From: Pseudomonas mucidolens
Lineage (GTDB): Bacteria; Pseudomonadota; Gammaproteobacteria; Pseudomonadales; Pseudomonadaceae
Reading direction: 5' to 3'
NCBI RefSeq assembly: GCF_900106045.1
Contig: NZ_LT629802.1
Coordinates: 4,464,001 to 4,528,000 of the forward strand
Length of the DNA: 64,000 nucleotides
Every line of letters starts with the position of its first letter. The first letter of the stretch is position 1. This document shows, in pieces, positions 1 through 64,000 of the stretch. The position numbers were made by a program, and so were the translations under genes. Below the pieces are notes generated by a model that worked only from the letters and a program-made list of their open reading frames with translations, made no database searches and was not told where the DNA came from.

Positions 1-1
1 C

Positions 2-673
2 ATCGAAGACCGCATCGAACATCCGGGCTTCGACCGCACCAAGATTCTGATCACCACCCATCCGACCCACCGCGATATCTGGTTCTGGACCATCCCGTTC
101 AGCGATGGTCGCTGCTCGGTCGGCGTGGTGGCCGCCAAGACCCATTTTGAGGGACGCGATCTCGATCTCGATGCCTGCCTGCGCGGTTTTATCGACGAAA
201 CCCCCAGCCTGTCCAAGGTGCTGAAAAACGCCGTGTGGGACACCCCGGCGCGCAGCATCGGCGGCTATTCGGCCAATGTCACCACCCTGCACGGCCCGGG
301 CTTTGCGCTATTGGGCAATGCCGCGGAATTCCTCGACCCGGTGTTCTCTTCCGGGGTGACCATCGCCATGCGTTCTGCCAGCATGGCCGCCGGCCTGCTG
401 AACCGCCAACTCAAGGGCGAAAGCGTCGACTGGCAAACCGAGTTCGCCGAGCCGCTGAAGCGCGGCGTGGACACCTTCCGCTGCTACGTCGAAGGCTGGT
501 ACGCCGGGACCTTTCAAGATGTGATTTTCCATGCCGACAGCTCACCGGAAATTCGTCGGATGATCAGCGCGATCCTCGCCGGGTATGCCTGGGACCAGCG
601 CAACCCGTTTGTCAGCGAACCCAAGCGCCGCTTGCGGATGCTTTCGGAAATCTGCGCGGAGGATCACGCATGA
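2..673 (+). CDS. FAD-dependent oxidoreductase (flavin halogenase/monooxygenase-like), 5' truncated
   Basis: This is the C-terminal 223 residues of a flavin enzyme; the frame is open from the window edge, so the start and the N-terminal FAD-binding fold are missing. The stretch WFWTIP (bases 80-97) fits the WxWxIP motif of flavin-dependent tryptophan-halogenase-like proteins, and GPGFALLGNAAEFLDPVFSSG resembles the FAD-contacting segment near the end of these enzymes. Such proteins occur in aryl-polyene/xanthomonadin clusters, where their substrate is not settled; monooxygenation or saturation chemistry on the polyene is possible. The stop overlaps the next start (ATGA), so it is translationally coupled to the methyltransferase gene. 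The family is fairly sure; the reaction is not. Confidence 0.75.
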   Translation: MEDRIEHPGFDRTKILITTHPTHRDIWFWTIPFSDGRCSVGVVAAKTHFEGRDLDLDACLRGFIDETPSLSKVLKNAVWDTPARSIGGYSANVTTLHGPGFALLGNAAEFLDPVFSSGVTIAMRSASMAAGLLNRQLKGESVDWQTEFAEPLKRGVDTFRCYVEGWYAGTFQDVIFHADSSPEIRRMISAILAGYAWDQRNPFVSEPKRRLRMLSEICAEDHA

Positions 674-1419
674 GCAGCCCTCCGGTGCACAAGGAATACC
701 TGAGCAAGAACTACGTCGAAGAAACCAGGTTCGGTTTCTGGTTCCTGCGCAGCCACACTTGGCAGCATCACGTATTGCGCGTGGCGATCAACGACTTGCG
801 CAGCCTGTTCAGCGAGCCGCTGCCGGTCGCGCCGGTGCTGCTGGATGCCGGTTGTGGGCAGGGCAAATCGTTCCGGCTGTTGCAGCAAGTGTTCGCGCCC
901 AAACGCCTGATCGGCCTCGACGCCGATCCCCACAGCCTCGAACTGAGTCGCGCCGAAGCGCAGCGCCAGGATCTCGCCATCGAACTGATCGGCAGCGACT
1001 GCGCAACCCTGGACGTGGCCGATGCGAGTGTCGATATTCTGTTCTGCCACCAGACATTCCATCACCTGGTGGAACAGCAACGGGCGCTGAACGAGTTCTA
1101 TCGAGTGCTCAAGCCCGGCGGCTACCTGCTATTTGCCGAGTCCACCGAAGCCTATATCGACACCTGGGTGATTCGCTGGCTGTTCCGTCATCCGATGCAT
1201 GTGCAAAAAAGCGCCGATGAGTACCTGGAGATGATTCGCGAGCACGGTTTCGAGTTCGGCCCGCAGAACGTCTCGTACCCGTATCTGTGGTGGAGTCGTT
1301 CCACGGATTTCGGCCTGCTTGAGCGCTGGGGCGTGCGTCGGCCCAAGCCGTTTGGCGAGCGCGAAGAAACCCTGGTCAATGTGGTAGCCCGCAAGCCGCT
1401 CGCCGGTGCAACGCAATGA
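670..1419 (+). CDS. Class I SAM-dependent methyltransferase
   Basis: A protein of 249 residues with a Rossmann-type methyltransferase core. SAM motif I is LLDAGCGQGKSF at about residues 57-68, followed by the acidic GLDAD of motif II. A later segment, VLKPGGYLLFAES, is the usual post-motif strand. The ATG at 670 was chosen because it overlaps the preceding stop as ATGA and gives a natural N-terminus. The position in the pigment cluster suggests methylation of the aryl head group or another cluster intermediate, but the substrate cannot be read from the sequence. The 3' end again overlaps the next gene by 4 bases. Confidence 0.85.
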   Translation: MSSPPVHKEYLSKNYVEETRFGFWFLRSHTWQHHVLRVAINDLRSLFSEPLPVAPVLLDAGCGQGKSFRLLQQVFAPKRLIGLDADPHSLELSRAEAQRQDLAIELIGSDCATLDVADASVDILFCHQTFHHLVEQQRALNEFYRVLKPGGYLLFAESTEAYIDTWVIRWLFRHPMHVQKSADEYLEMIREHGFEFGPQNVSYPYLWWSRSTDFGLLERWGVRRPKPFGEREETLVNVVARKPLAGATQ

Positions 1420-1898
1420 TCCGCGGGTTACTGCTGAGCGCCTGCCTGCTGCTGAGCGCCTGCGCCAGCCAGCCGCCGTTACCCGCTCACAGTCCCAGCC
1501 TGGACCTGCCGCTGCAGTTGCATGTCGAACGCGAACAGGACGGTCAGCGCCAGGATTGGATACTGGTGATCCAGCACGAAGCCGAGGCTATTCGCTGGTC
1601 GCTGATGGACCCGCTGGGCATCCCCCAGGCCCGGCAAAAATTGGTCGATGGCAGTTGGCAGGCAGATGGCTTGTTACCGCCCAACCCGCAGGCGCGGGAA
1701 TTGTTTGCGGCGCTGCTGTTCGCCCTGACACCGACGGATGAACTCCCTGGCAATTACCCCGACGCCCGCGCGGTGGATGATGTGCGGGTGCTCAAGCCCC
1801 ATTGGCAAATCATCTATCAAGCGCCACGGGTCTTCACCGTATACCTGCGGGGCCAGCAACTGAATTACCATATAACGCCCCTTGAGAACGCCCCATGA
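1416..1898 (+). CDS. DUF3261 lipoprotein of the aryl-polyene cluster
   Basis: A 160-residue putative outer-membrane lipoprotein. The N-terminus MIRGLLLSACLLLSACASQ is a signal peptide ending in the lipobox LLSAC, with the lipidated Cys near residue 17. The rest is a small beta-rich domain with WSLMDPLGIPQAR and a C-terminal YLRGQQLNYHITPL segment, matching DUF3261 proteins found in aryl-polyene loci. A role in moving or anchoring the lipid-linked polyene at the outer membrane is inferred from family context only. It overlaps both neighbours by 4 bases (ATGA), so it is part of one tightly coupled transcript. Confidence 0.75.
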   Translation: MIRGLLLSACLLLSACASQPPLPAHSPSLDLPLQLHVEREQDGQRQDWILVIQHEAEAIRWSLMDPLGIPQARQKLVDGSWQADGLLPPNPQARELFAALLFALTPTDELPGNYPDARAVDDVRVLKPHWQIIYQAPRVFTVYLRGQQLNYHITPLENAP

Positions 1899-3061
1899 CG
1901 GCCTACCTCAATGCCCTCGGCGTGATCTGCGCGCTGGGCCGCGACAAGCACCAAGTCAGCCGTAACCTGTTTGCCGGGGACTGCTCGGGCATGCACACCG
2001 AAAGCGGCTGGGTGCCCGAACGTGCATTGCCGGTCGGCAGCGTATTGGGCGCGTTGGCGCCGATACCGCCGAAAATGGTCCAACAGAGCAGTCGCAACAA
2101 CCAACTCCTGCTGGAGGCCACCTTGCAGATCGAAGGTGAGATCCGCCAGGCGATCCAAAGCTTTGGTGCTTCACGCATCGGTATTGTGCTCGGCACCAGC
2201 ACGTCGGGTATCGATGAGGCCAGTCGCGGCATCGCCCAATACCTGCAGGAAAGCCATTTCCCCAGCGACTACGACTACCAGCAACAAGAACTCGGCGCGC
2301 CGGCCAACTTTCTCGCCGACTGGCTGCAACTCAGCGGCCCGGCGTACGTGATCTCCACTGCTTGCACCTCCAGCGCCCGCGCGCTGATGAGCGCCCGGCG
2401 CCTGCTGGACCTGGGCATCTGCGACGCCGTGCTGTGCGGTGGGGTCGATAGTCTGTGCAAACTGACCCTCAATGGGTTTACCGCGCTGGAAGCCGTTTCG
2501 CCCCAGCGTTGCAACCCGTTCTCGGTCAACCGCAACGGCATCAATATCGGCGAAGCCGCGGTGCTGTTCCTGATGAGCAGAACCCCGGCGCCTATCGCGC
2601 TGCTGGGCTGCGGCGCCAGTTGCGACGCGCACCATATCTCCGCGCCCGAACCCAGCGGCAAGGGTGCGTGGCAGGCAATGCACAAGGCCCTGGTCAGCGC
2701 TGGACTCGGGCCCGCGCAGATCGGTTACCTGAACTTGCACGGCACCGCGACCCAACACAACGACGCCATGGAAAGCCTGGCGGTTGCCAAGCTGTTTCCA
2801 GACGGTGTCGCCTGCTCTTCCACCAAGCCCATGACCGGCCACACGCTTGGCGCCGCCGGAGCGCTGGAGGCGGCGTTTTGCTGGCTGAGCCTGTGCCAGG
2901 GCCTGATGCCGCCGCATATCTGGGACGCTCAGCCAGACCCGGCGCTACCCGCCTTGCAGTGGGCAACAACCGGGGCGCGCCTGGAAAAACGCTGCCTGAT
3001 GAGCAACTCGTTTGCCTTCGGCGGCAACAATGTCAGCCTGATTATCGGAGATGCCCCATGA
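1895..3061 (+). CDS. Beta-ketoacyl-ACP synthase (FabB/FabF-like, aryl-polyene type)
   Basis: A thiolase-fold ketosynthase of 388 residues. The complete catalytic triad is visible: Cys157 in STACTSS, the first His in LHGTATQHND and the second His in MTGHTLGAAG, so it should be a condensing enzyme rather than a chain-length factor. It is somewhat shorter than housekeeping FabF (about 410 residues) and its N-terminus MTAYLNALGVICALG is typical of aryl-polyene ketosynthases. With the hotdog dehydratase, ketoreductase and second ketosynthase downstream it would extend the conjugated chain on an ACP. Coupled by ATGA overlaps at both ends. Confidence 0.85.
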   Translation: MTAYLNALGVICALGRDKHQVSRNLFAGDCSGMHTESGWVPERALPVGSVLGALAPIPPKMVQQSSRNNQLLLEATLQIEGEIRQAIQSFGASRIGIVLGTSTSGIDEASRGIAQYLQESHFPSDYDYQQQELGAPANFLADWLQLSGPAYVISTACTSSARALMSARRLLDLGICDAVLCGGVDSLCKLTLNGFTALEAVSPQRCNPFSVNRNGINIGEAAVLFLMSRTPAPIALLGCGASCDAHHISAPEPSGKGAWQAMHKALVSAGLGPAQIGYLNLHGTATQHNDAMESLAVAKLFPDGVACSSTKPMTGHTLGAAGALEAAFCWLSLCQGLMPPHIWDAQPDPALPALQWATTGARLEKRCLMSNSFAFGGNNVSLIIGDAP

Positions 3062-3522
3062 GCGACTGGCCACTCGCCGAGCTACTGCCTCACGCCGCCG
3101 ACATGATTCTCATCGACCAGGTCCTGGCCTTCGACGAAGAGCAGATCCATACCCGCCTGACCGTCAAGCCAGATGGCTTGTTCAGCCGCGAAGACGGTAG
3201 CCTGCCGGCCTGGGTCGGTATTGAGCTGATGGCGCAGAGCGTTGCCGCTTACGCGGGCTGTCATGCGCGCCAAAAGGGCGAAGCGGTGGTGCTGGGCTTT
3301 TTGCTCGGCACCCGCAAGTTCGAGTGCAACGTCGAGCATTTCCCTGCCGGCGCCGAACTGAACATCCACGCTCTGCGCTCCCTGGAAGACGACAACGGCA
3401 TGGGTGTGTTCGAATGCCACCTTACGGGCGACGGGATCCAGGCCAGCGCGCGCCTGAACGTATTTCGACCGCCCCAGGCGGCCAACTATTTAGCTGAATC
3501 GAAGGACACGCGTCATGACTGA
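3058..3522 (+). CDS. Hotdog-fold 3-hydroxyacyl-ACP dehydratase (ApeP-like)
   Basis: A 154-residue single-domain hotdog protein. The N-terminal LLPHAADMILIDQVLAFDE matches the opening strand of FabZ/FabA-like dehydratases (cf. the PHR/HxxP region), and WVGIELMAQSVAAYAG is the central hotdog helix. In aryl-polyene systems such a subunit dehydrates the 3-hydroxyacyl-ACP formed by the ketoreductase, leaving the trans double bond in the growing polyene. The ATG at 3058 overlaps the upstream stop; the 3' end overlaps the ketoreductase gene by 8 bases. The family is clear; a partner dehydratase subunit may be encoded outside the window. Confidence 0.8.
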   Translation: MSDWPLAELLPHAADMILIDQVLAFDEEQIHTRLTVKPDGLFSREDGSLPAWVGIELMAQSVAAYAGCHARQKGEAVVLGFLLGTRKFECNVEHFPAGAELNIHALRSLEDDNGMGVFECHLTGDGIQASARLNVFRPPQAANYLAESKDTRHD

Positions 3523-4243
3523 ATCCGTACTGGTCACCGGCTCCAGCCGAGGCATCGGCCGCGCCATTGCCTTGCGCCTGGCCCACGCCGGCCATGACAT
3601 CGTGCTGCATTGCCGCACGGGACGCGCCGAGGCGGATGCCGTACAGGTCGAGATCCAGGCCCTTGGGCGCAAGGCTCGGGTGCTGCAGTTCGACGTCTCG
3701 GATCGCCCTGGCTGCAAGGCAATCCTGGAAGCGGATGTGGAAAAATATGGCGCCTATTACGGTGTCGTGCTGAATGCAGGGCTGACCCGCGACGGCGCAT
3801 TCCCGGCCCTTTCGGAAGACGACTGGGACGTGGTGATGCGCACGAACCTCGACGGTTTCTACAACGTGCTGCACCCGGTGATGATGCCGATGATTCGGCG
3901 CCGCGCCGCTGGGCGAATTGTCTGCATCACCTCGGTTTCCGGGCTGATCGGCAATCGCGGCCAGGTCAACTACAGCGCGTCCAAGGCCGGCTTGATCGGT
4001 GCCGCAAAAGCCTTGGCGATCGAGCTGGGCAAGCGCAGGATAACCGTCAACTGCGTGGCCCCCGGCTTGATCGACACCGCGATGCTCGATGAGAACGTGC
4101 CAGTGGAAGAACTGCTGAAGATGATCCCCGCCCAACGCATGGGCACGCCGGAAGAAGTGGCCGGTGCGGTGAACTTCCTGATGTCCGCCGAGGCCGCTTA
4201 CATCACGCGCCAGGTCCTGGCTGTCAACGGAGGCCTGTGCTGA
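3515..4243 (+). CDS. 3-ketoacyl-ACP reductase (FabG-like SDR, ApeQ-like)
   Basis: A 242-residue short-chain dehydrogenase/reductase. The cofactor loop TGSSRGIGRA sits at residues 7-16, the NAG-type strand appears as LNAGLTRDGAF, and the catalytic Ser-Tyr-Lys is seen in TSVSGLIGNRGQVNYSASK. The C-terminal ITRQVLAVNGGL is characteristic of FabG. It should reduce 3-ketoacyl-ACP with NADPH between the ketosynthase and dehydratase steps. A run ending in GAAGGACACGCGTC precedes the start. Its stop overlaps the next ATG by one base (TGATG). Context, not sequence, distinguishes it from the housekeeping fabG. Confidence 0.87.
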   Translation: MTESVLVTGSSRGIGRAIALRLAHAGHDIVLHCRTGRAEADAVQVEIQALGRKARVLQFDVSDRPGCKAILEADVEKYGAYYGVVLNAGLTRDGAFPALSEDDWDVVMRTNLDGFYNVLHPVMMPMIRRRAAGRIVCITSVSGLIGNRGQVNYSASKAGLIGAAKALAIELGKRRITVNCVAPGLIDTAMLDENVPVEELLKMIPAQRMGTPEEVAGAVNFLMSAEAAYITRQVLAVNGGLC

Positions 4244-5478
4244 TGAAACGTGTGGTCGTCACCGGCATGGCCGGCGTCACGTCCCTGGGCAGCGACTGGG
4301 AGAGCATCGTCGCCAATTTTCGCGCTAACCGTAGCGGCATTCGACGCATGGATGAATGGGACCGGTTCAGCGAGTTGAATACACGACTGGCCGGGCCTAT
4401 CGATGATTTCGTGGTGCCGGCCCACTGGACCCGCAAACAACTGCGCAGCATGGGCCGAGTGTCCCGGCTGGCGGTGTGGGCGGCGGAACAGGCGTTACAG
4501 AACGCGGGCCTGCTGGGTGACGAGTCGATCAAGGACGGACGCATGGGCGTCGCGTGCGGCTCGTCCACCGGCAGCACCGACGAGATCAAAGCCTTCGGCA
4601 ACATGCTGCTCAATTCCGTGGCCGAGGGGCTGAACGCTAACTCCTACGTGCGGATGATGCCCCACACTACGGCGGCCAATATCAGTATTTTCTTCGGTCT
4701 CACCGGACGCCTGATACCTACTTCCAGCGCGTGCACCAGCGGCAGCCAGGGCATCGGCTACGCCTACGAAGCCATCAAGTTCGGCCGGCTGCCGTTGATG
4801 CTCGCCGGCGGCGCTGAAGAGCTGTGTCCGACTGAAGCCATGGTGTTCGACGCACTCTACGCCACCAGCCTGAAAAACGACGCGCCGCAAACCAGCCCGC
4901 GTCCCTACGACAACAGCCGCGACGGGCTGGTGATCGGTGAAGGCGGCGGCATGCTGGTGCTCGAAGAGCTGGAACACGCCCTGGCGCGCGGCGCGCATAT
5001 CCACGCCGAGATCGTCGGTTTTGGCAGCAACGCCGACGGCCAGCACACCACGCGCCCCGAACAGACCACCATGCGCCGGGCGATGGAGCTGGCCCTGGAA
5101 GACGCCAATCTGCAACCGGCGGCCATCGGTTATGTGAACGGGCATGGCACCGCCACCGAACAGGGCGACATCGCCGAAACCCTGGCCACCCACAGCTTGT
5201 TCGGCAGCCGCATGCCCATCAGTTCGCAGAAAAGTTTCCTCGGCCATACCCTGGGCGCCTGCGGCGCGCTGGAGTCATGGTTCAGCATCGAAATGATGAA
5301 CCGCGATCAATACGTGCCGACCTTCAACCTGGATCACGTCGACCCGCGCTGTGGCGAACTGGACTACCTGCAACGCGAGTTTCGCCAGATGCACAACGAT
5401 TACGTGATGAATAACAATTTTGCCTTCGGCGGCGTCAACACTTCGCTGATCTTTCGCCGCTGGCAGCAAGCCTTTTAA
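4243..5478 (+). CDS. Second beta-ketoacyl-ACP synthase (FabF-like, ApeR-like)
   Basis: A 411-residue FabF-type ketosynthase. Active-site Cys lies in TSSACTSGSQ, the two His residues in NGHGTATEQGD and SFLGHTLGACG; the C-terminal NNNFAFGGVNTSLIF closes the fold. The first ATG after the ketoreductase stop (TGATG at 4241-4245) is taken as start because the protein then begins MKRVVVTGMAG like its family. Two different active ketosynthases in one aryl-polyene locus usually divide priming and extension; which does which cannot be told here. It is the last of the seven overlapping genes. Confidence 0.87.
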   Translation: MKRVVVTGMAGVTSLGSDWESIVANFRANRSGIRRMDEWDRFSELNTRLAGPIDDFVVPAHWTRKQLRSMGRVSRLAVWAAEQALQNAGLLGDESIKDGRMGVACGSSTGSTDEIKAFGNMLLNSVAEGLNANSYVRMMPHTTAANISIFFGLTGRLIPTSSACTSGSQGIGYAYEAIKFGRLPLMLAGGAEELCPTEAMVFDALYATSLKNDAPQTSPRPYDNSRDGLVIGEGGGMLVLEELEHALARGAHIHAEIVGFGSNADGQHTTRPEQTTMRRAMELALEDANLQPAAIGYVNGHGTATEQGDIAETLATHSLFGSRMPISSQKSFLGHTLGACGALESWFSIEMMNRDQYVPTFNLDHVDPRCGELDYLQREFRQMHNDYVMNNNFAFGGVNTSLIFRRWQQAF

Positions 5479-5495
5479 CTGACTGGAGAAACGGA

Positions 5496-5945
5496 ATGTC
5501 TTCCTTGCTACGCGCTACCCTGGTGGTCCTGACCCTGCTGATCGTTGCCGGCTGCACCAGCAAACCAGTGCTCAACACCCAGCACGCGCTGACGGCCAAT
5601 GAGCAGGTCAGTGCAGCGAAAATGAAACAGAGCATCCTCGCCGCCCTGGATAAACGCCAGTGGACCGTGCAACGCGCCGACCCAGGCCTGATCCAGGCCG
5701 AAATCACCGTGCGCAACCGCTACCACGCCGAAATCGACATCCGTTACACCGGCAGCAACTACGCCATCACCTACCGCGACAGCCGCGACCTGGGCTACAA
5801 AAACGGCAAGATTCATCGCAACTACAACCGCTGGGTGAGCATGCTCGATCGCGACATCCTCGCCGGCTTGCGCGCCAACGGCGTGAGCGAGGCGGGCTCG
5901 GCGGCGCAGCTGTTCAAGGAAACCGGGACTTCGAAGCAGAATTGA
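5496..5945 (+). CDS. Small lipoprotein at the end of the pigment cluster
   Basis: A 149-residue predicted lipoprotein: signal peptide MSSLLRATLVVLTLLIVAGC with the Cys at residue 20 followed by TSKP. The mature part has a compact alpha/beta pattern (ILAALDKRQWTVQ, IQAEITVRNRYHAEIDI, YKNGKIHRNYNRWV) resembling small periplasmic lipoproteins with a BON/YajI-like fold, but I do not recognise a named family. A good ribosome site, GGAG, stands 9 bases before the ATG. It follows the ketosynthase by 17 bases and is probably co-transcribed with it. It marks the right boundary of the GC-rich cluster; composition changes sharply after it. Confidence 0.7.
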   Translation: MSSLLRATLVVLTLLIVAGCTSKPVLNTQHALTANEQVSAAKMKQSILAALDKRQWTVQRADPGLIQAEITVRNRYHAEIDIRYTGSNYAITYRDSRDLGYKNGKIHRNYNRWVSMLDRDILAGLRANGVSEAGSAAQLFKETGTSKQN

Positions 5946-6163
5946 AACACCAGAAACGACAAGGGCGCCGCTCGGCGACCTCTTCACAAGCAGGCTGACG
6001 TGTCATCGTCTTCGTCCTGCCTGGCTCTGCAATGGCTGATTCCGCATGCCAAAAAAACGAGTTTGCCATATCGCCCTCCTGGCAAGACATGAAATAAGGG
6101 AAGTTGGAGCGGATCATTTCAGAAACATCCCACAGCGAGATCTTTAATCTTCGCGGTAGGGTC

Positions 6164-6190
6164 AATATCCCAGCGACATGTCGGGATATT
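6164..6190 (+). promoter_or_regulatory. Perfect 8-bp inverted repeat just before the queC ribosome site
   Basis: AATATCCC (6164-6171) and GGGATATT (6183-6190) are exact complements around an 11-base loop that itself contains the palindrome GACATGTC. The hairpin ends only 2 bases before CAGGGA, the likely ribosome-binding sequence of queC, so in the mRNA it could control access of ribosomes; on DNA it could be an operator for the neighbouring XRE regulator. It does not show the conserved core of preQ1 riboswitches that I know. The symmetry is directly visible; any function is inferred. Confidence 0.45.
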
Positions 6191-6205
6191 CCAGGGATGA
6201 AAAAG

Positions 6206-6901
6206 ATGAATAGAAAAGCAGTCATCGTTTTTAGTGGTGGACAAGACTCAACAACCTGCTTAATCCATGCTTTGCCGATCTATGATGAAATACACTGCAT
6301 TACGTTTGACTATGGACAGCGTCATCGCGCAGAAATTGAAATTTCGCAACAACTCTCAAAAAAGCTTGGAGTGGCGGTTCATAAAGTACTGGATGTCTCG
6401 TTACTCAACGCGTTAGCCAGCAGTAGCTTAACCCGTGACCACATACCCGCTCCAAGTATAAGTAGCTCGACAGAAAGCCTGCCAGACACTTTCGTACCAG
6501 GCAGAAACATTCTATTTTTAACCTTGGCTGCTATTTATGCCTATCAGGTCCGCGCTGAAACTGTAATCACGGGTGTTTGTGAAACGGATTTCTCTGGCTA
6601 TCCGGATTACAGGGATGAATTTGTCAAGACACTGAACAACGCCATCGAATTGGGCATGGACTATAAGCTACACATTGAAACCCCGCTGATGTGGCTGAAT
6701 AAGGCAGAGACCTGGGCCTTGGCCGATCACCATAACAAACTGGATTTGATCCGCGAGCACACCTTGTCTTGCTATAACGGAATAAAGGGAAACGGGTGCG
6801 CTAATTGCGATGCCTGTAATCTTCGTGCAAAAGGATTGAAGACGTTCATGGAAAACAGAACACAAATCGGTTTAAGTCTAAAAACAAAATTAACGTTATA
6901 A
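6206..6901 (+). CDS. queC: 7-cyano-7-deazaguanine (preQ0) synthase, enterobacterial type
   Basis: A 231-residue PP-loop ATPase that converts 7-carboxy-7-deazaguanine to preQ0 with ATP and ammonia in the queuosine pathway. The PP-loop is FSGGQDSTT near residue 8-16; [22 protein letters not shown] and [12 protein letters not shown] are QueC signatures; four zinc Cys occur in [16 protein letters not shown]. Length and wording match the E. coli-type QueC closely, unlike the form usual in Pseudomonas. The ATG at 6206 is preferred over TTG 6104 or ATG 6197 because CAGGGA precedes it at the right distance. The gene is AT-rich against its surroundings and has no queD, queE or tgt beside it, so it looks acquired. 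Its 3' end runs into a terminator shared with the convergent transporter gene. Confidence 0.92.
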
Positions 6902-6956
6902 AAACAACTCACGGCATGGCAAAGAAACTACTGACAGCCCGCCTCATCCACGTTCT

Positions 6957-6989
6957 CATAGCCGATCAGGGACCGGCTATGTATTTTTT
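6957..6989 (+). terminator. Rho-independent terminator after queC, overlapping the convergent gene
   Basis: CATAGCCG (6957-6964) pairs with CGGCTATG (6974-6981) across a 9-base loop and is followed by a run of six T at 6984-6989 on the plus strand. It should end the queC transcript. Its right half lies inside the last codons and stop of the minus-strand transporter gene, so the two transcripts overlap at their 3' ends. On the minus strand no T-run follows the hairpin. Confidence 0.8.
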
Positions 6990-7835
6990 AAACAACGACC
7001 TTGCTCCGTAGGCGGGCAAGATATTAAATACAGCAAAACACAATTTTATGGCTATCTGCAGATAGACTATATTAAGTATATCGTCATTCGGCATAGCCCC
7101 ATAAAACGCCACAAAACAAAAAATAAAGCTATCTATTATCACCGCAAAAAAAGTACTGAAAAAAACTCGTAAAAACAGAAATCTGGAGCTCGTAAGTTCT
7201 TTTATCTTACACAGCAGATAGGAATTAACATATTCGGAGAACAGAAAAGATATGGAAGACGCAACCAATACCGACGAAACATGACCAATAACCTCACCAT
7301 AGTGCACATCCAACTTCCAACCGGGCAATCCTGGAAGGTAGCTGGTGACACTTAGCAACGCGATGATAAAAGCGTTACTTGCAAAAGCAAAAAAGATAGC
7401 CTTTCTTGCAAGTCTAAGGCCGTAAGACTCATTCAACAAATCAACTATTAAAAATGTTAGCGGATATAAAAATACGCCCGGAGTAACCACAACATCAAAT
7501 CGCTCCACATAAACGAGTTTTGTGGCCGCAACGTTCGTGAAGATATAAAGCGCAAACAACAACAGATTGAGAGCTACGTAAGTCATCCAGGACCGTTCAT
7601 TACGATCATTTAATTCGTATGCGGTTAATGCAGCACCACCGGAATAAAACTTCCTATATACGTCCTTTATTTCTCCCTTATTTAAATTATCCAACACTTC
7701 ACTTTTCAACAGATCGCCCAGTTTCAACTTAATAATTCTTCCTGTCGAAATCACCATAATGACAGCACGACCTTTAGCGTTTTCAAACCCTAACAGTTTA
7801 TATCTACTGTTTTCAACCTCACTGTCTCCAACCAT
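6966..7835 (-). CDS. VUT/YhhQ-family queuosine-precursor transporter with N-terminal extra domain
   Basis: A 289-residue protein. Residues about 75-285 hold six hydrophobic segments and the YhhQ hallmarks DLLNESYGLRLARK, SEYVNSYLLCKI, IDSFIFCFVAFYG and NILPAYGA; YhhQ of E. coli imports preQ0/preQ1. The first ~72 residues (SRYKLLGFENAKG to GGAALTAYELNDRNE) form a soluble, unrecognised beta-rich domain not present in E. coli YhhQ (about 221 residues). The ATG at 7835 is chosen because GGAGGAG precedes it by 7 bases; it overlaps the regulator gene by 17 bases, so the two are coupled. AT-rich. With queC convergent beside it, uptake of a deazaguanine precursor is the natural inference; export is not excluded. 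Confidence 0.8.
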   Translation of the reverse strand: MVGDSEVENSRYKLLGFENAKGRAVIMVISTGRIIKLKLGDLLKSEVLDNLNKGEIKDVYRKFYSGGAALTAYELNDRNERSWMTYVALNLLLFALYIFTNVAATKLVYVERFDVVVTPGVFLYPLTFLIVDLLNESYGLRLARKAIFFAFASNAFIIALLSVTSYLPGLPGWKLDVHYGEVIGHVSSVLVASSISFLFSEYVNSYLLCKIKELTSSRFLFLRVFFSTFFAVIIDSFIFCFVAFYGAMPNDDILNIVYLQIAIKLCFAVFNILPAYGARSLFKKYIAGP

Positions 7836-8421
7836 TAAACCTCTCCTCCAATATGTCCCCGACAACACATATGACATCATCACAACTAGGCCCGTTGGTG
7901 ACAGATAGTTTTTTTGTGACTTTATCGTATACCAACTTTTCTTTATCGCTATTCAAAATACCTTTCTTGACAATTAATAGATCACCCGGTCCATTCACTC
8001 CACCGACGTCGCTCTCTAGCAGCACACCGATGACGTTGCTGGCGGAACCAAAATAATAAGTAAGAGGATAAATCGTAGCCAGCTCACCGATTCGCTTGTC
8101 CAAGCTCTGAATCAACAAACTTTCTCTGATTATAGGAACCGCTGCCGGATTCATATTTCCAAGTAAAGAAACACTACTCTCAATTGTTTCCTTTTCCTCA
8201 AAATCAACGGTCTCTATTTCCCGGTAAGACACACCAAAAAAATCAGAAATCTTGCGAATCGTAGATTGCTGAACATTCACCACCCGCCCTTCCAAAATGT
8301 TATATATCGTGGTCCGGGTCAGTCCGCTTGCAATGCATAAAGACAGCTGCGTCTCTCCACGGCTTTTTATCAAATACTTAATATTATTCTTCAAGTTCTC
8401 TGTTTTTTCTTTCTTGTACAT
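7819..8421 (-). CDS. XRE-family regulator with S24-like C-terminal domain
   Basis: A 200-residue putative DNA-binding protein. Residues about 12-65 form a Cro/CI helix-turn-helix (LSLCIASGLTRTTIYNILEG, then IRKISDFFGVSY). Residues about 105-195 look like the S24/LexA dimerisation fold: NVIGVLLESDVGG, GDLLIVKKG and VICVVGDILEE. The Ser of the usual self-cleavage motif is not in place, so it is probably not a latent protease but a ligand- or partner-sensing fold. It is the first gene of a two-gene operon with the transporter, overlapping it, and probably autoregulates. Low GC as the rest of the patch. The HTH is sure; the S24 assignment is moderate. Confidence 0.75.
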   Translation of the reverse strand: MYKKEKTENLKNNIKYLIKSRGETQLSLCIASGLTRTTIYNILEGRVVNVQQSTIRKISDFFGVSYREIETVDFEEKETIESSVSLLGNMNPAAVPIIRESLLIQSLDKRIGELATIYPLTYYFGSASNVIGVLLESDVGGVNGPGDLLIVKKGILNSDKEKLVYDKVTKKLSVTNGPSCDDVICVVGDILEERFNGWRQ

Positions 8422-8814
8422 TAAATATTAACCATTCACTTATCGCTTTAGCCATCTGCGCGCTTCAAATGAGACCACAAAGGGATCCCTTTATGATATC
8501 AGCATCCTACAAATGCAGCATATTGTACAAAAATCAATACCACGAACTCGACACTCAATCGTTAAACACTATTTTGCCCCCCCCTTGACCGACCACTCAG
8601 GAACTATATCCCACAATGTTTAACGAAACTTCCTACAGCAACTCACGTAGAAGGTTATTGCAAAACCAATTAAGCCGTGAATGAATCATTTAATTACAGA
8701 TATGTTCATTTATTTGATTAATAAAATTGAATTTTCTGGTAATAAATCCACGAGCGGTCAGTCACGTACCGCCAAGGGACCGGCACCTACTTAGACCTTG
8801 CAAGGAAATTCAGC
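8422..8814. other. AT-rich intergenic region between divergent regulator and DUF6124 genes
   Basis: About 390 bases without a convincing gene. It must hold the promoters of the minus-strand regulator/transporter operon and of the plus-strand DUF6124 gene. A run of eight C (8577-8584) followed by TTGACC, and a strongly AT-rich tract at about 8690-8750 containing TTGATT and TAATAAAT, are the only notable strings; the latter could be promoter elements for the DUF6124 gene, but spacing is not decisive. The short hairpin GCGGT/ACCGC lies near 8754-8772. Otherwise nothing was recognised. Confidence 0.4.
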
Positions 8815-9114
8815 ATGAAAAAGACCAATCAAAACACCCCGGAAACACCAGACCGCCCCGACCCGGTCAGCCCCTTTTTCACCATCGTCCCGAATGCCGA
8901 CACCACATCCCTGCTCTGTCACGCCTGCGAAACCCTTGCCTCGCTGAATGTAATGACCACCGATCTGGCCAGCGAATTGGAAGGCTCACGCCGCAATGTG
9001 GCGCTGGCAATTCAGCAACTGGCCGTGCTGGGTGAGTTATTGGTAAATCGCGCACTAGACAACCTGGAGCCGCCCGTAGGGTTGCCTGCAGCTCCGTCGA
9101 ACAACCAACGCTGA
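8815..9114 (+). CDS. DUF6124-family small protein
   Basis: A 99-residue soluble protein with the wording of the Pseudomonas DUF6124 family: a Pro-rich start, then FFTIVPNADTTSLLCHACE, then SLNVMTTDLASELEGSRRN and an amphipathic helix AIQQLAVLGELLVNRAL. No signal peptide or membrane segment. AAGGA 8 bases before the ATG supports the start. Members are common single-copy or multicopy genes in Pseudomonas; no function is established that I know. Composition returns towards normal GC here. It may be unrelated to both the AT-rich module on its left and the pyocin-like gene on its right. Confidence 0.7.
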   Translation: MKKTNQNTPETPDRPDPVSPFFTIVPNADTTSLLCHACETLASLNVMTTDLASELEGSRRNVALAIQQLAVLGELLVNRALDNLEPPVGLPAAPSNNQR

Positions 9115-9370
9115 TGAGTAGTCGCGTTTTGTGAACAGTTGGAGGTTTCTTGTCAGGAATCGACACCCGCGACATCCGGGCGCAGTGGAAGCAGTACCGC
9201 AGGCAAAACCGGACCAATGTCCTTTTCCCGCCGTAGCAACACCACGAAATAGGAAATTTCAGCGCCATATTAGGGAAACATCCTAACGCCAGCACCTGAG
9301 CAGCCAGGATAAGTTCGATCCTCCCACCCGTCACACGCTGGGTATCCCCAAGGACGAATAAGAAACGCTG

Positions 9371-10291
9371 ATGAAAAAGCTCGGTTTCCCGGACACCCCG
9401 GACTTTTTGCCTATCCCCGAAGAACCGCCCGCCAAGGCGCAGCAACAAGCCTTCCAGGAGCCTCGTACGGCGGTAGCCGCCATTAATCCAAAGAATGAAA
9501 TGGACACCGACGCACGCGGGGGAAAGAACCCAGGATTTGTGCACAACAAAAAATCCGCTACGCAGCTTGAAGGTTGCGTGTTCGCCAAGAGTTGCAACCT
9601 ACCTGACGGGGTCATCAATCACAGCAACCCGAGCGGTTTTGTCCCGCTCGAGAAGCTGACCAATTACGGGGTGTGGGCCGTGCTGGGTACTGACGCAGCC
9701 ATCACGACCGACGGCATCCCCCTGAAACTGCTGGGATGTTCGACCACGGAGGGTGTCATTGCCCAACGTCTCGGCGGGTCCCTTGCACTCGGTCTGCTAT
9801 CAGGCTCAACGGCAGCTGACGCTGCGGTCGGGACTGTGGCGCTGCTGATGCCGAACGCGCAAATTGCTCCCGACAGTGCCCTCTACAAAAAAGACCAATA
9901 TGCACAGCTGGATGCTGGACGAACCCGTGTGCGCATCAACGTGAAGACCTTGCCCGACGGCTCCGTCAGCGCTTACGGCTTCTACACCGGCGGAAAACAA
10001 GACTGGGAGTTTGTCCCGGTGATCAAAGCCACTCAAGAGGACGAGAAGTTTGTCGCCGAGATTGGCAATGGCATTCGCCTGATCTGGACGCCTGCGGCGA
10101 GTCCCGCGGACCCGCCGGGTATTCCGGCACTCGAAGGCACCTCGCTTCAGCCGACGATATGGGTTTATCCGTCCACCGAACAAGCGGAAAAGGTCCTGAT
10201 GAACCCGGAGCATCCGCCGCAGTATCAGGACGCGATTATCTGGTTCCCATCGGATGCGGGACTTGAGCCGATCTACATCGCGCTCAATTAG
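9371..10291 (+). CDS. S-type pyocin-domain protein lacking a toxin domain
   Basis: A 306-residue protein. After about 60 polar, Pro-rich residues it follows the bacteriocin translocation/pyocin_S region: EGCVFAKSCNLPDGVINH, GLLSGSTAADAAVGTVALLM, RTRVRINVKTLPDGSVSAYG, and near the end HPPQYQDAIIWFPSDAGLEP. In complete S-type pyocins the last motif, ending PIY(I/V), is followed at once by the nuclease or other killing domain; here the protein stops two or three residues later (YIALN, then TAG). No receptor-binding module is recognised upstream and no immunity gene follows. It is therefore either a remnant of a pyocin or a stand-alone carrier protein. An in-frame stop at 9359 limits the start to the ATG at 9371, which has only a distant AAGGA. 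Confidence 0.75.
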   Translation: MKKLGFPDTPDFLPIPEEPPAKAQQQAFQEPRTAVAAINPKNEMDTDARGGKNPGFVHNKKSATQLEGCVFAKSCNLPDGVINHSNPSGFVPLEKLTNYGVWAVLGTDAAITTDGIPLKLLGCSTTEGVIAQRLGGSLALGLLSGSTAADAAVGTVALLMPNAQIAPDSALYKKDQYAQLDAGRTRVRINVKTLPDGSVSAYGFYTGGKQDWEFVPVIKATQEDEKFVAEIGNGIRLIWTPAASPADPPGIPALEGTSLQPTIWVYPSTEQAEKVLMNPEHPPQYQDAIIWFPSDAGLEPIYIALN

Positions 10292-10395
10292 GCTTTGATC
10301 CCGGTAGGATTACGGGAGCGGGCCAGGCTGTGTCGGGGATTTGGAATGCCCGGATTCGCCGGTACGGGACCTGACCAGCACCTGGGAGAAGTGTC

Positions 10396-11277
10396 CTATG
10401 GCGTCAGCAGCTCGACAAACGCCTTGGCCATGGGCGATGGCTGGCCTTTGCGCTGCACCAGCCACACCGCCGTCACCGCCTCCTGATCGAGCAACGTTCG
10501 GTAGACCACGCCATCGATGCGGATACGCTGGTACGAGGCTGGCAGCACTGAAACCCCCAGCCCGGCGGCCACCAGGCCGATGATGGTCATCGCCTCTGCG
10601 GCCTCCTGCGCGAAATGCGGGTTGAAGCCGGCCTCGCGGGCCAGGGTCAGCAGTTGGGCGTACAAACCGCTGCCGTAGGTGCGCGGGAAGAACACGAAAG
10701 GCTCTTCGGCCAACTGCGCCAGATGCAAACCGCGCTCGCTGCCTTCCACCAGCGGATGACCGGCACTCAGCACCGCGACCAGAGGCTCACGCATCAGTTC
10801 CACGACACTCAACGAATCAGGCAACGGCAGCGGACGCATCAACCCGACCTGGATCGACTCATCCACCAGCGCCTGCGCCACTTCGGTGCTGCTCATTTCC
10901 CGCAGGCTCAGGTGCACCGCTGGAAAGGCCTGGCGAAAGGCAAAAATCGCCTGTGGAATGCTGGCGTTGAACGGTGCCGAAGAGGTGAAGCCGATTTTCA
11001 ACTCACCGAGTTCGCCCAATTGCGCCCGGCGGGCCACGTCCGCGGCTTTGTCCATCTGCGCCAATACCAGGCGCGCTTCATGCAGGAACAATCGGCCGGC
11101 TTCGCTCAGTTCGACCCGACGATTGGTACGCTCGAACAAGCGCGCGCCCACCTGCTGCTCCAACGCCTGAATCTGCTGGCTCAACGGCGGTTGCGAGATG
11201 CCCAACACCTGGGCGGCGCGGCCGAAGTGCAACTCTTCGGCCACGGCGATGAAGTAGCGCAGATGGCGCAATTCCAT
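10396..11277 (-). CDS. LysR-family transcriptional regulator
   Basis: A 293-residue LysR regulator. The winged HTH is at residues about 1-60 (HFGRAAQVLGISQPPLSQQI, RLFERTNRRVELSEAG), followed by the periplasmic-binding-like effector domain (GELKIGFTSSAPFN to LGVSVLPASYQRI). The wording is like the BenM/CatM-type branch of small-aromatic or acid-responsive regulators, but the effector is unknown. It is divergent from an MFS transporter gene with 124 bases between them, the usual arrangement when the regulator controls the transporter and itself. Confidence 0.9.
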   Translation of the reverse strand: MELRHLRYFIAVAEELHFGRAAQVLGISQPPLSQQIQALEQQVGARLFERTNRRVELSEAGRLFLHEARLVLAQMDKAADVARRAQLGELGELKIGFTSSAPFNASIPQAIFAFRQAFPAVHLSLREMSSTEVAQALVDESIQVGLMRPLPLPDSLSVVELMREPLVAVLSAGHPLVEGSERGLHLAQLAEEPFVFFPRTYGSGLYAQLLTLAREAGFNPHFAQEAAEAMTIIGLVAAGLGVSVLPASYQRIRIDGVVYRTLLDQEAVTAVWLVQRKGQPSPMAKAFVELLTP

Positions 11278-11401
11278 GAAAACCTCATTAGGTCGTAAAA
11301 GCTATCAAACAGGTCGAACAATATATTGGAAAGAATCATTAGCCAGCTATATTCTTTTTCCCATTGCCAGTCTTGGCTGCTTTTCCTCCCCGAGGTCCCG
11401 C
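11278..11401. promoter_or_regulatory. Divergent promoter/operator region, LysR regulator and MFS gene
   Basis: The 124-base gap is AT-rich relative to its flanks and contains the palindrome AATATATT at about 11318-11325 and TATATTC near 11347. LysR proteins bind imperfect dyads with a T-N11-A core in such positions. The exact operator and start sites cannot be fixed by eye. Confidence 0.4.
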
Positions 11402-12670
11402 GTGAAAGTTGCTGTCGCCACACTTGCCCAAGACCCCCCGCCCACAGCCCTGGATGAGGTCGTCGCGCAGCTTGAAGATGCCTATATCGAAAAAGGCACG
11501 CCGCTGTTCATGCGCACGGTGCTGGCGCTGTTCGCCGGCGGTTTTGCCACGTTTGCCCTGCTCTACTGCGTACAACCGATGATGCCGGTGCTGTCCCGGG
11601 AGTTCTCCATCAACGCGGCACAAAGCAGCCTGATCCTCTCGGTGTCCACCGCGATGCTTGCCTTTGGCCTGCTGATTACCGGGCCGGTTTCCGACCGTCT
11701 CGGGCGCAAGCCGGTGATGGTGGCGGCGCTGTTCTGCGCGGCCGCCAGCACCATCGCCAGCGGCCTGATGCCGACCTGGGAAGGGATTTTGTTAATGCGC
11801 GCGCTGGTGGGACTGTCCCTCAGTGGACTGGCTGCGGTCGCGATGACGTATCTGAGCGAAGAGATCCATCCGCAGCACCTCGGTCTGGCCATGGGCCTGT
11901 ACATCGCGGGTAATGCCATTGGCGGCATGAGCGGGCGCTTGATCATTGGCGTGCTGATCGACTTCGTCAGTTGGCACATCGCGATGCTGATCATCGGCGC
12001 CTTGGCACTGATCGCGGCAACGCTGTTCTGGAAACTCCTCCCCGAATCGCGCAACTTCCGCGCCAGCAGCCTCAAGCCGCGCAGCCTGGTGAATGGCTTT
12101 GTCATGCATTTCAAGGATGCGGGATTGCCGTGGTTGTTTCTCGAGGCCTTCTTGTTGATGGGCGCCTTCGTGACGCTGTTCAACTACATTGGCTATCGTT
12201 TGCTCGCCGATCCCTATGATCTGAGCCAGGCCGTGGTGGGCTTGCTTTCTGTGGTGTACCTCTCGGGCATCTACAGCTCGGCGAAGATCGGTGCCCTGGC
12301 TGACCGCCTGGGTCGGCGTCGCGTGTTGTGGGCCACTATCGTGCTGATGCTCGCCGGGATCGCACTGACGCTCTTCACCCCGCTGTGGCTGGTGTTCCTC
12401 GGCATGCTGATGTTCACTTTCGGCTTCTTCGGCGCCCACTCGGTAGCCAGCAGCTGGATTGGGCGCCGGGCGCGCAAAGCGCGGGGCCAGGCCTCGTCGT
12501 TGTACCTGTTCAGCTACTACGCGGGCTCCAGCATTGCCGGTACGGCAGGCGGGTTCTTCTGGCATTACGCGGGATGGAACGGGATTGGCGGGTTTATCGT
12601 CGCACTGCTGCTGGTGGCATTGCTGGTGGCGCTGAAGCTGGCGAAGTTGCCGCCGCTCAAGCACGCCTGA
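11402..12670 (+). CDS. MFS transporter, YnfM-like
   Basis: A 422-residue inner-membrane major-facilitator protein with about 12 hydrophobic segments. The loop 2-3 signature appears as GPVSDRLGRKP and its second-half equivalent as GALADRLGRRR. The N-terminal cytoplasmic tail (DEVVAQLEDAYIEKG) and overall length resemble E. coli YnfM. The GTG at 11402, preceded by GAGG, is taken as start; the frame extends further upstream but that part reads as non-coding promoter sequence. Substrate unknown; efflux of a small molecule is the common role. Likely regulated by the divergent LysR protein. Confidence 0.85.
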   Translation: MKVAVATLAQDPPPTALDEVVAQLEDAYIEKGTPLFMRTVLALFAGGFATFALLYCVQPMMPVLSREFSINAAQSSLILSVSTAMLAFGLLITGPVSDRLGRKPVMVAALFCAAASTIASGLMPTWEGILLMRALVGLSLSGLAAVAMTYLSEEIHPQHLGLAMGLYIAGNAIGGMSGRLIIGVLIDFVSWHIAMLIIGALALIAATLFWKLLPESRNFRASSLKPRSLVNGFVMHFKDAGLPWLFLEAFLLMGAFVTLFNYIGYRLLADPYDLSQAVVGLLSVVYLSGIYSSAKIGALADRLGRRRVLWATIVLMLAGIALTLFTPLWLVFLGMLMFTFGFFGAHSVASSWIGRRARKARGQASSLYLFSYYAGSSIAGTAGGFFWHYAGWNGIGGFIVALLLVALLVALKLAKLPPLKHA

Positions 12671-12707
12671 TAACCCCAAGTAATATAGCAAGGCGCACAC
12701 CGCTCCC

Positions 12708-12807
12708 TGTAGGAGCGAGCTCGCTCGCGAAGAACTCAAAGGCACCGCGTTTATCCAGAATGCACGCGTTATCGTTGACGTTTTTCGCGAGCAAGCTCGC
12801 TCCTACA
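12708..12807. repeat. REP pair (REPIN) after the MFS gene
   Basis: Two inverted copies of the Pseudomonas REP, TGTAGGAGCGAG-CTCGCTCGCGAA at 12708-12731 and its complement at 12784-12807, separated by about 50 bases. Each copy is itself a palindrome. They lie between convergent genes (MFS and hemE) and may help terminate both transcripts or protect 3' ends. Confidence 0.85.
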
Positions 12808-12863
12808 AAAGCTTGGCTGAACGGTAATACGGGGTTCTTCGGGCATTTTTTATTGGGCCGCGA

Positions 12864-13931
12864 TCACTCGTGATACTGCGCTGACAGCTCATGCACCGCA
12901 CGCAGGAACGCGCCGGCATGTTCTGGGTCGACTTCCGGCGTGATGCCGTGGCCGAGGTTGAACACATGTCCGGTGCCCTTGCCGTAGCTGGCGAGGATGC
13001 GGCCGACTTCAGTGCGGATTGCCTCGGGCTTGGCGTACAGCACCGTTGGGTCCATGTTGCCTTGCAGGGCGACCTGGTTACCGACGCGACGGCGGGCTTC
13101 GCCGATATCACAGGTCCAGTCCAGGCCCAGGGCATCGGCGCCGGCATCAGCGATGCTTTCGAGCCACAGGCCGCCATTCTTGGTGAACAGAATCACCGGG
13201 ACCTTGCGGCCTTCGTGTTCGCGGATCAGGCCGCTGATGATTTTGCGCATATAAGCCAGGGAGAACTCCTGGTACGCCGCCGCCGACAGGTTGCCGCCCC
13301 AGGTATCGAAGATCTGCACCGCTTGCGCGCCGGCCATGATCTGGCCGTTGAGGTAAGAGATGACCGACTGCGCCAGTTTGTCCAGCAGCAGGTGCATGGC
13401 CTGCGGGTTGTCGTAGAGCATGGCCTTGGTCTTGCGGAAGTCTTTCGACGAGCCGCCTTCGACCATGTAGGTGGCCAGGGTCCACGGGCTGCCGGAGAAG
13501 CCGATCAGCGGTACGCGGCCGTTCAGTTCGCGGCGAATGGTGCTGACCGCGTCCATCACGTAACCCAGGTCCTTGTGGGGGTCGGGGATCGGCAGGGCTT
13601 CGATGTCGGCCAGGGTGCTGACGACTTTCTTGAAACGCGGACCTTCGCCGGTTTCGAAGTACAGGCCTTGGCCCATGGCATCCGGGATGGTCAGGATATC
13701 GGAGAAGAGAATCGCCGCGTCCAATTGTGGATAGCGATCCAGCGGCTGCATCGTGACTTCGCACGCAAACTCCGGGTTCATGCACAGGCTCATGAAATCA
13801 CCGGCGTGAGCGCGGCTGGCACGGTATTCCGGCAGGTAGCGACCGGCTTGACGCATCATCCACACGGGGGTGACGTCCACGGGTTGCTTGAGCAGGGCAC
13901 GAAGGAAACGGTCGTTCTTGAGGGCAGTCAT
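12864..13931 (-). CDS. hemE: Uroporphyrinogen decarboxylase
   Basis: A 355-residue cytoplasmic enzyme that removes four carboxyl groups from uroporphyrinogen III to give coproporphyrinogen III in haem synthesis. Both family signatures are present: [16 protein letters not shown] at about residues 23-38 and [17 protein letters not shown] near 140. Length is normal. The ATG start gives the usual [13 protein letters not shown]. Downstream lies the REP pair, upstream a strong hairpin, so it is probably a single-gene transcript. Confidence 0.97.
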
Positions 13932-13978
13932 GTCGGCATCCGCAAAAAAAGTACGGGCATTTTCTCAGAGCCGGACGT

Positions 13979-14006
13979 AAAAGGCACGGAGTGAGCCGTG
14001 CCTTTT
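13979..14006. terminator. Strong hairpin between gltD and hemE
   Basis: AAAAGGCACGG (13979-13989) and CCGTGCCTTTT (13996-14006) form an 11-bp stem with a 6-base loop. Reading the minus strand it ends in TTTT, so it should terminate the gltBD transcript before hemE; it also has T-residues on the plus strand. Confidence 0.75.
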
Positions 14007-14050
14007 GTCTATAGGGGCAATTTGTCGCGGGCATGAACGCGCCGCAAAGC

Positions 14051-14146
14051 AAATGTGGGAGGGGGCTTGCTCCCAATAGCAGTGTGTCAGTCAATGAATC
14101 TGGTGACTGATACACCGCTATCGGGAGCAAACCTCCTCCCACATTT
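14051..14146. repeat. REP pair of a second type between gltD and hemE
   Basis: A long imperfect inverted repeat. The left arm AAATGTGGGAGGGGGCTTGC continues to TCCC at 14074; the right arm (14123-14146) is its complement with small differences; the middle also has dyad symmetry around TCAGTCA...TGACTGA. This is the GTGGGAGGGGGCTTGCTCCC class of fluorescens-group REPs, distinct from the TGTAGGAGC class seen elsewhere in the window. Confidence 0.8.
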
Positions 14147-14173
14147 TGATCCCATTTCCAGCTGGGATCAGGG

Positions 14174-15601
<1,428 letters not shown>

Positions 15602-15624
15602 TCATCAAACTCTTCAGGCGCATA

Positions 15625-20070
<4,446 letters not shown>

Positions 20071-20422
20071 AGACACTTTCTCACCAGGCTGCCTCTTGTT
20101 TCGAGGCAAATTTCTTTTTAATTCAACCTGTTACCTTCCACACCGAACGTACGCCGGCTTAGCGGGGGGCAAAAGGGAGGTCATTGTACACACCGACACA
20201 GACGCTCACAAATTTGGCGACGAAATGTCGCAAATCTATGTCGCATCTATGAAAGGTTTAAAGCGATACGCTGTGCTAGTCAAAACTTTTTTAATTCTGA
20301 CCGCCGCGACTCAAAACTACTGTGGCGCAGACACCACAAAGCGCGCGGTCCGCAGGGACTGCACGCACTTGGTGTTTTTTTGAGGTGCCGGGAGAGGCGG
20401 CCTGGGTAAGGCCGCCGAATCT
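20071..20422. other. Leader/intergenic region upstream of gltB
   Basis: About 350 bases between the start of gltB and the stop of the AAA/SPOR gene, both on the minus strand. It must contain the gltB promoter and leader. The hairpin GGCGGCC (20396-20402)/GGCCGCC (20410-20416) stands just after the AAA/SPOR stop and may help end that transcript, though no clear T-run follows on the minus strand. No gene, riboswitch or repeat was recognised. Confidence 0.4.
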
Positions 20423-21973
20423 TCAGCGAGTTGCTGCCAGTTCCTGTTGGACGCTGGCGACAGTGCGAGGCCAAGGTTTACCAGCCTGAACCTTCGCTGG
20501 CAAGGCCTTGATGGCGCTAACGGCTGCATCACGGTTGGCAAAGTTGCCGTAGGTGACCACATAGAACGGTTTGCCGTTGAGGTCCTTCTTGAAGTAGCGG
20601 TACTCGCCACCCTGTTCCTTGATGAAGTTTTGCGCGCTGGCTTCGGAACTGGTGCCAAGGATCTGGACCACATAGTTCTTCGCTGGCTGACTGCCATACC
20701 AGCCACTGCCGGCGGCAGCCTTGGCCACGGTTACCGGTTTTTCAGCAGGCTTGGCGGCCGGAGCAGGCTTCGGCGTCGGGGCAGGGACTGGAGCCGGCTT
20801 GGCCGCTGCAATCTGAGTCGGGGCTGGCGCGGGAGTCGGGGCTGGTGCCGGGTCGGCAGCCGCGCCAGACGGCGGAGCAACAGTGGTGACGGTCGGCGGA
20901 GTGCCGCTGGCGCCTTCCACCGGTACGCCGTCGTCGCCTTCGGCGATAGCGCCGGCTTCTTCCGCCAACGGGCCACGCATCACCGGCTGCCCCACCATTG
21001 GCAACTCAGTCGGCTGGCCAGAACCTGCAAACTCAACGGCTGGCGCATCATTAGTGGTCGGCTTGCCCAACGGCAACTGCGCCTGTTCGGTAGGCGCGCC
21101 TGGCGCTGTCGGTGCTTTGCTGCGACCTGGAATCAACCAGGCGGCGGCGACGGCAACCACGACAACAGCAGAAATGGCCAGTACGTGTTTCTTCGGCATG
21201 GTAAACCCCATCTTTGGACGCTTGACCGCTGAACGGCTGGCTATCATCGCTTCGATCATCGTATCCCGGGCGACCTGGTTGATGGTGCCCGGCCATCCAT
21301 CGGAGCTTTCGTGAATATCAGAGATCTGCTGAGCGGAGAAAAGTTCGATGCCTTGCCCGGCGCCTTCAAGACGCTGGGCCAGATATTCGCGGGTTTCTTC
21401 TTCTTCGTAGGGCTGTAATTCGATGACATGGAAACGCTCTTCCTCGCCACCCAATTGCTCTAGATCGGCGATCAGCGACGACTCACCGAACAGGAAAACA
21501 TGCGGACGACCTTCAGGCGTTCCGGCCGCCAGGGCCAGCAATGCATCCAGCGCCGATTCGTCGAGCTGCTCGGCATCATCCACCAGCAGATAAACTTCCT
21601 GGCCGGTCAGCCCCAGCTGGACTACCTGCTTGAGGATCGCTGTCGGCTCCGCATCCGAGACGTCAAGGGCCTGCGCAACCTGGCGCAGGACGCCTGCCGC
21701 GTCACCCGCGCCACGGGCGGAGACCACCACGCTCTGCACTGACTGTTTGTTGGTGCTGGCAACCAGCGCCTGACGCAACAGGGTCTTGCCGCTGCCCAGT
21801 GGCCCGGTGACCACCAGCAATAGCTGGCTGTAGCGCGCCAGGTGGTGCAGTTGCCCCAACACCGGCTTGCGTTGTGCAGGGAAAAACTTGAAACCAGGCA
21901 CCCGAGGAGCAAAAGGGTCGTGGTTTAGCTGGTAATGGCCGAGAAACGCCTCGTCGGCATGCAAACTAGTCAT
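20423..21973 (-). CDS. AAA ATPase with C-terminal SPOR domain (DamX-like locus)
   Basis: A 516-residue membrane protein. The N-terminal ~260 residues are an ExeA/GspA-type AAA ATPase (Walker A GPLGSGKT near residue 57, Walker B YLLVDDAEQL). One membrane segment (VLAISAVVVVAVAAAWLIPG) lies at about 267-286, followed by a Pro/Ala-rich periplasmic linker. A SPOR domain (YVVQILGTSSEASAQNFI, then FYVVTYGNFANRDAA) ends the protein. SPOR domains bind denuded peptidoglycan at the septum; DamX of E. coli sits at the same place next to aroB. It follows aroB by 10 bases in the pil-aroK-aroB transcript. Confidence 0.88.
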   Translation of the reverse strand: MTSLHADEAFLGHYQLNHDPFAPRVPGFKFFPAQRKPVLGQLHHLARYSQLLLVVTGPLGSGKTLLRQALVASTNKQSVQSVVVSARGAGDAAGVLRQVAQALDVSDAEPTAILKQVVQLGLTGQEVYLLVDDAEQLDESALDALLALAAGTPEGRPHVFLFGESSLIADLEQLGGEEERFHVIELQPYEEEETREYLAQRLEGAGQGIELFSAQQISDIHESSDGWPGTINQVARDTMIEAMIASRSAVKRPKMGFTMPKKHVLAISAVVVVAVAAAWLIPGRSKAPTAPGAPTEQAQLPLGKPTTNDAPAVEFAGSGQPTELPMVGQPVMRGPLAEEAGAIAEGDDGVPVEGASGTPPTVTTVAPPSGAAADPAPAPTPAPAPTQIAAAKPAPVPAPTPKPAPAAKPAEKPVTVAKAAAGSGWYGSQPAKNYVVQILGTSSEASAQNFIKEQGGEYRYFKKDLNGKPFYVVTYGNFANRDAAVSAIKALPAKVQAGKPWPRTVASVQQELAATR

Positions 21974-21983
21974 CGGGATCTGG

Positions 21984-23084
21984 TTAACCTTTAAGCTGGG
22001 CCAGGAGGCGGTAATCCGCTCCCAACGTGGCCTGTAGAATCTCTTTCGGATAATCGTCGGTCACCACCGCTTCGCCCATTCGGCGCAACAGCACCAGACG
22101 CAAACGACCGTCGATCACTTTCTTGTCTATCGCCATGTGTTCGAGAAAATCAGCCTCGGTCATTTCCTCGGGAGGAATGACCGGCAACCCGGCGCGCTGG
22201 AACAGGCGGATACCACGGTCACGCTCTTGGACACTGATCCAGCCCAGGCGTTGCGACATCTCCAGCGCCATCACTGTGCCAGCAGCCACGGCTTCTCCAT
22301 GCAGCCACACACCATAGCCCATGTGGGTTTCGATCGCATGGCCGAAGGTATGACCCAGGTTCAACGTGGCCCGCACGCCGGACTCACGCTCGTCGGCATT
22401 GACCACCAGCGCCTTGGCTGCGCAGGAGCGGGAAATCGCCTCGGTCAGCGCCACCTGATCCAGATTGCGCAAGGCATCGAGGTGCTCTTCAAGCCAGGCG
22501 AGGAACGGCTCGTCGCAGATCAGACCGTACTTGATCACTTCGGCCAGACCGGCCGATAGCTCGCGCGGCGGCAGCGTGTTGAGCGTCGCCGTATCGATCA
22601 GCACCGCATTGGGCTGATAGAACGCACCCACCATGTTTTTGCCCAGCGGATGATTGATCCCGGTTTTGCCACCCACCGATGAGTCGACTTGCGACAACAG
22701 CGTCGTGGGCACCTGGATGAAGTCCACGCCACGCTGGTAACAGGCCGCCGCAAAGCCGGCCATATCACCAATAACCCCGCCACCGAGTGCGATTACCGTG
22801 GTGCGGCGGTCGTGGCGAGCAGTGAGCAGGCCATCGAAGATCAATTGCAGGGTTTCCCAGTTCTTGAAGGCTTCGCCGTCGGGCAGGATCACCGAGATCA
22901 CCGAATAGGCCTCAAGACTGCGACTCAGACGCTCGAGATAGAGCGGCGCCACCGTCTCATTGGAGATAATCGCCACTTGTCGCCCGGCAATGTGCGGTGC
23001 AAGCAACTCGGGCTGGTCCAACAAACCTTCGCCAATGTGGATCGGGTAGCTGCGCTCGCCAAGATCGACCTTAAGTGTCTGCAT
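21984..23084 (-). CDS. aroB: 3-dehydroquinate synthase
   Basis: A 366-residue NAD- and metal-dependent enzyme that cyclises DAHP to 3-dehydroquinate in the shikimate pathway. Recognised by [20 protein letters not shown], the NAD-binding [36 protein letters not shown] and the metal-site stretch [12 protein letters not shown]. Full length. It is separated from aroK by 147 bases, in which no other gene was found, and is followed closely by the AAA/SPOR gene. Confidence 0.97.
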
Positions 23085-23231
23085 GTGTCCCCACGTGGAA
23101 GATGGAAGCAGGCATCCCGCCCTGCATTAACGTTGTCGGCAACCTCGAGACCCGACGCTGCCTGATGGCTCTACGCCACAACCCGGACGATCATGACGCG
23201 TCGCCGAGAATAGCGCATTTCGGCCCTGGCT

Positions 23232-23750
23232 TTAACGGGGCGGCAGTTGCTGCAAGCGATCAAGAATATCGAGAACCACCATTCGCGGTGGCCGCTCATC
23301 GGTTTGTACCACCAGATCGGCGATTTCCCGATAAAGCGGATCGCGCAGCGCCAGCAAATCGCGCAGGGTTTTCTCGGGGTTGGCCGTGCGCAGCAGTGGG
23401 CGATTGCGGTCACGCGCGGTACGCCCCACTTGTTGTTCGACCGATGCATGCAAATAGATCACCCGACCGCCGGCATGCAGCGCCCGCCGGTTCTCTTCGC
23501 GCATCACCGCGCCACCGCCAGTGGCCAGGACCACGCCGTCGCAACCACACAACTCGGCAATCATTGCCTGTTCGCGATCACGAAAGCCCAGCTCACCTTC
23601 CTTATCGAAGATCCACGGGATATTGGCGCCCGTGCGCAATTCAATTTCCTTATCGGAGTCTTTGAATGGCAGGCGCAGCTCTTTGGCCAGCAAACGGCCG
23701 ATGGTGCTTTTTCCAGCCCCCATCGGTCCAACAAGAATCAAATTTCGCAC
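23232..23750 (-). CDS. aroK: Shikimate kinase
   Basis: A 172-residue P-loop kinase for shikimate 3-phosphorylation. The Walker [10 protein letters not shown] is at residues 8-16, followed by the shikimate-site DKEIELRTG and the adenine-lid RNRPLLRT. The start codon is GTG, 4 bases after the pilQ stop, giving the usual N-terminus (M)[15 protein letters not shown]. It is the link between the pil genes and aroB, a conserved gene order in gamma-proteobacteria. Confidence 0.96.
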
Positions 23751-23754
23751 AGAA

Positions 23755-25152
23755 TCAACGACTCACAGCAATCGCCTGGTTATTCATAATACGCGGAGTC
23801 AGGAATACCAGCAGCTCGGATTTTTTCTCCGAGACCACATCCCGCCGGAAAAGGCGGCCAAGATACGGCACATCACCCAAAAATGGCACTTTATCTACCA
23901 CGTTGCTTTGAGTTTTCGAGAAAACGCCGCCAATGACAATGGTCTCGCCATCCTTGACCAGCACCTTGGCATTGACCTCGTTTTTCTTGATGGGCGGCAC
24001 GTCGTTGAGTTTATTCAGGTAGTCAGGCTCATCCTTGGTGACTTTCACCTCCATGATTACCCGGTCGTCCGGGGTGATTTGCGGCGTCACCTCCAGGGAT
24101 AACGAAGCCTCCTTGAACGACACCGAGGTAGCCCCGCTGGAACTGGACTCCTGGTAGGGAATCTCGGTGCCCTTGAGGATCCGCGCGGTTTCCTTGTCGG
24201 ACGTGACCACTTTGGGCTGCGAGACGATTTCACCGTTACCGGTTTTTTCCATCGCCGTCAGCTCCAGATCGAGCAGCACGTTATCGGTGATAAAAGCGAT
24301 ACCGAGGCCGGACGAGCCATTGACCACGCCCAAGTCGACAAACGGTGAACTGGGCGTACTCTCCGACTGCCCGGCCTCCTCTGAAGATCCGTTATTGATG
24401 CCGCCACCGCTCCAATTGCCCTTATTCTGTATCAGCCCTCCCCAGCGCACGCCCGTACTCTTGTCGTAATCGACATTGGCTTCGACGATCCGCGCCTCGA
24501 TCATGACCTGGCGAATCGGAATATCCAGTTGCGCAACGATATGCCGCAACTCGTCCAGGCGCTCCTGGGTTTGGTAGACGATGATGTTGTTGGTCCGATC
24601 ATCCACCGCCACCGAACCACGTTCATCGGACGCGCCTTCCAGGCCGCTCACCGACTGGAACAACTTGGCCAGTTGCGCGGCATTGGCATAGTTGACTTGC
24701 AGCAGCTCGCGCCGCAGCGGTGCCAGTTCAGTCAACTGCCTGCGCGACTCCAGAGCCCGCAACTCACGCTCGGCCAATTCCTGCGCCGATGCCACCAACA
24801 GCACGTTAGCGCTCACCCGCTTGTCCAACCCCTTGGCTTGCAGCACCAGATCCAGCGCCTGGTCCCACGGTACGTCTTTGAGACGCAAGGTAATCGAGCC
24901 GCCGACATCATCAGCGGCCACCAGATTGAGGCCGGCAACGTCGGCGATCTGCTGCAAGACAGCGCGGACCTCGATGTTCTGGAAGTTGAGGGATAATTTA
25001 TCGCCGGTAAACGCGCCACGTCCGTTACTCAGCGACGCAGCACCAGGCGGTGGAAGTTGAATCAGCTCGACCCGATTGGGCACGGCGATGACCATCGGTG
25101 CTGCGAACGCTATCCATAGCGCCACACCGAAGGACGAAAAAGTCCTTTTCAT
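23755..25152 (-). CDS. pilQ: Type IV pilus secretin, short form without AMIN domains
   Basis: A 465-residue outer-membrane secretin with signal peptide (ending near [10 protein letters not shown]). An STN/secretin N-terminal domain ([20 protein letters not shown]), an NHN/N1-type domain ([16 protein letters not shown]) and the secretin barrel core ([40 protein letters not shown]) are present. Typical PilQ is around 700 residues with two peptidoglycan-binding AMIN domains ahead of these; here they are absent, so outer-membrane placement must rely on the PilP contact alone. Last gene of pilMNOPQ, 12 bases after pilP. Confidence 0.9.
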
Positions 25153-25164
25153 TTTTTAGTTCCG

Positions 25165-25689
25165 TTATGAATTCACGTTCAAAACCAACGTTCGCGAGCG
25201 TTCCAGCCACTCGCCCTGTCCATCCGGAAAAAGCTCGACGATATCCACTTGCCCCTCATGGATCGCCACCACGCGCCCATGATCCCCACCCAGATAATCG
25301 CCCACCTCCAGGCGATGCACGCCCACAGTGCCGCGTAGCAGGGCAAACACCCGCGCCCCAAAGGTCAATGTACCGACCATCTGGAAATCATCGACAGCAA
25401 AACCTTCCAGAAACTGCCGGGGACGCCCTGGATCCGGCGCACGTCCAGGCCGACCGGCCGGACGACCAAGAGGTTTGTGCGGCGGCTGGAACGGGTCACG
25501 CAGGGACACCGGATCATAGACAAAGCGCCGGCCTGGAGCGGCCGCCAACGGCGCCTCCGCAGACGGCACGGGCACTTGCTGACGAATGACCTGCAATTGA
25601 TCCTTCAACGCTTGCAGGTCGGCGTGATTTTCACAGCCCGCCAGGAATATCAGCGCCAACCCCAGGCACGCAGCATCGAGGCCGCTCAT
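25165..25689 (-). CDS. pilP: Type IV pilus biogenesis lipoprotein PilP
   Basis: A 174-residue lipoprotein with signal peptide ending in lipobox FLAGC (Cys near residue 19). The middle is Pro/Gly/Arg-rich and less conserved than usual (GRPAGRPGRAPDPGRP). The C-terminal beta domain that contacts PilQ is visible: MVGTLTFGARVFALLRGTV and VGDYLGGDHGRVVAI. ATGA overlap with pilO. In the assembled machine PilP bridges inner-membrane PilNO and the secretin. Confidence 0.87.
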   Translation of the reverse strand: MSGLDAACLGLALIFLAGCENHADLQALKDQLQVIRQQVPVPSAEAPLAAAPGRRFVYDPVSLRDPFQPPHKPLGRPAGRPGRAPDPGRPRQFLEGFAVDDFQMVGTLTFGARVFALLRGTVGVHRLEVGDYLGGDHGRVVAIHEGQVDIVELFPDGQGEWLERSRTLVLNVNS

Positions 25690-26306
25690 GGCAACGGCCT
25701 CGGAGCGCTGTAACGATAGGTCTTGGCCAACATCTTCAGGTGCAGCAACCCGGCATCCCGCCCACCGGCGGGGCGGATGAGGAAGTCATGCAAGGTGACG
25801 ATGCGCGGTAACTCGGCCACAGCGCTGATGAAGGTCGCCAAGTCATGATAGGTCCCGATGAGGCTGATCTGAATCGGCAGCTCGGCATAGAGCGGCTGGA
25901 CCTGCTCATCCAACAGCCTGAGCTCCTCCAGTGTCAAACCGCTGGTCAGCCCCAGGCGCGCAATATCTTCAAGCAGGCTGGGTACTTCGGTCGCGGAGGG
26001 CAATCGATGCAACTGCTCGGAAAATGCGCCGCGCATGACCTCAAGCTGACGGGACAAGACTTCAAGACGAGCGGACTGAACAGCTTTGTCGGCAAATTGT
26101 TCGCGCAATGCCAGCTCTCGAATTTCCTGGCGGTGCAACTGTTCCCGCGCCCCGTTCAGGTAAAAGGCGTCGCCCGACAGCCATAACAGACTGGCGAGCG
26201 CTCCTCCCACCAGCATCTTGGCAGGCCAGGGCCATTGGCCGGCAGCGTGGTACAGCGTGGAGAACAGCGGGACAACCGACCCCAGCGGGCCGGACAGCAG
26301 AGTCAC
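25686..26306 (-). CDS. pilO: Type IV pilus inner-membrane alignment protein PilO
   Basis: A 206-residue protein with one N-terminal membrane helix (AKMLVGGALASLLWL at about 30-44), a coiled-coil (LREQFADKAVQSARLEVLSRQ) and a ferredoxin-like periplasmic domain (ISLIGTYHDLATFISAVAELP is the PilO signature). It pairs with PilN. Start codon is GTG, overlapping the pilN stop by 4 bases. Length is close to the family norm. Confidence 0.88.
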   Translation of the reverse strand: MTLLSGPLGSVVPLFSTLYHAAGQWPWPAKMLVGGALASLLWLSGDAFYLNGAREQLHRQEIRELALREQFADKAVQSARLEVLSRQLEVMRGAFSEQLHRLPSATEVPSLLEDIARLGLTSGLTLEELRLLDEQVQPLYAELPIQISLIGTYHDLATFISAVAELPRIVTLHDFLIRPAGGRDAGLLHLKMLAKTYRYSAPRPLP

Positions 26307-26854
26307 TGCTCCGCCTCGCCTGAAGCCCTCTGACGTACCCTCAGCTGGAAGGCATTGCCAGCTCCCGCATCGTCGGCCCGCACATGCCGCAAGCCGGGAT
26401 CCTGCAAGCCCGAGGACTCTTCCAGGCTGCGCATGAGGCGGGCAACATCGTGGGTGGAGGCCGCCGTTCCGCTGATCTCGACCGATGTTCCACTGACGCT
26501 GACTTCGTGCAACTGCACGCCATCGGGTACCGCACGGGCCAACTCGTCAAACAGCCGCCCGCCCGACGAGCGATCGCCTTGCAGGTCCTCGACAACCTTC
26601 ATGCGCTCCATCAATTGCCGGCGCTGCTCACGCAGCTCATCAATGGTCTTGATCCGTGAATCAAGCACCGTGACTTGCTTGCTCAAGTGGTTATTACGGG
26701 CCACCTGGCGATCGATCGCCCGGTCGATGACACGATCTGCCAGCCATATGGCAGCCAGCACCACAAGCGCGACAGCCAACAAAAACACCAGAAAGTACTT
26801 GCGCCGGCGTTCAGCCTGTTCTTCGCGCCAGGGTAAAAGGTTGATTCTCGTCAT
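26303..26854 (-). CDS. pilN: Type IV pilus inner-membrane protein PilN
   Basis: A 183-residue bitopic protein. The conserved cytoplasmic tail MTRINLLPWREEQAERR, which docks into PilM, is intact at residues 1-17, followed by a membrane helix (YFLVFLLAVALVVLAAIWLA), a coiled-coil and a periplasmic fimbrial-assembly domain. The ATG at 26854 overlaps the pilM stop by one base (TGATG); an in-frame TTG just upstream is less likely. The intact docking tail contrasts with the damaged PilM. Confidence 0.9.
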   Translation of the reverse strand: MTRINLLPWREEQAERRRKYFLVFLLAVALVVLAAIWLADRVIDRAIDRQVARNNHLSKQVTVLDSRIKTIDELREQRRQLMERMKVVEDLQGDRSSGGRLFDELARAVPDGVQLHEVSVSGTSVEISGTAASTHDVARLMRSLEESSGLQDPGLRHVRADDAGAGNAFQLRVRQRASGEAEQ

Positions 26855-27507
26855 CAATCAAAACTCCTGAGGGCCAGACCGCAGGCGACCCGCAATTCCT
26901 GGGCATCGGCAGCCCATTGTGCACTATTGATCCCACTCCCCGGTGCGATACAGGCAACCACTGTATCGGTCATCCGCGCCAGGGCAAACGCCTCGACATC
27001 CACTATTCGCGTGGCCAGGCCAGCCAGGGCCAGTACGGCTTCACGTGCCTCCACCTGCTCCTTGAGGCAGGCGGCAAGCAATACATCGACATAAGCAGGG
27101 TCACGCGACGATGGCCCCTGAACATGAAAGTCGATCGCCACCTCATCCAACGGATAAGGAATGTACTGATCGGCCTCACCTCGCACTCTCTGCTCCATTT
27201 CGCCAGGTTTCAGCCCGGCCTCCATCTCGACGACACGGGTAATCACCGACGGCCCCGCCACGGCCACGGCTGCATGCCTGATCGATGTTTGCGCCCGAGA
27301 CAATGCCTTGGAAACGGTCTGCGCGACAACCTCCAGATCAAGGATATTGCTGTCGACCACGACACGCCCCGAAAAAGACTGGGTCGCATAGGCGCGCACC
27401 CTGTATCCGGCACCGGAACGCGCCAGTTCCAGCACGCTCACTCCCCTATCACTGATGTCGACACCCAGCACGGTATCGGCTCTTCGCCTGAAAAATCCCT
27501 TTACCAT
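26854..27507 (-). CDS. pilM: PilM, actin-like pilus assembly protein with internal deletion
   Basis: A 217-residue protein where the family is about 354. The first ~180 residues are normal: FFRRRADTVLGVDISDRGVS, AAVAVAGPSVITRVVEMEAG, ADQYIPYPLDEVAIDF, DVLLAACLKEQVE and VDVEAFALAR. After MTDTV the sequence jumps to a segment ending in VACGLALRSFD, which is the normal extreme C-terminus. About 135 residues, including the second half of the actin-like fold and the ATP-pocket DIG strand, are missing without loss of frame. The ATG at 27507 gives the usual MVKGFFRRR start. The open frame continues far upstream across ponA, but that part is antisense to ponA. First gene of pilMNOPQ. Confidence 0.85.
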   Translation of the reverse strand: MVKGFFRRRADTVLGVDISDRGVSVLELARSGAGYRVRAYATQSFSGRVVVDSNILDLEVVAQTVSKALSRAQTSIRHAAVAVAGPSVITRVVEMEAGLKPGEMEQRVRGEADQYIPYPLDEVAIDFHVQGPSSRDPAYVDVLLAACLKEQVEAREAVLALAGLATRIVDVEAFALARMTDTVVACIAPGSGINSAQWAADAQELRVACGLALRSFD

Positions 27508-27723
27508 AAAACTCCCTAACGCTTTCCGTGTCTCAGGGTTGGTCAATGCCTTGAAGATGCATTCGGTCGGCTCGGTTGCGCGGCGCTCATGACGCCCCAA
27601 GTCGAAAAGTGCTTTAATGCCCAGCGTTTTTTTTCCGCTTTTTCTGCAGGTCGGGTCGCTCCATCGCTTGTCGTGTTTACCCCCGACACCTAACTCATTC
27701 TTTTCTCTGGAAATCCAAAAGCC
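27508..27723. promoter_or_regulatory. Divergent promoter region, pilM operon and ponA
   Basis: A 216-base gap between divergent starts, AT-richer than the genes and with T- and C-rich tracts at 27625-27655 and 27695-27710. It should contain both promoters; I could not single out convincing -35/-10 pairs. The back-to-back order of ponA and pilM is the conserved gamma-proteobacterial arrangement. Confidence 0.45.
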
Positions 27724-30174
27724 TTGATTCGTCTGCTGAAGTTTTTCGGGTACTCCGTTGTCGCGATGGTTTGCGGGCTGTTGCTCGTGCTCAGCGGCGC
27801 CTATCTCTATCTTAGTCCGGGGTTGCCCTCGGTAGAGGCCCTGAGAAGCATCCAGTTGCAGATTCCTTTGCGGGTCTACAGCAGCGATGAAAAACTGATC
27901 GCGGAATTCGGCGAAATGCGCCGCTCCCCGATCAGCTTTGCCGATATCCCCCCCAATTTCATCAACGCCCTGCTGTCGGCCGAAGACGATAACTTCGCCA
28001 ATCACCACGGCGTGGATCCCAGCAGCCTGATCCGGGCAACCACGCAACTGATAAAAAGCGGACACATTCAGTCGGGCGGTAGCACCATCACCATGCAGGT
28101 GGCGAAGAACTACTTCCTCACCAGTGAACGCAGTTTTTCCCGCAAGGCCACGGAAATCCTCCTGGCGCTGCAGATCGAACGCCAACTGACCAAGGATGAA
28201 ATCCTTGAGCTGTACGTCAACAAGATCTATCTGGGCAACCGCGCCTACGGCATCGAAGCCGCCTCCCAGGTGTATTACGGCAAGTCGATTCGCGACATCA
28301 GCCTGGCACAGATGGCAATGATTGCAGGCCTGCCCAAGACCCCATCGCGCTTTAACCCGCTGGCCAACCCGGCCCGCAGCAAGGAGCGTCGCGACTGGAT
28401 CCTGGGGCGCATGTACAAGCTGGGCAAAATCGACCAGAACACCTACGAAACCGCCGTAGCGGAGCCATTGAACGCCAGCTATCACGTGCAGACACCAGAA
28501 GTGAGCGCGCCGTATATCGCTGAAATGGCTCGCGCGGAGATGGTCGGGCGTTATGGCAGCGAGGCCTACACCGAAGGTTTCCGCGTTACCACGACCATTC
28601 CGAGCAACTTGCAGGAAATCGCCAACAACGCGGTCCATGAAGGCCTGATCACCTATGATCAGCGCCATGGCTACCGCGGCCCCGAATCGCGCCTGCCGGG
28701 CAAGACCTTGAGTGCCTGGACACTGGAGCTGGGCAAACAGCGCCCGATCAGCGGTCTCGAGCCGGCCATCGTTACCCAAGTGAATAAAGATGGCCTCCAG
28801 GTGCTGACCCGCAGCGGCGAAGCCCACGTGGCCTGGGACACGATGAAATGGGCACGTCCGTTCTTGAACACCAACAGCATGGGCCCGGTGCCCAAGCAGG
28901 CATCGGATGTGGCCCAAGTCGGCGACCTGATCCGCGTGCAGCGCCAGGCGGATGACAGCCTGAAGTTCAGCCAGGTCCCGGTCGCCCAGGGCGCACTGGT
29001 GTCACTCGACCCGCAGAACGGCGCCATCCGCGCCCTGGTGGGCGGCTTTGCCTTCGAGCAAAGCAACTACAACCGTGCGATCCAGGCCAAGCGCCAACCG
29101 GGTTCCAGCTTCAAGCCCTTTATCTACAGCGCGGCCCTGGACAGTGGCTACACCGCCGCCAGCCTGGTCAACGATGCACCTATCGTGTTTGTCGATGAGT
29201 ATCTGGATAAAGTCTGGCGACCAAAGAACGACACCAACACCTTCCTCGGCCCAATCCGGGTCCGTGAGGCGCTGTACAAGTCCCGCAACCTGGTATCGAT
29301 CCGCCTGCTGCAGGCGATGGGCGTGGGCAAGACCATCGATTACATGACCCGCTTTGGCTTCAACAAGCAGGATCTGCCGCCCAACCTGTCCCTGGCCTTG
29401 GGAACTGCAACCCTCACACCGATGGAAATCGCGACCGGCTGGAGCGTCTTCGCCAACGGTGGCTACAAGGTCACGCCTTACCTGATCGACAAGATCGAGA
29501 GCCGCAACGGCGAGACACTGTTCGTCGCCAACCCGCCCAGCGTCCCCAACGGCACCGCCGCCAGCGACGGCCTGGCCGCGCCGGCCAACGACGGCATCAC
29601 CATCGAGCCTGCGCCGGGCACGACGCCCACGGACACTGCCCCGGCCCCAGCTGCGCAAACACCTGCAGTCGCGGAGCAGGTTGTCGACGGCCGCACCGTC
29701 TATATCCTCAACAGCATTCTGCAAGACGTGATCAAACGCGGCACCGGACGTCGCGCCCTGGCCCTGGGTCGTACTGATCTTGCAGGCAAGACCGGTACCA
29801 CCAACGAGTCCAAGGATGCGTGGTTCTCCGGCTATAACGCGGATTACATCACCACCGTCTGGACCGGTTATGACCAGCCGGAAAGTCTCGGTCGGCGGGA
29901 GTATGGCGGCACCGTCGCACTGCCGATCTGGATGAGCTACATGGGCGCGGCGCTCAAGGACAAACCGACCCACAACCTGCCTGAGCCCGAAGGCATCCTG
30001 AGTTTGCGGATTGATCCAGTCAGTGGTCGAACCGCGGTACCAGGCACGCCGAACGCGTACTTCGAACTGTTCAAGAGCGAAGACACGCCGCCGTCGATCA
30101 GTGAACTGGGGAATGGCATTGCCCCAGGCAGCCCATTGCCGGCCGACGAAGCGGCGCCGATTGATTTGTTCTGA
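27724..30174 (+). CDS. ponA: Penicillin-binding protein 1A (bifunctional)
   Basis: An 816-residue class A PBP that polymerises and cross-links peptidoglycan. One N-terminal membrane helix (about residues 6-28) is followed by the GT51 transglycosylase with Glu87 in AEDDNFANHHG and QVAKNYFLTSERSFSRK. An OB-like insert comes next, then the transpeptidase with Ser461 in PGSSFKPF, SRN in YKSRNLVS and K689 in AGKTGTTN. An Ala/Pro-rich insert (PAPGTTPTDTAPAPAAQTP) precedes the KTG region. The start is TTG with a weak GGA upstream; the resulting MIRLLKFFGY is the conserved N-terminus. Confidence 0.95.
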   Translation: MIRLLKFFGYSVVAMVCGLLLVLSGAYLYLSPGLPSVEALRSIQLQIPLRVYSSDEKLIAEFGEMRRSPISFADIPPNFINALLSAEDDNFANHHGVDPSSLIRATTQLIKSGHIQSGGSTITMQVAKNYFLTSERSFSRKATEILLALQIERQLTKDEILELYVNKIYLGNRAYGIEAASQVYYGKSIRDISLAQMAMIAGLPKTPSRFNPLANPARSKERRDWILGRMYKLGKIDQNTYETAVAEPLNASYHVQTPEVSAPYIAEMARAEMVGRYGSEAYTEGFRVTTTIPSNLQEIANNAVHEGLITYDQRHGYRGPESRLPGKTLSAWTLELGKQRPISGLEPAIVTQVNKDGLQVLTRSGEAHVAWDTMKWARPFLNTNSMGPVPKQASDVAQVGDLIRVQRQADDSLKFSQVPVAQGALVSLDPQNGAIRALVGGFAFEQSNYNRAIQAKRQPGSSFKPFIYSAALDSGYTAASLVNDAPIVFVDEYLDKVWRPKNDTNTFLGPIRVREALYKSRNLVSIRLLQAMGVGKTIDYMTRFGFNKQDLPPNLSLALGTATLTPMEIATGWSVFANGGYKVTPYLIDKIESRNGETLFVANPPSVPNGTAASDGLAAPANDGITIEPAPGTTPTDTAPAPAAQTPAVAEQVVDGRTVYILNSILQDVIKRGTGRRALALGRTDLAGKTGTTNESKDAWFSGYNADYITTVWTGYDQPESLGRREYGGTVALPIWMSYMGAALKDKPTHNLPEPEGILSLRIDPVSGRTAVPGTPNAYFELFKSEDTPPSISELGNGIAPGSPLPADEAAPIDLF

Positions 30175-30203
30175 CTCAATCTGCGGCCTGACACAAAACC
30201 AAG

Positions 30204-30227
30204 GTGGGAGCGCTTGCTCGCTCCCAC
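30204..30227. repeat. Single REP palindrome after ponA
   Basis: GTGGGAGC (30204-30211) and GCTCCCAC (30220-30227) form an 8-bp stem around GCTTGCTC. This is one unpaired copy of the GTGGGAGC-type REP, 22 bases before the terminator. Confidence 0.75.
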
Positions 30228-30249
30228 ATTTAGATGATCGCCAGATAAC

Positions 30250-30283
30250 AAAAAGCCCCGACTCGCGAGAGCCGGGGCTTTTT
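30250..30283. terminator. Bidirectional terminator between ponA and maeB
   Basis: AAAAAGCCCCG at 30250-30260 pairs with CGGGGCTTTTT at 30273-30283, with further pairing of CTC/GAG inside. T-runs lie on both strands, so it serves the convergent ponA and maeB genes. Confidence 0.9.
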
Positions 30284-30302
30284 CTTGGTGCGCTACAAGG
30301 AC

Positions 30303-31571
30303 TTAACCGCTGAACACATCATCCACGCTTTGCAGCGGGTAGTGCTTCGGATACGGCAGGGTCGCCACACCGGTCTCGATCGCGGCTTTGGCCACGGCAT
30401 CGGAGATCAGGGTGATCAGGCGCTTATCCATGGGTTTCGGGATGATGTACTCACGCCCGAACTCCAACTTGGTGCCGCCGTAAGCGTCGCACACGTCCTG
30501 AGGTACCGGCAGCTTGGCCAGTTCGCGCAGGGCGTTGGCGGCCGCCACTTTCATTTCTTCGTTGATGCGCTTGGCGCGAACGTCCAGGGCACCACGGAAG
30601 ATGAACGGGAAGCCCAGTACGTTGTTGACCTGGTTCGGGTAGTCCGAACGACCGGTGGCCATGATCACGTCGCTACGGGTGGCATGCGCCAGTTCCGGCG
30701 AGATTTCAGGATCAGGGTTGGAGCAGGCAAACACGATCGGATTCGGCGCCATGGACTTCAGGCCTTCGGCGCTCAACAGGTTCGGACCGGACAGGCCGAC
30801 GAACACGTCAGCACCGTCCAGCGCTTCAGCCAGGGTGCGCTTGGAGGACGGATGGGCAAACATCGCCTTGTACTGGTTCAGATCGGTACGCTCGGACTGG
30901 ATCACGCCCTTGCTGTCGACCATGTAGATGTTTTCCAGCTTGGCGCCCATGCTGATGATCAGCTTCATGCAGGAGATGGCCGCAGCGCCAGCGCCGAGGC
31001 AGACGATCTTCGCGTCAGCCAGGGTCTTGCCGGCAATTTCCAGGGCGTTGATCATGCCGGCCGCGGTAACGATCGCGGTGCCGTGCTGGTCATCGTGGAA
31101 TACCGGGATGTCACATTGTTCGATCAGGGCCTTTTCGATCTCGAAGCACTCAGGTGCCTTGATGTCTTCCAGGTTGATGCCACCGAAGGTGATGGAAATG
31201 CGTTTTACGGTGTCGATGAAAGCTTGTGGGCTTTCGGAGTCAACTTCGATGTCGAATACGTCGATGCCGGCAAAGCGCTTGAACAGCACGCCCTTGCCTT
31301 CCATGACCGGCTTAGAAGCCAATGGCCCGAGGTTGCCCAGACCGAGAATCGCGGTGCCATCGGAAATGACTGCAACCAGATTGCCCTTGCCGGTGTATTT
31401 GTAGGCCAGTTCGGGATCGCGGGCGATTTCGCGCACAGGCTCTGCTACACCGGGGCTGTACGCCAGCGACAGGTCGCGCGCGGTAGCAGTGGCTTTGGTG
31501 AGCTCGACACTCAGCTTTCCTGGACGAGGATGGGCGTGATATTCGAGAGCGGCAGTTTTCAAATCAGACAT
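30303..31571 (-). CDS. maeB: Malic enzyme, short NAD(P)-dependent form
   Basis: A 422-residue enzyme that oxidatively decarboxylates malate to pyruvate. The N-terminal domain shows SLAYSPGVAEPVREIA, the catalytic/metal stretch FHDDQHGTAIVTAAG, and the nucleotide fold KIVCLGAGAAAISCMKL; FACSNPDPEISPE is also typical. It lacks the C-terminal phosphotransacetylase-like domain of the E. coli MaeB, as is usual for the short Pseudomonas form; cofactor choice is not certain from sequence. Monocistronic, ended by the shared terminator. Confidence 0.92.
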   Translation of the reverse strand: MSDLKTAALEYHAHPRPGKLSVELTKATATARDLSLAYSPGVAEPVREIARDPELAYKYTGKGNLVAVISDGTAILGLGNLGPLASKPVMEGKGVLFKRFAGIDVFDIEVDSESPQAFIDTVKRISITFGGINLEDIKAPECFEIEKALIEQCDIPVFHDDQHGTAIVTAAGMINALEIAGKTLADAKIVCLGAGAAAISCMKLIISMGAKLENIYMVDSKGVIQSERTDLNQYKAMFAHPSSKRTLAEALDGADVFVGLSGPNLLSAEGLKSMAPNPIVFACSNPDPEISPELAHATRSDVIMATGRSDYPNQVNNVLGFPFIFRGALDVRAKRINEEMKVAAANALRELAKLPVPQDVCDAYGGTKLEFGREYIIPKPMDKRLITLISDAVAKAAIETGVATLPYPKHYPLQSVDDVFSG

Positions 31572-31753
31572 ATCGGCATTCCGCTTTTTACTGTTAGACG
31601 ACGGACCGCCGAGGATACGCGTGTCGCAAAGTCCCTACAAGACTGGGCAGTCACAGGTGTCAAGAGCCCTACCCTACGACTTTTGGCCAAGAGCCACGGC
31701 CCGCAAGGGCTCAACTGTTCACAATCAGCCAAAAAAATGTCTACAATTTTTTC

Positions 31754-32572
31754 TCAGGGCGCCACTTGCAACATCCCAGGATCGGTCAAGGGCAGCAGCC
31801 AGCGAGCCTGACCTTTTTTCAAACCGCCGCGTCGGGAACGATCCAACACCCAGCCCCGGGCCTCGATATGCTGGCCCTGCAGGCGCTTGAGCGAGACGCT
31901 GTCGAAGTGTTTCACCAGATTGGGTGCAATTCGCAATACCAGCGAGTCCTGCAATTCGATCCAGATTCCGCCACGATTGCGTTCGACCTTGCTCACTCGC
32001 CCACTGACCACCGCGAAGCCGGAACGCTCGATCTGCGTGACCTTTTGCACCGGCGACTGCCGCCACAGCCCCAATCGGGCCTGACGGGCGCTGCGCTCGG
32101 CAGCCTGCTGGCAGGCAACCAGATCGACGTTAGGCGCGACCGCCACCAGAAAACCCAGGCCTTCGGCGAGTAACCGGGCCTCCAGATTGGCACCGCTGGC
32201 GTCATAAAGGTGCGCCAGGGTCCGCCCGTAACGGTCCTTGCTCTCACGCCCGAGAACCATGCCCACCCGGCCGTCGCTGGCGTCAACCAGCGCTTGCAAG
32301 CGCTGGCGCGCGGCCACGGCGAAAGGCTCGTCGGAACGGCCTTTCTTGCCGGTTTCCGGGGCGTTGACACCGATCATCCGCACACTGCGGCCGTCTGTCA
32401 GGCGCACGGTGTCGCCATCCACCACCCGCTGGACCTTGAAGGTACCGATGGCGGCCGGCGCCGGGCAAAACACCTCGGCCTGGACGGGCACCAGCCAAGT
32501 CGCGGACACAAAAAAGGCGCCCGCAAGGGGCGCCTTCTTTACCAACGAAGAAAAGCCGCGCAGGCTTTTCAC
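31754..32572 (-). CDS. Secreted staphylococcal-nuclease-like (thermonuclease family) protein
   Basis: A 272-residue exported protein. The SNase domain spans about residues 45-160: VQRVVDGDTVRLTDGRSVRM, VNAPETGKKG, SKDRYGRTLAHLY and LLAEGLGFLV hold the Asp and Arg residues expected for a calcium-dependent nuclease. A C-terminal OB-like part (KVERNRGGIWIELQDSLVLR) follows. The GTG at 32572 is chosen: it lies just after the rpmE stop, is preceded by AAGG, and begins a signal peptide. Oddly, the codons for KKAPLAGAFFVSA in that signal peptide are also the rpmE terminator hairpin, so much of the rpmE transcription should stop inside this gene. Confidence 0.82.
   Translation of the reverse strand: MKSLRGFSSLVKKAPLAGAFFVSATWLVPVQAEVFCPAPAAIGTFKVQRVVDGDTVRLTDGRSVRMIGVNAPETGKKGRSDEPFAVAARQRLQALVDASDGRVGMVLGRESKDRYGRTLAHLYDASGANLEARLLAEGLGFLVAVAPNVDLVACQQAAERSARQARLGLWRQSPVQKVTQIERSGFAVVSGRVSKVERNRGGIWIELQDSLVLRIAPNLVKHFDSVSLKRLQGQHIEARGWVLDRSRRGGLKKGQARWLLPLTDPGMLQVAP
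32511..32540 (-). terminator. rpmE terminator embedded in the nuclease coding sequence
   Basis: On the minus strand AAGGCGCCC pairs with GGGCGCCTT (9 bp, 5-base loop; plus-strand arms 32514-32522 and 32528-32536) and is followed by TTTTTT. This is a textbook intrinsic terminator about 45 bases after the rpmE stop, but it lies within the signal-peptide codons of the downstream nuclease gene. Confidence 0.8.
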
Positions 32573-32582
32573 GTGGCTTGCC

Positions 32583-32816
32583 TTACTCAGCTGCAGCAGG
32601 AGCTTTAGCTTTACCGAAAGCACCGAAACGGTCAGCGAAGCGCTGTACACGACCGCCAGTATCCAGAGTCTTCTGCTTACCGGTGTAGAACGGGTGGCAC
32701 TCGTTGCATACGTCAGTACCCAGTGGCTTGCACAGGTTCGAACGGGTTTCGAACTTGTTACCGCAGCTGCAGGTTACTTCGATGGTTTCGTATGCTGGAT
32801 GGATATCGGCTTTCAT
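32583..32816 (-). CDS. rpmE: 50S ribosomal protein L31, zinc-binding form
   Basis: A 77-residue large-subunit protein. Cys16, Cys18, Cys37 and Cys40 ([21 protein letters not shown]) are the zinc-binding set of the C+ type L31, so this is the zinc-replete version rather than YkgM-like. Normal length with an Ala-rich tail. Divergent from priA across 256 bases, and followed by the embedded terminator and the nuclease gene. Confidence 0.96.
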
Positions 32817-33072
32817 GGTGTATTCCTCGAGGCTAGCGTGCCGCCACTCAACACTATTGTCGAATACCGCACGTAATTAGGCCGCGGATTCTACCAGACC
32901 TTTTTAAACGCGCAAGCCGCGTGACCGGCCCTTTCATCAGAAAACCGCACGATAATTGCGGCGCAGACCGCCTCTCGCGGGAACCAGGCCGGCCATCAGA
33001 GGCGGGACACCTCCATCACCGGTCTGCTAGGCTCGCGACCTTCTTCACCTCCTGCTGACGAGAATTTCACGC

Positions 33073-35292
33073 GTGCCCGACGCCATTTTGCGCCTCGCCC
33101 TGCCTTCGCCCCTGCGCCGCCTGTTCGATTACCGAGCCCCGGCCGGCGTATTGCGCTCGCAATTGGCACCTGGGATGCGCGTGCGGGTGCCGTTCGGGCG
33201 CCGCGAGATGATCGGCATCCTGGTGGAAATCGCCGACCACAGCGAAGTCCCCGCCGAAAAACTCAAGCCGGCCCTGGCCCTGCTGGACACCACGCCACCG
33301 TTGCCGCCAGCGCTGTTCAAACTGTGCCTGTGGACGTCGCAGTATTACCAGCACAGCCTGGGCGACACCCTGAGCTGGGCGCTGCCGGTGCTGTTGCGTC
33401 AGGGCGAACTGGCCGAAGCGCGCCAGGAACGCTTCTGGTCAATCGCCCCCGGCGCACGCCTCGACGACCCGCGCATCGCCCGCGCCCCGCGTCAACGTGA
33501 AGCCCTGGCAACCCTGGCGCAACACCCCCACGGCGTGGCACACCAGCTCTTGAGCAAGCTGATGCTGAGCAAGGACAGCCTCGACCTGTTGCTGGCCAAG
33601 GACCTGGTGCAAGTGCAAGTGCGCCGACACGCGCCCGGCGAGCGCCATGAACACTGGCTGGCCCAGCCGGAGCTGCCGCTTAACCCGGAGCAGCGCGCCG
33701 CCTTCGAGGCCATCAGCGCGAGCGCCGACAGTTTTCATGCGTTCCTGCTGGCCGGCGTGACCGGCAGCGGCAAGACCGAAGTCTATTTGCAGTTGATCCG
33801 CGAAACCCTGGAAGCCGGCAAACAGGCATTGGTGCTGATCCCCGAGATCAACCTCGGCCCTCAGACCCTGGCGCGTTTCGAACAGCGCTTCAATGCACGG
33901 ATCGCCCTGGTGCACTCGGCGGTCAACGACCGCGAGCGCCTGGAGTCGTGGCTGGCGGCGCGCGACGGCGAGGCCGACATCATTATCGGCACCCGCTCGG
34001 CGCTGTTCACACCGATGAAGAACCCGGGCCTGATCATCATCGACGAAGAACACGACGGCTCCTATAAGCAGCAGGAAGGTCTGCGCTATCACGCCCGCGA
34101 CCTGGCACTGGTACGGGCGCGCCAGGAAAATATCCCGATTGTGCTGGGCTCGGCGACACCCTCGCTGGAAAGCCTGCACAACGCCCACACCGGACGTTAC
34201 GGCCTGCTGCACCTGAATGAGCGCGCGGGTGGCGCCAAGCAACCGCGCTTCCTGCGCCTGGACGTGAAAAGCCGCCCGCTGGACAGCGGCATTTCCGGAC
34301 CGATGCAACAGGCCATTGGCCAGACTCTCGCCGCCGGCCAGCAAGTGCTGGTGTTCCTCAACCGCCGGGGCTTCGCGCCGACGTTGCTGTGCCACGACTG
34401 CGGTTGGATGTCAGAGTGCAACCGCTGCGATGCACGGATGACCGTGCACCAACGTTCCGGCGAGTTGCGCTGCCATCACTGCGGCCATGTTGAACGGGTG
34501 CCGCGCCATTGCCCGCAGTGTGGCAAGGTCGACTTGCGTCCGGTTGGCGCGGGCACCGAGCGCGCCGAAGAGCGGTTGGGAATCCTGTTCCCCGACTATC
34601 CGGTATTGCGCGTGGACCGCGACAGTACATCGCGCAAGGACGCGATGAATCAATTGTTCGCAACGATCCAGAAAGGCCAGCCGTGCATTCTGGTAGGCAC
34701 GCAGATGCTTGCCAAAGGGCATCACTTTCCACGGGTGACACTGGTGTCGATCCTGGATGCCGACGGCGGGTTGTTTTCCGGGGACTTTCGGGCCAGTGAA
34801 CGCATGGCGCAATTGATCGTCCAGGTCGCCGGTCGTGCAGGGCGTGCGGAAGAGCCCGGCAAAGTGATCATCCAGACTCACCTGGCAGATCATCCATTGT
34901 TGATCCAACTGACCGAGCAAGGCTACTTCGCCTTCGCCGAGCAGGCCCTGAGCGAACGCCGCGGCGCCGGCCTGCCGCCGTTTGCGCACCTCGCCCTGTT
35001 GCGCGCCGAGGCCCATAAACCGGGGCAGGCCGAGGGTTTTCTGGATCAGGCCTGCAGCGAGGCGGAACGTTTGCTGGATGAACTGGGGCTGACCGGCATC
35101 GAGTTGCTGGGTCCTGTGCCGGCACCGATGGAGCGGCGTGCCGGACGTTATCGCGCGCAGCTACTCTTGCAAGCGAGCGCCCGGGCGCCGCTGCATCGCC
35201 TGTTAAGCAGCTGGTTACTTGCGCTGGAGCAAATGCCCAGCGGTCGTCAGGTGCGATGGTCGCTGGATGTGGACCCGGTAGATTTGTATTGA
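33073..35292 (+). CDS. priA: Primosomal replication restart helicase PriA
   Basis: A 739-residue 3'-5' DNA helicase that reloads the replisome at stalled forks. The N-terminal DNA-binding domain is followed by Walker A GVTGSGKT at 228-235, the IIIDEEHDGSYKQ Walker B, and the zinc-binding insertion with paired Cys starting at Cys440 (CHDCGWMSECNRC, CHHCGH, CPQCGK). Helicase C-terminal motifs (ILVGTQMLAKGHHFP; QVAGRAGR) are complete. The start is GTG, giving (V/M)PDAILRLALPSPL. Divergent from rpmE, as in many gamma-proteobacteria. Confidence 0.96.
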   Translation: MPDAILRLALPSPLRRLFDYRAPAGVLRSQLAPGMRVRVPFGRREMIGILVEIADHSEVPAEKLKPALALLDTTPPLPPALFKLCLWTSQYYQHSLGDTLSWALPVLLRQGELAEARQERFWSIAPGARLDDPRIARAPRQREALATLAQHPHGVAHQLLSKLMLSKDSLDLLLAKDLVQVQVRRHAPGERHEHWLAQPELPLNPEQRAAFEAISASADSFHAFLLAGVTGSGKTEVYLQLIRETLEAGKQALVLIPEINLGPQTLARFEQRFNARIALVHSAVNDRERLESWLAARDGEADIIIGTRSALFTPMKNPGLIIIDEEHDGSYKQQEGLRYHARDLALVRARQENIPIVLGSATPSLESLHNAHTGRYGLLHLNERAGGAKQPRFLRLDVKSRPLDSGISGPMQQAIGQTLAAGQQVLVFLNRRGFAPTLLCHDCGWMSECNRCDARMTVHQRSGELRCHHCGHVERVPRHCPQCGKVDLRPVGAGTERAEERLGILFPDYPVLRVDRDSTSRKDAMNQLFATIQKGQPCILVGTQMLAKGHHFPRVTLVSILDADGGLFSGDFRASERMAQLIVQVAGRAGRAEEPGKVIIQTHLADHPLLIQLTEQGYFAFAEQALSERRGAGLPPFAHLALLRAEAHKPGQAEGFLDQACSEAERLLDELGLTGIELLGPVPAPMERRAGRYRAQLLLQASARAPLHRLLSSWLLALEQMPSGRQVRWSLDVDPVDLY

Positions 35293-35301
35293 TCGCTCCA
35301 C

Positions 35302-35401
35302 TGTAGGAGCGGGCTTGCCCGCGAAAAACCCCAGAGCGCCACGTTAAATCAGTAAACCAGCGTTATCGTTGACGATTTTCGCGGACAAGTCCGCTCCTAC
35401 A
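35302..35401. repeat. REP pair between priA and argS
   Basis: TGTAGGAGCGGGCTTGCCCG (35302-35321, extending through CGAAA) and its near-complement ending CCGCTCCTACA at 35401 form a REPIN with about 50 bases between the two copies. Same TGTAGGAGC class as the one after the MFS gene. Confidence 0.85.
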
Positions 35402-35529
35402 GGGAGCAGGGTCATCTTTAAAGGCTCCACAGGTCCGGAACGGTTGGCAAGCCCGCCCTCGCAACGGATAATGTCCAGTTTTTCCACCTGCGCATCGCGC
35501 GCCGCCGCTTGCGGTCGATAGAGAACACC

Positions 35530-37266
35530 ATGAAAGACACCATTCGCCAGCTGATCCAACAAGCCATCACCCAACTCGTCAACGAAGGTGTGTTGCCTGA
35601 AGGCCTGACGCCGGCGATCCAGGTGGAAAATACCCGCGACAAGACCCACGGCGACTTCGCCAGCAACATCGCGATGATGCTGGCCAAGCCTGCGGGCATG
35701 AAACCGCGAGACTTGGCGGAAAAAATCATCGCCGCATTGCCTGCCGACCCACAAGTCAGCAAGGCTGAAATCGCCGGCCCGGGCTTTATCAATATTTTCC
35801 AGAACACCCAGGCCCTGGCCGCGCGCCTCGACGCCGCGCTGGCCGATGCGAACATCGGCGCGCGCAAGGCCGGCAATGCCCAGCGTGTGGTCATTGACCT
35901 GTCCGCCCCCAACCTGGCCAAGGAAATGCACGTTGGCCACTTGCGGTCGACCATCATCGGTGACGGCGTGGCGCGAGCCCTGGAGTTTCTCGGTGACACT
36001 GTGATCCGCCAGAACCACGTGGGCGACTGGGGCACCCAGTTCGGCATGCTGATGGCGTACCTGCAGGAAAACCCGATCACCAGCAACGAGTTGTCGGATC
36101 TGGAAAATTTCTACCGTGCCGCCAAGAAACGTTTCGACGAATCCGAAGAATTCGCCGACCGCGCCCGCGGCCTAGTGGTCAAGTTGCAAGCCGGCGACGC
36201 CGAATGCCTGGAACTGTGGAACCGCTTCCGGGATATTTCCCTGTCCCACTGCCAGGAAATCTACGAACTGCTGAACGTCAAGCTGAGCATGGCTGACGTA
36301 ATGGGCGAAAGCGCCTACAACGACGACCTGATCAACGTGGTCAACGACCTCAGGGCCAAAGGCCTGTTGGTAGAGAGCAACGGCGCCCAGTGCGTGTTCC
36401 TCGAAGAATTCAAGACCGCCGACGGCGAGCCGCTGCCGGTGATCATCGTCAAGGCCGACGGCGGCTACCTGTACGCCACCACCGATCTGGCGGCCGTGCG
36501 CTACCGCAGCAGCGTGCTGAAAGCCGATCGCGCCCTGTATTTTGTCGATCAGCGCCAGGCCCTGCACTTCCAGCAGGTGTTCGAAGTGGCGCGCCGCGCC
36601 GGCTTCGTCACTCACCCGATGCACATGGAACACATGGGGTTCGGCACCATGAACGGCGCCGACGGCCGTCCGTTCAAGACCCGCGACGGCGGCACCGTAA
36701 AGCTGATTGACCTGCTGAACGAAGCCCAGGAGCGCGCCTACAACCTGGTGAAGGAAAAGAACCCGGAGTTGGCCGAGGTCGACCTGCGCAACATCGCCCG
36801 CGTGGTGGGTATCGGCGCGGTGAAATACGCCGACCTGTCGAAGCACCGCACCAGCGACTACAGCTTCAACTTCGAACTGATGCTCAACTTCGAGGGCAAC
36901 ACCGCGCCCTACCTGCTGTACGCCTACACCCGCGTGGCGGGTGTATTCCGCAAGCTGGGCAAGGATTTCAGCGAGGTCGAAGGCCAGATCATTCTTCAAG
37001 CGTCCCACGAACAGGAACTGGCGGCCAAGCTGGCGCAGTTCGGTGAGGTGCTCAACAGTGTGGGCGAGAAAGGCACGCCGCATATTCTGTGCACTTACCT
37101 GTACGAAGTCGCCGGATTGTTCTCCAGCTTCTACGAAAACTGCCCGATCCTGAGCGCTGAAGACGAAGCGCAAAAGCAAAGTCGCCTGCGCCTCGCCGCG
37201 CTGGCTGGACGGACCCTCAAGCAAGGCCTGGAATTGTTGGGCCTGGAAACTCTGGAGCGTATGTAA
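35530..37266 (+). CDS. argS: Arginyl-tRNA synthetase
   Basis: A 578-residue class I aminoacyl-tRNA synthetase. The N-terminal additional domain ([16 protein letters not shown]) is followed by the HIGH-like motif HVGHLR in [17 protein letters not shown] and by the ArgS-typical DWGTQFGML; the KMSK loop is relaxed ([11 protein letters not shown]), normal for ArgS. The C-terminal DALR anticodon domain is complete. The ATG at 35530 is chosen; an in-frame TTG 21 bases earlier would add residues not seen in relatives. The next gene starts one base after its stop. Confidence 0.96.
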
Positions 37267-37267
37267 G

Positions 37268-37975
37268 TTGGCTGCCAAGAAAAAACCTGCACCCAAGCGC
37301 GGCGCCAGCCGCTACCAGGCACCGGCAAAAAAACCGATCCCGGGCTGGATGTGGCTGGTCATCGGCTTGACGGTCGGCGCGTTCATCGTGTTCCTGATGA
37401 AGCTCGAGCCGGGCCAGGGTGATGACGTCAAGCGGGTCAAGCAGGAACAGCGCAAGGCCAAGATCGCCGAAGCCAACAAGACACCGCCAAGTCCGACAGC
37501 ACCAGTGAAGCCCAAGTATGACTTCTACACCCTGCTGCCGGAATCGGAAGTCATCGTGCCGCAGGACGCCGTGCCGGAGAAAACCCTGCCGACGCCGCAA
37601 GTGCCGGTAGTACCGACGACACCGGTCACTCCAGCGGAGGCTGCGAAAATCGACACCGCGCGCGCCCAGGCCGCGCTGGCCGGGATCACCCCGCCGCCGG
37701 CACCGCCCGTCGCCACCACAAAAGCAGCACCGGTGACCAAGTTCTTCCTGCAAGCGGGCTCATTCCCCAAGCAGGCGGACGCGGATCGGGTGCGGGCGCA
37801 GATCATCCTGCTGGGGCAGTCCGTGACGGTAGAGTCCGGGACGGTGAAAGAGGCGACCTGGTATCGCGTGCTGGTGGGGCCATTCAGCAACCGCGAACAA
37901 CTGACCGTAGCCCAGAAACAACTGGCCGGCGCAGGGTTCAACAACTTGTTGCTACAGCAACGCCGGAGCCGCTGA
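37268..37975 (+). CDS. FtsN-like SPOR-domain protein
   Basis: A 235-residue bitopic inner-membrane protein. A Lys-rich cytoplasmic tail (MAAKKKPAPKRGASRYQAP) precedes a membrane helix (WMWLVIGLTVGAFIVFLM, about 27-44), a long Pro/Thr-rich periplasmic linker and a C-terminal SPOR domain (FFLQAGSFPKQADADRVRAQ, WYRVLVGPFSNREQL). The layout is that of FtsN, the division activator, and the place after argS is conserved in Pseudomonas. The start is TTG, one base after the argS stop, so translation is probably coupled. Confidence 0.85.
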   Translation: MAAKKKPAPKRGASRYQAPAKKPIPGWMWLVIGLTVGAFIVFLMKLEPGQGDDVKRVKQEQRKAKIAEANKTPPSPTAPVKPKYDFYTLLPESEVIVPQDAVPEKTLPTPQVPVVPTTPVTPAEAAKIDTARAQAALAGITPPPAPPVATTKAAPVTKFFLQAGSFPKQADADRVRAQIILLGQSVTVESGTVKEATWYRVLVGPFSNREQLTVAQKQLAGAGFNNLLLQQRRSR

Positions 37976-38002
37976 TCTAACACCGCGCGGGTGCACATGG
38001 CA

Positions 38003-38160
38003 CCCTGTGGGTGAGGGACTTGCCCTGTGGAGTGAGGGTTTGCCCTGTGGGAGTGGGCTTGCCCTGTGGAGTGAGGATTTGCCCTGTGGGAGTGGGCTTG
38101 CCCTGTGGAGTGAGGATTTGCCCTGTGGAATGAGGGCTTACCCTGTGGCGAGGGGGCTTG
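38003..38160. repeat. Tandem array of eight ~20-bp REP-derived units
   Basis: Eight head-to-tail units of 19-20 bases all begin CCCTGTGG: typical are CCCTGTGGAGTGAGGATTTG (38101-38120) and CCCTGTGGGAGTGGGCTTG (38043-38061). Units 2-6 alternate between the two forms, so a ~39-base dimer seems to have been duplicated. The last unit (38141-38160) runs straight into a full REP (GGCGAGGGGGCTTGTCCCCC). The units look like repeated copies of the REP's outer arm. No spacers as in CRISPR. The array lies between the SPOR gene and the hslVU promoter. Confidence 0.85.
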
Positions 38161-38275
38161 TCCCCCGCTGGGCTGCGAAGCAGCCCCACCCAACGGTAAA
38201 TTTCCAGACAAGCGGTGCGGTCTGTTTCGGGCCGCTGCGCGCCCCAACGGGGGACAAGCCCCCTCGCCACAGGAC
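38141..38275. repeat. REP pair (REPIN) following the tandem array
   Basis: CCCTGTGGCGAGGGGGCTTG (38141-38160) continuing TCCCCC, and its complement GGGGGACAAGCCCCCTCGCC (38248-38267) continuing ACAGG, flank about 80 bases that contain a smaller hairpin, GGGCTGC GAA GCAGCCC. This is a third REP class (CTGTGGCGAGGGGGC). A partial third copy, ACAAGCCCCTTCGCC, follows at about 38274-38288. Confidence 0.82.
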
Positions 38276-38299
38276 AAGCCCCTTCGCCATACTCCTACG

Positions 38300-38335
38300 G
38301 TTGAAATCTCCTTCATTACCCCCATATCAGTTTCC
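38300..38335 (+). promoter_or_regulatory. Sigma-32 (RpoH) heat-shock promoter of hslVU
   Basis: A -35 element GTTGAAA (38300-38306) and a -10 element CCCCATAT (38320-38327) are separated by 14 bases, matching the sigma-32 pattern CTTGAA-N13-15-CCCCAT. It lies about 45 bases upstream of the hslV start, in the right orientation. HslVU is a known heat-shock operon, so element and context agree. Confidence 0.75.
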
Positions 38336-38373
38336 ACAGGGCATTTTCGCCCCGCAGCGTGGAGACTCTCCCC

Positions 38374-38904
38374 TTGACCACCATCGTTTCAGTTCGTCGC
38401 CACGGCAAAGTCGTCATGGGCGGCGACGGCCAGGTTTCCCTTGGCAATACCGTGATGAAAGGCAACGCGAAAAAAGTGCGTCGCCTGTACCACGGCCAGG
38501 TCCTCGCCGGCTTTGCAGGTGCCACCGCTGACGCCTTCACCCTTTTCGAGCGATTCGAAGGCCAACTGGAGAAGCACCAGGGCCATCTGGTTCGCGCCGC
38601 CGTCGAACTCGCCAAAGAATGGCGCACCGACCGCTCCCTCAGTCGCCTGGAAGCCATGCTCGCGGTCGCCAACAAAGACGCCTCGCTGATCATTACCGGT
38701 AACGGCGATGTTGTAGAACCCGAACAAGGTTTGATCGCCATGGGCTCCGGCGGCGGCTACGCTCAAGCGGCAGCCAGCGCCTTGCTGAAGAAAACCGACC
38801 TGTCGGCGCGAGAAATCGTCGAGACAGCCCTCGGTATCGCCGGCGACATCTGCGTCTTCACCAACCATAACCTGACCATTGAGGAGCAGGACCTCGCGGA
38901 ATAA
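38374..38904 (+). CDS. hslV: ATP-dependent protease peptidase subunit HslV (ClpQ)
   Basis: A 176-residue Ntn-hydrolase that forms the proteolytic core of HslUV. The nucleophile must be Thr exposed at the mature N-terminus: starting at the TTG at 38374 gives (M)[19 protein letters not shown], exactly that. The in-frame ATG at 38359 would bury the Thr and lacks a ribosome site, while GGAGA stands 8 bases before the TTG. The rest ([38 protein letters not shown]) is canonical. Followed by hslU after 38 bases. Confidence 0.96.
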
Positions 38905-38942
38905 GCCGTCGGCTTTTTCCTGCTTGAGGACCGCACACCATT

Positions 38943-40280
38943 ATGTCCATGACTCCCCGCGAAATCGTCCATGAACTCGATCGCCATATCATCGGCCAGG
39001 ACGATGCCAAACGCGCCGTAGCTATCGCCTTGCGTAACCGCTGGCGCCGGATGCAACTGCCCGAAGAACTGCGCGTTGAAGTAACCCCCAAAAACATCCT
39101 GATGATCGGTCCTACAGGCGTCGGTAAAACCGAGATCGCCCGTCGCCTGGCCAAACTGGCCAATGCGCCGTTCATCAAGGTCGAAGCGACCAAGTTCACC
39201 GAAGTCGGCTATGTCGGCCGTGACGTCGAGTCGATCATCCGTGACCTGGCCGATGCCGCGCTGAAACTGCTGCGCGAACAGGAAATGACCAAGGTCAGTC
39301 ATCGCGCCGAAGATGCCGCCGAAGAACGCATCCTCGATGCTCTGCTGCCACCGGCACGCATGGGCTTCAACGAAGACTCGGCACAGAGCCAGGACTCCAA
39401 CACGCGGCAGCTGTTTCGCAAGCGCCTGCGTGAAGGTCAGTTGGACGACAAGGAAATCGAGATCGAAGTCGCCGAAGTCTCTGGCGTCGATATTTCCGCG
39501 CCGCCTGGCATGGAAGAAATGACCAGCCAGTTGCAGAATCTGTTCGCCAACATGGGCAAGGGCAAGAAGAAAAGCCGCAAGCTCAAGGTCAAGGAAGCGC
39601 TGAAACTGGTACGTGACGAAGAAGCCGGGCGCCTGGTCAATGAGGAAGAACTCAAGGCCAAGGCCCTGGAAGCGGTCGAGCAGCACGGCATTGTGTTTAT
39701 CGACGAGATCGACAAGGTCGCCAAGCGCGGCAATTCCGGCGGTGTCGATGTATCCCGCGAAGGCGTGCAGCGCGACCTGCTGCCGCTGATCGAGGGCTGC
39801 ACCGTCAATACCAAGCTGGGCATGGTCAAGACCGACCACATCCTGTTTATCGCTTCGGGTGCGTTCCACCTGAGCAAACCAAGCGACCTGGTGCCAGAGC
39901 TGCAAGGCCGCCTGCCGATTCGCGTGGAGCTCAAGGCGCTGACGCCAGGTGACTTCGAGCGCATCCTCAGCGAGCCGCACGCGTCGCTGACCGAGCAGTA
40001 TCGCGAACTGCTGGGAACCGAGGGCCTGGGCATCGAGTTCCAGGCGGATGGCATCAAGCGTTTGGCGGAGATCGCCTGGCAGGTCAACGAAAAGACCGAG
40101 AATATCGGTGCCCGTCGCCTGCACACCTTGCTTGAGCGCCTGCTCGAGGAAGTCTCCTTCAGCGCGGGCGACATGGCGGGGGCGCAGAACGGCGAGACGA
40201 TCAAGATCGACGCCGAGTACGTCAACAGCCACCTGGGCGAATTGGCCGAGAACGAAGATCTGTCTCGTTATATCCTGTAG
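38943..40280 (+). CDS. hslU: ATP-dependent protease ATPase subunit HslU (ClpY)
   Basis: A 445-residue AAA+ unfoldase that feeds substrates to HslV. Walker A GPTGVGKT is at residues 56-63, the pore GYVGRD loop near 91-96, Walker B is [13 protein letters not shown], and the C-terminal tail [10 protein letters not shown] that activates HslV is intact. The intermediate I-domain (about 110-240) is present. Length is normal. Co-transcribed with hslV from the heat-shock promoter; a strong hairpin follows the stop. Confidence 0.97.
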
Positions 40281-40308
40281 GCCTCACGCAGGACCGCTTT
40301 GCTCTGAA

Positions 40309-40367
40309 GTGGGAGCGGCGGTGCGACGATTCGCGAGCAAGTCGAATCGTCGCACCGCCGCTCCCAC
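40309..40367. repeat. 25-bp perfect hairpin (REP) after hslU
   Basis: Bases 40309-40333 and 40343-40367 are exact complements over 25 bp, with a 9-base loop CGAGCAAGT. The ends GTGGGAGC/GCTCCCAC are those of a REP, while the inner stem (GGCGGTGCGACGATTCG) is longer than other copies in the window. There is no T-run, so it may stabilise the hslVU mRNA 3' end or stop transcription in a factor-assisted way. Confidence 0.85.
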
Positions 40368-40412
40368 ATTGTTGAGCCGGTTCCTTCAGGATCATCTCTG
40401 GGCGGATACCCA

Positions 40413-40790
40413 ATGTCTAAGCTTCCTACCGCGATAAATCTGCACAAAGCCTCCAAAACCCTGGCGCTGACCTACGGCCCAGACGAGGTCTATCACCTGC
40501 CCGCCGAATTTCTGCGCGTGCACTCCCCTTCCGCCGAGGTCCAGGGCCACGGCAAACCGATCCTGCAATTCGGCAAGCTGAATGTCGGCTTGAGCAAGAT
40601 CGAACCCGCCGGACAGTACGCACTGAAATTGACCTTCGACGACGGTCATGACAGCGGATTGCTCACCTGGGATTACCTTTATCAGCTTGCCGTGCGTCAG
40701 GACGTTCTGTGGGCCGATTATCTTGCCGAACTCAAGTCAGCCGGAAAAACCCGCGATCCCAACGAGTCGGTCGTCAGACTGGTGCTCTAA
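40413..40790 (+). CDS. DUF971 / gamma-butyrobetaine-hydroxylase-like N-terminal domain protein
   Basis: A 125-residue protein made of one DUF971 domain, recognised by LTYGPDEVYHLPAEFLRVHSPSAE and ALKLTFDDGHDSGLLTWDYLY. The same domain caps gamma-butyrobetaine hydroxylases, where it has a zinc- or partner-binding role; the stand-alone protein has been linked to iron-sulfur metabolism in some bacteria, but nothing here tests that. The position between hslU and phaC1 is conserved in Pseudomonas. The start ATG follows ATACCC without a strong ribosome site. Confidence 0.82.
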   Translation: MSKLPTAINLHKASKTLALTYGPDEVYHLPAEFLRVHSPSAEVQGHGKPILQFGKLNVGLSKIEPAGQYALKLTFDDGHDSGLLTWDYLYQLAVRQDVLWADYLAELKSAGKTRDPNESVVRLVL

Positions 40791-40907
40791 CTCAAGCCTC
40801 TTACTCATTAGTAAGCATTTTCTAATTTCATCTGCTTGAATGCCCTGTCGTGTGGCCAATGAATGGCCCGCTTGCGAAAAAAATTAAACTCGGGTAACCA
40901 ATGGAAC

Positions 40908-40923
40908 TGGCAAGTTCCCTGCA
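40908..40923 (+). promoter_or_regulatory. Sigma-54 (RpoN) promoter of phaC1
   Basis: TGGCAAGTTCCCTGCA at 40908-40923 has the GG-N10-GC spacing and the TGGCA...TGCA wording of a -24/-12 sigma-54 promoter. It lies about 117 bases before the phaC1 start, room for an RNA leader. Nitrogen limitation induces PHA formation in Pseudomonas, which fits RpoN control. No enhancer site was identified. Confidence 0.7.
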
Positions 40924-41039
40924 TTTGACGATGCGGTCTCAACGGTCACCCGAGCAGCAGTACCAGACTGGTGTTGTGCGCCGACACGTGGTGCGCAGCG
41001 GTACCTGGTACTCGTCTTTCGGACAATGGAGCGTCGTAG

Positions 41040-42719
41040 ATGAGTAACAAGAACAACGATGACTTGAAACGTCAGGCCTCGGAAAACACCTTGGGGCTGA
41101 ACCCGATCATCGCGTTACGGAAAAAGGATTTACTGGCTTCTGCTCGAATGGTGCTGACCCAGGCCATCAGGCAACCGTTGCACAGCGTCAAGCACGTCGC
41201 ACACTTTGGCGTCGAATTGAAGAACGTGGTGTTCGGCAAATCCGAACTTGCGCCCGAGAGCGATGACCGTCGTTTCAATGACCCGGCGTGGAGCCAGAAC
41301 CCGCTCTACAAACGTTATCTGCAGACCTATCTGGCATGGCGCAAGGAACTGCACGACTGGATCGGTGACAGCAATCTGTCAGAGCAGGACATCAGCCGCG
41401 GGCACTTCGTTATCAATCTGATGACCGAAGCCATGGCCCCGTCCAACAGCGCCGCCAACCCCGCCGCCGTCAAACGCTTCTTCGAAACCGGCGGCAAGAG
41501 CTTGCTCGATGGCCTGTCGCACCTGGCCAAGGACATGGTTCATAACGGCGGTATGCCGAGCCAGGTCAACATGGGCGCCTTTGAGGTGGGCAAGAGCCTG
41601 GGCACCAGCGAGGGCGCCGTGGTGTTTCGCAACGATGTGCTGGAGCTGATCCAATACAAGCCGATCACTGAACAGGTGCATGAACGCCCGTTGCTGGTGG
41701 TGCCGCCGCAGATCAACAAATTCTATGTCTTCGACCTGAGCCCGGATAAAAGCCTGGCGCGTTTCTGCCTGCGCAATAACCAGCAGACGTTTATCGTCAG
41801 TTGGCGCAACCCCACCAAGGCTCAGCGCGAGTGGGGCTTGTCGACCTATATCGAGGCGCTGAAGGAAGCGGTCGACGTGGTAACGGCGATTACCGGCAGC
41901 AAGGACGTCAACATGCTCGGCGCCTGCTCCGGCGGCATCACCTGCACCGCCCTGCTCGGCCATTACGCCGCGCTGGGGGAGAAAAAAGTCCACGCGCTGA
42001 CGTTGTTGGTAAGCGTGCTCGACACCACCCTGGACACTCAAGTGGCGCTGTTCGTCGACGAACAGACCCTGGAAGCGGCCAAGCGCCACTCCTATCAAGC
42101 GGGTGTGCTGGAAGGTCGTGACATGGCCAAGGTGTTTGCCTGGATGCGCCCCAATGACCTGATCTGGAATTACTGGGTCAACAACTACCTGCTGGGCAAC
42201 GAGCCTCCGGTCTTCGATATTCTGTTCTGGAACAACGACACCACGCGCTTGCCCGCCGCCTTTCACGGCGACCTGATCGAGCTGTTCAAAAATAACCCGC
42301 TGGTACGCCCGAATGCCCTGGAAGTGTGCGGCACCCCCATCGACCTCAAGCAGGTGACCGCCGACATTTACTCACTGGCGGGCACCAACGACCACATCAC
42401 GCCATGGCAGTCGTGCTACAAGTCGGCGCAACTGTTTGGCGGCAAGGTCGAATTCGTGCTGTCCAGCAGCGGACATATTCAAAGCATCCTCAACCCGCCC
42501 GGCAACCCGAAAGCGCGTTACCAGACCAACGAAAGCATGGCGCAGAAGGCCTTGGACTGGCAGGAGAACGCCACCAAGCACACCGACTCCTGGTGGCTGC
42601 ACTGGCAGGCGTGGCTGGCGGATCGCTCGGGCAAGTTGAAGAAGGCACCGGCCAGCTTGGGTAACAAAGCCCATGCAGCCGCAGAGGCTGCACCAGGCAC
42701 ATACGTTCACGAAAGATAA
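41040..42719 (+). CDS. phaC1: Class II PHA synthase 1
   Basis: A 559-residue medium-chain-length polyhydroxyalkanoate synthase acting at the granule surface on 3-hydroxyacyl-CoA. The lipase-like box GACSGG places the catalytic Cys at 296; the Asp and His partners are in AGTNDHITPW and LSSSGHIQSI. The N-terminal domain and the C-terminal PGTYVHER are complete. It is about the same length and wording as PhaC2 downstream. The leader carries a sigma-54 promoter. Confidence 0.97.
   Translation: MSNKNNDDLKRQASENTLGLNPIIALRKKDLLASARMVLTQAIRQPLHSVKHVAHFGVELKNVVFGKSELAPESDDRRFNDPAWSQNPLYKRYLQTYLAWRKELHDWIGDSNLSEQDISRGHFVINLMTEAMAPSNSAANPAAVKRFFETGGKSLLDGLSHLAKDMVHNGGMPSQVNMGAFEVGKSLGTSEGAVVFRNDVLELIQYKPITEQVHERPLLVVPPQINKFYVFDLSPDKSLARFCLRNNQQTFIVSWRNPTKAQREWGLSTYIEALKEAVDVVTAITGSKDVNMLGACSGGITCTALLGHYAALGEKKVHALTLLVSVLDTTLDTQVALFVDEQTLEAAKRHSYQAGVLEGRDMAKVFAWMRPNDLIWNYWVNNYLLGNEPPVFDILFWNNDTTRLPAAFHGDLIELFKNNPLVRPNALEVCGTPIDLKQVTADIYSLAGTNDHITPWQSCYKSAQLFGGKVEFVLSSSGHIQSILNPPGNPKARYQTNESMAQKALDWQENATKHTDSWWLHWQAWLADRSGKLKKAPASLGNKAHAAAEAAPGTYVHER
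41046..41057 (+). promoter_or_regulatory. Possible Hfq/Crc A-rich target at the phaC1 start
   Basis: AACAAGAACAAC, four A-A-N triplets beginning 6 bases after the start of the initiation codon, is the kind of A-rich motif bound by Hfq with Crc for catabolite repression in Pseudomonas. Crc repression of phaC1 translation has been reported in P. putida. Motif seen; binding inferred. Confidence 0.5.
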
Positions 42720-42722
42720 CCC

Positions 42723-42836
42723 TGTAGGAGCGAGAGGGGCGCTTAGCCCTTGCTCGCGTAGTACTCAAGACCACCGTGGGGTATCAGACACCCCGTGTTT
42801 TCGTTGACGATATTCGCGAGCAAGCTCGCTCCTACA
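42723..42836. repeat. REP pair between phaC1 and phaZ, left copy interrupted
   Basis: The right copy (42813-42836) is a standard TTCGCGAGCAAGCTCGCTCC-TACA. The left copy begins TGTAGGAGCGAG at 42723 and resumes TGCTCGCG, but 15-16 extra bases (AGGGGCGCTTAGCCCT) sit where the short loop should be; the extra segment is itself nearly palindromic. REP sequence within a pha operon could uncouple phaC1 from phaZ message levels. Confidence 0.75.
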
Positions 42837-42852
42837 CTCGCAGGGTAAGCCC

Positions 42853-43698
42853 ATGCCGCAACCGTTTATCTTCCGTACCATCGATCTGGATGGCCAGACC
42901 ATCCGCACGGCGGTACGACCGGGTAAGCCTCACTTGACCCCGCTGCTGATTTTCAACGGCATCGGCGCCAACCTCGAGCTGGTGTTTCCGTTCGTCCAGG
43001 CGCTGGATCCGGACCTGGAAGTGATTGCTTTCGATGTACCGGGTGTCGGTGGTTCTTCGACCCCGAACCGGCCCTATCGCTTTCCCGGCCTGGCCAAGCT
43101 CACCGCGCGCATGCTCGATTACCTGGACTATGGTCAGGTGAATGCTGTCGGGGTTTCCTGGGGCGGCGCCTTGGCGCAGCAGTTTGCCTACGATTACCCG
43201 GAACGCTGCAAGAAGCTGATTCTCGCGGCGACGGCAGCTGGGGCGTTCATGGTGCCCGGCAAGCCGAAGGTGCTGTGGCTGATGGCAAGCCCTCGGCGCT
43301 ATATCCAACCGTCCCACGTGGTGCGCATTGCGCCGATGATCTATGGCGGCTCGTTCCGTCGGGACTTGAAGCTGGCGGCCGAACACGCGAGCAAAGTGCG
43401 CTCGGCCGGCAAGCTGGGCTATTACTGGCAACTGTTCGCCGGGCTGGGCTGGACCAGCATTCACTGGCTGCACAAGATCAAGCAACCGACCCTGGTGCTG
43501 GCCGGCGACGACGACCCGCTGATCCCGCTGGTCAACATGCGCATGCTGGCTTGGCGCATTCCCAACGCGCAATTGCACATCATCGACGACGGTCATCTGT
43601 TCCTGATCACCCGGGCCGAAGCGGTAGCACCGATCATCATGAAGTTTCTCCAGGAAGAACGCTTGCGTGCGGTGATCCACCCGCACCCAGCCCTGTAA
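42853..43698 (+). CDS. phaZ: Intracellular PHA depolymerase
   Basis: A 281-residue alpha/beta hydrolase that mobilises medium-chain PHA from granules. The nucleophile is Ser102 in GVSWGG, the acid is in AGDDDPLIPL and the His in DDGHLFLITRAEA. LLIFNGIGANLELVFPF is the oxyanion region. No signal peptide, as expected for a granule-associated enzyme. It lies between the two synthase genes in the standard order. Confidence 0.95.
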   Translation: MPQPFIFRTIDLDGQTIRTAVRPGKPHLTPLLIFNGIGANLELVFPFVQALDPDLEVIAFDVPGVGGSSTPNRPYRFPGLAKLTARMLDYLDYGQVNAVGVSWGGALAQQFAYDYPERCKKLILAATAAGAFMVPGKPKVLWLMASPRRYIQPSHVVRIAPMIYGGSFRRDLKLAAEHASKVRSAGKLGYYWQLFAGLGWTSIHWLHKIKQPTLVLAGDDDPLIPLVNMRMLAWRIPNAQLHIIDDGHLFLITRAEAVAPIIMKFLQEERLRAVIHPHPAL

Positions 43699-43801
43699 CA
43701 CCAAGGGCGCGAGCCAGAAGGCAAACGCGCAACTTGGCCAGAACCGACTATGGTTCTGAATTGGCGTGCTTGATGGTGAATTGACGAAGGAGTGTTGACT
43801 C

Positions 43802-45484
43802 ATGCGTGACCGACCCGTGACCACCCCGGCGCCCACACCCGCCGCGTTCATCAATGCCCGAAGCGCAATCACTGGCCTGCGCGGTCGGGATCTGCTGTCG
43901 ACCCTGCGCAGCGTCGCGGCCCATAGCCTGCGTAACCCGCTGCACAGTGCCAGGCACGCGGTGGCGCTGGGCGGCCAGCTGGGACGCGTTCTGCTCGGAG
44001 AAACCATGCATGAGCCCTATCCTCACGACGGCCGCTTCGCCGACCCGACCTGGCGGCACAACCCGTTTTATCGACGCAGTCTGCAAGCCTATCTAAGCTG
44101 GCAGAAACAGACCAAACACTGGATCGATGACAGCACCCTGAGCGAGGACGACCGCGCACGGGCGCATTTTGCCTTTTCGCTGCTGAATGACGCGGTGTCG
44201 CCGTCCAACACCTTGCTCAACCCCTTGGCGATCAAGGAACTGCTCAATTCCGGCGGCCAAAGCGTGGTGCGGGGCGCGAGCAATCTGCTCGACGACTTGC
44301 TGCACAACCATGGCTTGCCGCGCCAGGTCACCAAGCAGGCGTTCGAGGTCGGCAAGACGGTGGCCACGACGCCAGGCTCGGTGGTCTTTCGCAATGAGCT
44401 GCTGGAGCTGATCCAGTACAAGCCCATGAGCGAGAAACAGTACGCCAAGCCACTGCTGGTGGTGCCGCCGCAAATCAACAAGTACTACATTTTCGACCTA
44501 AGCCCGGCTAACAGCTTCGTCCAATACGCCCTGAAAAATGGCCTGCAAGTGTTTATGGTCAGTTGGCGCAACCCGGACGTGCGCCACCGCGAATGGGGCC
44601 TGTCCAGCTATGTGGCGGCGCTTGAGGAAGCGTTGAACATTTGCCGGGCGATCACCGGCGCACGCGAGGTCAATCTGATGGGCGCGTGCGCCGGCGGCCT
44701 GACCATCGCGGCGCTGCAAGGTCATCTGCAAGCCAAACGACAACTGCGGCGCGTCTCCAGCGCGACTTACCTGGTGAGCCTGCTGGACAGTCAGATCGAC
44801 AGTCCGGCCACGCTGTTTGTCGATGAGCAAACCCTGGAGGCGGCCAAACGGCGCTCTTACCAGGAAGGCGTGCTGGACGGTCGTGACATGGCCAGGGTGT
44901 TCGCCTGGATGCGCCCCAATGATCTGATCTGGAACTACTGGATCAATAACTACCTGCTGGGCAAGGAGCCACCGGCCTTCGACATTCTGTACTGGAACAA
45001 CGACAACACCCGCTTGCCGGCGGCCTTGCATGGCGACCTGCTGGATTTCTTCAAGCACAACCCGCTGAGCCATCCCGGTGGCCTGGAGGTCTGCGGCACG
45101 CCTGTTGACCTGCAAAAAGTCACGGTGGACAGTTTCAGCGTGGCCGGGATCAACGACCACATCACCCCGTGGGATGCAGTCTATCGCTCGAGCCTGCTGC
45201 TGGGTGGCGACAAGCGCTTCGTGCTGTCCAACAGCGGGCACATCCAGAGCATTCTCAACCCGCCGGGCAACCCCAAGGCCAACTTCGTCGAAAACCCGAA
45301 ACTGAGCAGCGACCCGCGTGCCTGGTACTACGACGCCAGTCATATCGAAGGCAGTTGGTGGCCGCAGTGGCTGGAGTGGATCCAGCAACGCTCGGGCACC
45401 CAGCGCGAGACCCTGACCGCCCTGGGCAACCAGAACTACCCACCGATGGAGCCGGCGCCTGGCACTTACGTGCGGGTCCGCTGA
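43802..45484 (+). CDS. phaC2: Class II PHA synthase 2
   Basis: A 560-residue paralogue of PhaC1. The catalytic Cys, in LMGACAGGLT, is again residue 296; the acid and His lie in AGINDHITPW and LSNSGHIQSI. The N-terminus (RDRPVTTPAPTPAAFINARS) is more divergent than the core. The two synthases of this locus usually differ mildly in chain-length preference. AAGGAG 8 bases upstream supports the ATG. Followed by phaD after 32 bases. Confidence 0.96.
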   Translation: MRDRPVTTPAPTPAAFINARSAITGLRGRDLLSTLRSVAAHSLRNPLHSARHAVALGGQLGRVLLGETMHEPYPHDGRFADPTWRHNPFYRRSLQAYLSWQKQTKHWIDDSTLSEDDRARAHFAFSLLNDAVSPSNTLLNPLAIKELLNSGGQSVVRGASNLLDDLLHNHGLPRQVTKQAFEVGKTVATTPGSVVFRNELLELIQYKPMSEKQYAKPLLVVPPQINKYYIFDLSPANSFVQYALKNGLQVFMVSWRNPDVRHREWGLSSYVAALEEALNICRAITGAREVNLMGACAGGLTIAALQGHLQAKRQLRRVSSATYLVSLLDSQIDSPATLFVDEQTLEAAKRRSYQEGVLDGRDMARVFAWMRPNDLIWNYWINNYLLGKEPPAFDILYWNNDNTRLPAALHGDLLDFFKHNPLSHPGGLEVCGTPVDLQKVTVDSFSVAGINDHITPWDAVYRSSLLLGGDKRFVLSNSGHIQSILNPPGNPKANFVENPKLSSDPRAWYYDASHIEGSWWPQWLEWIQQRSGTQRETLTALGNQNYPPMEPAPGTYVRVR

Positions 45485-45516
45485 CCCCTTGGCGCATCGA
45501 TCACTAAGAAGACTGG

Positions 45517-46149
45517 ATGAAAACCCGAGACCGTATTCTTGAATGTGCCCTGCAGTTGTTCAACCACAAGGGCGAACCCAATGTTTCAACCCTGGAAGTG
45601 GCCAATGAACTGGGGATCAGCCCCGGCAACCTCTACTACCATTTCCACGGCAAGGAGCCTCTGGTGCTCGGGCTGTTCGAGCGCTTCCAGGCAGAGTTGG
45701 CGCCGCTGCTCGACCCGCCGCCGGACGTACAATTGGCGCCCGAGGATTATTGGCTATTTCTGCATCTGATTGTCGAACGCATGGCGCACTATCGGTTTCT
45801 GTTCCAGGACCTGTCGAACCTGGCCGGACGCCTGCCCAAACTGGCCAAGGGTATGCGCCATTTGCTGACCGCGTTGAAGCGTACATTGGCGTCGCTGTTG
45901 GCCCGACTCAAAACCACGGGACAGCTGGTCAGCGATACCCAGGCATTGGGACAACTGGTGGAGCAGATCACCATGACCCTGCTGTTTTCCCTAGATTACC
46001 AACGGATTCTCGATCGTCAGGGTGAGGTGCGGGTAGCGGTGTACCAAGTCATGATGCTGGTGGCACCGCACCTGCTGATGCCAGCCAGGCAGGCGACCGA
46101 ACGATTTGCCCTGCGCTATCTGAATGACGCGAATCTCGGCCTGCGATAG
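45517..46149 (+). CDS. phaD: TetR-family PHA regulator PhaD
   Basis: A 210-residue regulator. The N-terminal TetR helix-turn-helix is KTRDRILECALQLFNHKG followed by NVSTLEVANELGISPGNLYYHFHGKE (about residues 2-50); the C-terminal part is an all-alpha ligand domain. In P. putida PhaD activates phaC1 and phaI promoters in response to a fatty-acid-derived effector. Last gene of the phaC1ZC2D run; a strong terminator follows that it shares with phaF. Confidence 0.94.
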   Translation: MKTRDRILECALQLFNHKGEPNVSTLEVANELGISPGNLYYHFHGKEPLVLGLFERFQAELAPLLDPPPDVQLAPEDYWLFLHLIVERMAHYRFLFQDLSNLAGRLPKLAKGMRHLLTALKRTLASLLARLKTTGQLVSDTQALGQLVEQITMTLLFSLDYQRILDRQGEVRVAVYQVMMLVAPHLLMPARQATERFALRYLNDANLGLR

Positions 46150-46190
46150 TCATCATTGTCTTGAGCGAGATAGCGTCTGGGCACAAGCAT

Positions 46191-46227
46191 AAAAAACGCC
46201 CGACCTTTAAAGGCCGGGCGCTTTTTT
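46191..46227. terminator. Bidirectional terminator between phaD and phaF
   Basis: AAAAAACGCCCG and CGGGCGCTTTTTT enclose a second stem CCTTTAAAGG, giving a long hairpin with A/T runs on both ends. It serves the convergent phaC1ZC2D and phaIF transcripts. Confidence 0.92.
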
Positions 46228-46240
46228 ATGTCCCGTGAAA

Positions 46241-47188
46241 TCAGGACTGACTGGTAGGCGTCGGGGTTGCCGGCGTTGCAGTCGGGGTAGCTGCCGGCGT
46301 CGGCGCGGTGGCCGAGTTGGTGGTTGGCGCCGGGGCTGCAGGCTTGGCGGCAACGGCTGGCTTTGGAGCGGCAGGTTTTTTCGCGGTGGCTGGTTTCTTC
46401 GCCACGGCAGGTTTTGCAACAGCCTTGGCTGCAGCGGGTTTCGCGGCGGCTGGCTTGGCGGCTGCGGTTTTAGCCGCTGGTTTTGCCGCTGGTTTTGCCA
46501 CCGGCTTGGCAGCAGTTTTGGCGGCCACTGGCTTCTTGGCGGCAGGCTTGGCTGCCGGTTTGGCGGCTGCGGTTTTGACTGCTGGCTTGGCTGCAGGTTT
46601 TGCTGCGGTCTTGGCTAGTGCCTTGGCCGCTGGTTTGGCCGCTGGTTTGGCAGCCGGCTTGGCGGCAGCCTTGACCAGAGGCTTGGCCGCAGTTTTAGTG
46701 GCGGGCTTGGCCGCTGCGGTTTTTGCCGCGGGCTTGGCAGCAGGTTTTACTGCTTTGGTCGCCACAGGCGCAACTTTGGCACCGGTCAGTTTTTCGATTT
46801 GCTTGGTCAGCGTATCGACCTTGCTGTGCAGCGCCTTCACTTCATTGCGGCTAGGTACGCCCAGGCGCGAAATGGCACTGTTCAGGCGCTTGTCGAGAGC
46901 ACCTTCCAGTTCACCCCAAGTGCCAAGCACCTGTTTTTTTGCATCACTGATGCGTGACTTGGTGGAACTGGCGTTCGCCTTGGCGGCATCTACTTGTTTA
47001 TCGACTGCGCTCTTGGTCAATTTTTCGGCTTTCTCGCCGTCTTTAACCAACGTCTCGAAGTATTTGCCGCCGTCACTGCTGACCTTCGAGTACACGCCTA
47101 AACCAGCAAGCCAGATCTTGCGGGAGTATTTTTCAACTTCCCCGATCCACGAGCTGCCTTCTTTTTCAGTATTCTTTTTACCAGCCAT
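46241..47188 (-). CDS. phaF: Phasin PhaF with histone-H1-like tail
   Basis: A 315-residue granule protein. Residues about 1-145 are the phasin domain (SRKIWLAGLGVYSKVSSDGG, coiled-coil to LTKQIEKLTG). The rest is a low-complexity Ala/Lys/Pro tail with many AAKPAAK-type repeats, like histone H1, that binds DNA and distributes granules at division. The ATG at 47188 with AGGAG upstream is the start; an in-frame ATG 36 bases earlier falls in the phaI-phaF spacer. Gap to phaI is 10 bases. Confidence 0.95.
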   Translation of the reverse strand: MAGKKNTEKEGSSWIGEVEKYSRKIWLAGLGVYSKVSSDGGKYFETLVKDGEKAEKLTKSAVDKQVDAAKANASSTKSRISDAKKQVLGTWGELEGALDKRLNSAISRLGVPSRNEVKALHSKVDTLTKQIEKLTGAKVAPVATKAVKPAAKPAAKTAAAKPATKTAAKPLVKAAAKPAAKPAAKPAAKALAKTAAKPAAKPAVKTAAAKPAAKPAAKKPVAAKTAAKPVAKPAAKPAAKTAAAKPAAAKPAAAKAVAKPAVAKKPATAKKPAAPKPAVAAKPAAPAPTTNSATAPTPAATPTATPATPTPTSQS

Positions 47189-47198
47189 CCCGTTCTCC

Positions 47199-47621
47199 TT
47201 AATGTTTACGCGCGACGCGTTCAAGCAATGCCGTCAGCTCATCGAGCTTAGCAGAGAGTGTCTCGACGTCATGTTTAGCCGCAATACCGATGCGATTCAA
47301 GACACTTGCAACACGACTGTCAAAGGCACGCTCGACTTTATCCAACTGCACGTCGACTTTGCCTTTGACGCTGGAGAGGTTGCTCTTGACGTAATCAAGC
47401 TGACTGTTGGCCGCATCAAGTTGTTCGCTCACAACTTTTTTGCTTTTATTTTCAACATCTTGACCGGTCTTTACGAGTTCCTTGAAGTACTCGCTACCTT
47501 CGCTGCCGACCTTCGCGTACGCCCCCAAACCCGCCAGCCAGATCCCGCGGGCATAGGATTTAACGTCGCTGAATGCGTTAATCCGGGTGTCGATTTTTTT
47601 CTTCAACATAACTTTGGCCAT
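47199..47621 (-). CDS. phaI: Phasin PhaI
   Basis: A 140-residue amphipathic granule-coat protein homologous to the phasin half of PhaF: SYARGIWLAGLGAYAKVGSE aligns with the same place in PhaF, and a long coiled-coil follows. The ATG at 47621 is preceded by GAGGTG and gives MAKVMLKKKID. First gene of phaIF; transcription in relatives is activated by PhaD. Confidence 0.94.
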   Translation of the reverse strand: MAKVMLKKKIDTRINAFSDVKSYARGIWLAGLGAYAKVGSEGSEYFKELVKTGQDVENKSKKVVSEQLDAANSQLDYVKSNLSSVKGKVDVQLDKVERAFDSRVASVLNRIGIAAKHDVETLSAKLDELTALLERVARKH

Positions 47622-47760
47622 GCTGCACCTCACGTATAAACGGGTAGAGGAACTGCCCACAGGAGTTGAGGGCTGGGTACAAAGTAAGGAGAAAAATTAG
47701 AATCGGCACCCTAACAACGCTGGAAAATGGCCTGTCGTGCGCAGGATCACGCGACGCTGG

Positions 47761-48036
47761 TCAGGCCAGCGCCTTATCCAGGGCTTTCTCGATTTCGGAC
47801 TTGATGGTGCCACTCATGGCCGACATCAACAGGCCCAGTTCCACCTCGACCCGCAATGAATCTTCAGCGACTTTCAGCGTGCCTTTAACTCCGGAACGCT
47901 TAAGGTTCAATGTATCGCCAGTCCAGGACGGCTCCAGACCATATTGATCCTTGAGTTTGATCGCCAACTTCTCGGCCTTCGCCCTGGCAGCTTCTTTACC
48001 CAGGGTATGGGCACGTTCGATCTGTATCCGGGCCAT
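47761..48036 (-). CDS. PHA system family small protein (PHA_gran_rgn)
   Basis: A 91-residue soluble protein with the wording of the polyhydroxyalkanoic-acid system family: [20 protein letters not shown], then [19 protein letters not shown] and [20 protein letters not shown]. Its role is not established; association with granules is assumed from the family and its place just upstream of phaIF. It could be co-transcribed with phaI across a 139-base gap. Divergent from ubiE. Confidence 0.85.
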
Positions 48037-48180
48037 TGGAATGACTCCTCATTAAAGCGATGTGGTGACCGCCCATGCGGCAAAAGGTCTCGGTGGCCGT
48101 CTATCTTACCTTCACCCTTGCCAAGACAAAGCAGGCCTTGGGGATTATCATGTCCCGCATTCTCTTTTGGTGACAGCGAT

Positions 48181-48951
48181 ATGACTGATCAGCGCAAAGG
48201 CAGCGATGCCGAACCCACCACTCACTTCGGCTTCAAGAACGTCCCGGAAAGCCAGAAAGCGGAAAAGGTCGCGGAGGTGTTCCACTCCGTGGCCGCCAAA
48301 TACGACCTGATGAACGACGTGCTGTCCGGCGGCATGCACCGCCTGTGGAAGCGTTTCACTATCGAGTTGTCAGGCGTGCGCGTCGGCAACCGCGTGCTGG
48401 ATATCGCTGGCGGCACCGGCGACCTGGCCGCCAAGTTTTCCCAGCTGGTGGGCCCGACCGGTCAAGTGGTGTTGGCCGACATCAACGGTTCCATGCTCAA
48501 GGTCGGTCGCGACCGCCTGCTGGATAAGGGAGTGGCCGGCAACATTGAGTTCGTCCAGGCCGATGCCGAAAAACTGCCGTTCCCCGACAACCATTTCGAT
48601 TGCGTGACCATCGCCTTCGGCCTGCGCAACGTGACCCACAAGGAAGACGCCCTGCGCTCGATGTTGCGCGTACTGAAGCCGGGCGGTCGTCTGCTGGTGC
48701 TGGAGTTCTCCAAACCGACCAACGCGCTGATGTCCAAGGTCTACGACACCTACTCGTTCGCCTTTATGCCGTTGATGGGCAAGCTGATCACCAATGATGC
48801 CGAAAGCTATCGCTACCTGGCCGAGTCGATCCGCATGCACCCCAACCAGGAAACCCTGAAGTCGATGATGGTGGAGGCCGGTTTCGACCGGGTGACCTAC
48901 CACAACATGACCTCGGGCATCGTCGCCCTGCACCGCGGCATCAAGCCCTGA
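48181..48951 (+). CDS. ubiE: Ubiquinone/menaquinone C-methyltransferase
   Basis: A 256-residue SAM-dependent enzyme methylating the quinone ring at C2. Recognised by [19 protein letters not shown], motif [15 protein letters not shown] and the UbiE signature [20 protein letters not shown]. The ATG at 48181 gives [19 protein letters not shown]. Its stop overlaps the ubiJ start by one base, making ubiE-ubiJ-ubiB a coupled unit. Confidence 0.96.
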
Positions 48952-49574
48952 TGCTGCTGCAAGGCCTTCTCGCCAGCGTCGAACACGGCATCAACCGTGT
49001 CCTGCGCCTGGACAGCACCGCCCTGGCGCGACTGGCGCACTTGAACGGCAAGATCATTGCCGTGGACTGCACACGTCCTGCCCTGCAGCTGTATATCCTG
49101 CCCAGCGATGAAGGCCTGTTGCTGGCGGCCCACTGGGCCGCCGATGCCGACTGCACCTTGCGCGCACCGGCTGCAAGCCTGCTGCGCCTGGCCTTGAGCC
49201 AAGACAAGACGGCAATCCTGCACGGCCCGGACGTGACGCTCGAAGGCGACAGCGCGGTCTTGATGGACCTGGCCGCGGTGTTGCAAGACCTGGACCTGGA
49301 CTGGGAATACGAACTGTCGCGCTGGCTGGGTCCGGTGGCCACTCACCTGCTCAGTGGCCACCTGCGCAGCCGCTCGCGCTGGTACCAGCAGGGTTTCGCC
49401 AGCCTGAACCAGAACCTCGCCGAATACCTCAGCGAAGAATCGCGCACCCTCGTCGGACAACGGGAAGCCGAAGCGCGCTTTCGTGAACTCGACCAGGCCA
49501 AACTCGACCTTGAACGACTTGAGGCGCGCTTCGAGCGCCTGAGTCGCTCCCTTGATCCAAGCGATAACGCATGA
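48951..49574 (+). CDS. ubiJ: Ubiquinone biosynthesis accessory factor UbiJ (SCP2 domain)
   Basis: A 207-residue protein with an SCP2-type lipid-binding domain in the first ~115 residues ([36 protein letters not shown]) and a C-terminal coiled-coil ([20 protein letters not shown]). In E. coli UbiJ with UbiK organises the soluble Ubi complex and holds the polyprenylated intermediates. Overlaps ubiE by one base and ubiB by four. Confidence 0.92.
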
Positions 49575-51175
49575 AGCTGCTCGCCGTCCGCCGTTTGTTT
49601 CGTATCCAGCGCGTGGTCATCCGCTACCGTCTCGATGACCTGCTGTTCGCCTTGCCCTTGCCCTGGTTCCTGCTGGCGGTGCGCTATGTGCTGCCGTGGC
49701 GCTGGTTTCCGCGCAAGAGCCTCGATCTGAGCCGTGGCGCACGCCTGCGCCTGGCCCTGCAGGACCTGGGACCGATTTTCATCAAGTTCGGACAAATCCT
49801 GTCCACTCGCCGCGATTTGCTGCCCGAAGACATCGCCGACGAGTTGATGCTGTTGCAGGACCGCGTGCCACCGTTCGACTCGCAACTGTCGATGAAGCTG
49901 ATCGAGGAGCAGTTGGGCAAAAAAATCAGCGAAGTCTTCAGCCGCTTCGATATCGCGCCCCTGGCCTCGGCCTCGGTGGCCCAGGTGCATGCCGCGCAAC
50001 TCAAGACCGGCGAAGAAGTCGTGGTCAAGGTGATTCGTCCCGGGCTCAAGCCGATCATCGGCCAGGACCTGGCGTGGCTGTTCATCCTCGCCCGCGCCGC
50101 CGAGCGCTTCTCCGCCGATGCGCGCCTGCTGCACCCGGTAGACGTGGTCGCCGACTACGAAAAAACCATCTACGACGAACTCGACCTGTTGCGCGAAGCG
50201 GCCAACGCCAGCCAGCTCAAACGCAACTTCGAAGGTTCGCCGCTGCTCTACGTGCCACAAGTCTATTGGGACTGGTGCCGGCCGAAAGTGCTGGTGATGG
50301 AGCGCATCTATGGCGTTCAGGTGACCGACCTGGCGACCCTGGCCGACCAGCGCACCGACATGAAAATGCTCGCCGAACGCGGTGTGGAGATTTTCTTCAC
50401 CCAGGTGTTCCGTGACAGTTTCTTCCACGCCGACATGCACCCCGGCAACATTTTTGTCAGCACGGTCAACCCGTGGAGCCCGCAGTACATTGCCATCGAC
50501 TGCGGCATCGTCGGCAGCCTAACGCCGGAAGACCAGGACTACCTGGCGCGCAACCTGTTTGCCTTCTTCAAGCGCGATTACCGCCGCGTGGCGCAGCTAC
50601 ACATCGATTCGGGCTGGGTGCCGGCAGAAACCAAGCTCAACGAATTCGAAGCGGCGATCCGCACCGTCTGCGAACCGATCTTCGAAAAACCGTTAAAGGA
50701 TATTTCCTTCGGCCAAGTGCTGATGCGCCTATTCCAGACCGCACGGCGCTTCAATATGGAAGTCCAGCCGCAACTGGTGCTGCTGCAGAAAACCCTGCTC
50801 AACATCGAAGGCCTGGGCCGCCAGCTGTATCCGGACCTGGATTTGTGGAACACCGCACAGCCGTTCCTCGAGCGCTGGATGCGCGAGCGGGTCAGCCCAA
50901 AAACCCTGCTGGGCAACCTGCAGAGCCAGGTCGAGCAATTGCCGCATCTGGCCAACATGACCCGCGACTTGCTTGAGCGCATGTCCCAGCCCCACGCCAA
51001 GGACCCGCCCGCGCCGTGGCCCGAGCGCAAGGACGACTGGTTCCTGCGTCTGCTGGGTGCGGCACACTTGGGCGGCGGCGCGGTGCTCGCGGCCGGTGGA
51101 CCGCTACAGGATCTTGGGCATTGGCCAGCGGGGATCATGGTCGCCGTCGGCCTGTATCTGGTCGTGCGCCGATAG
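49571..51175 (+). CDS. ubiB: Ubiquinone biosynthesis atypical kinase/ATPase UbiB
   Basis: A 534-residue membrane-associated ABC1/ADCK-family protein. The KxGQ-type motif is in [19 protein letters not shown], the Ala-rich nucleotide loop in [15 protein letters not shown], the catalytic-loop equivalent in [12 protein letters not shown], and the metal Asp in [10 protein letters not shown]. Two hydrophobic helices end the protein ([28 protein letters not shown]). It probably extracts or presents the hydrophobic intermediates. ATGA overlap with ubiJ. Confidence 0.95.
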
Positions 51176-51238
51176 CCCGTCCGGTTATACACTGTGTTCA
51201 TTGCCGTTGCGGGTAGCGCACGGCTGTCGGAGTCGAAG

Positions 51239-51631
51239 ATGAAAGACTGGCTGGACGAGATCAAGTGGGACAGTGACGGCCTGGTGCCGGCCATTGCCCA
51301 GGACCACAAGACCGGGCGCGTGCTGATGATGGCCTGGATGAACCGCGAAGCCTTGAGCCTGACCGCCGTCGAGCAGCGCGCCATCTATTGGTCACGTTCG
51401 CGTGGCAAACTGTGGCGCAAGGGCGAGGAGTCCGGGCACGTGCAAAAGCTGCATGAGATGCGCCTCGACTGCGACGCCGACGTGATCATCCTGATGGTCG
51501 AGCAGATTGGCCACATCGCTTGTCACACCGGCCGTCACAGCTGCTTCTACCGGGTGTTCGAGAACGGCGAATGGAAAACCGTCGAGCCCGTCCTCAAAGA
51601 CCCGCACGCTATCTATTCGGCAGGACACTGA
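51239..51631 (+). CDS. hisI: Phosphoribosyl-AMP cyclohydrolase
   Basis: A 130-residue zinc enzyme of histidine synthesis, opening the adenine ring of PR-AMP. Metal and substrate residues are in [33 protein letters not shown] and [12 protein letters not shown]. The ATG at 51239 begins [11 protein letters not shown] as in relatives. Separate from hisE, which follows after 2 bases; the two are fused in enterobacteria. Confidence 0.96.
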
Positions 51632-51633
51632 AC

Positions 51634-51966
51634 ATGACCGATACACTCAACCGTCTGGCCCAGGTGCTGGAAGACCGCAAAGGCGCGGCCGCCGATAGCT
51701 CCTATGTGGCCAGCCTGTATCACAAGGGCTTGAACAAGATTCTCGAGAAGCTCGGCGAAGAGTCCGTCGAGACCATCATTGCAGCCAAGGACGCACAAAT
51801 CAGCGGCGACTGCAGCGATGTGATCTACGAAACCGCCGACTTGTGGTTCCACAGTCTGGTCATGCTCGCCCAACTGGGGCAGCATCCGCAGGCCGTGCTT
51901 GATGAACTGGACCGTCGCTTCGGCTTGTCCGGGCACGCCGAAAAGGCCTCGCGCCCGTCCGCCTGA
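51634..51966 (+). CDS. hisE: Phosphoribosyl-ATP pyrophosphatase
   Basis: A 110-residue all-alpha MazG-like enzyme that hydrolyses PR-ATP to PR-AMP. The conserved stretch is [19 protein letters not shown] followed by [16 protein letters not shown], which carries the metal-binding Glu/Asp set. It starts 2 bases after hisI, and the tat genes begin 27 bases after it; the hisIE-tatABC order is a Pseudomonas feature. Confidence 0.95.
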
Positions 51967-51993
51967 ATAACTTTTTGACAGAGGAATTGCAGC

Positions 51994-52272
51994 ATGGGCA
52001 TTTTTGACTGGAAACATTGGGTCGTTATTCTCATCGTGGTTGTCCTGGTGTTCGGTACCAAAAAACTGAAAAACCTCGGCACCGACGTCGGCGAGTCCAT
52101 CAAGGGCTTTCGCAAAGCCATGAACGATGACGAAAAACCGGCCGATAACGCCGCCAACCCGGTTCCGCCGGCGCAGCCTGTGCACCCGCAGGCCACCCAA
52201 CCGATCACTGAACGTCGCACCTTCGACGTGCAGCCCGAGAAAGTCGAAGAGCCGACCCGCAAAGACTCGTGA
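51994..52272 (+). CDS. tatA: Sec-independent translocase protein TatA
   Basis: A 92-residue protein with one N-terminal membrane helix ([17 protein letters not shown]), the hinge GTKKLKNLG and an amphipathic helix ([14 protein letters not shown]), followed by a polar Pro/Glu-rich tail. TatA oligomers form the passage for folded proteins. AGAGGAA 8 bases upstream supports the ATG. The start [11 protein letters not shown] is typical for Pseudomonas TatA. Confidence 0.96.
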
Positions 52273-52282
52273 GCACTGACTA

Positions 52283-52699
52283 ATGTTTGGTATCAGCTTC
52301 ACTGAACTGCTGCTCGTCGGCCTCGTTGCGCTGTTGGTGCTGGGGCCGGAACGCCTGCCCGGCGCAGCACGTACGGCCGGCCTGTGGATCGGGCGCCTGA
52401 AACGCAGTTTCAACGCGATCAAACAGGAAGTTGAACGGGAAATAGGCGCCGACGAGATTCGTCGGCAGTTGCACAACGAACATATCCTGTCCCTGGAGCA
52501 GGACGCGCGAAAAATCCTCGCGCCCCAGCAGCAGGCACCTGCGCCGGTCGAACCGCTGGCCGAGCAGAGCATTGCGCCCGTGGCTGAAGCCGCGCCGGCT
52601 GCAACGCCCGCGCCCGTCACAGCGCCGACAGAAGCCGCGCCGACGCCTGCTGCGTCGCCCGCTCCCCACGACCCTACATTGCCGCCGCGAGCCCCATGA
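52283..52699 (+). CDS. tatB: Sec-independent translocase protein TatB
   Basis: A 138-residue protein: membrane helix [22 protein letters not shown], amphipathic helix ([24 protein letters not shown]) and a long Ala/Pro-rich cytoplasmic tail from about residue 75. The Glu near residue 8 and LGPERLP are TatB hallmarks. With TatC it forms the twin-arginine signal receptor. It overlaps tatC by 4 bases. Confidence 0.95.
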
Positions 52700-53487
52700 G
52701 CGCTGATAAACCGGAAAACGACCAGCACATGCCGCTGGTCTCGCACCTCACCGAGTTGCGCACCCGCCTGCTGCGCTGTGTCGCGGCGATCTTTGTGATC
52801 TTTGCCGGGCTGTTTGCCTTTACCCAGCAGATCTACACCTTCGTCTCGACGCCGCTGCGCGAATACCTGCCGGCAGGCGCGACGATGATCGCCACCGACG
52901 TGTCCTCGCCGTTCCTCACGCCGTTGAAACTGACGATGATGGTCTCGCTGTTCCTGGCGATCCCGGTGATCCTGCACCAGGTCTGGGGCTTTATCGCGCC
53001 GGGGTTGTACAAGCACGAAAAACGCATCGCAGTGCCACTGCTGGTGTCGAGCATCATGCTGTTCTACACCGGCATGGCATTCGCCTACTTTCTGGTGTTC
53101 CCGCTGATCTTCAAGTTCTTCGCCGCCGCGACGCCGGCCGGCGTGGAAATGATGACCGATATCACCAGCTACCTCGATTTCGTGATGACGCTGTTCTTCG
53201 CCTTCGGCGTAGCCTTCGAGATCCCGGTGGCCGTGGTGCTGCTGGTGTGGATCGGTGTGGTCGACGTCAAGTACCTGCGCAAGATCCGTCCGTACGTGAT
53301 CATCGGCTGCTTTGTGGTCGGGATGATCCTGACGCCACCGGACATCTTCTCGCAAACCCTGTTAGCCGTGCCAATGTGGATGTTGTTCGAAGTCGGCATC
53401 CTGTTTGGCAGCCTGGTGAGCAAGCGCGGCGAACGCCCGGATGAGCAACCCGCCGACGACGACCAGCCGCCAGCCACACAACCGTGA
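52696..53487 (+). CDS. tatC: Sec-independent translocase protein TatC
   Basis: A 263-residue six-helix inner-membrane protein, the twin-arginine signal receptor. The N-terminal [17 protein letters not shown] and the first periplasmic loop ([21 protein letters not shown]) match family signatures; FALAF-like [16 protein letters not shown] lies in helix 4. Normal length with a polar tail. Overlaps rsmE by 4 bases. Confidence 0.96.
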
Positions 53488-54191
53488 ACCTGCTGCTGCT
53501 GGAACAGGCCGACTTTATCGCGGCTGACCGAGTGGTCCTGCGTGATCGGCGCCTGGTGCACATGCAGGACGTCCACCGCGCCGCTGTCGGCGACCGCCTG
53601 CGTGTCGGGCGGATTGACGGACTGATGGGCAACGCCGAACTGCTGCGCCTGGAAGCCGGCGAAGCGGAACTGCAGATTTCCCTTGATCAGCCGCCACCCG
53701 CCAAATTGCCGCTGACCCTGTTGCTCGCCCTGCCTCGACCAAAAATGCTGCGCAGGGTCCTGCAAACCGTGGCCGCCATGGGCGTGCCGCGGCTGGTGCT
53801 GGTCAATAGCTATCGAGTGGAAAAGAGCTTTTGGCAGACACCGTTTCTCGAACCCGAAGCGATCCGCGAGCAACTGATCCTCGGCCTGGAACAGGCCCGG
53901 GACACGGTATTGCCCGAAATCATCATCGAAAAACGCTTCAAGCCCTTTGTCGAAGACCGCCTGCCGGCCCTCACCCAAGGAACCCTTGGCCTGATCGGTC
54001 ATCCCGGCAATTACCCGCCATGCCCACGCGGGCTGGATGAACCGGTGACCCTGGCCATCGGCCCGGAGGGCGGCTGGATCCCCTACGAAGTGGACTTGCT
54101 GGCCAACGCCGGTTTGCAGCCAGTGCAATTGGGTGCGCGGATCCTGCGGGTCGAAACCGCCGTCACCGCCTTGCTCGCCCGCCTGTTCTGA
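53484..54191 (+). CDS. rsmE: 16S rRNA m3U1498 methyltransferase
   Basis: A 235-residue SPOUT-class methyltransferase with a PUA-like N-terminus. The knot region shows [17 protein letters not shown] and [17 protein letters not shown]. Starts with GTG overlapping the tatC stop (GTGA), so it is the last coupled gene of the tat run. A degenerate REP follows. Confidence 0.93.
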
Positions 54192-54198
54192 CCTCCTT

Positions 54199-54311
54199 TG
54201 TAGGAGCGCAGCTTGCTCGCGAATATCGCAAACGACCGCACGCTGTCCTGGTTTAACGCGGCGCCCTCAGGCTTTTCGCGAACACTGGCTGGGCGCTCCC
54301 CTCGCCCCTAC
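54199..54311. repeat. Degenerate REP pair after rsmE
   Basis: A clear copy, TGTAGGAGCGCAGCTTGCTC-GCGAA, at 54199-54223, and a decayed inverted partner at about 54274-54311 (TTCGCGAACACTGGCTGGGC then GCTCCCCTCGCCCCTA). The partner has several mismatches, unlike the other pairs. Confidence 0.6.
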
Positions 54312-54377
54312 AGAATCCTCACCCTCTGCCGATAGCCTCTGAAATAAGTCCAGGCCTTGTTCAGGGGAGTTCAGTGC

Positions 54378-56294
54378 ATGTACCGATGGGCGTTTGAAAA
54401 GTTGGGAAATGTAAGCGTCAACCGCAAGCTGGGCATGGGGTTCGGCCTGGTGTTGATTCTGACGCTGATGACCACGTTCACCGGCTGGACGGGCCTCAGT
54501 AGCGTGATCAGCCGTGGTGACAAACTGGGGTTTATTTCCAGTCTCAATGAATTGTCCAAAGACTTGCGTCTGGCCCGCCTGGATTTTGAAACGCGCCATG
54601 GCGAACAAGGCCCGGATGAGGTCAACACGCTGCTGGACGAACTCGAGGGCGGATTGAAAATCGCGCGCGGGCAGATCGAGCAGGCCAAAGACGTCACCTT
54701 GATCGACGATCAACTGGCCGCCGTCGCCACCTATCGACAGTCCTTCAACGCCCTGGTCCAGGCCGGCGCCCAGCGCGAAGACGCCCGCAGCAAACTGGGT
54801 GCGACCGCCGACAGCGCGGTGGTCCAGGTCAGCGAAATTGAAAAAAGCCTGCTGCAAGGTTACAGCGTCGCTCAGTTCAACAGCGTGGTCGACCTGAGCA
54901 AGCTAATTCAACAAGCGCGCTTCCAGGTGCGCGGCTATACCTACAGCGGCAAGACCGAGGCCGAGCAACCGGCACTGGATGCCATCAACAGCGCCTTGCA
55001 GAACATCGACAGCCTGCGCACCAGCCTGTCCGAGCAATATGCCGCCAACCTGCAGGCAGCCAGCGATTCCTTCAAGGCTTATCGCGCGGCCATCAGCCAG
55101 TTCCGCGACTCTCAGGTGGCCAGCGCGGCGGCCCTTAAAATCATGGCCGCACAAGGCGATATCCTGATCGATCGCAGCAAAAAACTGACCGCTTCACAAA
55201 CCGTGGTCCGTGATACCGATGCCACCCAAGCCAAGCGACTGCTGATGCTGGCCACGGGCTTGGCGCTGCTCTTCAGCGTAGTGGCCGCCTGGATCATCAC
55301 CCGTCAAATCGTTATCCCGTTGAACCAGACGCTCAAGGTTGCTGAACGAGTCGCCGCGGGCGACCTGAGCCATGACCTGAATTCGCAGCGCCGTGACGAA
55401 CTGGGGCAATTGCAACGCGCCATGCAGAGCATGACCACCGGTCTGCGCGAGCTGATCGGTGGCATCAGCGATGGCGTAACGCAAATTGCCAGCGCCGCCG
55501 AACAATTGTCGGCCGTGACCGAACAGACCAGCGCCGGGGTCAACAGCCAGAAAGTCGAAACCGACCAAGTGGCCACGGCCATGAACGAAATGACTGCCAC
55601 GGTGCAGGAAGTGGCGCGCAACGCCGAGGAAGCGTCGGAAGCCGCCGCTGCCGCCGACCAACAGGCCCGCGAAGGCGACAAGGTGGTGGGTGAGGCCATC
55701 GCCCAGATCGAACGCCTGGCCAGCGAAGTCGGTAACTCCACCGAAGCCATGGGCCACCTCAAACGTGAAAGCGACAAGATCGGCAGCGTGCTGGACGTGA
55801 TCAAGTCCGTCGCCCAGCAAACCAACCTGCTGGCCCTCAACGCCGCGATTGAAGCCGCTCGCGCCGGTGAAGCCGGGCGCGGTTTCGCCGTCGTGGCCGA
55901 TGAAGTACGCAGCCTGGCACTGCGCACGCAGCAGTCCACCGAGGAAATCGAGGAACTGATTGCCGGCCTGCAAAGCGGCACACAACAAGTCGCGACCATC
56001 ATGGATAACAGCCGTGGTCTGACCGACAGCAGCGTCGAGTTGACCCGTCGCGCCGGTAGCGCGCTGGAGAACATCACGCGTACCGTCTCGGCCATCCAGG
56101 CGATGAACCAGCAAATCGCCACGGCGGCCGAACAACAGAGCGCCGTGGCCGAGGAAATCAACCGCAGCGTGCTCAACGTACGTGACGTTTCAGAACAGAC
56201 CTCGGCGGCCAGCGAAGAAACCGCCGCGTCCAGCGCGGAGCTGGCACGGCTGGGGGTTTACCTGCAAAGTCTGGTCGGGCGTTTCCGGATCTGA
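54378..56294 (+). CDS. Methyl-accepting chemotaxis protein, probable HBM sensor domain
   Basis: A 638-residue transducer. One membrane helix near residues 15-37, an all-helical periplasmic domain of about 240 residues ([20 protein letters not shown] ... [19 protein letters not shown] segment), a second helix ([20 protein letters not shown]), HAMP, and the signalling hairpin with the conserved tip [20 protein letters not shown]. The two-bundle helical sensor resembles the HBM class of McpS/McpQ/TlpQ; the ligand is not readable. The ATG at 54378 has AGGGGAG 9 bases before it. Lies beside an amino-acid ABC transporter on the opposite strand. No C-terminal CheR-tethering pentapeptide is seen. Confidence 0.9.
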
Positions 56295-56309
56295 TGGTTC
56301 TTGGCGGGC

Positions 56310-57044
56310 TTACAGTACCTGGCGCAAAAACGCCTGGGCACGGGGATCCTTCGGCGCATCGAAAAACTGCGCCGGAGCCGCGTCTTCCAACAGCTTGCCA
56401 TGATCGAAAAACAGCACCCGATCCGCCACTTCCCGGGCGAACCCCATTTCGTGGGTCACGCAGACCATGGTCATGCCTTCCAGGGCCAGGGTCTTCATGA
56501 CGTCGAGCACTTCGCCAACCATTTCCGGATCCAGCGCCGAAGTGGGTTCGTCGAACAGCATGACCTTGGGCTCCATCGCCAGCGCCCGGGCAATCGCCAC
56601 GCGCTGTTGCTGACCACCGGAAAGCCGCGACGGGAACTCGTTGGCTTTCTGCGCAATGCCCACCTTCTCCAGTAACGCCAGGGCCTTGGCTTCACGCTCT
56701 CGCTTGCCGCGCTTGCGCACGACTTTCTGCGCCAGGCACAGGTTCTCCAACACGGTCATGTGAGGGAACAGGTTGAAGTGTTGAAACACCATGCCCACCT
56801 CCCGCCGGTAGGCATTCACGTCGGTTTTCGGGTCAGCCAGTTGCAGGCCGTCGATGCTCACCGAGCCGGAATCGAATTCTTCCAGGCCATTCAGGCAGCG
56901 CAGGAAGGTCGATTTGCCAGAGCCAGACGGGCCAATCACTACCAACACCTCGCCCTTGGCCACCTGGGTGCTGACGTTATCCACCGCACGGACCACTTGC
57001 CCACGGGTGTCGAAGACTTTTACCAGATCGCGAACTTCAATCAC
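56310..57044 (-). CDS. Polar amino acid ABC transporter ATP-binding protein (GlnQ-like)
   Basis: A 244-residue ATPase: Walker [11 protein letters not shown]-loop [12 protein letters not shown], signature LSGGQQQR, Walker [15 protein letters not shown] and the H-loop His in CVTHEMGF. It is of the GlnQ/HisP polar-amino-acid family. The GTG at 57044 is preferred (GCGGAGG about 10 bases upstream, 8-base overlap with the permease end); a TTG at 57065 would overlap the permease by 29 bases. Works with the adjoining permease and one or both upstream binding proteins. Confidence 0.93.
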
Positions 57045-57996
57045 TTTGCGCGAGCCTCCGCTCAAGCCGGCTGGCCATTTTCGACAGCGGCAGGTTGATC
57101 AGCAGGTACAAGCCTGCCACACAGAACAGGATTTCGAAGGGCGAGAATGAGGTGGTGATGACTTCACGCCCGCTCTTGAGCAACTCGGTAATGGCGATCA
57201 CCGACACCAGCGAGGTGTCCTTGACCAGGCTGATAAATTGTCCGGCCAACGGTGGCAGCACCCGCTTGAAGGCTTGCGGCAACACCACATGGCGCATCGA
57301 TTGGCCGGCACTCAAGCCCAGGGAGCGCGCGGCCTCACCTTGGCCACGGGCAATCGACTGCACACCCGCGCGAACGATTTCCGCCACGTAAGCCCCGGTG
57401 AACAACGACAGCGCTGCGATACCGGCAAACTCGCGAGACAGATTCAGCACCGTACCGATGAAGAAATAGAAAATGAAAATCTGCACCAACAGCGGCGTGC
57501 CGCGCACCAACTCGACGTAAATCGTCGACAAGTCACGCAAGGTCGGGTTATTCGATAACCGACACAGCCCTGTCGCCAAGCCAATCAGCAGACCCAGGAT
57601 ACCGGACACCAACGACAGCCACAGCGTGGTCCACAAACCCCACATCAGCGGGCCCAGCGCCCAGTGCCGAGTCACGCCGACCGCATCGCCCTCGGCCACA
57701 TCATCGCCGCGCGCCACTTGCAGGCTGTCCTCGGCGACAGTCAGTTGTTGCTCGCCGCCGGCATCGTTGCGCAGGGTCACTCGGGCGGTATCACCGTTGC
57801 GCACCAGTTCAATGACGGTGGAGATATCCGCCGCCCGCTGGGGCTCTTCGGCTTGATAGGCAAAATATTGCGGTACGCGGTTCCAGCGCCATTCGTAGGA
57901 CATCAGCGAGGTGGCGTAGTACAACGCACCCGCCAGGCCAACCAGCACCAGCAAGGTCAGCAGGTGCCAGGGCCATTGGGCTTTTTTCTGTTTCAT
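57037..57996 (-). CDS. Polar amino acid ABC transporter permease, His/Glu/Gln family
   Basis: A 319-residue permease. The C-terminal ~210 residues are the HisMQ-type domain with the EAA loop ([25 protein letters not shown]) and [13 protein letters not shown]. It has an extra N-terminal part: a first membrane helix (about 10-30) and ~90 periplasmic residues ([13 protein letters not shown] to [13 protein letters not shown]) before the transport helices. A single permease gene with no partner suggests a homodimer. Overlaps the ATPase gene by 8 bases. Confidence 0.92.
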
Positions 57997-58033
57997 TACG
58001 GATTCCGGGATTGATGTCGCCTGTCAGGCCGAC

Positions 58034-58097
58034 ATCGCGAGCAAGCCCTCCCACCTTGGAATGCCTTCCAAAGGTGGGAGCGGGCTTGCTCGCGATA
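58034..58097. repeat. REP hairpin between permease and binding-protein genes
   Basis: ATCGCGAGCAAGCCC-TCCCACCTT on the left and AAGGTGGGAGCGGGCTTGCT-CGCGAT on the right are complementary over more than 20 bases with a short centre (GGAATGCCTTCC). As the binding-protein gene lies upstream on the same strand, this hairpin may keep its message more abundant than that of the permease and ATPase. Confidence 0.85.
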
Positions 58098-58122
58098 GGT
58101 GCGACTCGGTACTCAAACAGCT

Positions 58123-58920
58123 TTATTCCATGTCCTTGAGCCACTCGGAGCGTTTGAACCACTTGTCATGGAGACGATCGTAGGTGCCGTCGTGCTTGAT
58201 CTGGTGCAGGAAGTTATTGATGAAGTTGATGCTGTCGTAGTCGCCCTTCTTCAGGCCAAAGGCCAGCGGCTCATAGGTGAAGGGTTCGTCGAGGTGCACC
58301 AGCTTGCCGCTGCCGACTTTTTTCTCTGCCACAACGTTATACGGTGCGTCATAGACGAACGCGTCAGCCTTGCCGTTGACCACGTCGAGCACACCTTCCT
58401 GCTCGTTGTCGTAGCCGTGGTACTTGGCCTTGGAGATCAACTTCTTGGCCTGCATCTCACCGGTGGTGCCAAGCTTGGAGGTCAGGCGATATTTTTCGTC
58501 ATTAAGGTCTTTGTAGGACTTGATAGTGCCTTCCAGCTCTTTGCGAATCAGCAGGGTCTGGCCAACCACAATGAAGGGTTCGCTGAAGTTCAGGCGCAGA
58601 TTGCGCTCCTGGGTCAGGGTCATGCCGCTGCCGATCATGTCGAACTTGCCGGTCAGGAATGCCGGGATGATACCGTCGTAACCGGTGGAGACCAGCTCCA
58701 GCTTGACGCCCATGGACTTGGCCAGCGCCTTGAGCAGGTCGACCTCAAAGCCAATGATCTCACCACGTTTGTTAGTCATCTCGAACGGCATGTAGGTCGG
58801 GTCCATGCCAACTTTCAGCGTCCCGCGCTTGACCGCGTCGTCAATCGCACCCGCCTGGGCCGCACTGACGGCCAACAACGACGTGACGCCGAGCAACAGC
58901 ATCGAAAGATACTTTTTCAT
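58123..58920 (-). CDS. Periplasmic amino-acid-binding protein 1 of the ABC transporter
   Basis: A 265-residue SBP_bac_3 protein with signal peptide MKKYLSMLLLGVTSLLAVSA cut after AQA. The mature part shows LKVGMDPTYMPFEMTNKRGE, GFEVDLLKALAKSMGVKLEL, FDMIGSGMTLTQERNL and YDAPYNVVAEKKVG, the normal two-lobe fold. The ATG at 58920 is chosen because AGGGGAC stands 7 bases upstream. First gene of the ABC operon. The ligand is probably a polar amino acid, not further resolved. Confidence 0.93.
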   Translation of the reverse strand: MKKYLSMLLLGVTSLLAVSAAQAGAIDDAVKRGTLKVGMDPTYMPFEMTNKRGEIIGFEVDLLKALAKSMGVKLELVSTGYDGIIPAFLTGKFDMIGSGMTLTQERNLRLNFSEPFIVVGQTLLIRKELEGTIKSYKDLNDEKYRLTSKLGTTGEMQAKKLISKAKYHGYDNEQEGVLDVVNGKADAFVYDAPYNVVAEKKVGSGKLVHLDEPFTYEPLAFGLKKGDYDSINFINNFLHQIKHDGTYDRLHDKWFKRSEWLKDME

Positions 58921-59143
58921 CACCATGTCCCCTGAACTCATTTTATTGTGCGGTCAGCCCCCAGTAGGGCTGCACTATTCTTAGCGCAGCGATGCTAACC
59001 CACTCGACCATCGCGACAAAGGTCTAGCCGGGATTTGTTGGCGGTTATGACAGAAAAAACCTATCAGGCCCCAGGAAAAAACAGCACTGGCACCTCCATT
59101 GCAGGAACCGGGCCCGTTGCCTAAATGTTTGCGGCCTTGCGCA

Positions 59144-59944
59144 TCAGTCTATCTCCGACAGCCAGTCCGTATCCCTGAACCACTTGTCATGCAGGCGATC
59201 ATAGGTGCCATCCTGGGCTATCTGATTGAGAAAATGATTGATCCAGTTGAGGCTGTCGTAATCACCCTTTTTCAAGCCAAACGCCAGCGGTTCGTAGGTA
59301 AAGGGCTGCTCCAGGGCCAACAGCTCGCGGTTTTGCGGCTTGACCATGGCGATCAGGTTGTAGGGCGCATCATGAATAAAGGCATCGACTTCACCGTCGA
59401 CTAACTGCTGCACACCTTCCTCCGGTGTCGGAAAACTGCGCAAGTGCGCCGCGCCCAAAAAACGCTGGGCCGCGGCTTCTCCCGTGGTGCCGTCCGTTGC
59501 CGCGATCCGATAGCCGGCCTCGTTCAAGTCTTCGACACTGCTGACCTTTCCTGCCAGCCTGGGATGAAGCAGGATGGTCTGGCCGACAATGATGAACGCG
59601 TCGCTGAAGTTGAGCTGCAGGTTGCGTTTCTGGGTCACGGTCATGCCGCTGCCAATCATGTCGAACTGGTCGGCCAACAGGCCCGGGATCAGATCGGTAT
59701 AAGCCACCGGGACCAACTCCAGTTCCACACCCAGCGCTTTGCTCATTTCCTGCAGCAGATCGATCTCGAAGCCAACGATATGTCCCCGCTTGTCGGTCAT
59801 TTCAAAGGGAATATAAGCGGGATTGGTGCCTACTTTCAGCACTCCGCGCCGTACGGCATCCTCAATGGCGCCCGCCCGCGCCAGGTCCAGGTGAAAAAAC
59901 GTGACGATGCCCAGCAGCAGCACCGACAAATACCTTGTGATCAT
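59144..59944 (-). CDS. Periplasmic amino-acid-binding protein 2, paralogue of the previous
   Basis: A 266-residue SBP_bac_3 protein with signal peptide ending RAGA. It is colinear with its neighbour throughout: LKVGTNPAYIPFEMTDKRGH, FDMIGSGMTVTQKRNLQLNF, IHDAPYNLIAMVK and the identical ends EPFTYEPLAFGLKKGDYDS-type and GTYDRLHDKWF. The pair arose by tandem duplication and has since drifted in the hinge and pocket regions. It lies 223 bases upstream of the first and may have its own promoter; whether it feeds the same permease is unknown. Confidence 0.9.
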   Translation of the reverse strand: MITRYLSVLLLGIVTFFHLDLARAGAIEDAVRRGVLKVGTNPAYIPFEMTDKRGHIVGFEIDLLQEMSKALGVELELVPVAYTDLIPGLLADQFDMIGSGMTVTQKRNLQLNFSDAFIIVGQTILLHPRLAGKVSSVEDLNEAGYRIAATDGTTGEAAAQRFLGAAHLRSFPTPEEGVQQLVDGEVDAFIHDAPYNLIAMVKPQNRELLALEQPFTYEPLAFGLKKGDYDSLNWINHFLNQIAQDGTYDRLHDKWFRDTDWLSEID

Positions 59945-60152
59945 GCAACACCCCTTTTTTCATTGATCAGCCGCGTGCCGAGCCTTGCGGTTTGAGCGCA
60001 AACCAGAGACGGCCGAGTCAGATTTCGGGGGGCGATCCTAACCCACTCCCAGGCACCGCAATATGCCTTGAGCAAAGGTCTTTTGTTTCGAAATAACAAG
60101 GAGTTATGCAGATAGAGCAGAAAGCGCAAACGCTGTAGGAGTAACGCTTCAA

Positions 60153-60180
60153 ACGCCCCCGAGACCTGCCTCGGGGGCGT
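60153..60180 (-). terminator. Terminator hairpin after opgH
   Basis: ACGCCCCCGAG (60153-60163) and CTCGGGGGCGT (60170-60180) make an 11-bp GC-rich stem with a 6-base loop, 5 bases after the opgH stop. On the minus strand TTTG follows. It should end the opgGH transcript. Confidence 0.82.
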
Positions 60181-60185
60181 CCGAA

Positions 60186-62756
60186 TCAGGCTGGCTGAGC
60201 CTGCGACACCAGTGGCTTGAGCGGCAGCAACGGCGCATGCGGATCGGATTCGACCGAACCACGCCAGGCCCCCAGCCACTCGGTGTGACCTTCGCTCCAG
60301 ACTTGCTCATGCAAGCGAGCCAGGGCGACCGGGTCGCTGAGCAAGGCCAGGCGCTCAGCGTTGTCGAGACCGGCCGGGCCGACCTTCAACGCATGGCGAA
60401 CACGCTCGGTACGCAGCCACTCAATCGGCTCCGCCTGACCATGGCGAGAGGTCGCCAGGGCACAGGCCAATGCGTTCTGCTGCGGATCGACCACCGCCCG
60501 TACAAAACCGTCATTCAATGCATGCCAGCGGTTTTCATGGGTGTATTGGTCAGTCGACAGCAGCGCCTGGGGCGGATTGTATTCCTCGGGGATCAGGAAC
60601 AGGCTTTCGTCGCGGGACTTGAGGCCCAGCTTGACCCGACTGGAAATCACCGACACCGGTATCGACAGCATCAGCGAGCCGACGATCGGCACCAGCCACC
60701 ACAGGAAGCTCGGGTTCAACCACACCACCAGCAATGCCCAGAAGAAGCCGAGCAAGGTCTGCGGACCGTGACGTTTGACCGCCTCGCCCCACGGCGTGGA
60801 GTCGTCATCGCGTTTCGGCGAGTTCCAGGTCGCGGCCCAGCCGAGGAACGCGGCGAGCACGAAGCGGGTGTGGAAAATCATCCGTACCGGCGCCAGCAAC
60901 ATGGAGAACAGCATCTCCAGCAGCATCGACAAGGTCACCTTGAACTTGCCACCGAACTCTTTCGCGCCCTTGGCCCAGATCAGGATGATGCTCAACAGTT
61001 TCGGCAGGAAGAGCAACACGATAGTGGTGGAGAACAGCGCCACCGCCTTCTCCGGATGCCATTGCGGCCACAACGGGTACAACTGGCGAGGCGCCATGAA
61101 GTACTGTGGCTCCATCAGGGTGTTAACCGCCAGCAAAGCGGTGGACAGCACCAGGAAGAAGAACCACAACGGCGCCGACAGGTACGACATCACCCCGGTG
61201 AGGAATACGGCGCGGTGCACCGGGTGCATGCCTTTGACCAGGAACAGGCGGAAGTTCATCAGGTTACCGTGGCACCAGCGACGGTCACGCTTGAGTTCAT
61301 CCAGCAGGTTCGGCGGCAGCTCTTCGTAGCTGCCAGGCAAATCGTAGGCAATCCACACGCCCCAGCCAGCACGGCGCATCAGTGCCGCTTCAACGAAGTC
61401 GTGGGAGAGGATCGCACCGGCAAACGCGCCTTTACCGGGCAGCGGCGCCAGGGCGCAATGCTCGATAAACGGCTTCATGCGGATAATCGCGTTGTGACCC
61501 CAGTAATGCGATTCACCCAGTTGCCAGAAGTGCAGGCCGGCGGTGAACAGCGGACCATAGACGCGGGTCGCGAACTGCTGCATGCGCGCATACAGCGTGT
61601 CCATGCCCGAGGCCCGTGGCGCGGTCTGGATGATCCCGGCGTCCGGCGTGGCTTCCATCAAGCGCACCAGGCTGGTCAGGCATTCACCGCTCATCACGCT
61701 GTCGGCGTCGAGCACCACCATGTACTTGTAATCACCGCCCCAGCGACGGCAGAAGTCGTCGAGGTTGCCGCTCTTGCGTTTGACGCGGCGGCGGCGGCGG
61801 CGATAGAAGATCTTGCCGAAACCACCGGCTTCGCGGCACACATCAAGCCAGGCTTGCTGTTCGGCGATACAGATATCGGCCTCGTTACTGTCACTGAGGA
61901 CAAAGAAGTCGAAACGATCCAGGTCACCTGTGGCAGCCACCGACTCGAACGTCGCTCGCAGACCGGCAAACACCCGAGGTACATCTTCGTTGCAGATCGG
62001 CATCACCAGCGCGGTGCGGGCATCCCTGGGGATCGGCTCATCGCCAGCACTTTTACCGGAAATACGGTATTTGTCGTGGCCGGTGAGCAATTCGAGAAAG
62101 CCCATCAGCGCCGTCCAGAAACCCGCAGACACCCAGCAGAACAGAATCCCGAACAGAATCAGAATGCTGGTTTGCAGGGCATAAGGCAGCACTTGGGTAG
62201 CGGTTTGCAGCAGCGTCTGGTTGCGGATTTCTTCCATATCGACGAAGGACCAGCCCTGGTACGGCATGATGCCTTTCATGTACCAGCCGGCGACAATCGT
62301 CTGGCCGAGCATCAGCACCAACAGGATGTAGCGGCGAATCGAGCCCACGGTGCGCCAGCGCGCAGCCGGCAGCACACGCTCGTCTTTTTTCGGGGCTGGC
62401 GGGTTGGTGCGCCCGGTCAGGCGACGCCAACCACGCACCAGGATATTGGTGCGCCAAGGCTCGGGCACCACTTTGGTGCGACGGATCGGCGGCGTGGCTT
62501 TCAGGCATACCCGACCGCTGGCGTCGAGCACCAGCATTTCGGCTTCCGCCAATTCCTCGGCGCTGTTGAGGGTCAGCCGACGCCCTACCGATGCCTGGGC
62601 GGCATCGACCGGCGCATCAAACGTCGAGGACGAAAGACGCTCATGCAATTCAGAGAAGGACGTGCAGCCCGCCAGTTCGGCGCGCTGCTCATCGGTCATC
62701 GGCAGATGCGCCAGGTACTCGGCAAGCGTTTCTGGCTGTACTTGGGAATTAATCAT
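60186..62756 (-). CDS. opgH: Glucans biosynthesis glucosyltransferase OpgH
   Basis: An 856-residue inner-membrane glycosyltransferase (GT2) that builds the beta-1,2 backbone of osmoregulated periplasmic glucans from UDP-glucose. A long cytoplasmic N-terminus, then membrane helices ([19 protein letters not shown]), the catalytic domain with [11 protein letters not shown] and [10 protein letters not shown], then further helices ([20 protein letters not shown]) follow in the usual order. Length is normal. Overlaps the end of opgG by 8 bases, so the two are coupled. Confidence 0.95.
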
Positions 62757-64000
62757 CGGCAGGCAACTGATTGCTCCAGGTTTCGGTCAGGACTTGCTCA
62801 GTCTTGATCGGCTCCGGAGTGGCTGGGGCAGCTTCTGGCTGCTTGGCTTGCTTGTCCTTGGCGTCTTTTTTGGCCTGTTTCTCGTGCTGCTTGGCCAAGG
62901 CCTTGTCAGTTTTCAGAACTTGGGACGAAACCTTCTCCGCCTTCGGCTCGACGATATCCTGGACCAGCGCAGCGCGCATTTCAGTCGGTTTCCCGGCGTC
63001 CTTGATCTTCAAGCGCAGGGTCAGGCGCCAGCCTTGGGTGTGCGGGTTGTAGCGAACGCTGTTTTCCACGATTTCGCCATTTTCACCGACGCTGACCTGG
63101 CTACGTACCGGGGCATCTTCTTTCAAGGCCTTCAGGGACGGGCCTTCGAAGTCCACCAGATAAGCCACGCTGCCGTCTGGCTGGCGGATCAGGTTGGATT
63201 GCTTCACGTCACCGGTGGAACGCAGGGTCTGCTTGACCCAAGCGCTGTCAGGCGAGTGGAACGGCGCATCGTTGAGGGTCCAGTGCAGGCGGTAGCTGAT
63301 GTCCAGCGGCTCGCCCGGCTTGAGCAATTCTGCCGGGCTCCAGAAAGCCACGATGTTGTCGTTGGTCTCATCGGCGGTCGGAATCTCGACCAGGTCGACG
63401 GAGCCCTTGCCCCAATCGCCCTGGGGCTCGATCCAGGCGCTTGGGCGCTTGTCGTAGTTGTCGTCAAGGTCTTCGTATTGGCTGAAATTACGGCCACGTT
63501 GCAACAAGCCGAAACCACGCGGGTTTTCCACCGAGAAGTTGCTGACCGACAGGTGTTTCGGGTTGTTCAGTGGGCGCCAGATCCACTCGCCGTTGCCGGC
63601 ATGGATCGACAGGCCGCTGGAATCATGCAGTTCACGACGGTAGTTGAGGACCTTGGACGGCTGGTTGGCGCCGAACAGGAACATGCTGGTCAACGGTGCC
63701 ACGCCCAGTTTGCTGACGTTTTCGCGCAGGAACATCTGCGACTTGACGTCGACAATGGTGTCGGTACCCGGACGCAGGATCAGGCGATAAGCGCCTGTGG
63801 CCCGTGGCGAATCCAGCAGTGCAAAGATCACCAGGTGCTTGTCACCCGGTTTTGGACGCTCGATCCAGAATTCGGTAAAACGCGGAAACTCTTCGCCAGA
63901 CGGCAGCGCGGTGTCGATCGCCATGCCACGCGCGGACAAGCCATAAACCTGACCTTTACCCACGACGCGGAAATAGCTGGCGCCGAGCATGGTCATGATT
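62749..64000 (-). CDS. opgG: Glucans biosynthesis protein OpgG, 5' truncated
   Basis: The C-terminal 416 residues of the periplasmic glucan-processing protein; the start and signal peptide lie beyond the window edge. [40 protein letters not shown] and [19 protein letters not shown] are OpgG hallmarks, and the beta-sandwich C-terminus is complete. Unlike E. coli OpgG it ends in a Lys/Ala-rich tail ([20 protein letters not shown]). It works with OpgH, whose gene overlaps. Confidence 0.94.

Follow-up and report, generated by a model that had tools for sequence, protein, structure and literature searches.

We determined that three adjacent genes in a 64,000-nucleotide stretch of Pseudomonas mucidolens DNA (contig NZ_LT629802.1, positions 4,464,001 to 4,528,000; hereafter the window) form a linked and mobile unit that is under purifying selection, that also occurs on plasmids of other bacteria, and that accompanies repeated loss of the native queC gene in Pseudomonas. 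The unit consists of an XRE regulator (xre), a transporter (vut) and a second queC (queC2), and it probably serves as a mobile cassette, under the control of a repressor, that supplies queuosine (Q) precursors. The features of the locus, numbered from the first letter of the window, are as follows.

6206..6901, plus strand: queC2, predicted E. coli-type 7-cyano-7-deazaguanine (preQ0) synthase, 231 aa (PF06508, QueC equivalog model)
6966..7835, minus strand: vut/QPTR, predicted queuosine-precursor transporter (COG1738, PF02592), 289 aa
7596..7835, minus strand: extra N-terminal region of vut, roughly its first 80 residues (boundary approximate), kept with the cassette and in plasmid copies
7819..8421, minus strand: xre, putative repressor resembling CI repressors, HTH and beta-rich C-terminal part, 200 aa (PF13443/PF01381)
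7819..7835, minus strand: 17 bp shared by the end of xre and the beginning of vut, taking 7835 as the vut start
6042..10400, ends approximate: segment without a match in relatives G017 and G004, with the cassette, the DUF6124 gene and an S-pyocin-domain gene inside
8815..9114, plus strand: DUF6124 gene, outside the core cassette, often adjoining xre in the ketoacyl-synthase context

The original prediction described three adjacent AT-rich genes, and the GC content is indeed 41.5% across 6206-8421 and 61.4% in the flanks; position 5946, its left limit, is intergenic. In all 70 loci of relatives that were measured, the GC content of the cassette was below that of its flanks. The longest open reading frame of vut spans 6966-7883 on the minus strand, and the start was placed at M17 (6966-7835) because the database copy of the protein is 289 aa long. 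The predicted overlap of the XRE and transporter genes was found in the window, and 88 of 90 loci show one of 1 to 32 bp; xre and vut may be translationally coupled through it. The median dN/dS values are 0.06 for queC2, 0.06 for vut and 0.11 for xre, and the cassette genes are therefore under selection.

QueC2 is the full-length E. coli-type protein that had been proposed, as it matches PF06508 (E 1.4e-77) and exceeds the cut-off of the E. coli-type model NF008317/PRK11106 (404.7 bits, cut-off 378). The motifs SGGxDS, YxQxHxxE, VPxRN and Cx8CxxCxxC are present in all 74 full-length QueC2 copies, that of the window included, and QueC2 is predicted to make preQ0. A fifth motif, YPDC, was present in 118 of 120 listed proteins, the others being the window copy (YPDY) and one protein without a match; among 75 QueC2 copies from the loci, 74 have YPDC and the window's alone has YPDY. 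Since the window protein has this substitution, this copy could be weakened; in the available text of PMC13329287, Y131 of the motif is essential in E. coli QueC. A regular-expression match that would have meant active-site damage in the nearest homologue was rejected when alignment showed it to be false.

The transporter matches PF02592 (E 2.5e-35) and scores above the cut-off of TIGR00697, which together with the ~80 additional aa at its N-terminus agrees with the earlier description of a VUT-type protein with an added domain, and it is predicted to import a Q precursor. In a structure prediction, vut residues 11-60 are modelled as three strands and helices with block pLDDT values of 74-81; the model of the whole transporter had a mean pLDDT of 58 and no significant fold match, and its fold was left unused. 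A wider survey of 369 genomes, spread across many families so that it may contain few Enterobacterales and Vibrio, gave a match in 79, the host counted. Besides the host, identities were at most 38%, most matches were to the generic transporter domain only, and the longest (residues 27-277, 24% identity) contained an internal stop.

The XRE protein would repress the cassette in response to a Q-precursor compound. Its first Foldseek matches were 7jvt and 3bdn (lambda/186 CI; E 2e-7 to 9e-6), and its VIA list was filled with HTH domains, so that the C-terminal part was hardly probed. No palindromic half-site (arms of 5-6, spacer of 0-12, within 250 bp) was shared between the regions upstream of xre and of queC2 in the same locus. 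Perfect 14-bp palindromes were found upstream of xre in 3 of 91 loci (the window, L004 and L034), with sequences that differ, and in 62 of 4550 shuffles. No conserved operator was found in these upstream regions, so control of queC by XRE is putative. Riboswitch searches gave no Rfam match at the gathering score in nine loci and none at E up to 1 in window positions 5900-8900.

The original prediction also held that the genes form a unit. The genes xre and vut were found together in all 80 loci, and 70 of these also have a queC in convergent orientation no more than 400 bp away. In a hand tally of matches with E < 1e-100 across 199 Pseudomonas genomes, 35 had both vut and queC2, 4 had vut only, 11 had queC2 only and 149 had neither (Fisher test, 7e-25). 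These counts, together with the same cassette on plasmids, uphold the unit, and its interpretation as a set handling a deazaguanine compound is supported. Because vut is broken in three loci (L081, L082 and Cedecea L115) and 11 genomes have queC2 without vut, the parts of the cassette are separable.

Acquisition of the set, likewise proposed earlier, is borne out by several results. The host has a native queC (queC1) elsewhere that is 40% identical to queC2. Neither outcome named in the original prediction as refuting it was therefore observed, since the genes do co-occur elsewhere and queC2 is not the sole queC. In the QueC tree, QueC2 groups with QueC of Enterobacterales, Aeromonas, Shewanella and Bacillus (100/100), apart from QueC1, which groups with Acinetobacter (100/100). 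The site lacked the cassette in all nine relatives fetched, and in Pseudomonas the cassette occupies several chromosomal sites. The host already has QueE, QueC1, QueF and TGT, beside which a salvage role is odd. A phage origin was rejected on the sparse and distant transporter matches, of which there were two among the phages searched (27.5 and 30.3%) and one among the viral contigs searched (28%), where XRE gave zero. Of the 80 loci, 44, representing at least two contexts, have a serine hydroxymethyltransferase gene (SHMT, PF00464) adjoining the cassette, and its product is 70-92% identical to that of L030 in the eight others compared; no SHMT was named next to the cassette of the window or in those annotated plasmid regions that were opened. 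It was not accepted as a fourth cassette gene, as an old chromosomal neighbour is equally likely.

A QueC1 query of all 46 queC2 carriers (14 + 32) determined that 35 have an intact queC1, 10 have none and one has a truncated copy (G186, cut to residues 133-224), and queE is kept in all 11 genomes with a lost or truncated queC1. None of 148 high-quality non-carriers lacked QueC altogether, a count made without inspecting each one's QueC individually. The difference between carriers and non-carriers (Fisher test, 5e-8) counts losses among related genomes; the 11 genomes form five groups on a 31-genome tree with backbone support of 64-65 in places. In several of eight genomes read at the site, the last queC1 codons remain before tRNA-Lys(TTT). 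One genome (G151) has an internal stop in queC2 and has kept queC1. Given these losses, the retention of queE and the count in non-carriers, QueC2 is very probably functional and has taken the place of the native queC (beside queE) in about five Pseudomonas lineages; it appears able to substitute for the native gene. The losses also support, indirectly, the prediction that QueC2 makes preQ0 in vivo.

In Serratia, Cedecea, Arsenophonus and Vibrio the cassette is carried on replicons, where its third gene is queC or queF; among the plasmid-collection records opened, queC was present in 8 of 15 and queF in 6 of 15. The queF variant is found in Vibrio, Arsenophonus and one Serratia plasmid, with queF in the same direction as vut. 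The cassette heads a conjugation or pilus operon in six plasmid lineages, whose transfer or pilus systems are of at least four kinds. It lies before traA in five Serratia F-type plasmids; elsewhere it is divergent from traY-traA, from a virB2 operon or from trb genes, or it precedes SLT-VirB3-VirB4 or an HTH gene with type IV pilus genes. T4SS remnants were also found in connection with the virB2 arrangement. The rough probability of this placement is 1e-8, a post hoc figure that treats the six lineages as independent and assumes four favourable gaps per plasmid, picked by the author. Three of the opened records do not have this placement: the Cedecea record lacks it, and transfer genes were absent among the 4 and 2 neighbours scanned on two large Vibrio replicons. 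MOB-suite typed pE36_3, the S. symbiotica replicon and Vibrio ED002 as non-mobilizable. Around the Pseudomonas loci, where most neighbours are without annotation, transfer genes were not recognised.

QueC converts CDG to preQ0 and QueF converts preQ0 to preQ1. As both drive flux to preQ1 and Q-tRNA, the cassette would secure Q precursors. It would do so with an overlapping gene pair, for the XRE repressor and the N-terminally extended COG1738 transporter, and a third gene for one enzyme of the preQ0/preQ1 steps, either a convergent queC or a queF in the direction of vut. On entry into a new host, both import and synthesis would provide the precursors; in Pseudomonas the cassette has settled at several chromosomal sites, where QueC2 would be redundant with the native enzyme and, in about five lineages, would have replaced it. 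The placement on plasmids raises a different reading, which we regard as unlikely, in which the cassette is a 7-deazaguanine signalling device: XRE would sense preQ0 or preQ1, the transporter, perhaps via its N-terminal region, would gate or report the external pool, QueC or QueF would set the internal level, and the adjacent conjugation pilus operon would be the output that XRE switches on plasmids. The head-of-operon positions and the alternation of queC and queF, which have opposite effects on preQ0, fit this reading, but the Cedecea and Vibrio replicons without the placement, the non-mobilizable replicons, the Pseudomonas neighbourhoods and the missing operator speak against it. Additionally, insertions and regulators are common at the heads of transfer operons anyway. 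Slightly less likely still is the fuller version in which Gammaproteobacteria plasmids control conjugation by 7-deazaguanine and Pseudomonas domesticated the module, its QueC replacing their own.

A regulator, a transporter and a duplicated enzyme are also a usual layout of spare-target modules, and an insensitive QueC2 or QueF duplicate with an exporter could protect against an antimetabolite of the Q pathway. The cassette is mobile and the S-pyocin-domain gene lies within the same inserted segment; to our knowledge, no antimetabolite is aimed at this pathway, the QueC motifs are unaltered save in the window's own copy, and replacement of the native queC fits housekeeping use, which makes this account improbable. 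Modification of DNA or protein for defence or anti-restriction, with the QueC fold in a role like those known from Dpd, Qat or type IV CBASS, is very improbable. PADLOC reported a QueC match (56.6 bits), and Qat and type IV CBASS employ QueC-fold proteins according to the available text of PMC13329287, but the length and motifs of QueC2 are canonical (231 aa, compared with a median of ~185 aa for type IV CBASS Cap9 in that text), no Qat (qatA/qatD) or CD-NTase family was found among the window neighbours scanned, which matched other families or none, and the phage and viral-contig scans did not find the cassette. A single PF01702 match was found in each of three genomes (G000, G165 and G099), a search that a divergent DpdA could escape; with the canonical motifs, this leaves the DNA-modification purpose suggested earlier unsupported. 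Chance neighbours inherited vertically are hardly credible: the genomes with queC2 or vut alone would fit, but the relatives' empty site, the GC contrast and the QueC tree oppose this account, and linkage across chromosomal contexts and plasmids refutes it.

The queF partner, the transfer-operon placement and the loss of native queC in carriers go beyond the original prediction, and none of the papers listed in a literature search describes a regulated, mobile set of queuosine genes next to conjugation operons. The queC1 losses look as if nature had run a complementation experiment some five times over, and they suggest that selection maintains preQ0 synthesis in Pseudomonas. The cassette offers a direct route to asking what a plasmid gains by controlling Q precursors, and also whether a modified-base precursor can act as a bacterial signal.

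Several known systems can be compared with the cassette. The window QueC2 resembles canonical QueC (PF06508 cluster 1 in the available text of PMC13329287) in four of five published motifs, in length and in its equivalog match, and differs in being an additional copy, gained horizontally, whose gene runs convergent to that of a transporter; canonical queC often adjoins queD or queE in the same text, whereas queC2 lacks these neighbours. The transporter shares its domain models with the preQ0/preQ1 transporter YhhQ/QPTR (COG1738) and differs in its N-terminal region, the overlapping regulator gene and a score of 32.7 bits against the YhhQ-specific model, under the cut-off of 252. Physical clustering of COG1738 genes with Q genes was already known, as the available part of PMC5372724 states. 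Like the lambda and 186 CI repressors, the XRE protein combines an HTH with a beta-rich C-terminal part, but it is only 11-13% identical to them, superposes poorly overall (TM ~0.3) and had no Pfam S24 domain reported. Mesorhizobium symbiosis ICEs and Aeromonas islands likewise have Q-precursor genes on mobile DNA; in the available text of PMC8627217 and PMC8667584 these are sets of queC, queD and queE, in contrast to the regulator, transporter and single enzyme of the cassette described here.

The cassette in the window consists of three genes, the last two of which overlap:

6206-6901, plus strand: queC2, encoding a QueC of 231 amino acids
6966-7835, minus strand: vut, the COG1738 transporter gene (longest ORF reaches 7883)
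7819-8421, minus strand: xre, the XRE regulator gene

The description of queC2 as an extra, E. coli-type gene was borne out, with a match of 404.7 bits to the E. coli-type QueC model NF008317 (cut-off 378) and a host copy, queC1, at C1:495851 whose product is 40% identical to QueC2. The host queC1 directly follows queE, and the host genome has one TGT match and one QueF match. The transporter scores above the cut-off of TIGR00697 and below that of the YhhQ-specific model NF008406. Pfam assigns ketoacyl synthases and a short-chain dehydrogenase to the left of the cassette and DUF6124, S-pyocin domain, LysR, MFS and URO-D proteins to the right.

The original prediction that the set was acquired as a unit agrees with its linkage, its distribution and its composition. 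A contig search with the transporter as query gave 98 relatives, of which 80 were retained as loci (79 Pseudomonas and one Gammaproteobacteria bacterium). xre and vut are side by side in all 80, and a convergent queC2 lies within 400 bp in 70; among the other ten, L067 and L075 stop near a contig edge. Among 199 Pseudomonas genomes (E < 1e-100, with the transporter fragments in G037, G046 and G176 excluded), 35 have vut and queC2, 4 vut alone, 11 queC2 alone and 149 neither. The lower GC content noted for the module holds in the window (0.415 vs 0.614 in the flanks) and in 70 of 70 loci measured (means 0.484 vs 0.587; smallest difference 0.022). At the window's site, queC2, vut and xre are absent from all nine relatives fetched (10-11 kb each). 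Similarity to one of these, G017, ends near window position 6041 and restarts at 10401; at this site the genes for the lipoprotein and the LysR, MFS and URO-D proteins are closely spaced in both G017 and G004, and the queC2 of G004 is located elsewhere.

The chromosomal contexts include ketoacyl synthase and DUF6124 genes, like the window; SHMT and cytochrome-oxidase genes; and SHMT, RF-1-domain and MFS genes; further contexts exist. A serine hydroxymethyltransferase gene is divergent from xre in 44 of the 80 loci (L004-L083), in at least two contexts. In locus L012 queC2 occurs twice within a few kb (4624-5307 and 8968-9651), and the listed proteins P0214 and P0215 likewise stem from contigs of equal length. 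In L020, where vut has no queC2 next to it, a haemagglutinin-repeat/TPS-domain protein (9144-13637) fills the place. The segment of the window without a match in relatives also encodes a PF06958 (S-pyocin-domain) protein (9371-10291) that partially matches a T6SS antibacterial DNase model, far under its cut-off.

In a tree of 31 sequences, QueC2 and the plasmid QueC proteins cluster with those of Enterobacterales, Aeromonas, Shewanella and Bacillus (100/100), apart from QueC1, which joins Acinetobacter (100/100). No donor is named for queC2 because the order within its group is not resolved. All three genes are under purifying selection, with median dN/dS values, from pairs with dS of 0.1-1.0, of 0.062 for queC2 (385 pairs), 0.057 for vut (376 pairs) and 0.112 for xre (404 pairs). 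All 74 full-length queC2 copies have four of the five published QueC motifs (PMC13329287). The fifth, YPDC, reads YPDY in the window; among 120 listed proteins including that of the window, 118 have YPDC, one YPDY and one no match. The host QueC1 (L002) deviates from the published signature in having S for H in YxQxHxxE and a longer cysteine spacing. G060, G100, G173 and G181 each have, besides another QueC, one of a third type that shares 47-48% identity with QueC2; in G100 this third type is directly followed by a weak QueE-like match.

queC2 has very probably replaced queC1 in several Pseudomonas lineages. With QueC2 as query, some QueC was found in 197 of 199 genomes and in all 194 high-quality ones, and the queC2 type (at least 70% identity) in 46. 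In these carriers, the QueC1 query found queC1 intact in 35 and absent from ten (G004, G031, G040, G099, G122, G136, G158, G165, G168 and G188, where the query hits nothing better than queC2, at 41-44%); in the remaining one, G186, residues 133-224 are all that is left of it. None of the 148 high-quality non-carriers is without a QueC, with identities of ~38-48% among the matches listed (Fisher 5e-8 for queC1 loss in carriers vs non-carriers, kinship ignored). The 11 loss genomes form five groups in a 31-genome tree, and five losses all in carriers would have a chance of ~7e-4 from carrier frequency. queE is kept in all 11; at the eight junctions read, a short gap separates queE from the tRNA-Lys(TTT) gene that follows, and several of them retain traces of the final queC1 codons. 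The converse case is G151, in which queC2 has an internal stop and queC1 is retained. The neighbouring tRNA-Lys may make queC1 prone to loss, given that a chromosomal queC in Pseudomonas reportedly has the ICEs Tn6879-Tn6881 at a distance of 92 bp on its upstream side (PMC10269577). G087 (L092) has an internal deletion in queC2, with two QueC matches counted, and G071, G122 and G136 have extra weak QueC-like matches beyond queC2 (30-38% identity, E 1.9e-21 to 4.7e-10).

The cassette is also carried by plasmids. XRE homologues 33-51% identical to that of the window are present in 22 plasmid-collection records (Serratia 12, Vibrio 5, Arsenophonus 4, Cedecea 1), and gene content and placement were examined in 15. 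The third gene is queC in eight (unannotated in CP041128, where the match covers residues 3-211 only), queF in six (annotated in four; in two large Vibrio replicons it was identified through PF14819/PF14489, and one of these two queF genes is short) and neither in Vibrio ED002. In the five examined Serratia F-type plasmids the cassette precedes traA, with traM annotated upstream in four; traY-traA is divergent from it in JSRIV006, the virB2 operon in Arsenophonus paNv_CAN7 and trb genes in ED002. It stands ahead of an SLT-VirB3-VirB4 operon in pE36_3, is followed by an HTH gene and then type IV pilus genes in the S. symbiotica plasmid, and accompanies T4SS remnants and IS genes in two more Arsenophonus plasmids. 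No transfer gene was found among the four and two neighbours scanned in the two large Vibrio replicons. The Cedecea neteri plasmid (L115) is a further counter-example to this placement: its transporter gene is frameshifted, and although Cedecea belongs to a different order, acpT, ketoacyl-synthase and FabG-type genes adjoin the cassette like in the window. The rough probability of the placement, 1e-8, is post hoc, with four favourable gaps per plasmid chosen and lineages assumed independent. By MOB-suite typing, the five Serratia F-type plasmids are conjugative, as is JSRIV006; the three from Arsenophonus are mobilizable, and pE36_3, the S. symbiotica plasmid, ED002 and the Cedecea plasmid are non-mobilizable.

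The XRE protein would repress its own operon; its model has a mean pLDDT of 81, and the first whole-length Foldseek matches are the lambda/186 CI repressors, with weak superposition. The transporter would import a queuosine (Q) precursor, as the E. coli COG1738 protein reportedly does (PMC5372724), and QueC2 or QueF would supply preQ1 synthesis. Supply alone leaves the placement beside transfer operons on plasmids unexplained, and for this reason a 7-deazaguanine signalling device was considered, which we regard as unlikely. Both enzymes, QueC and QueF, lead to the same end point, preQ1 and Q-tRNA, and this favors Q-precursor supply over a preQ0-only signal.

Among the matches listed in the literature search, which covered titles and abstract openings and few subscription papers, there was no regulator-QPTR-queC/queF cassette and no case of Q-precursor genes at conjugation operons. 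COG1738 genes are already known to cluster with those of the Q pathway (PMC5372724); within the literature searched, the cassette appears to be new, as do its mobility and the replacement of queC1.
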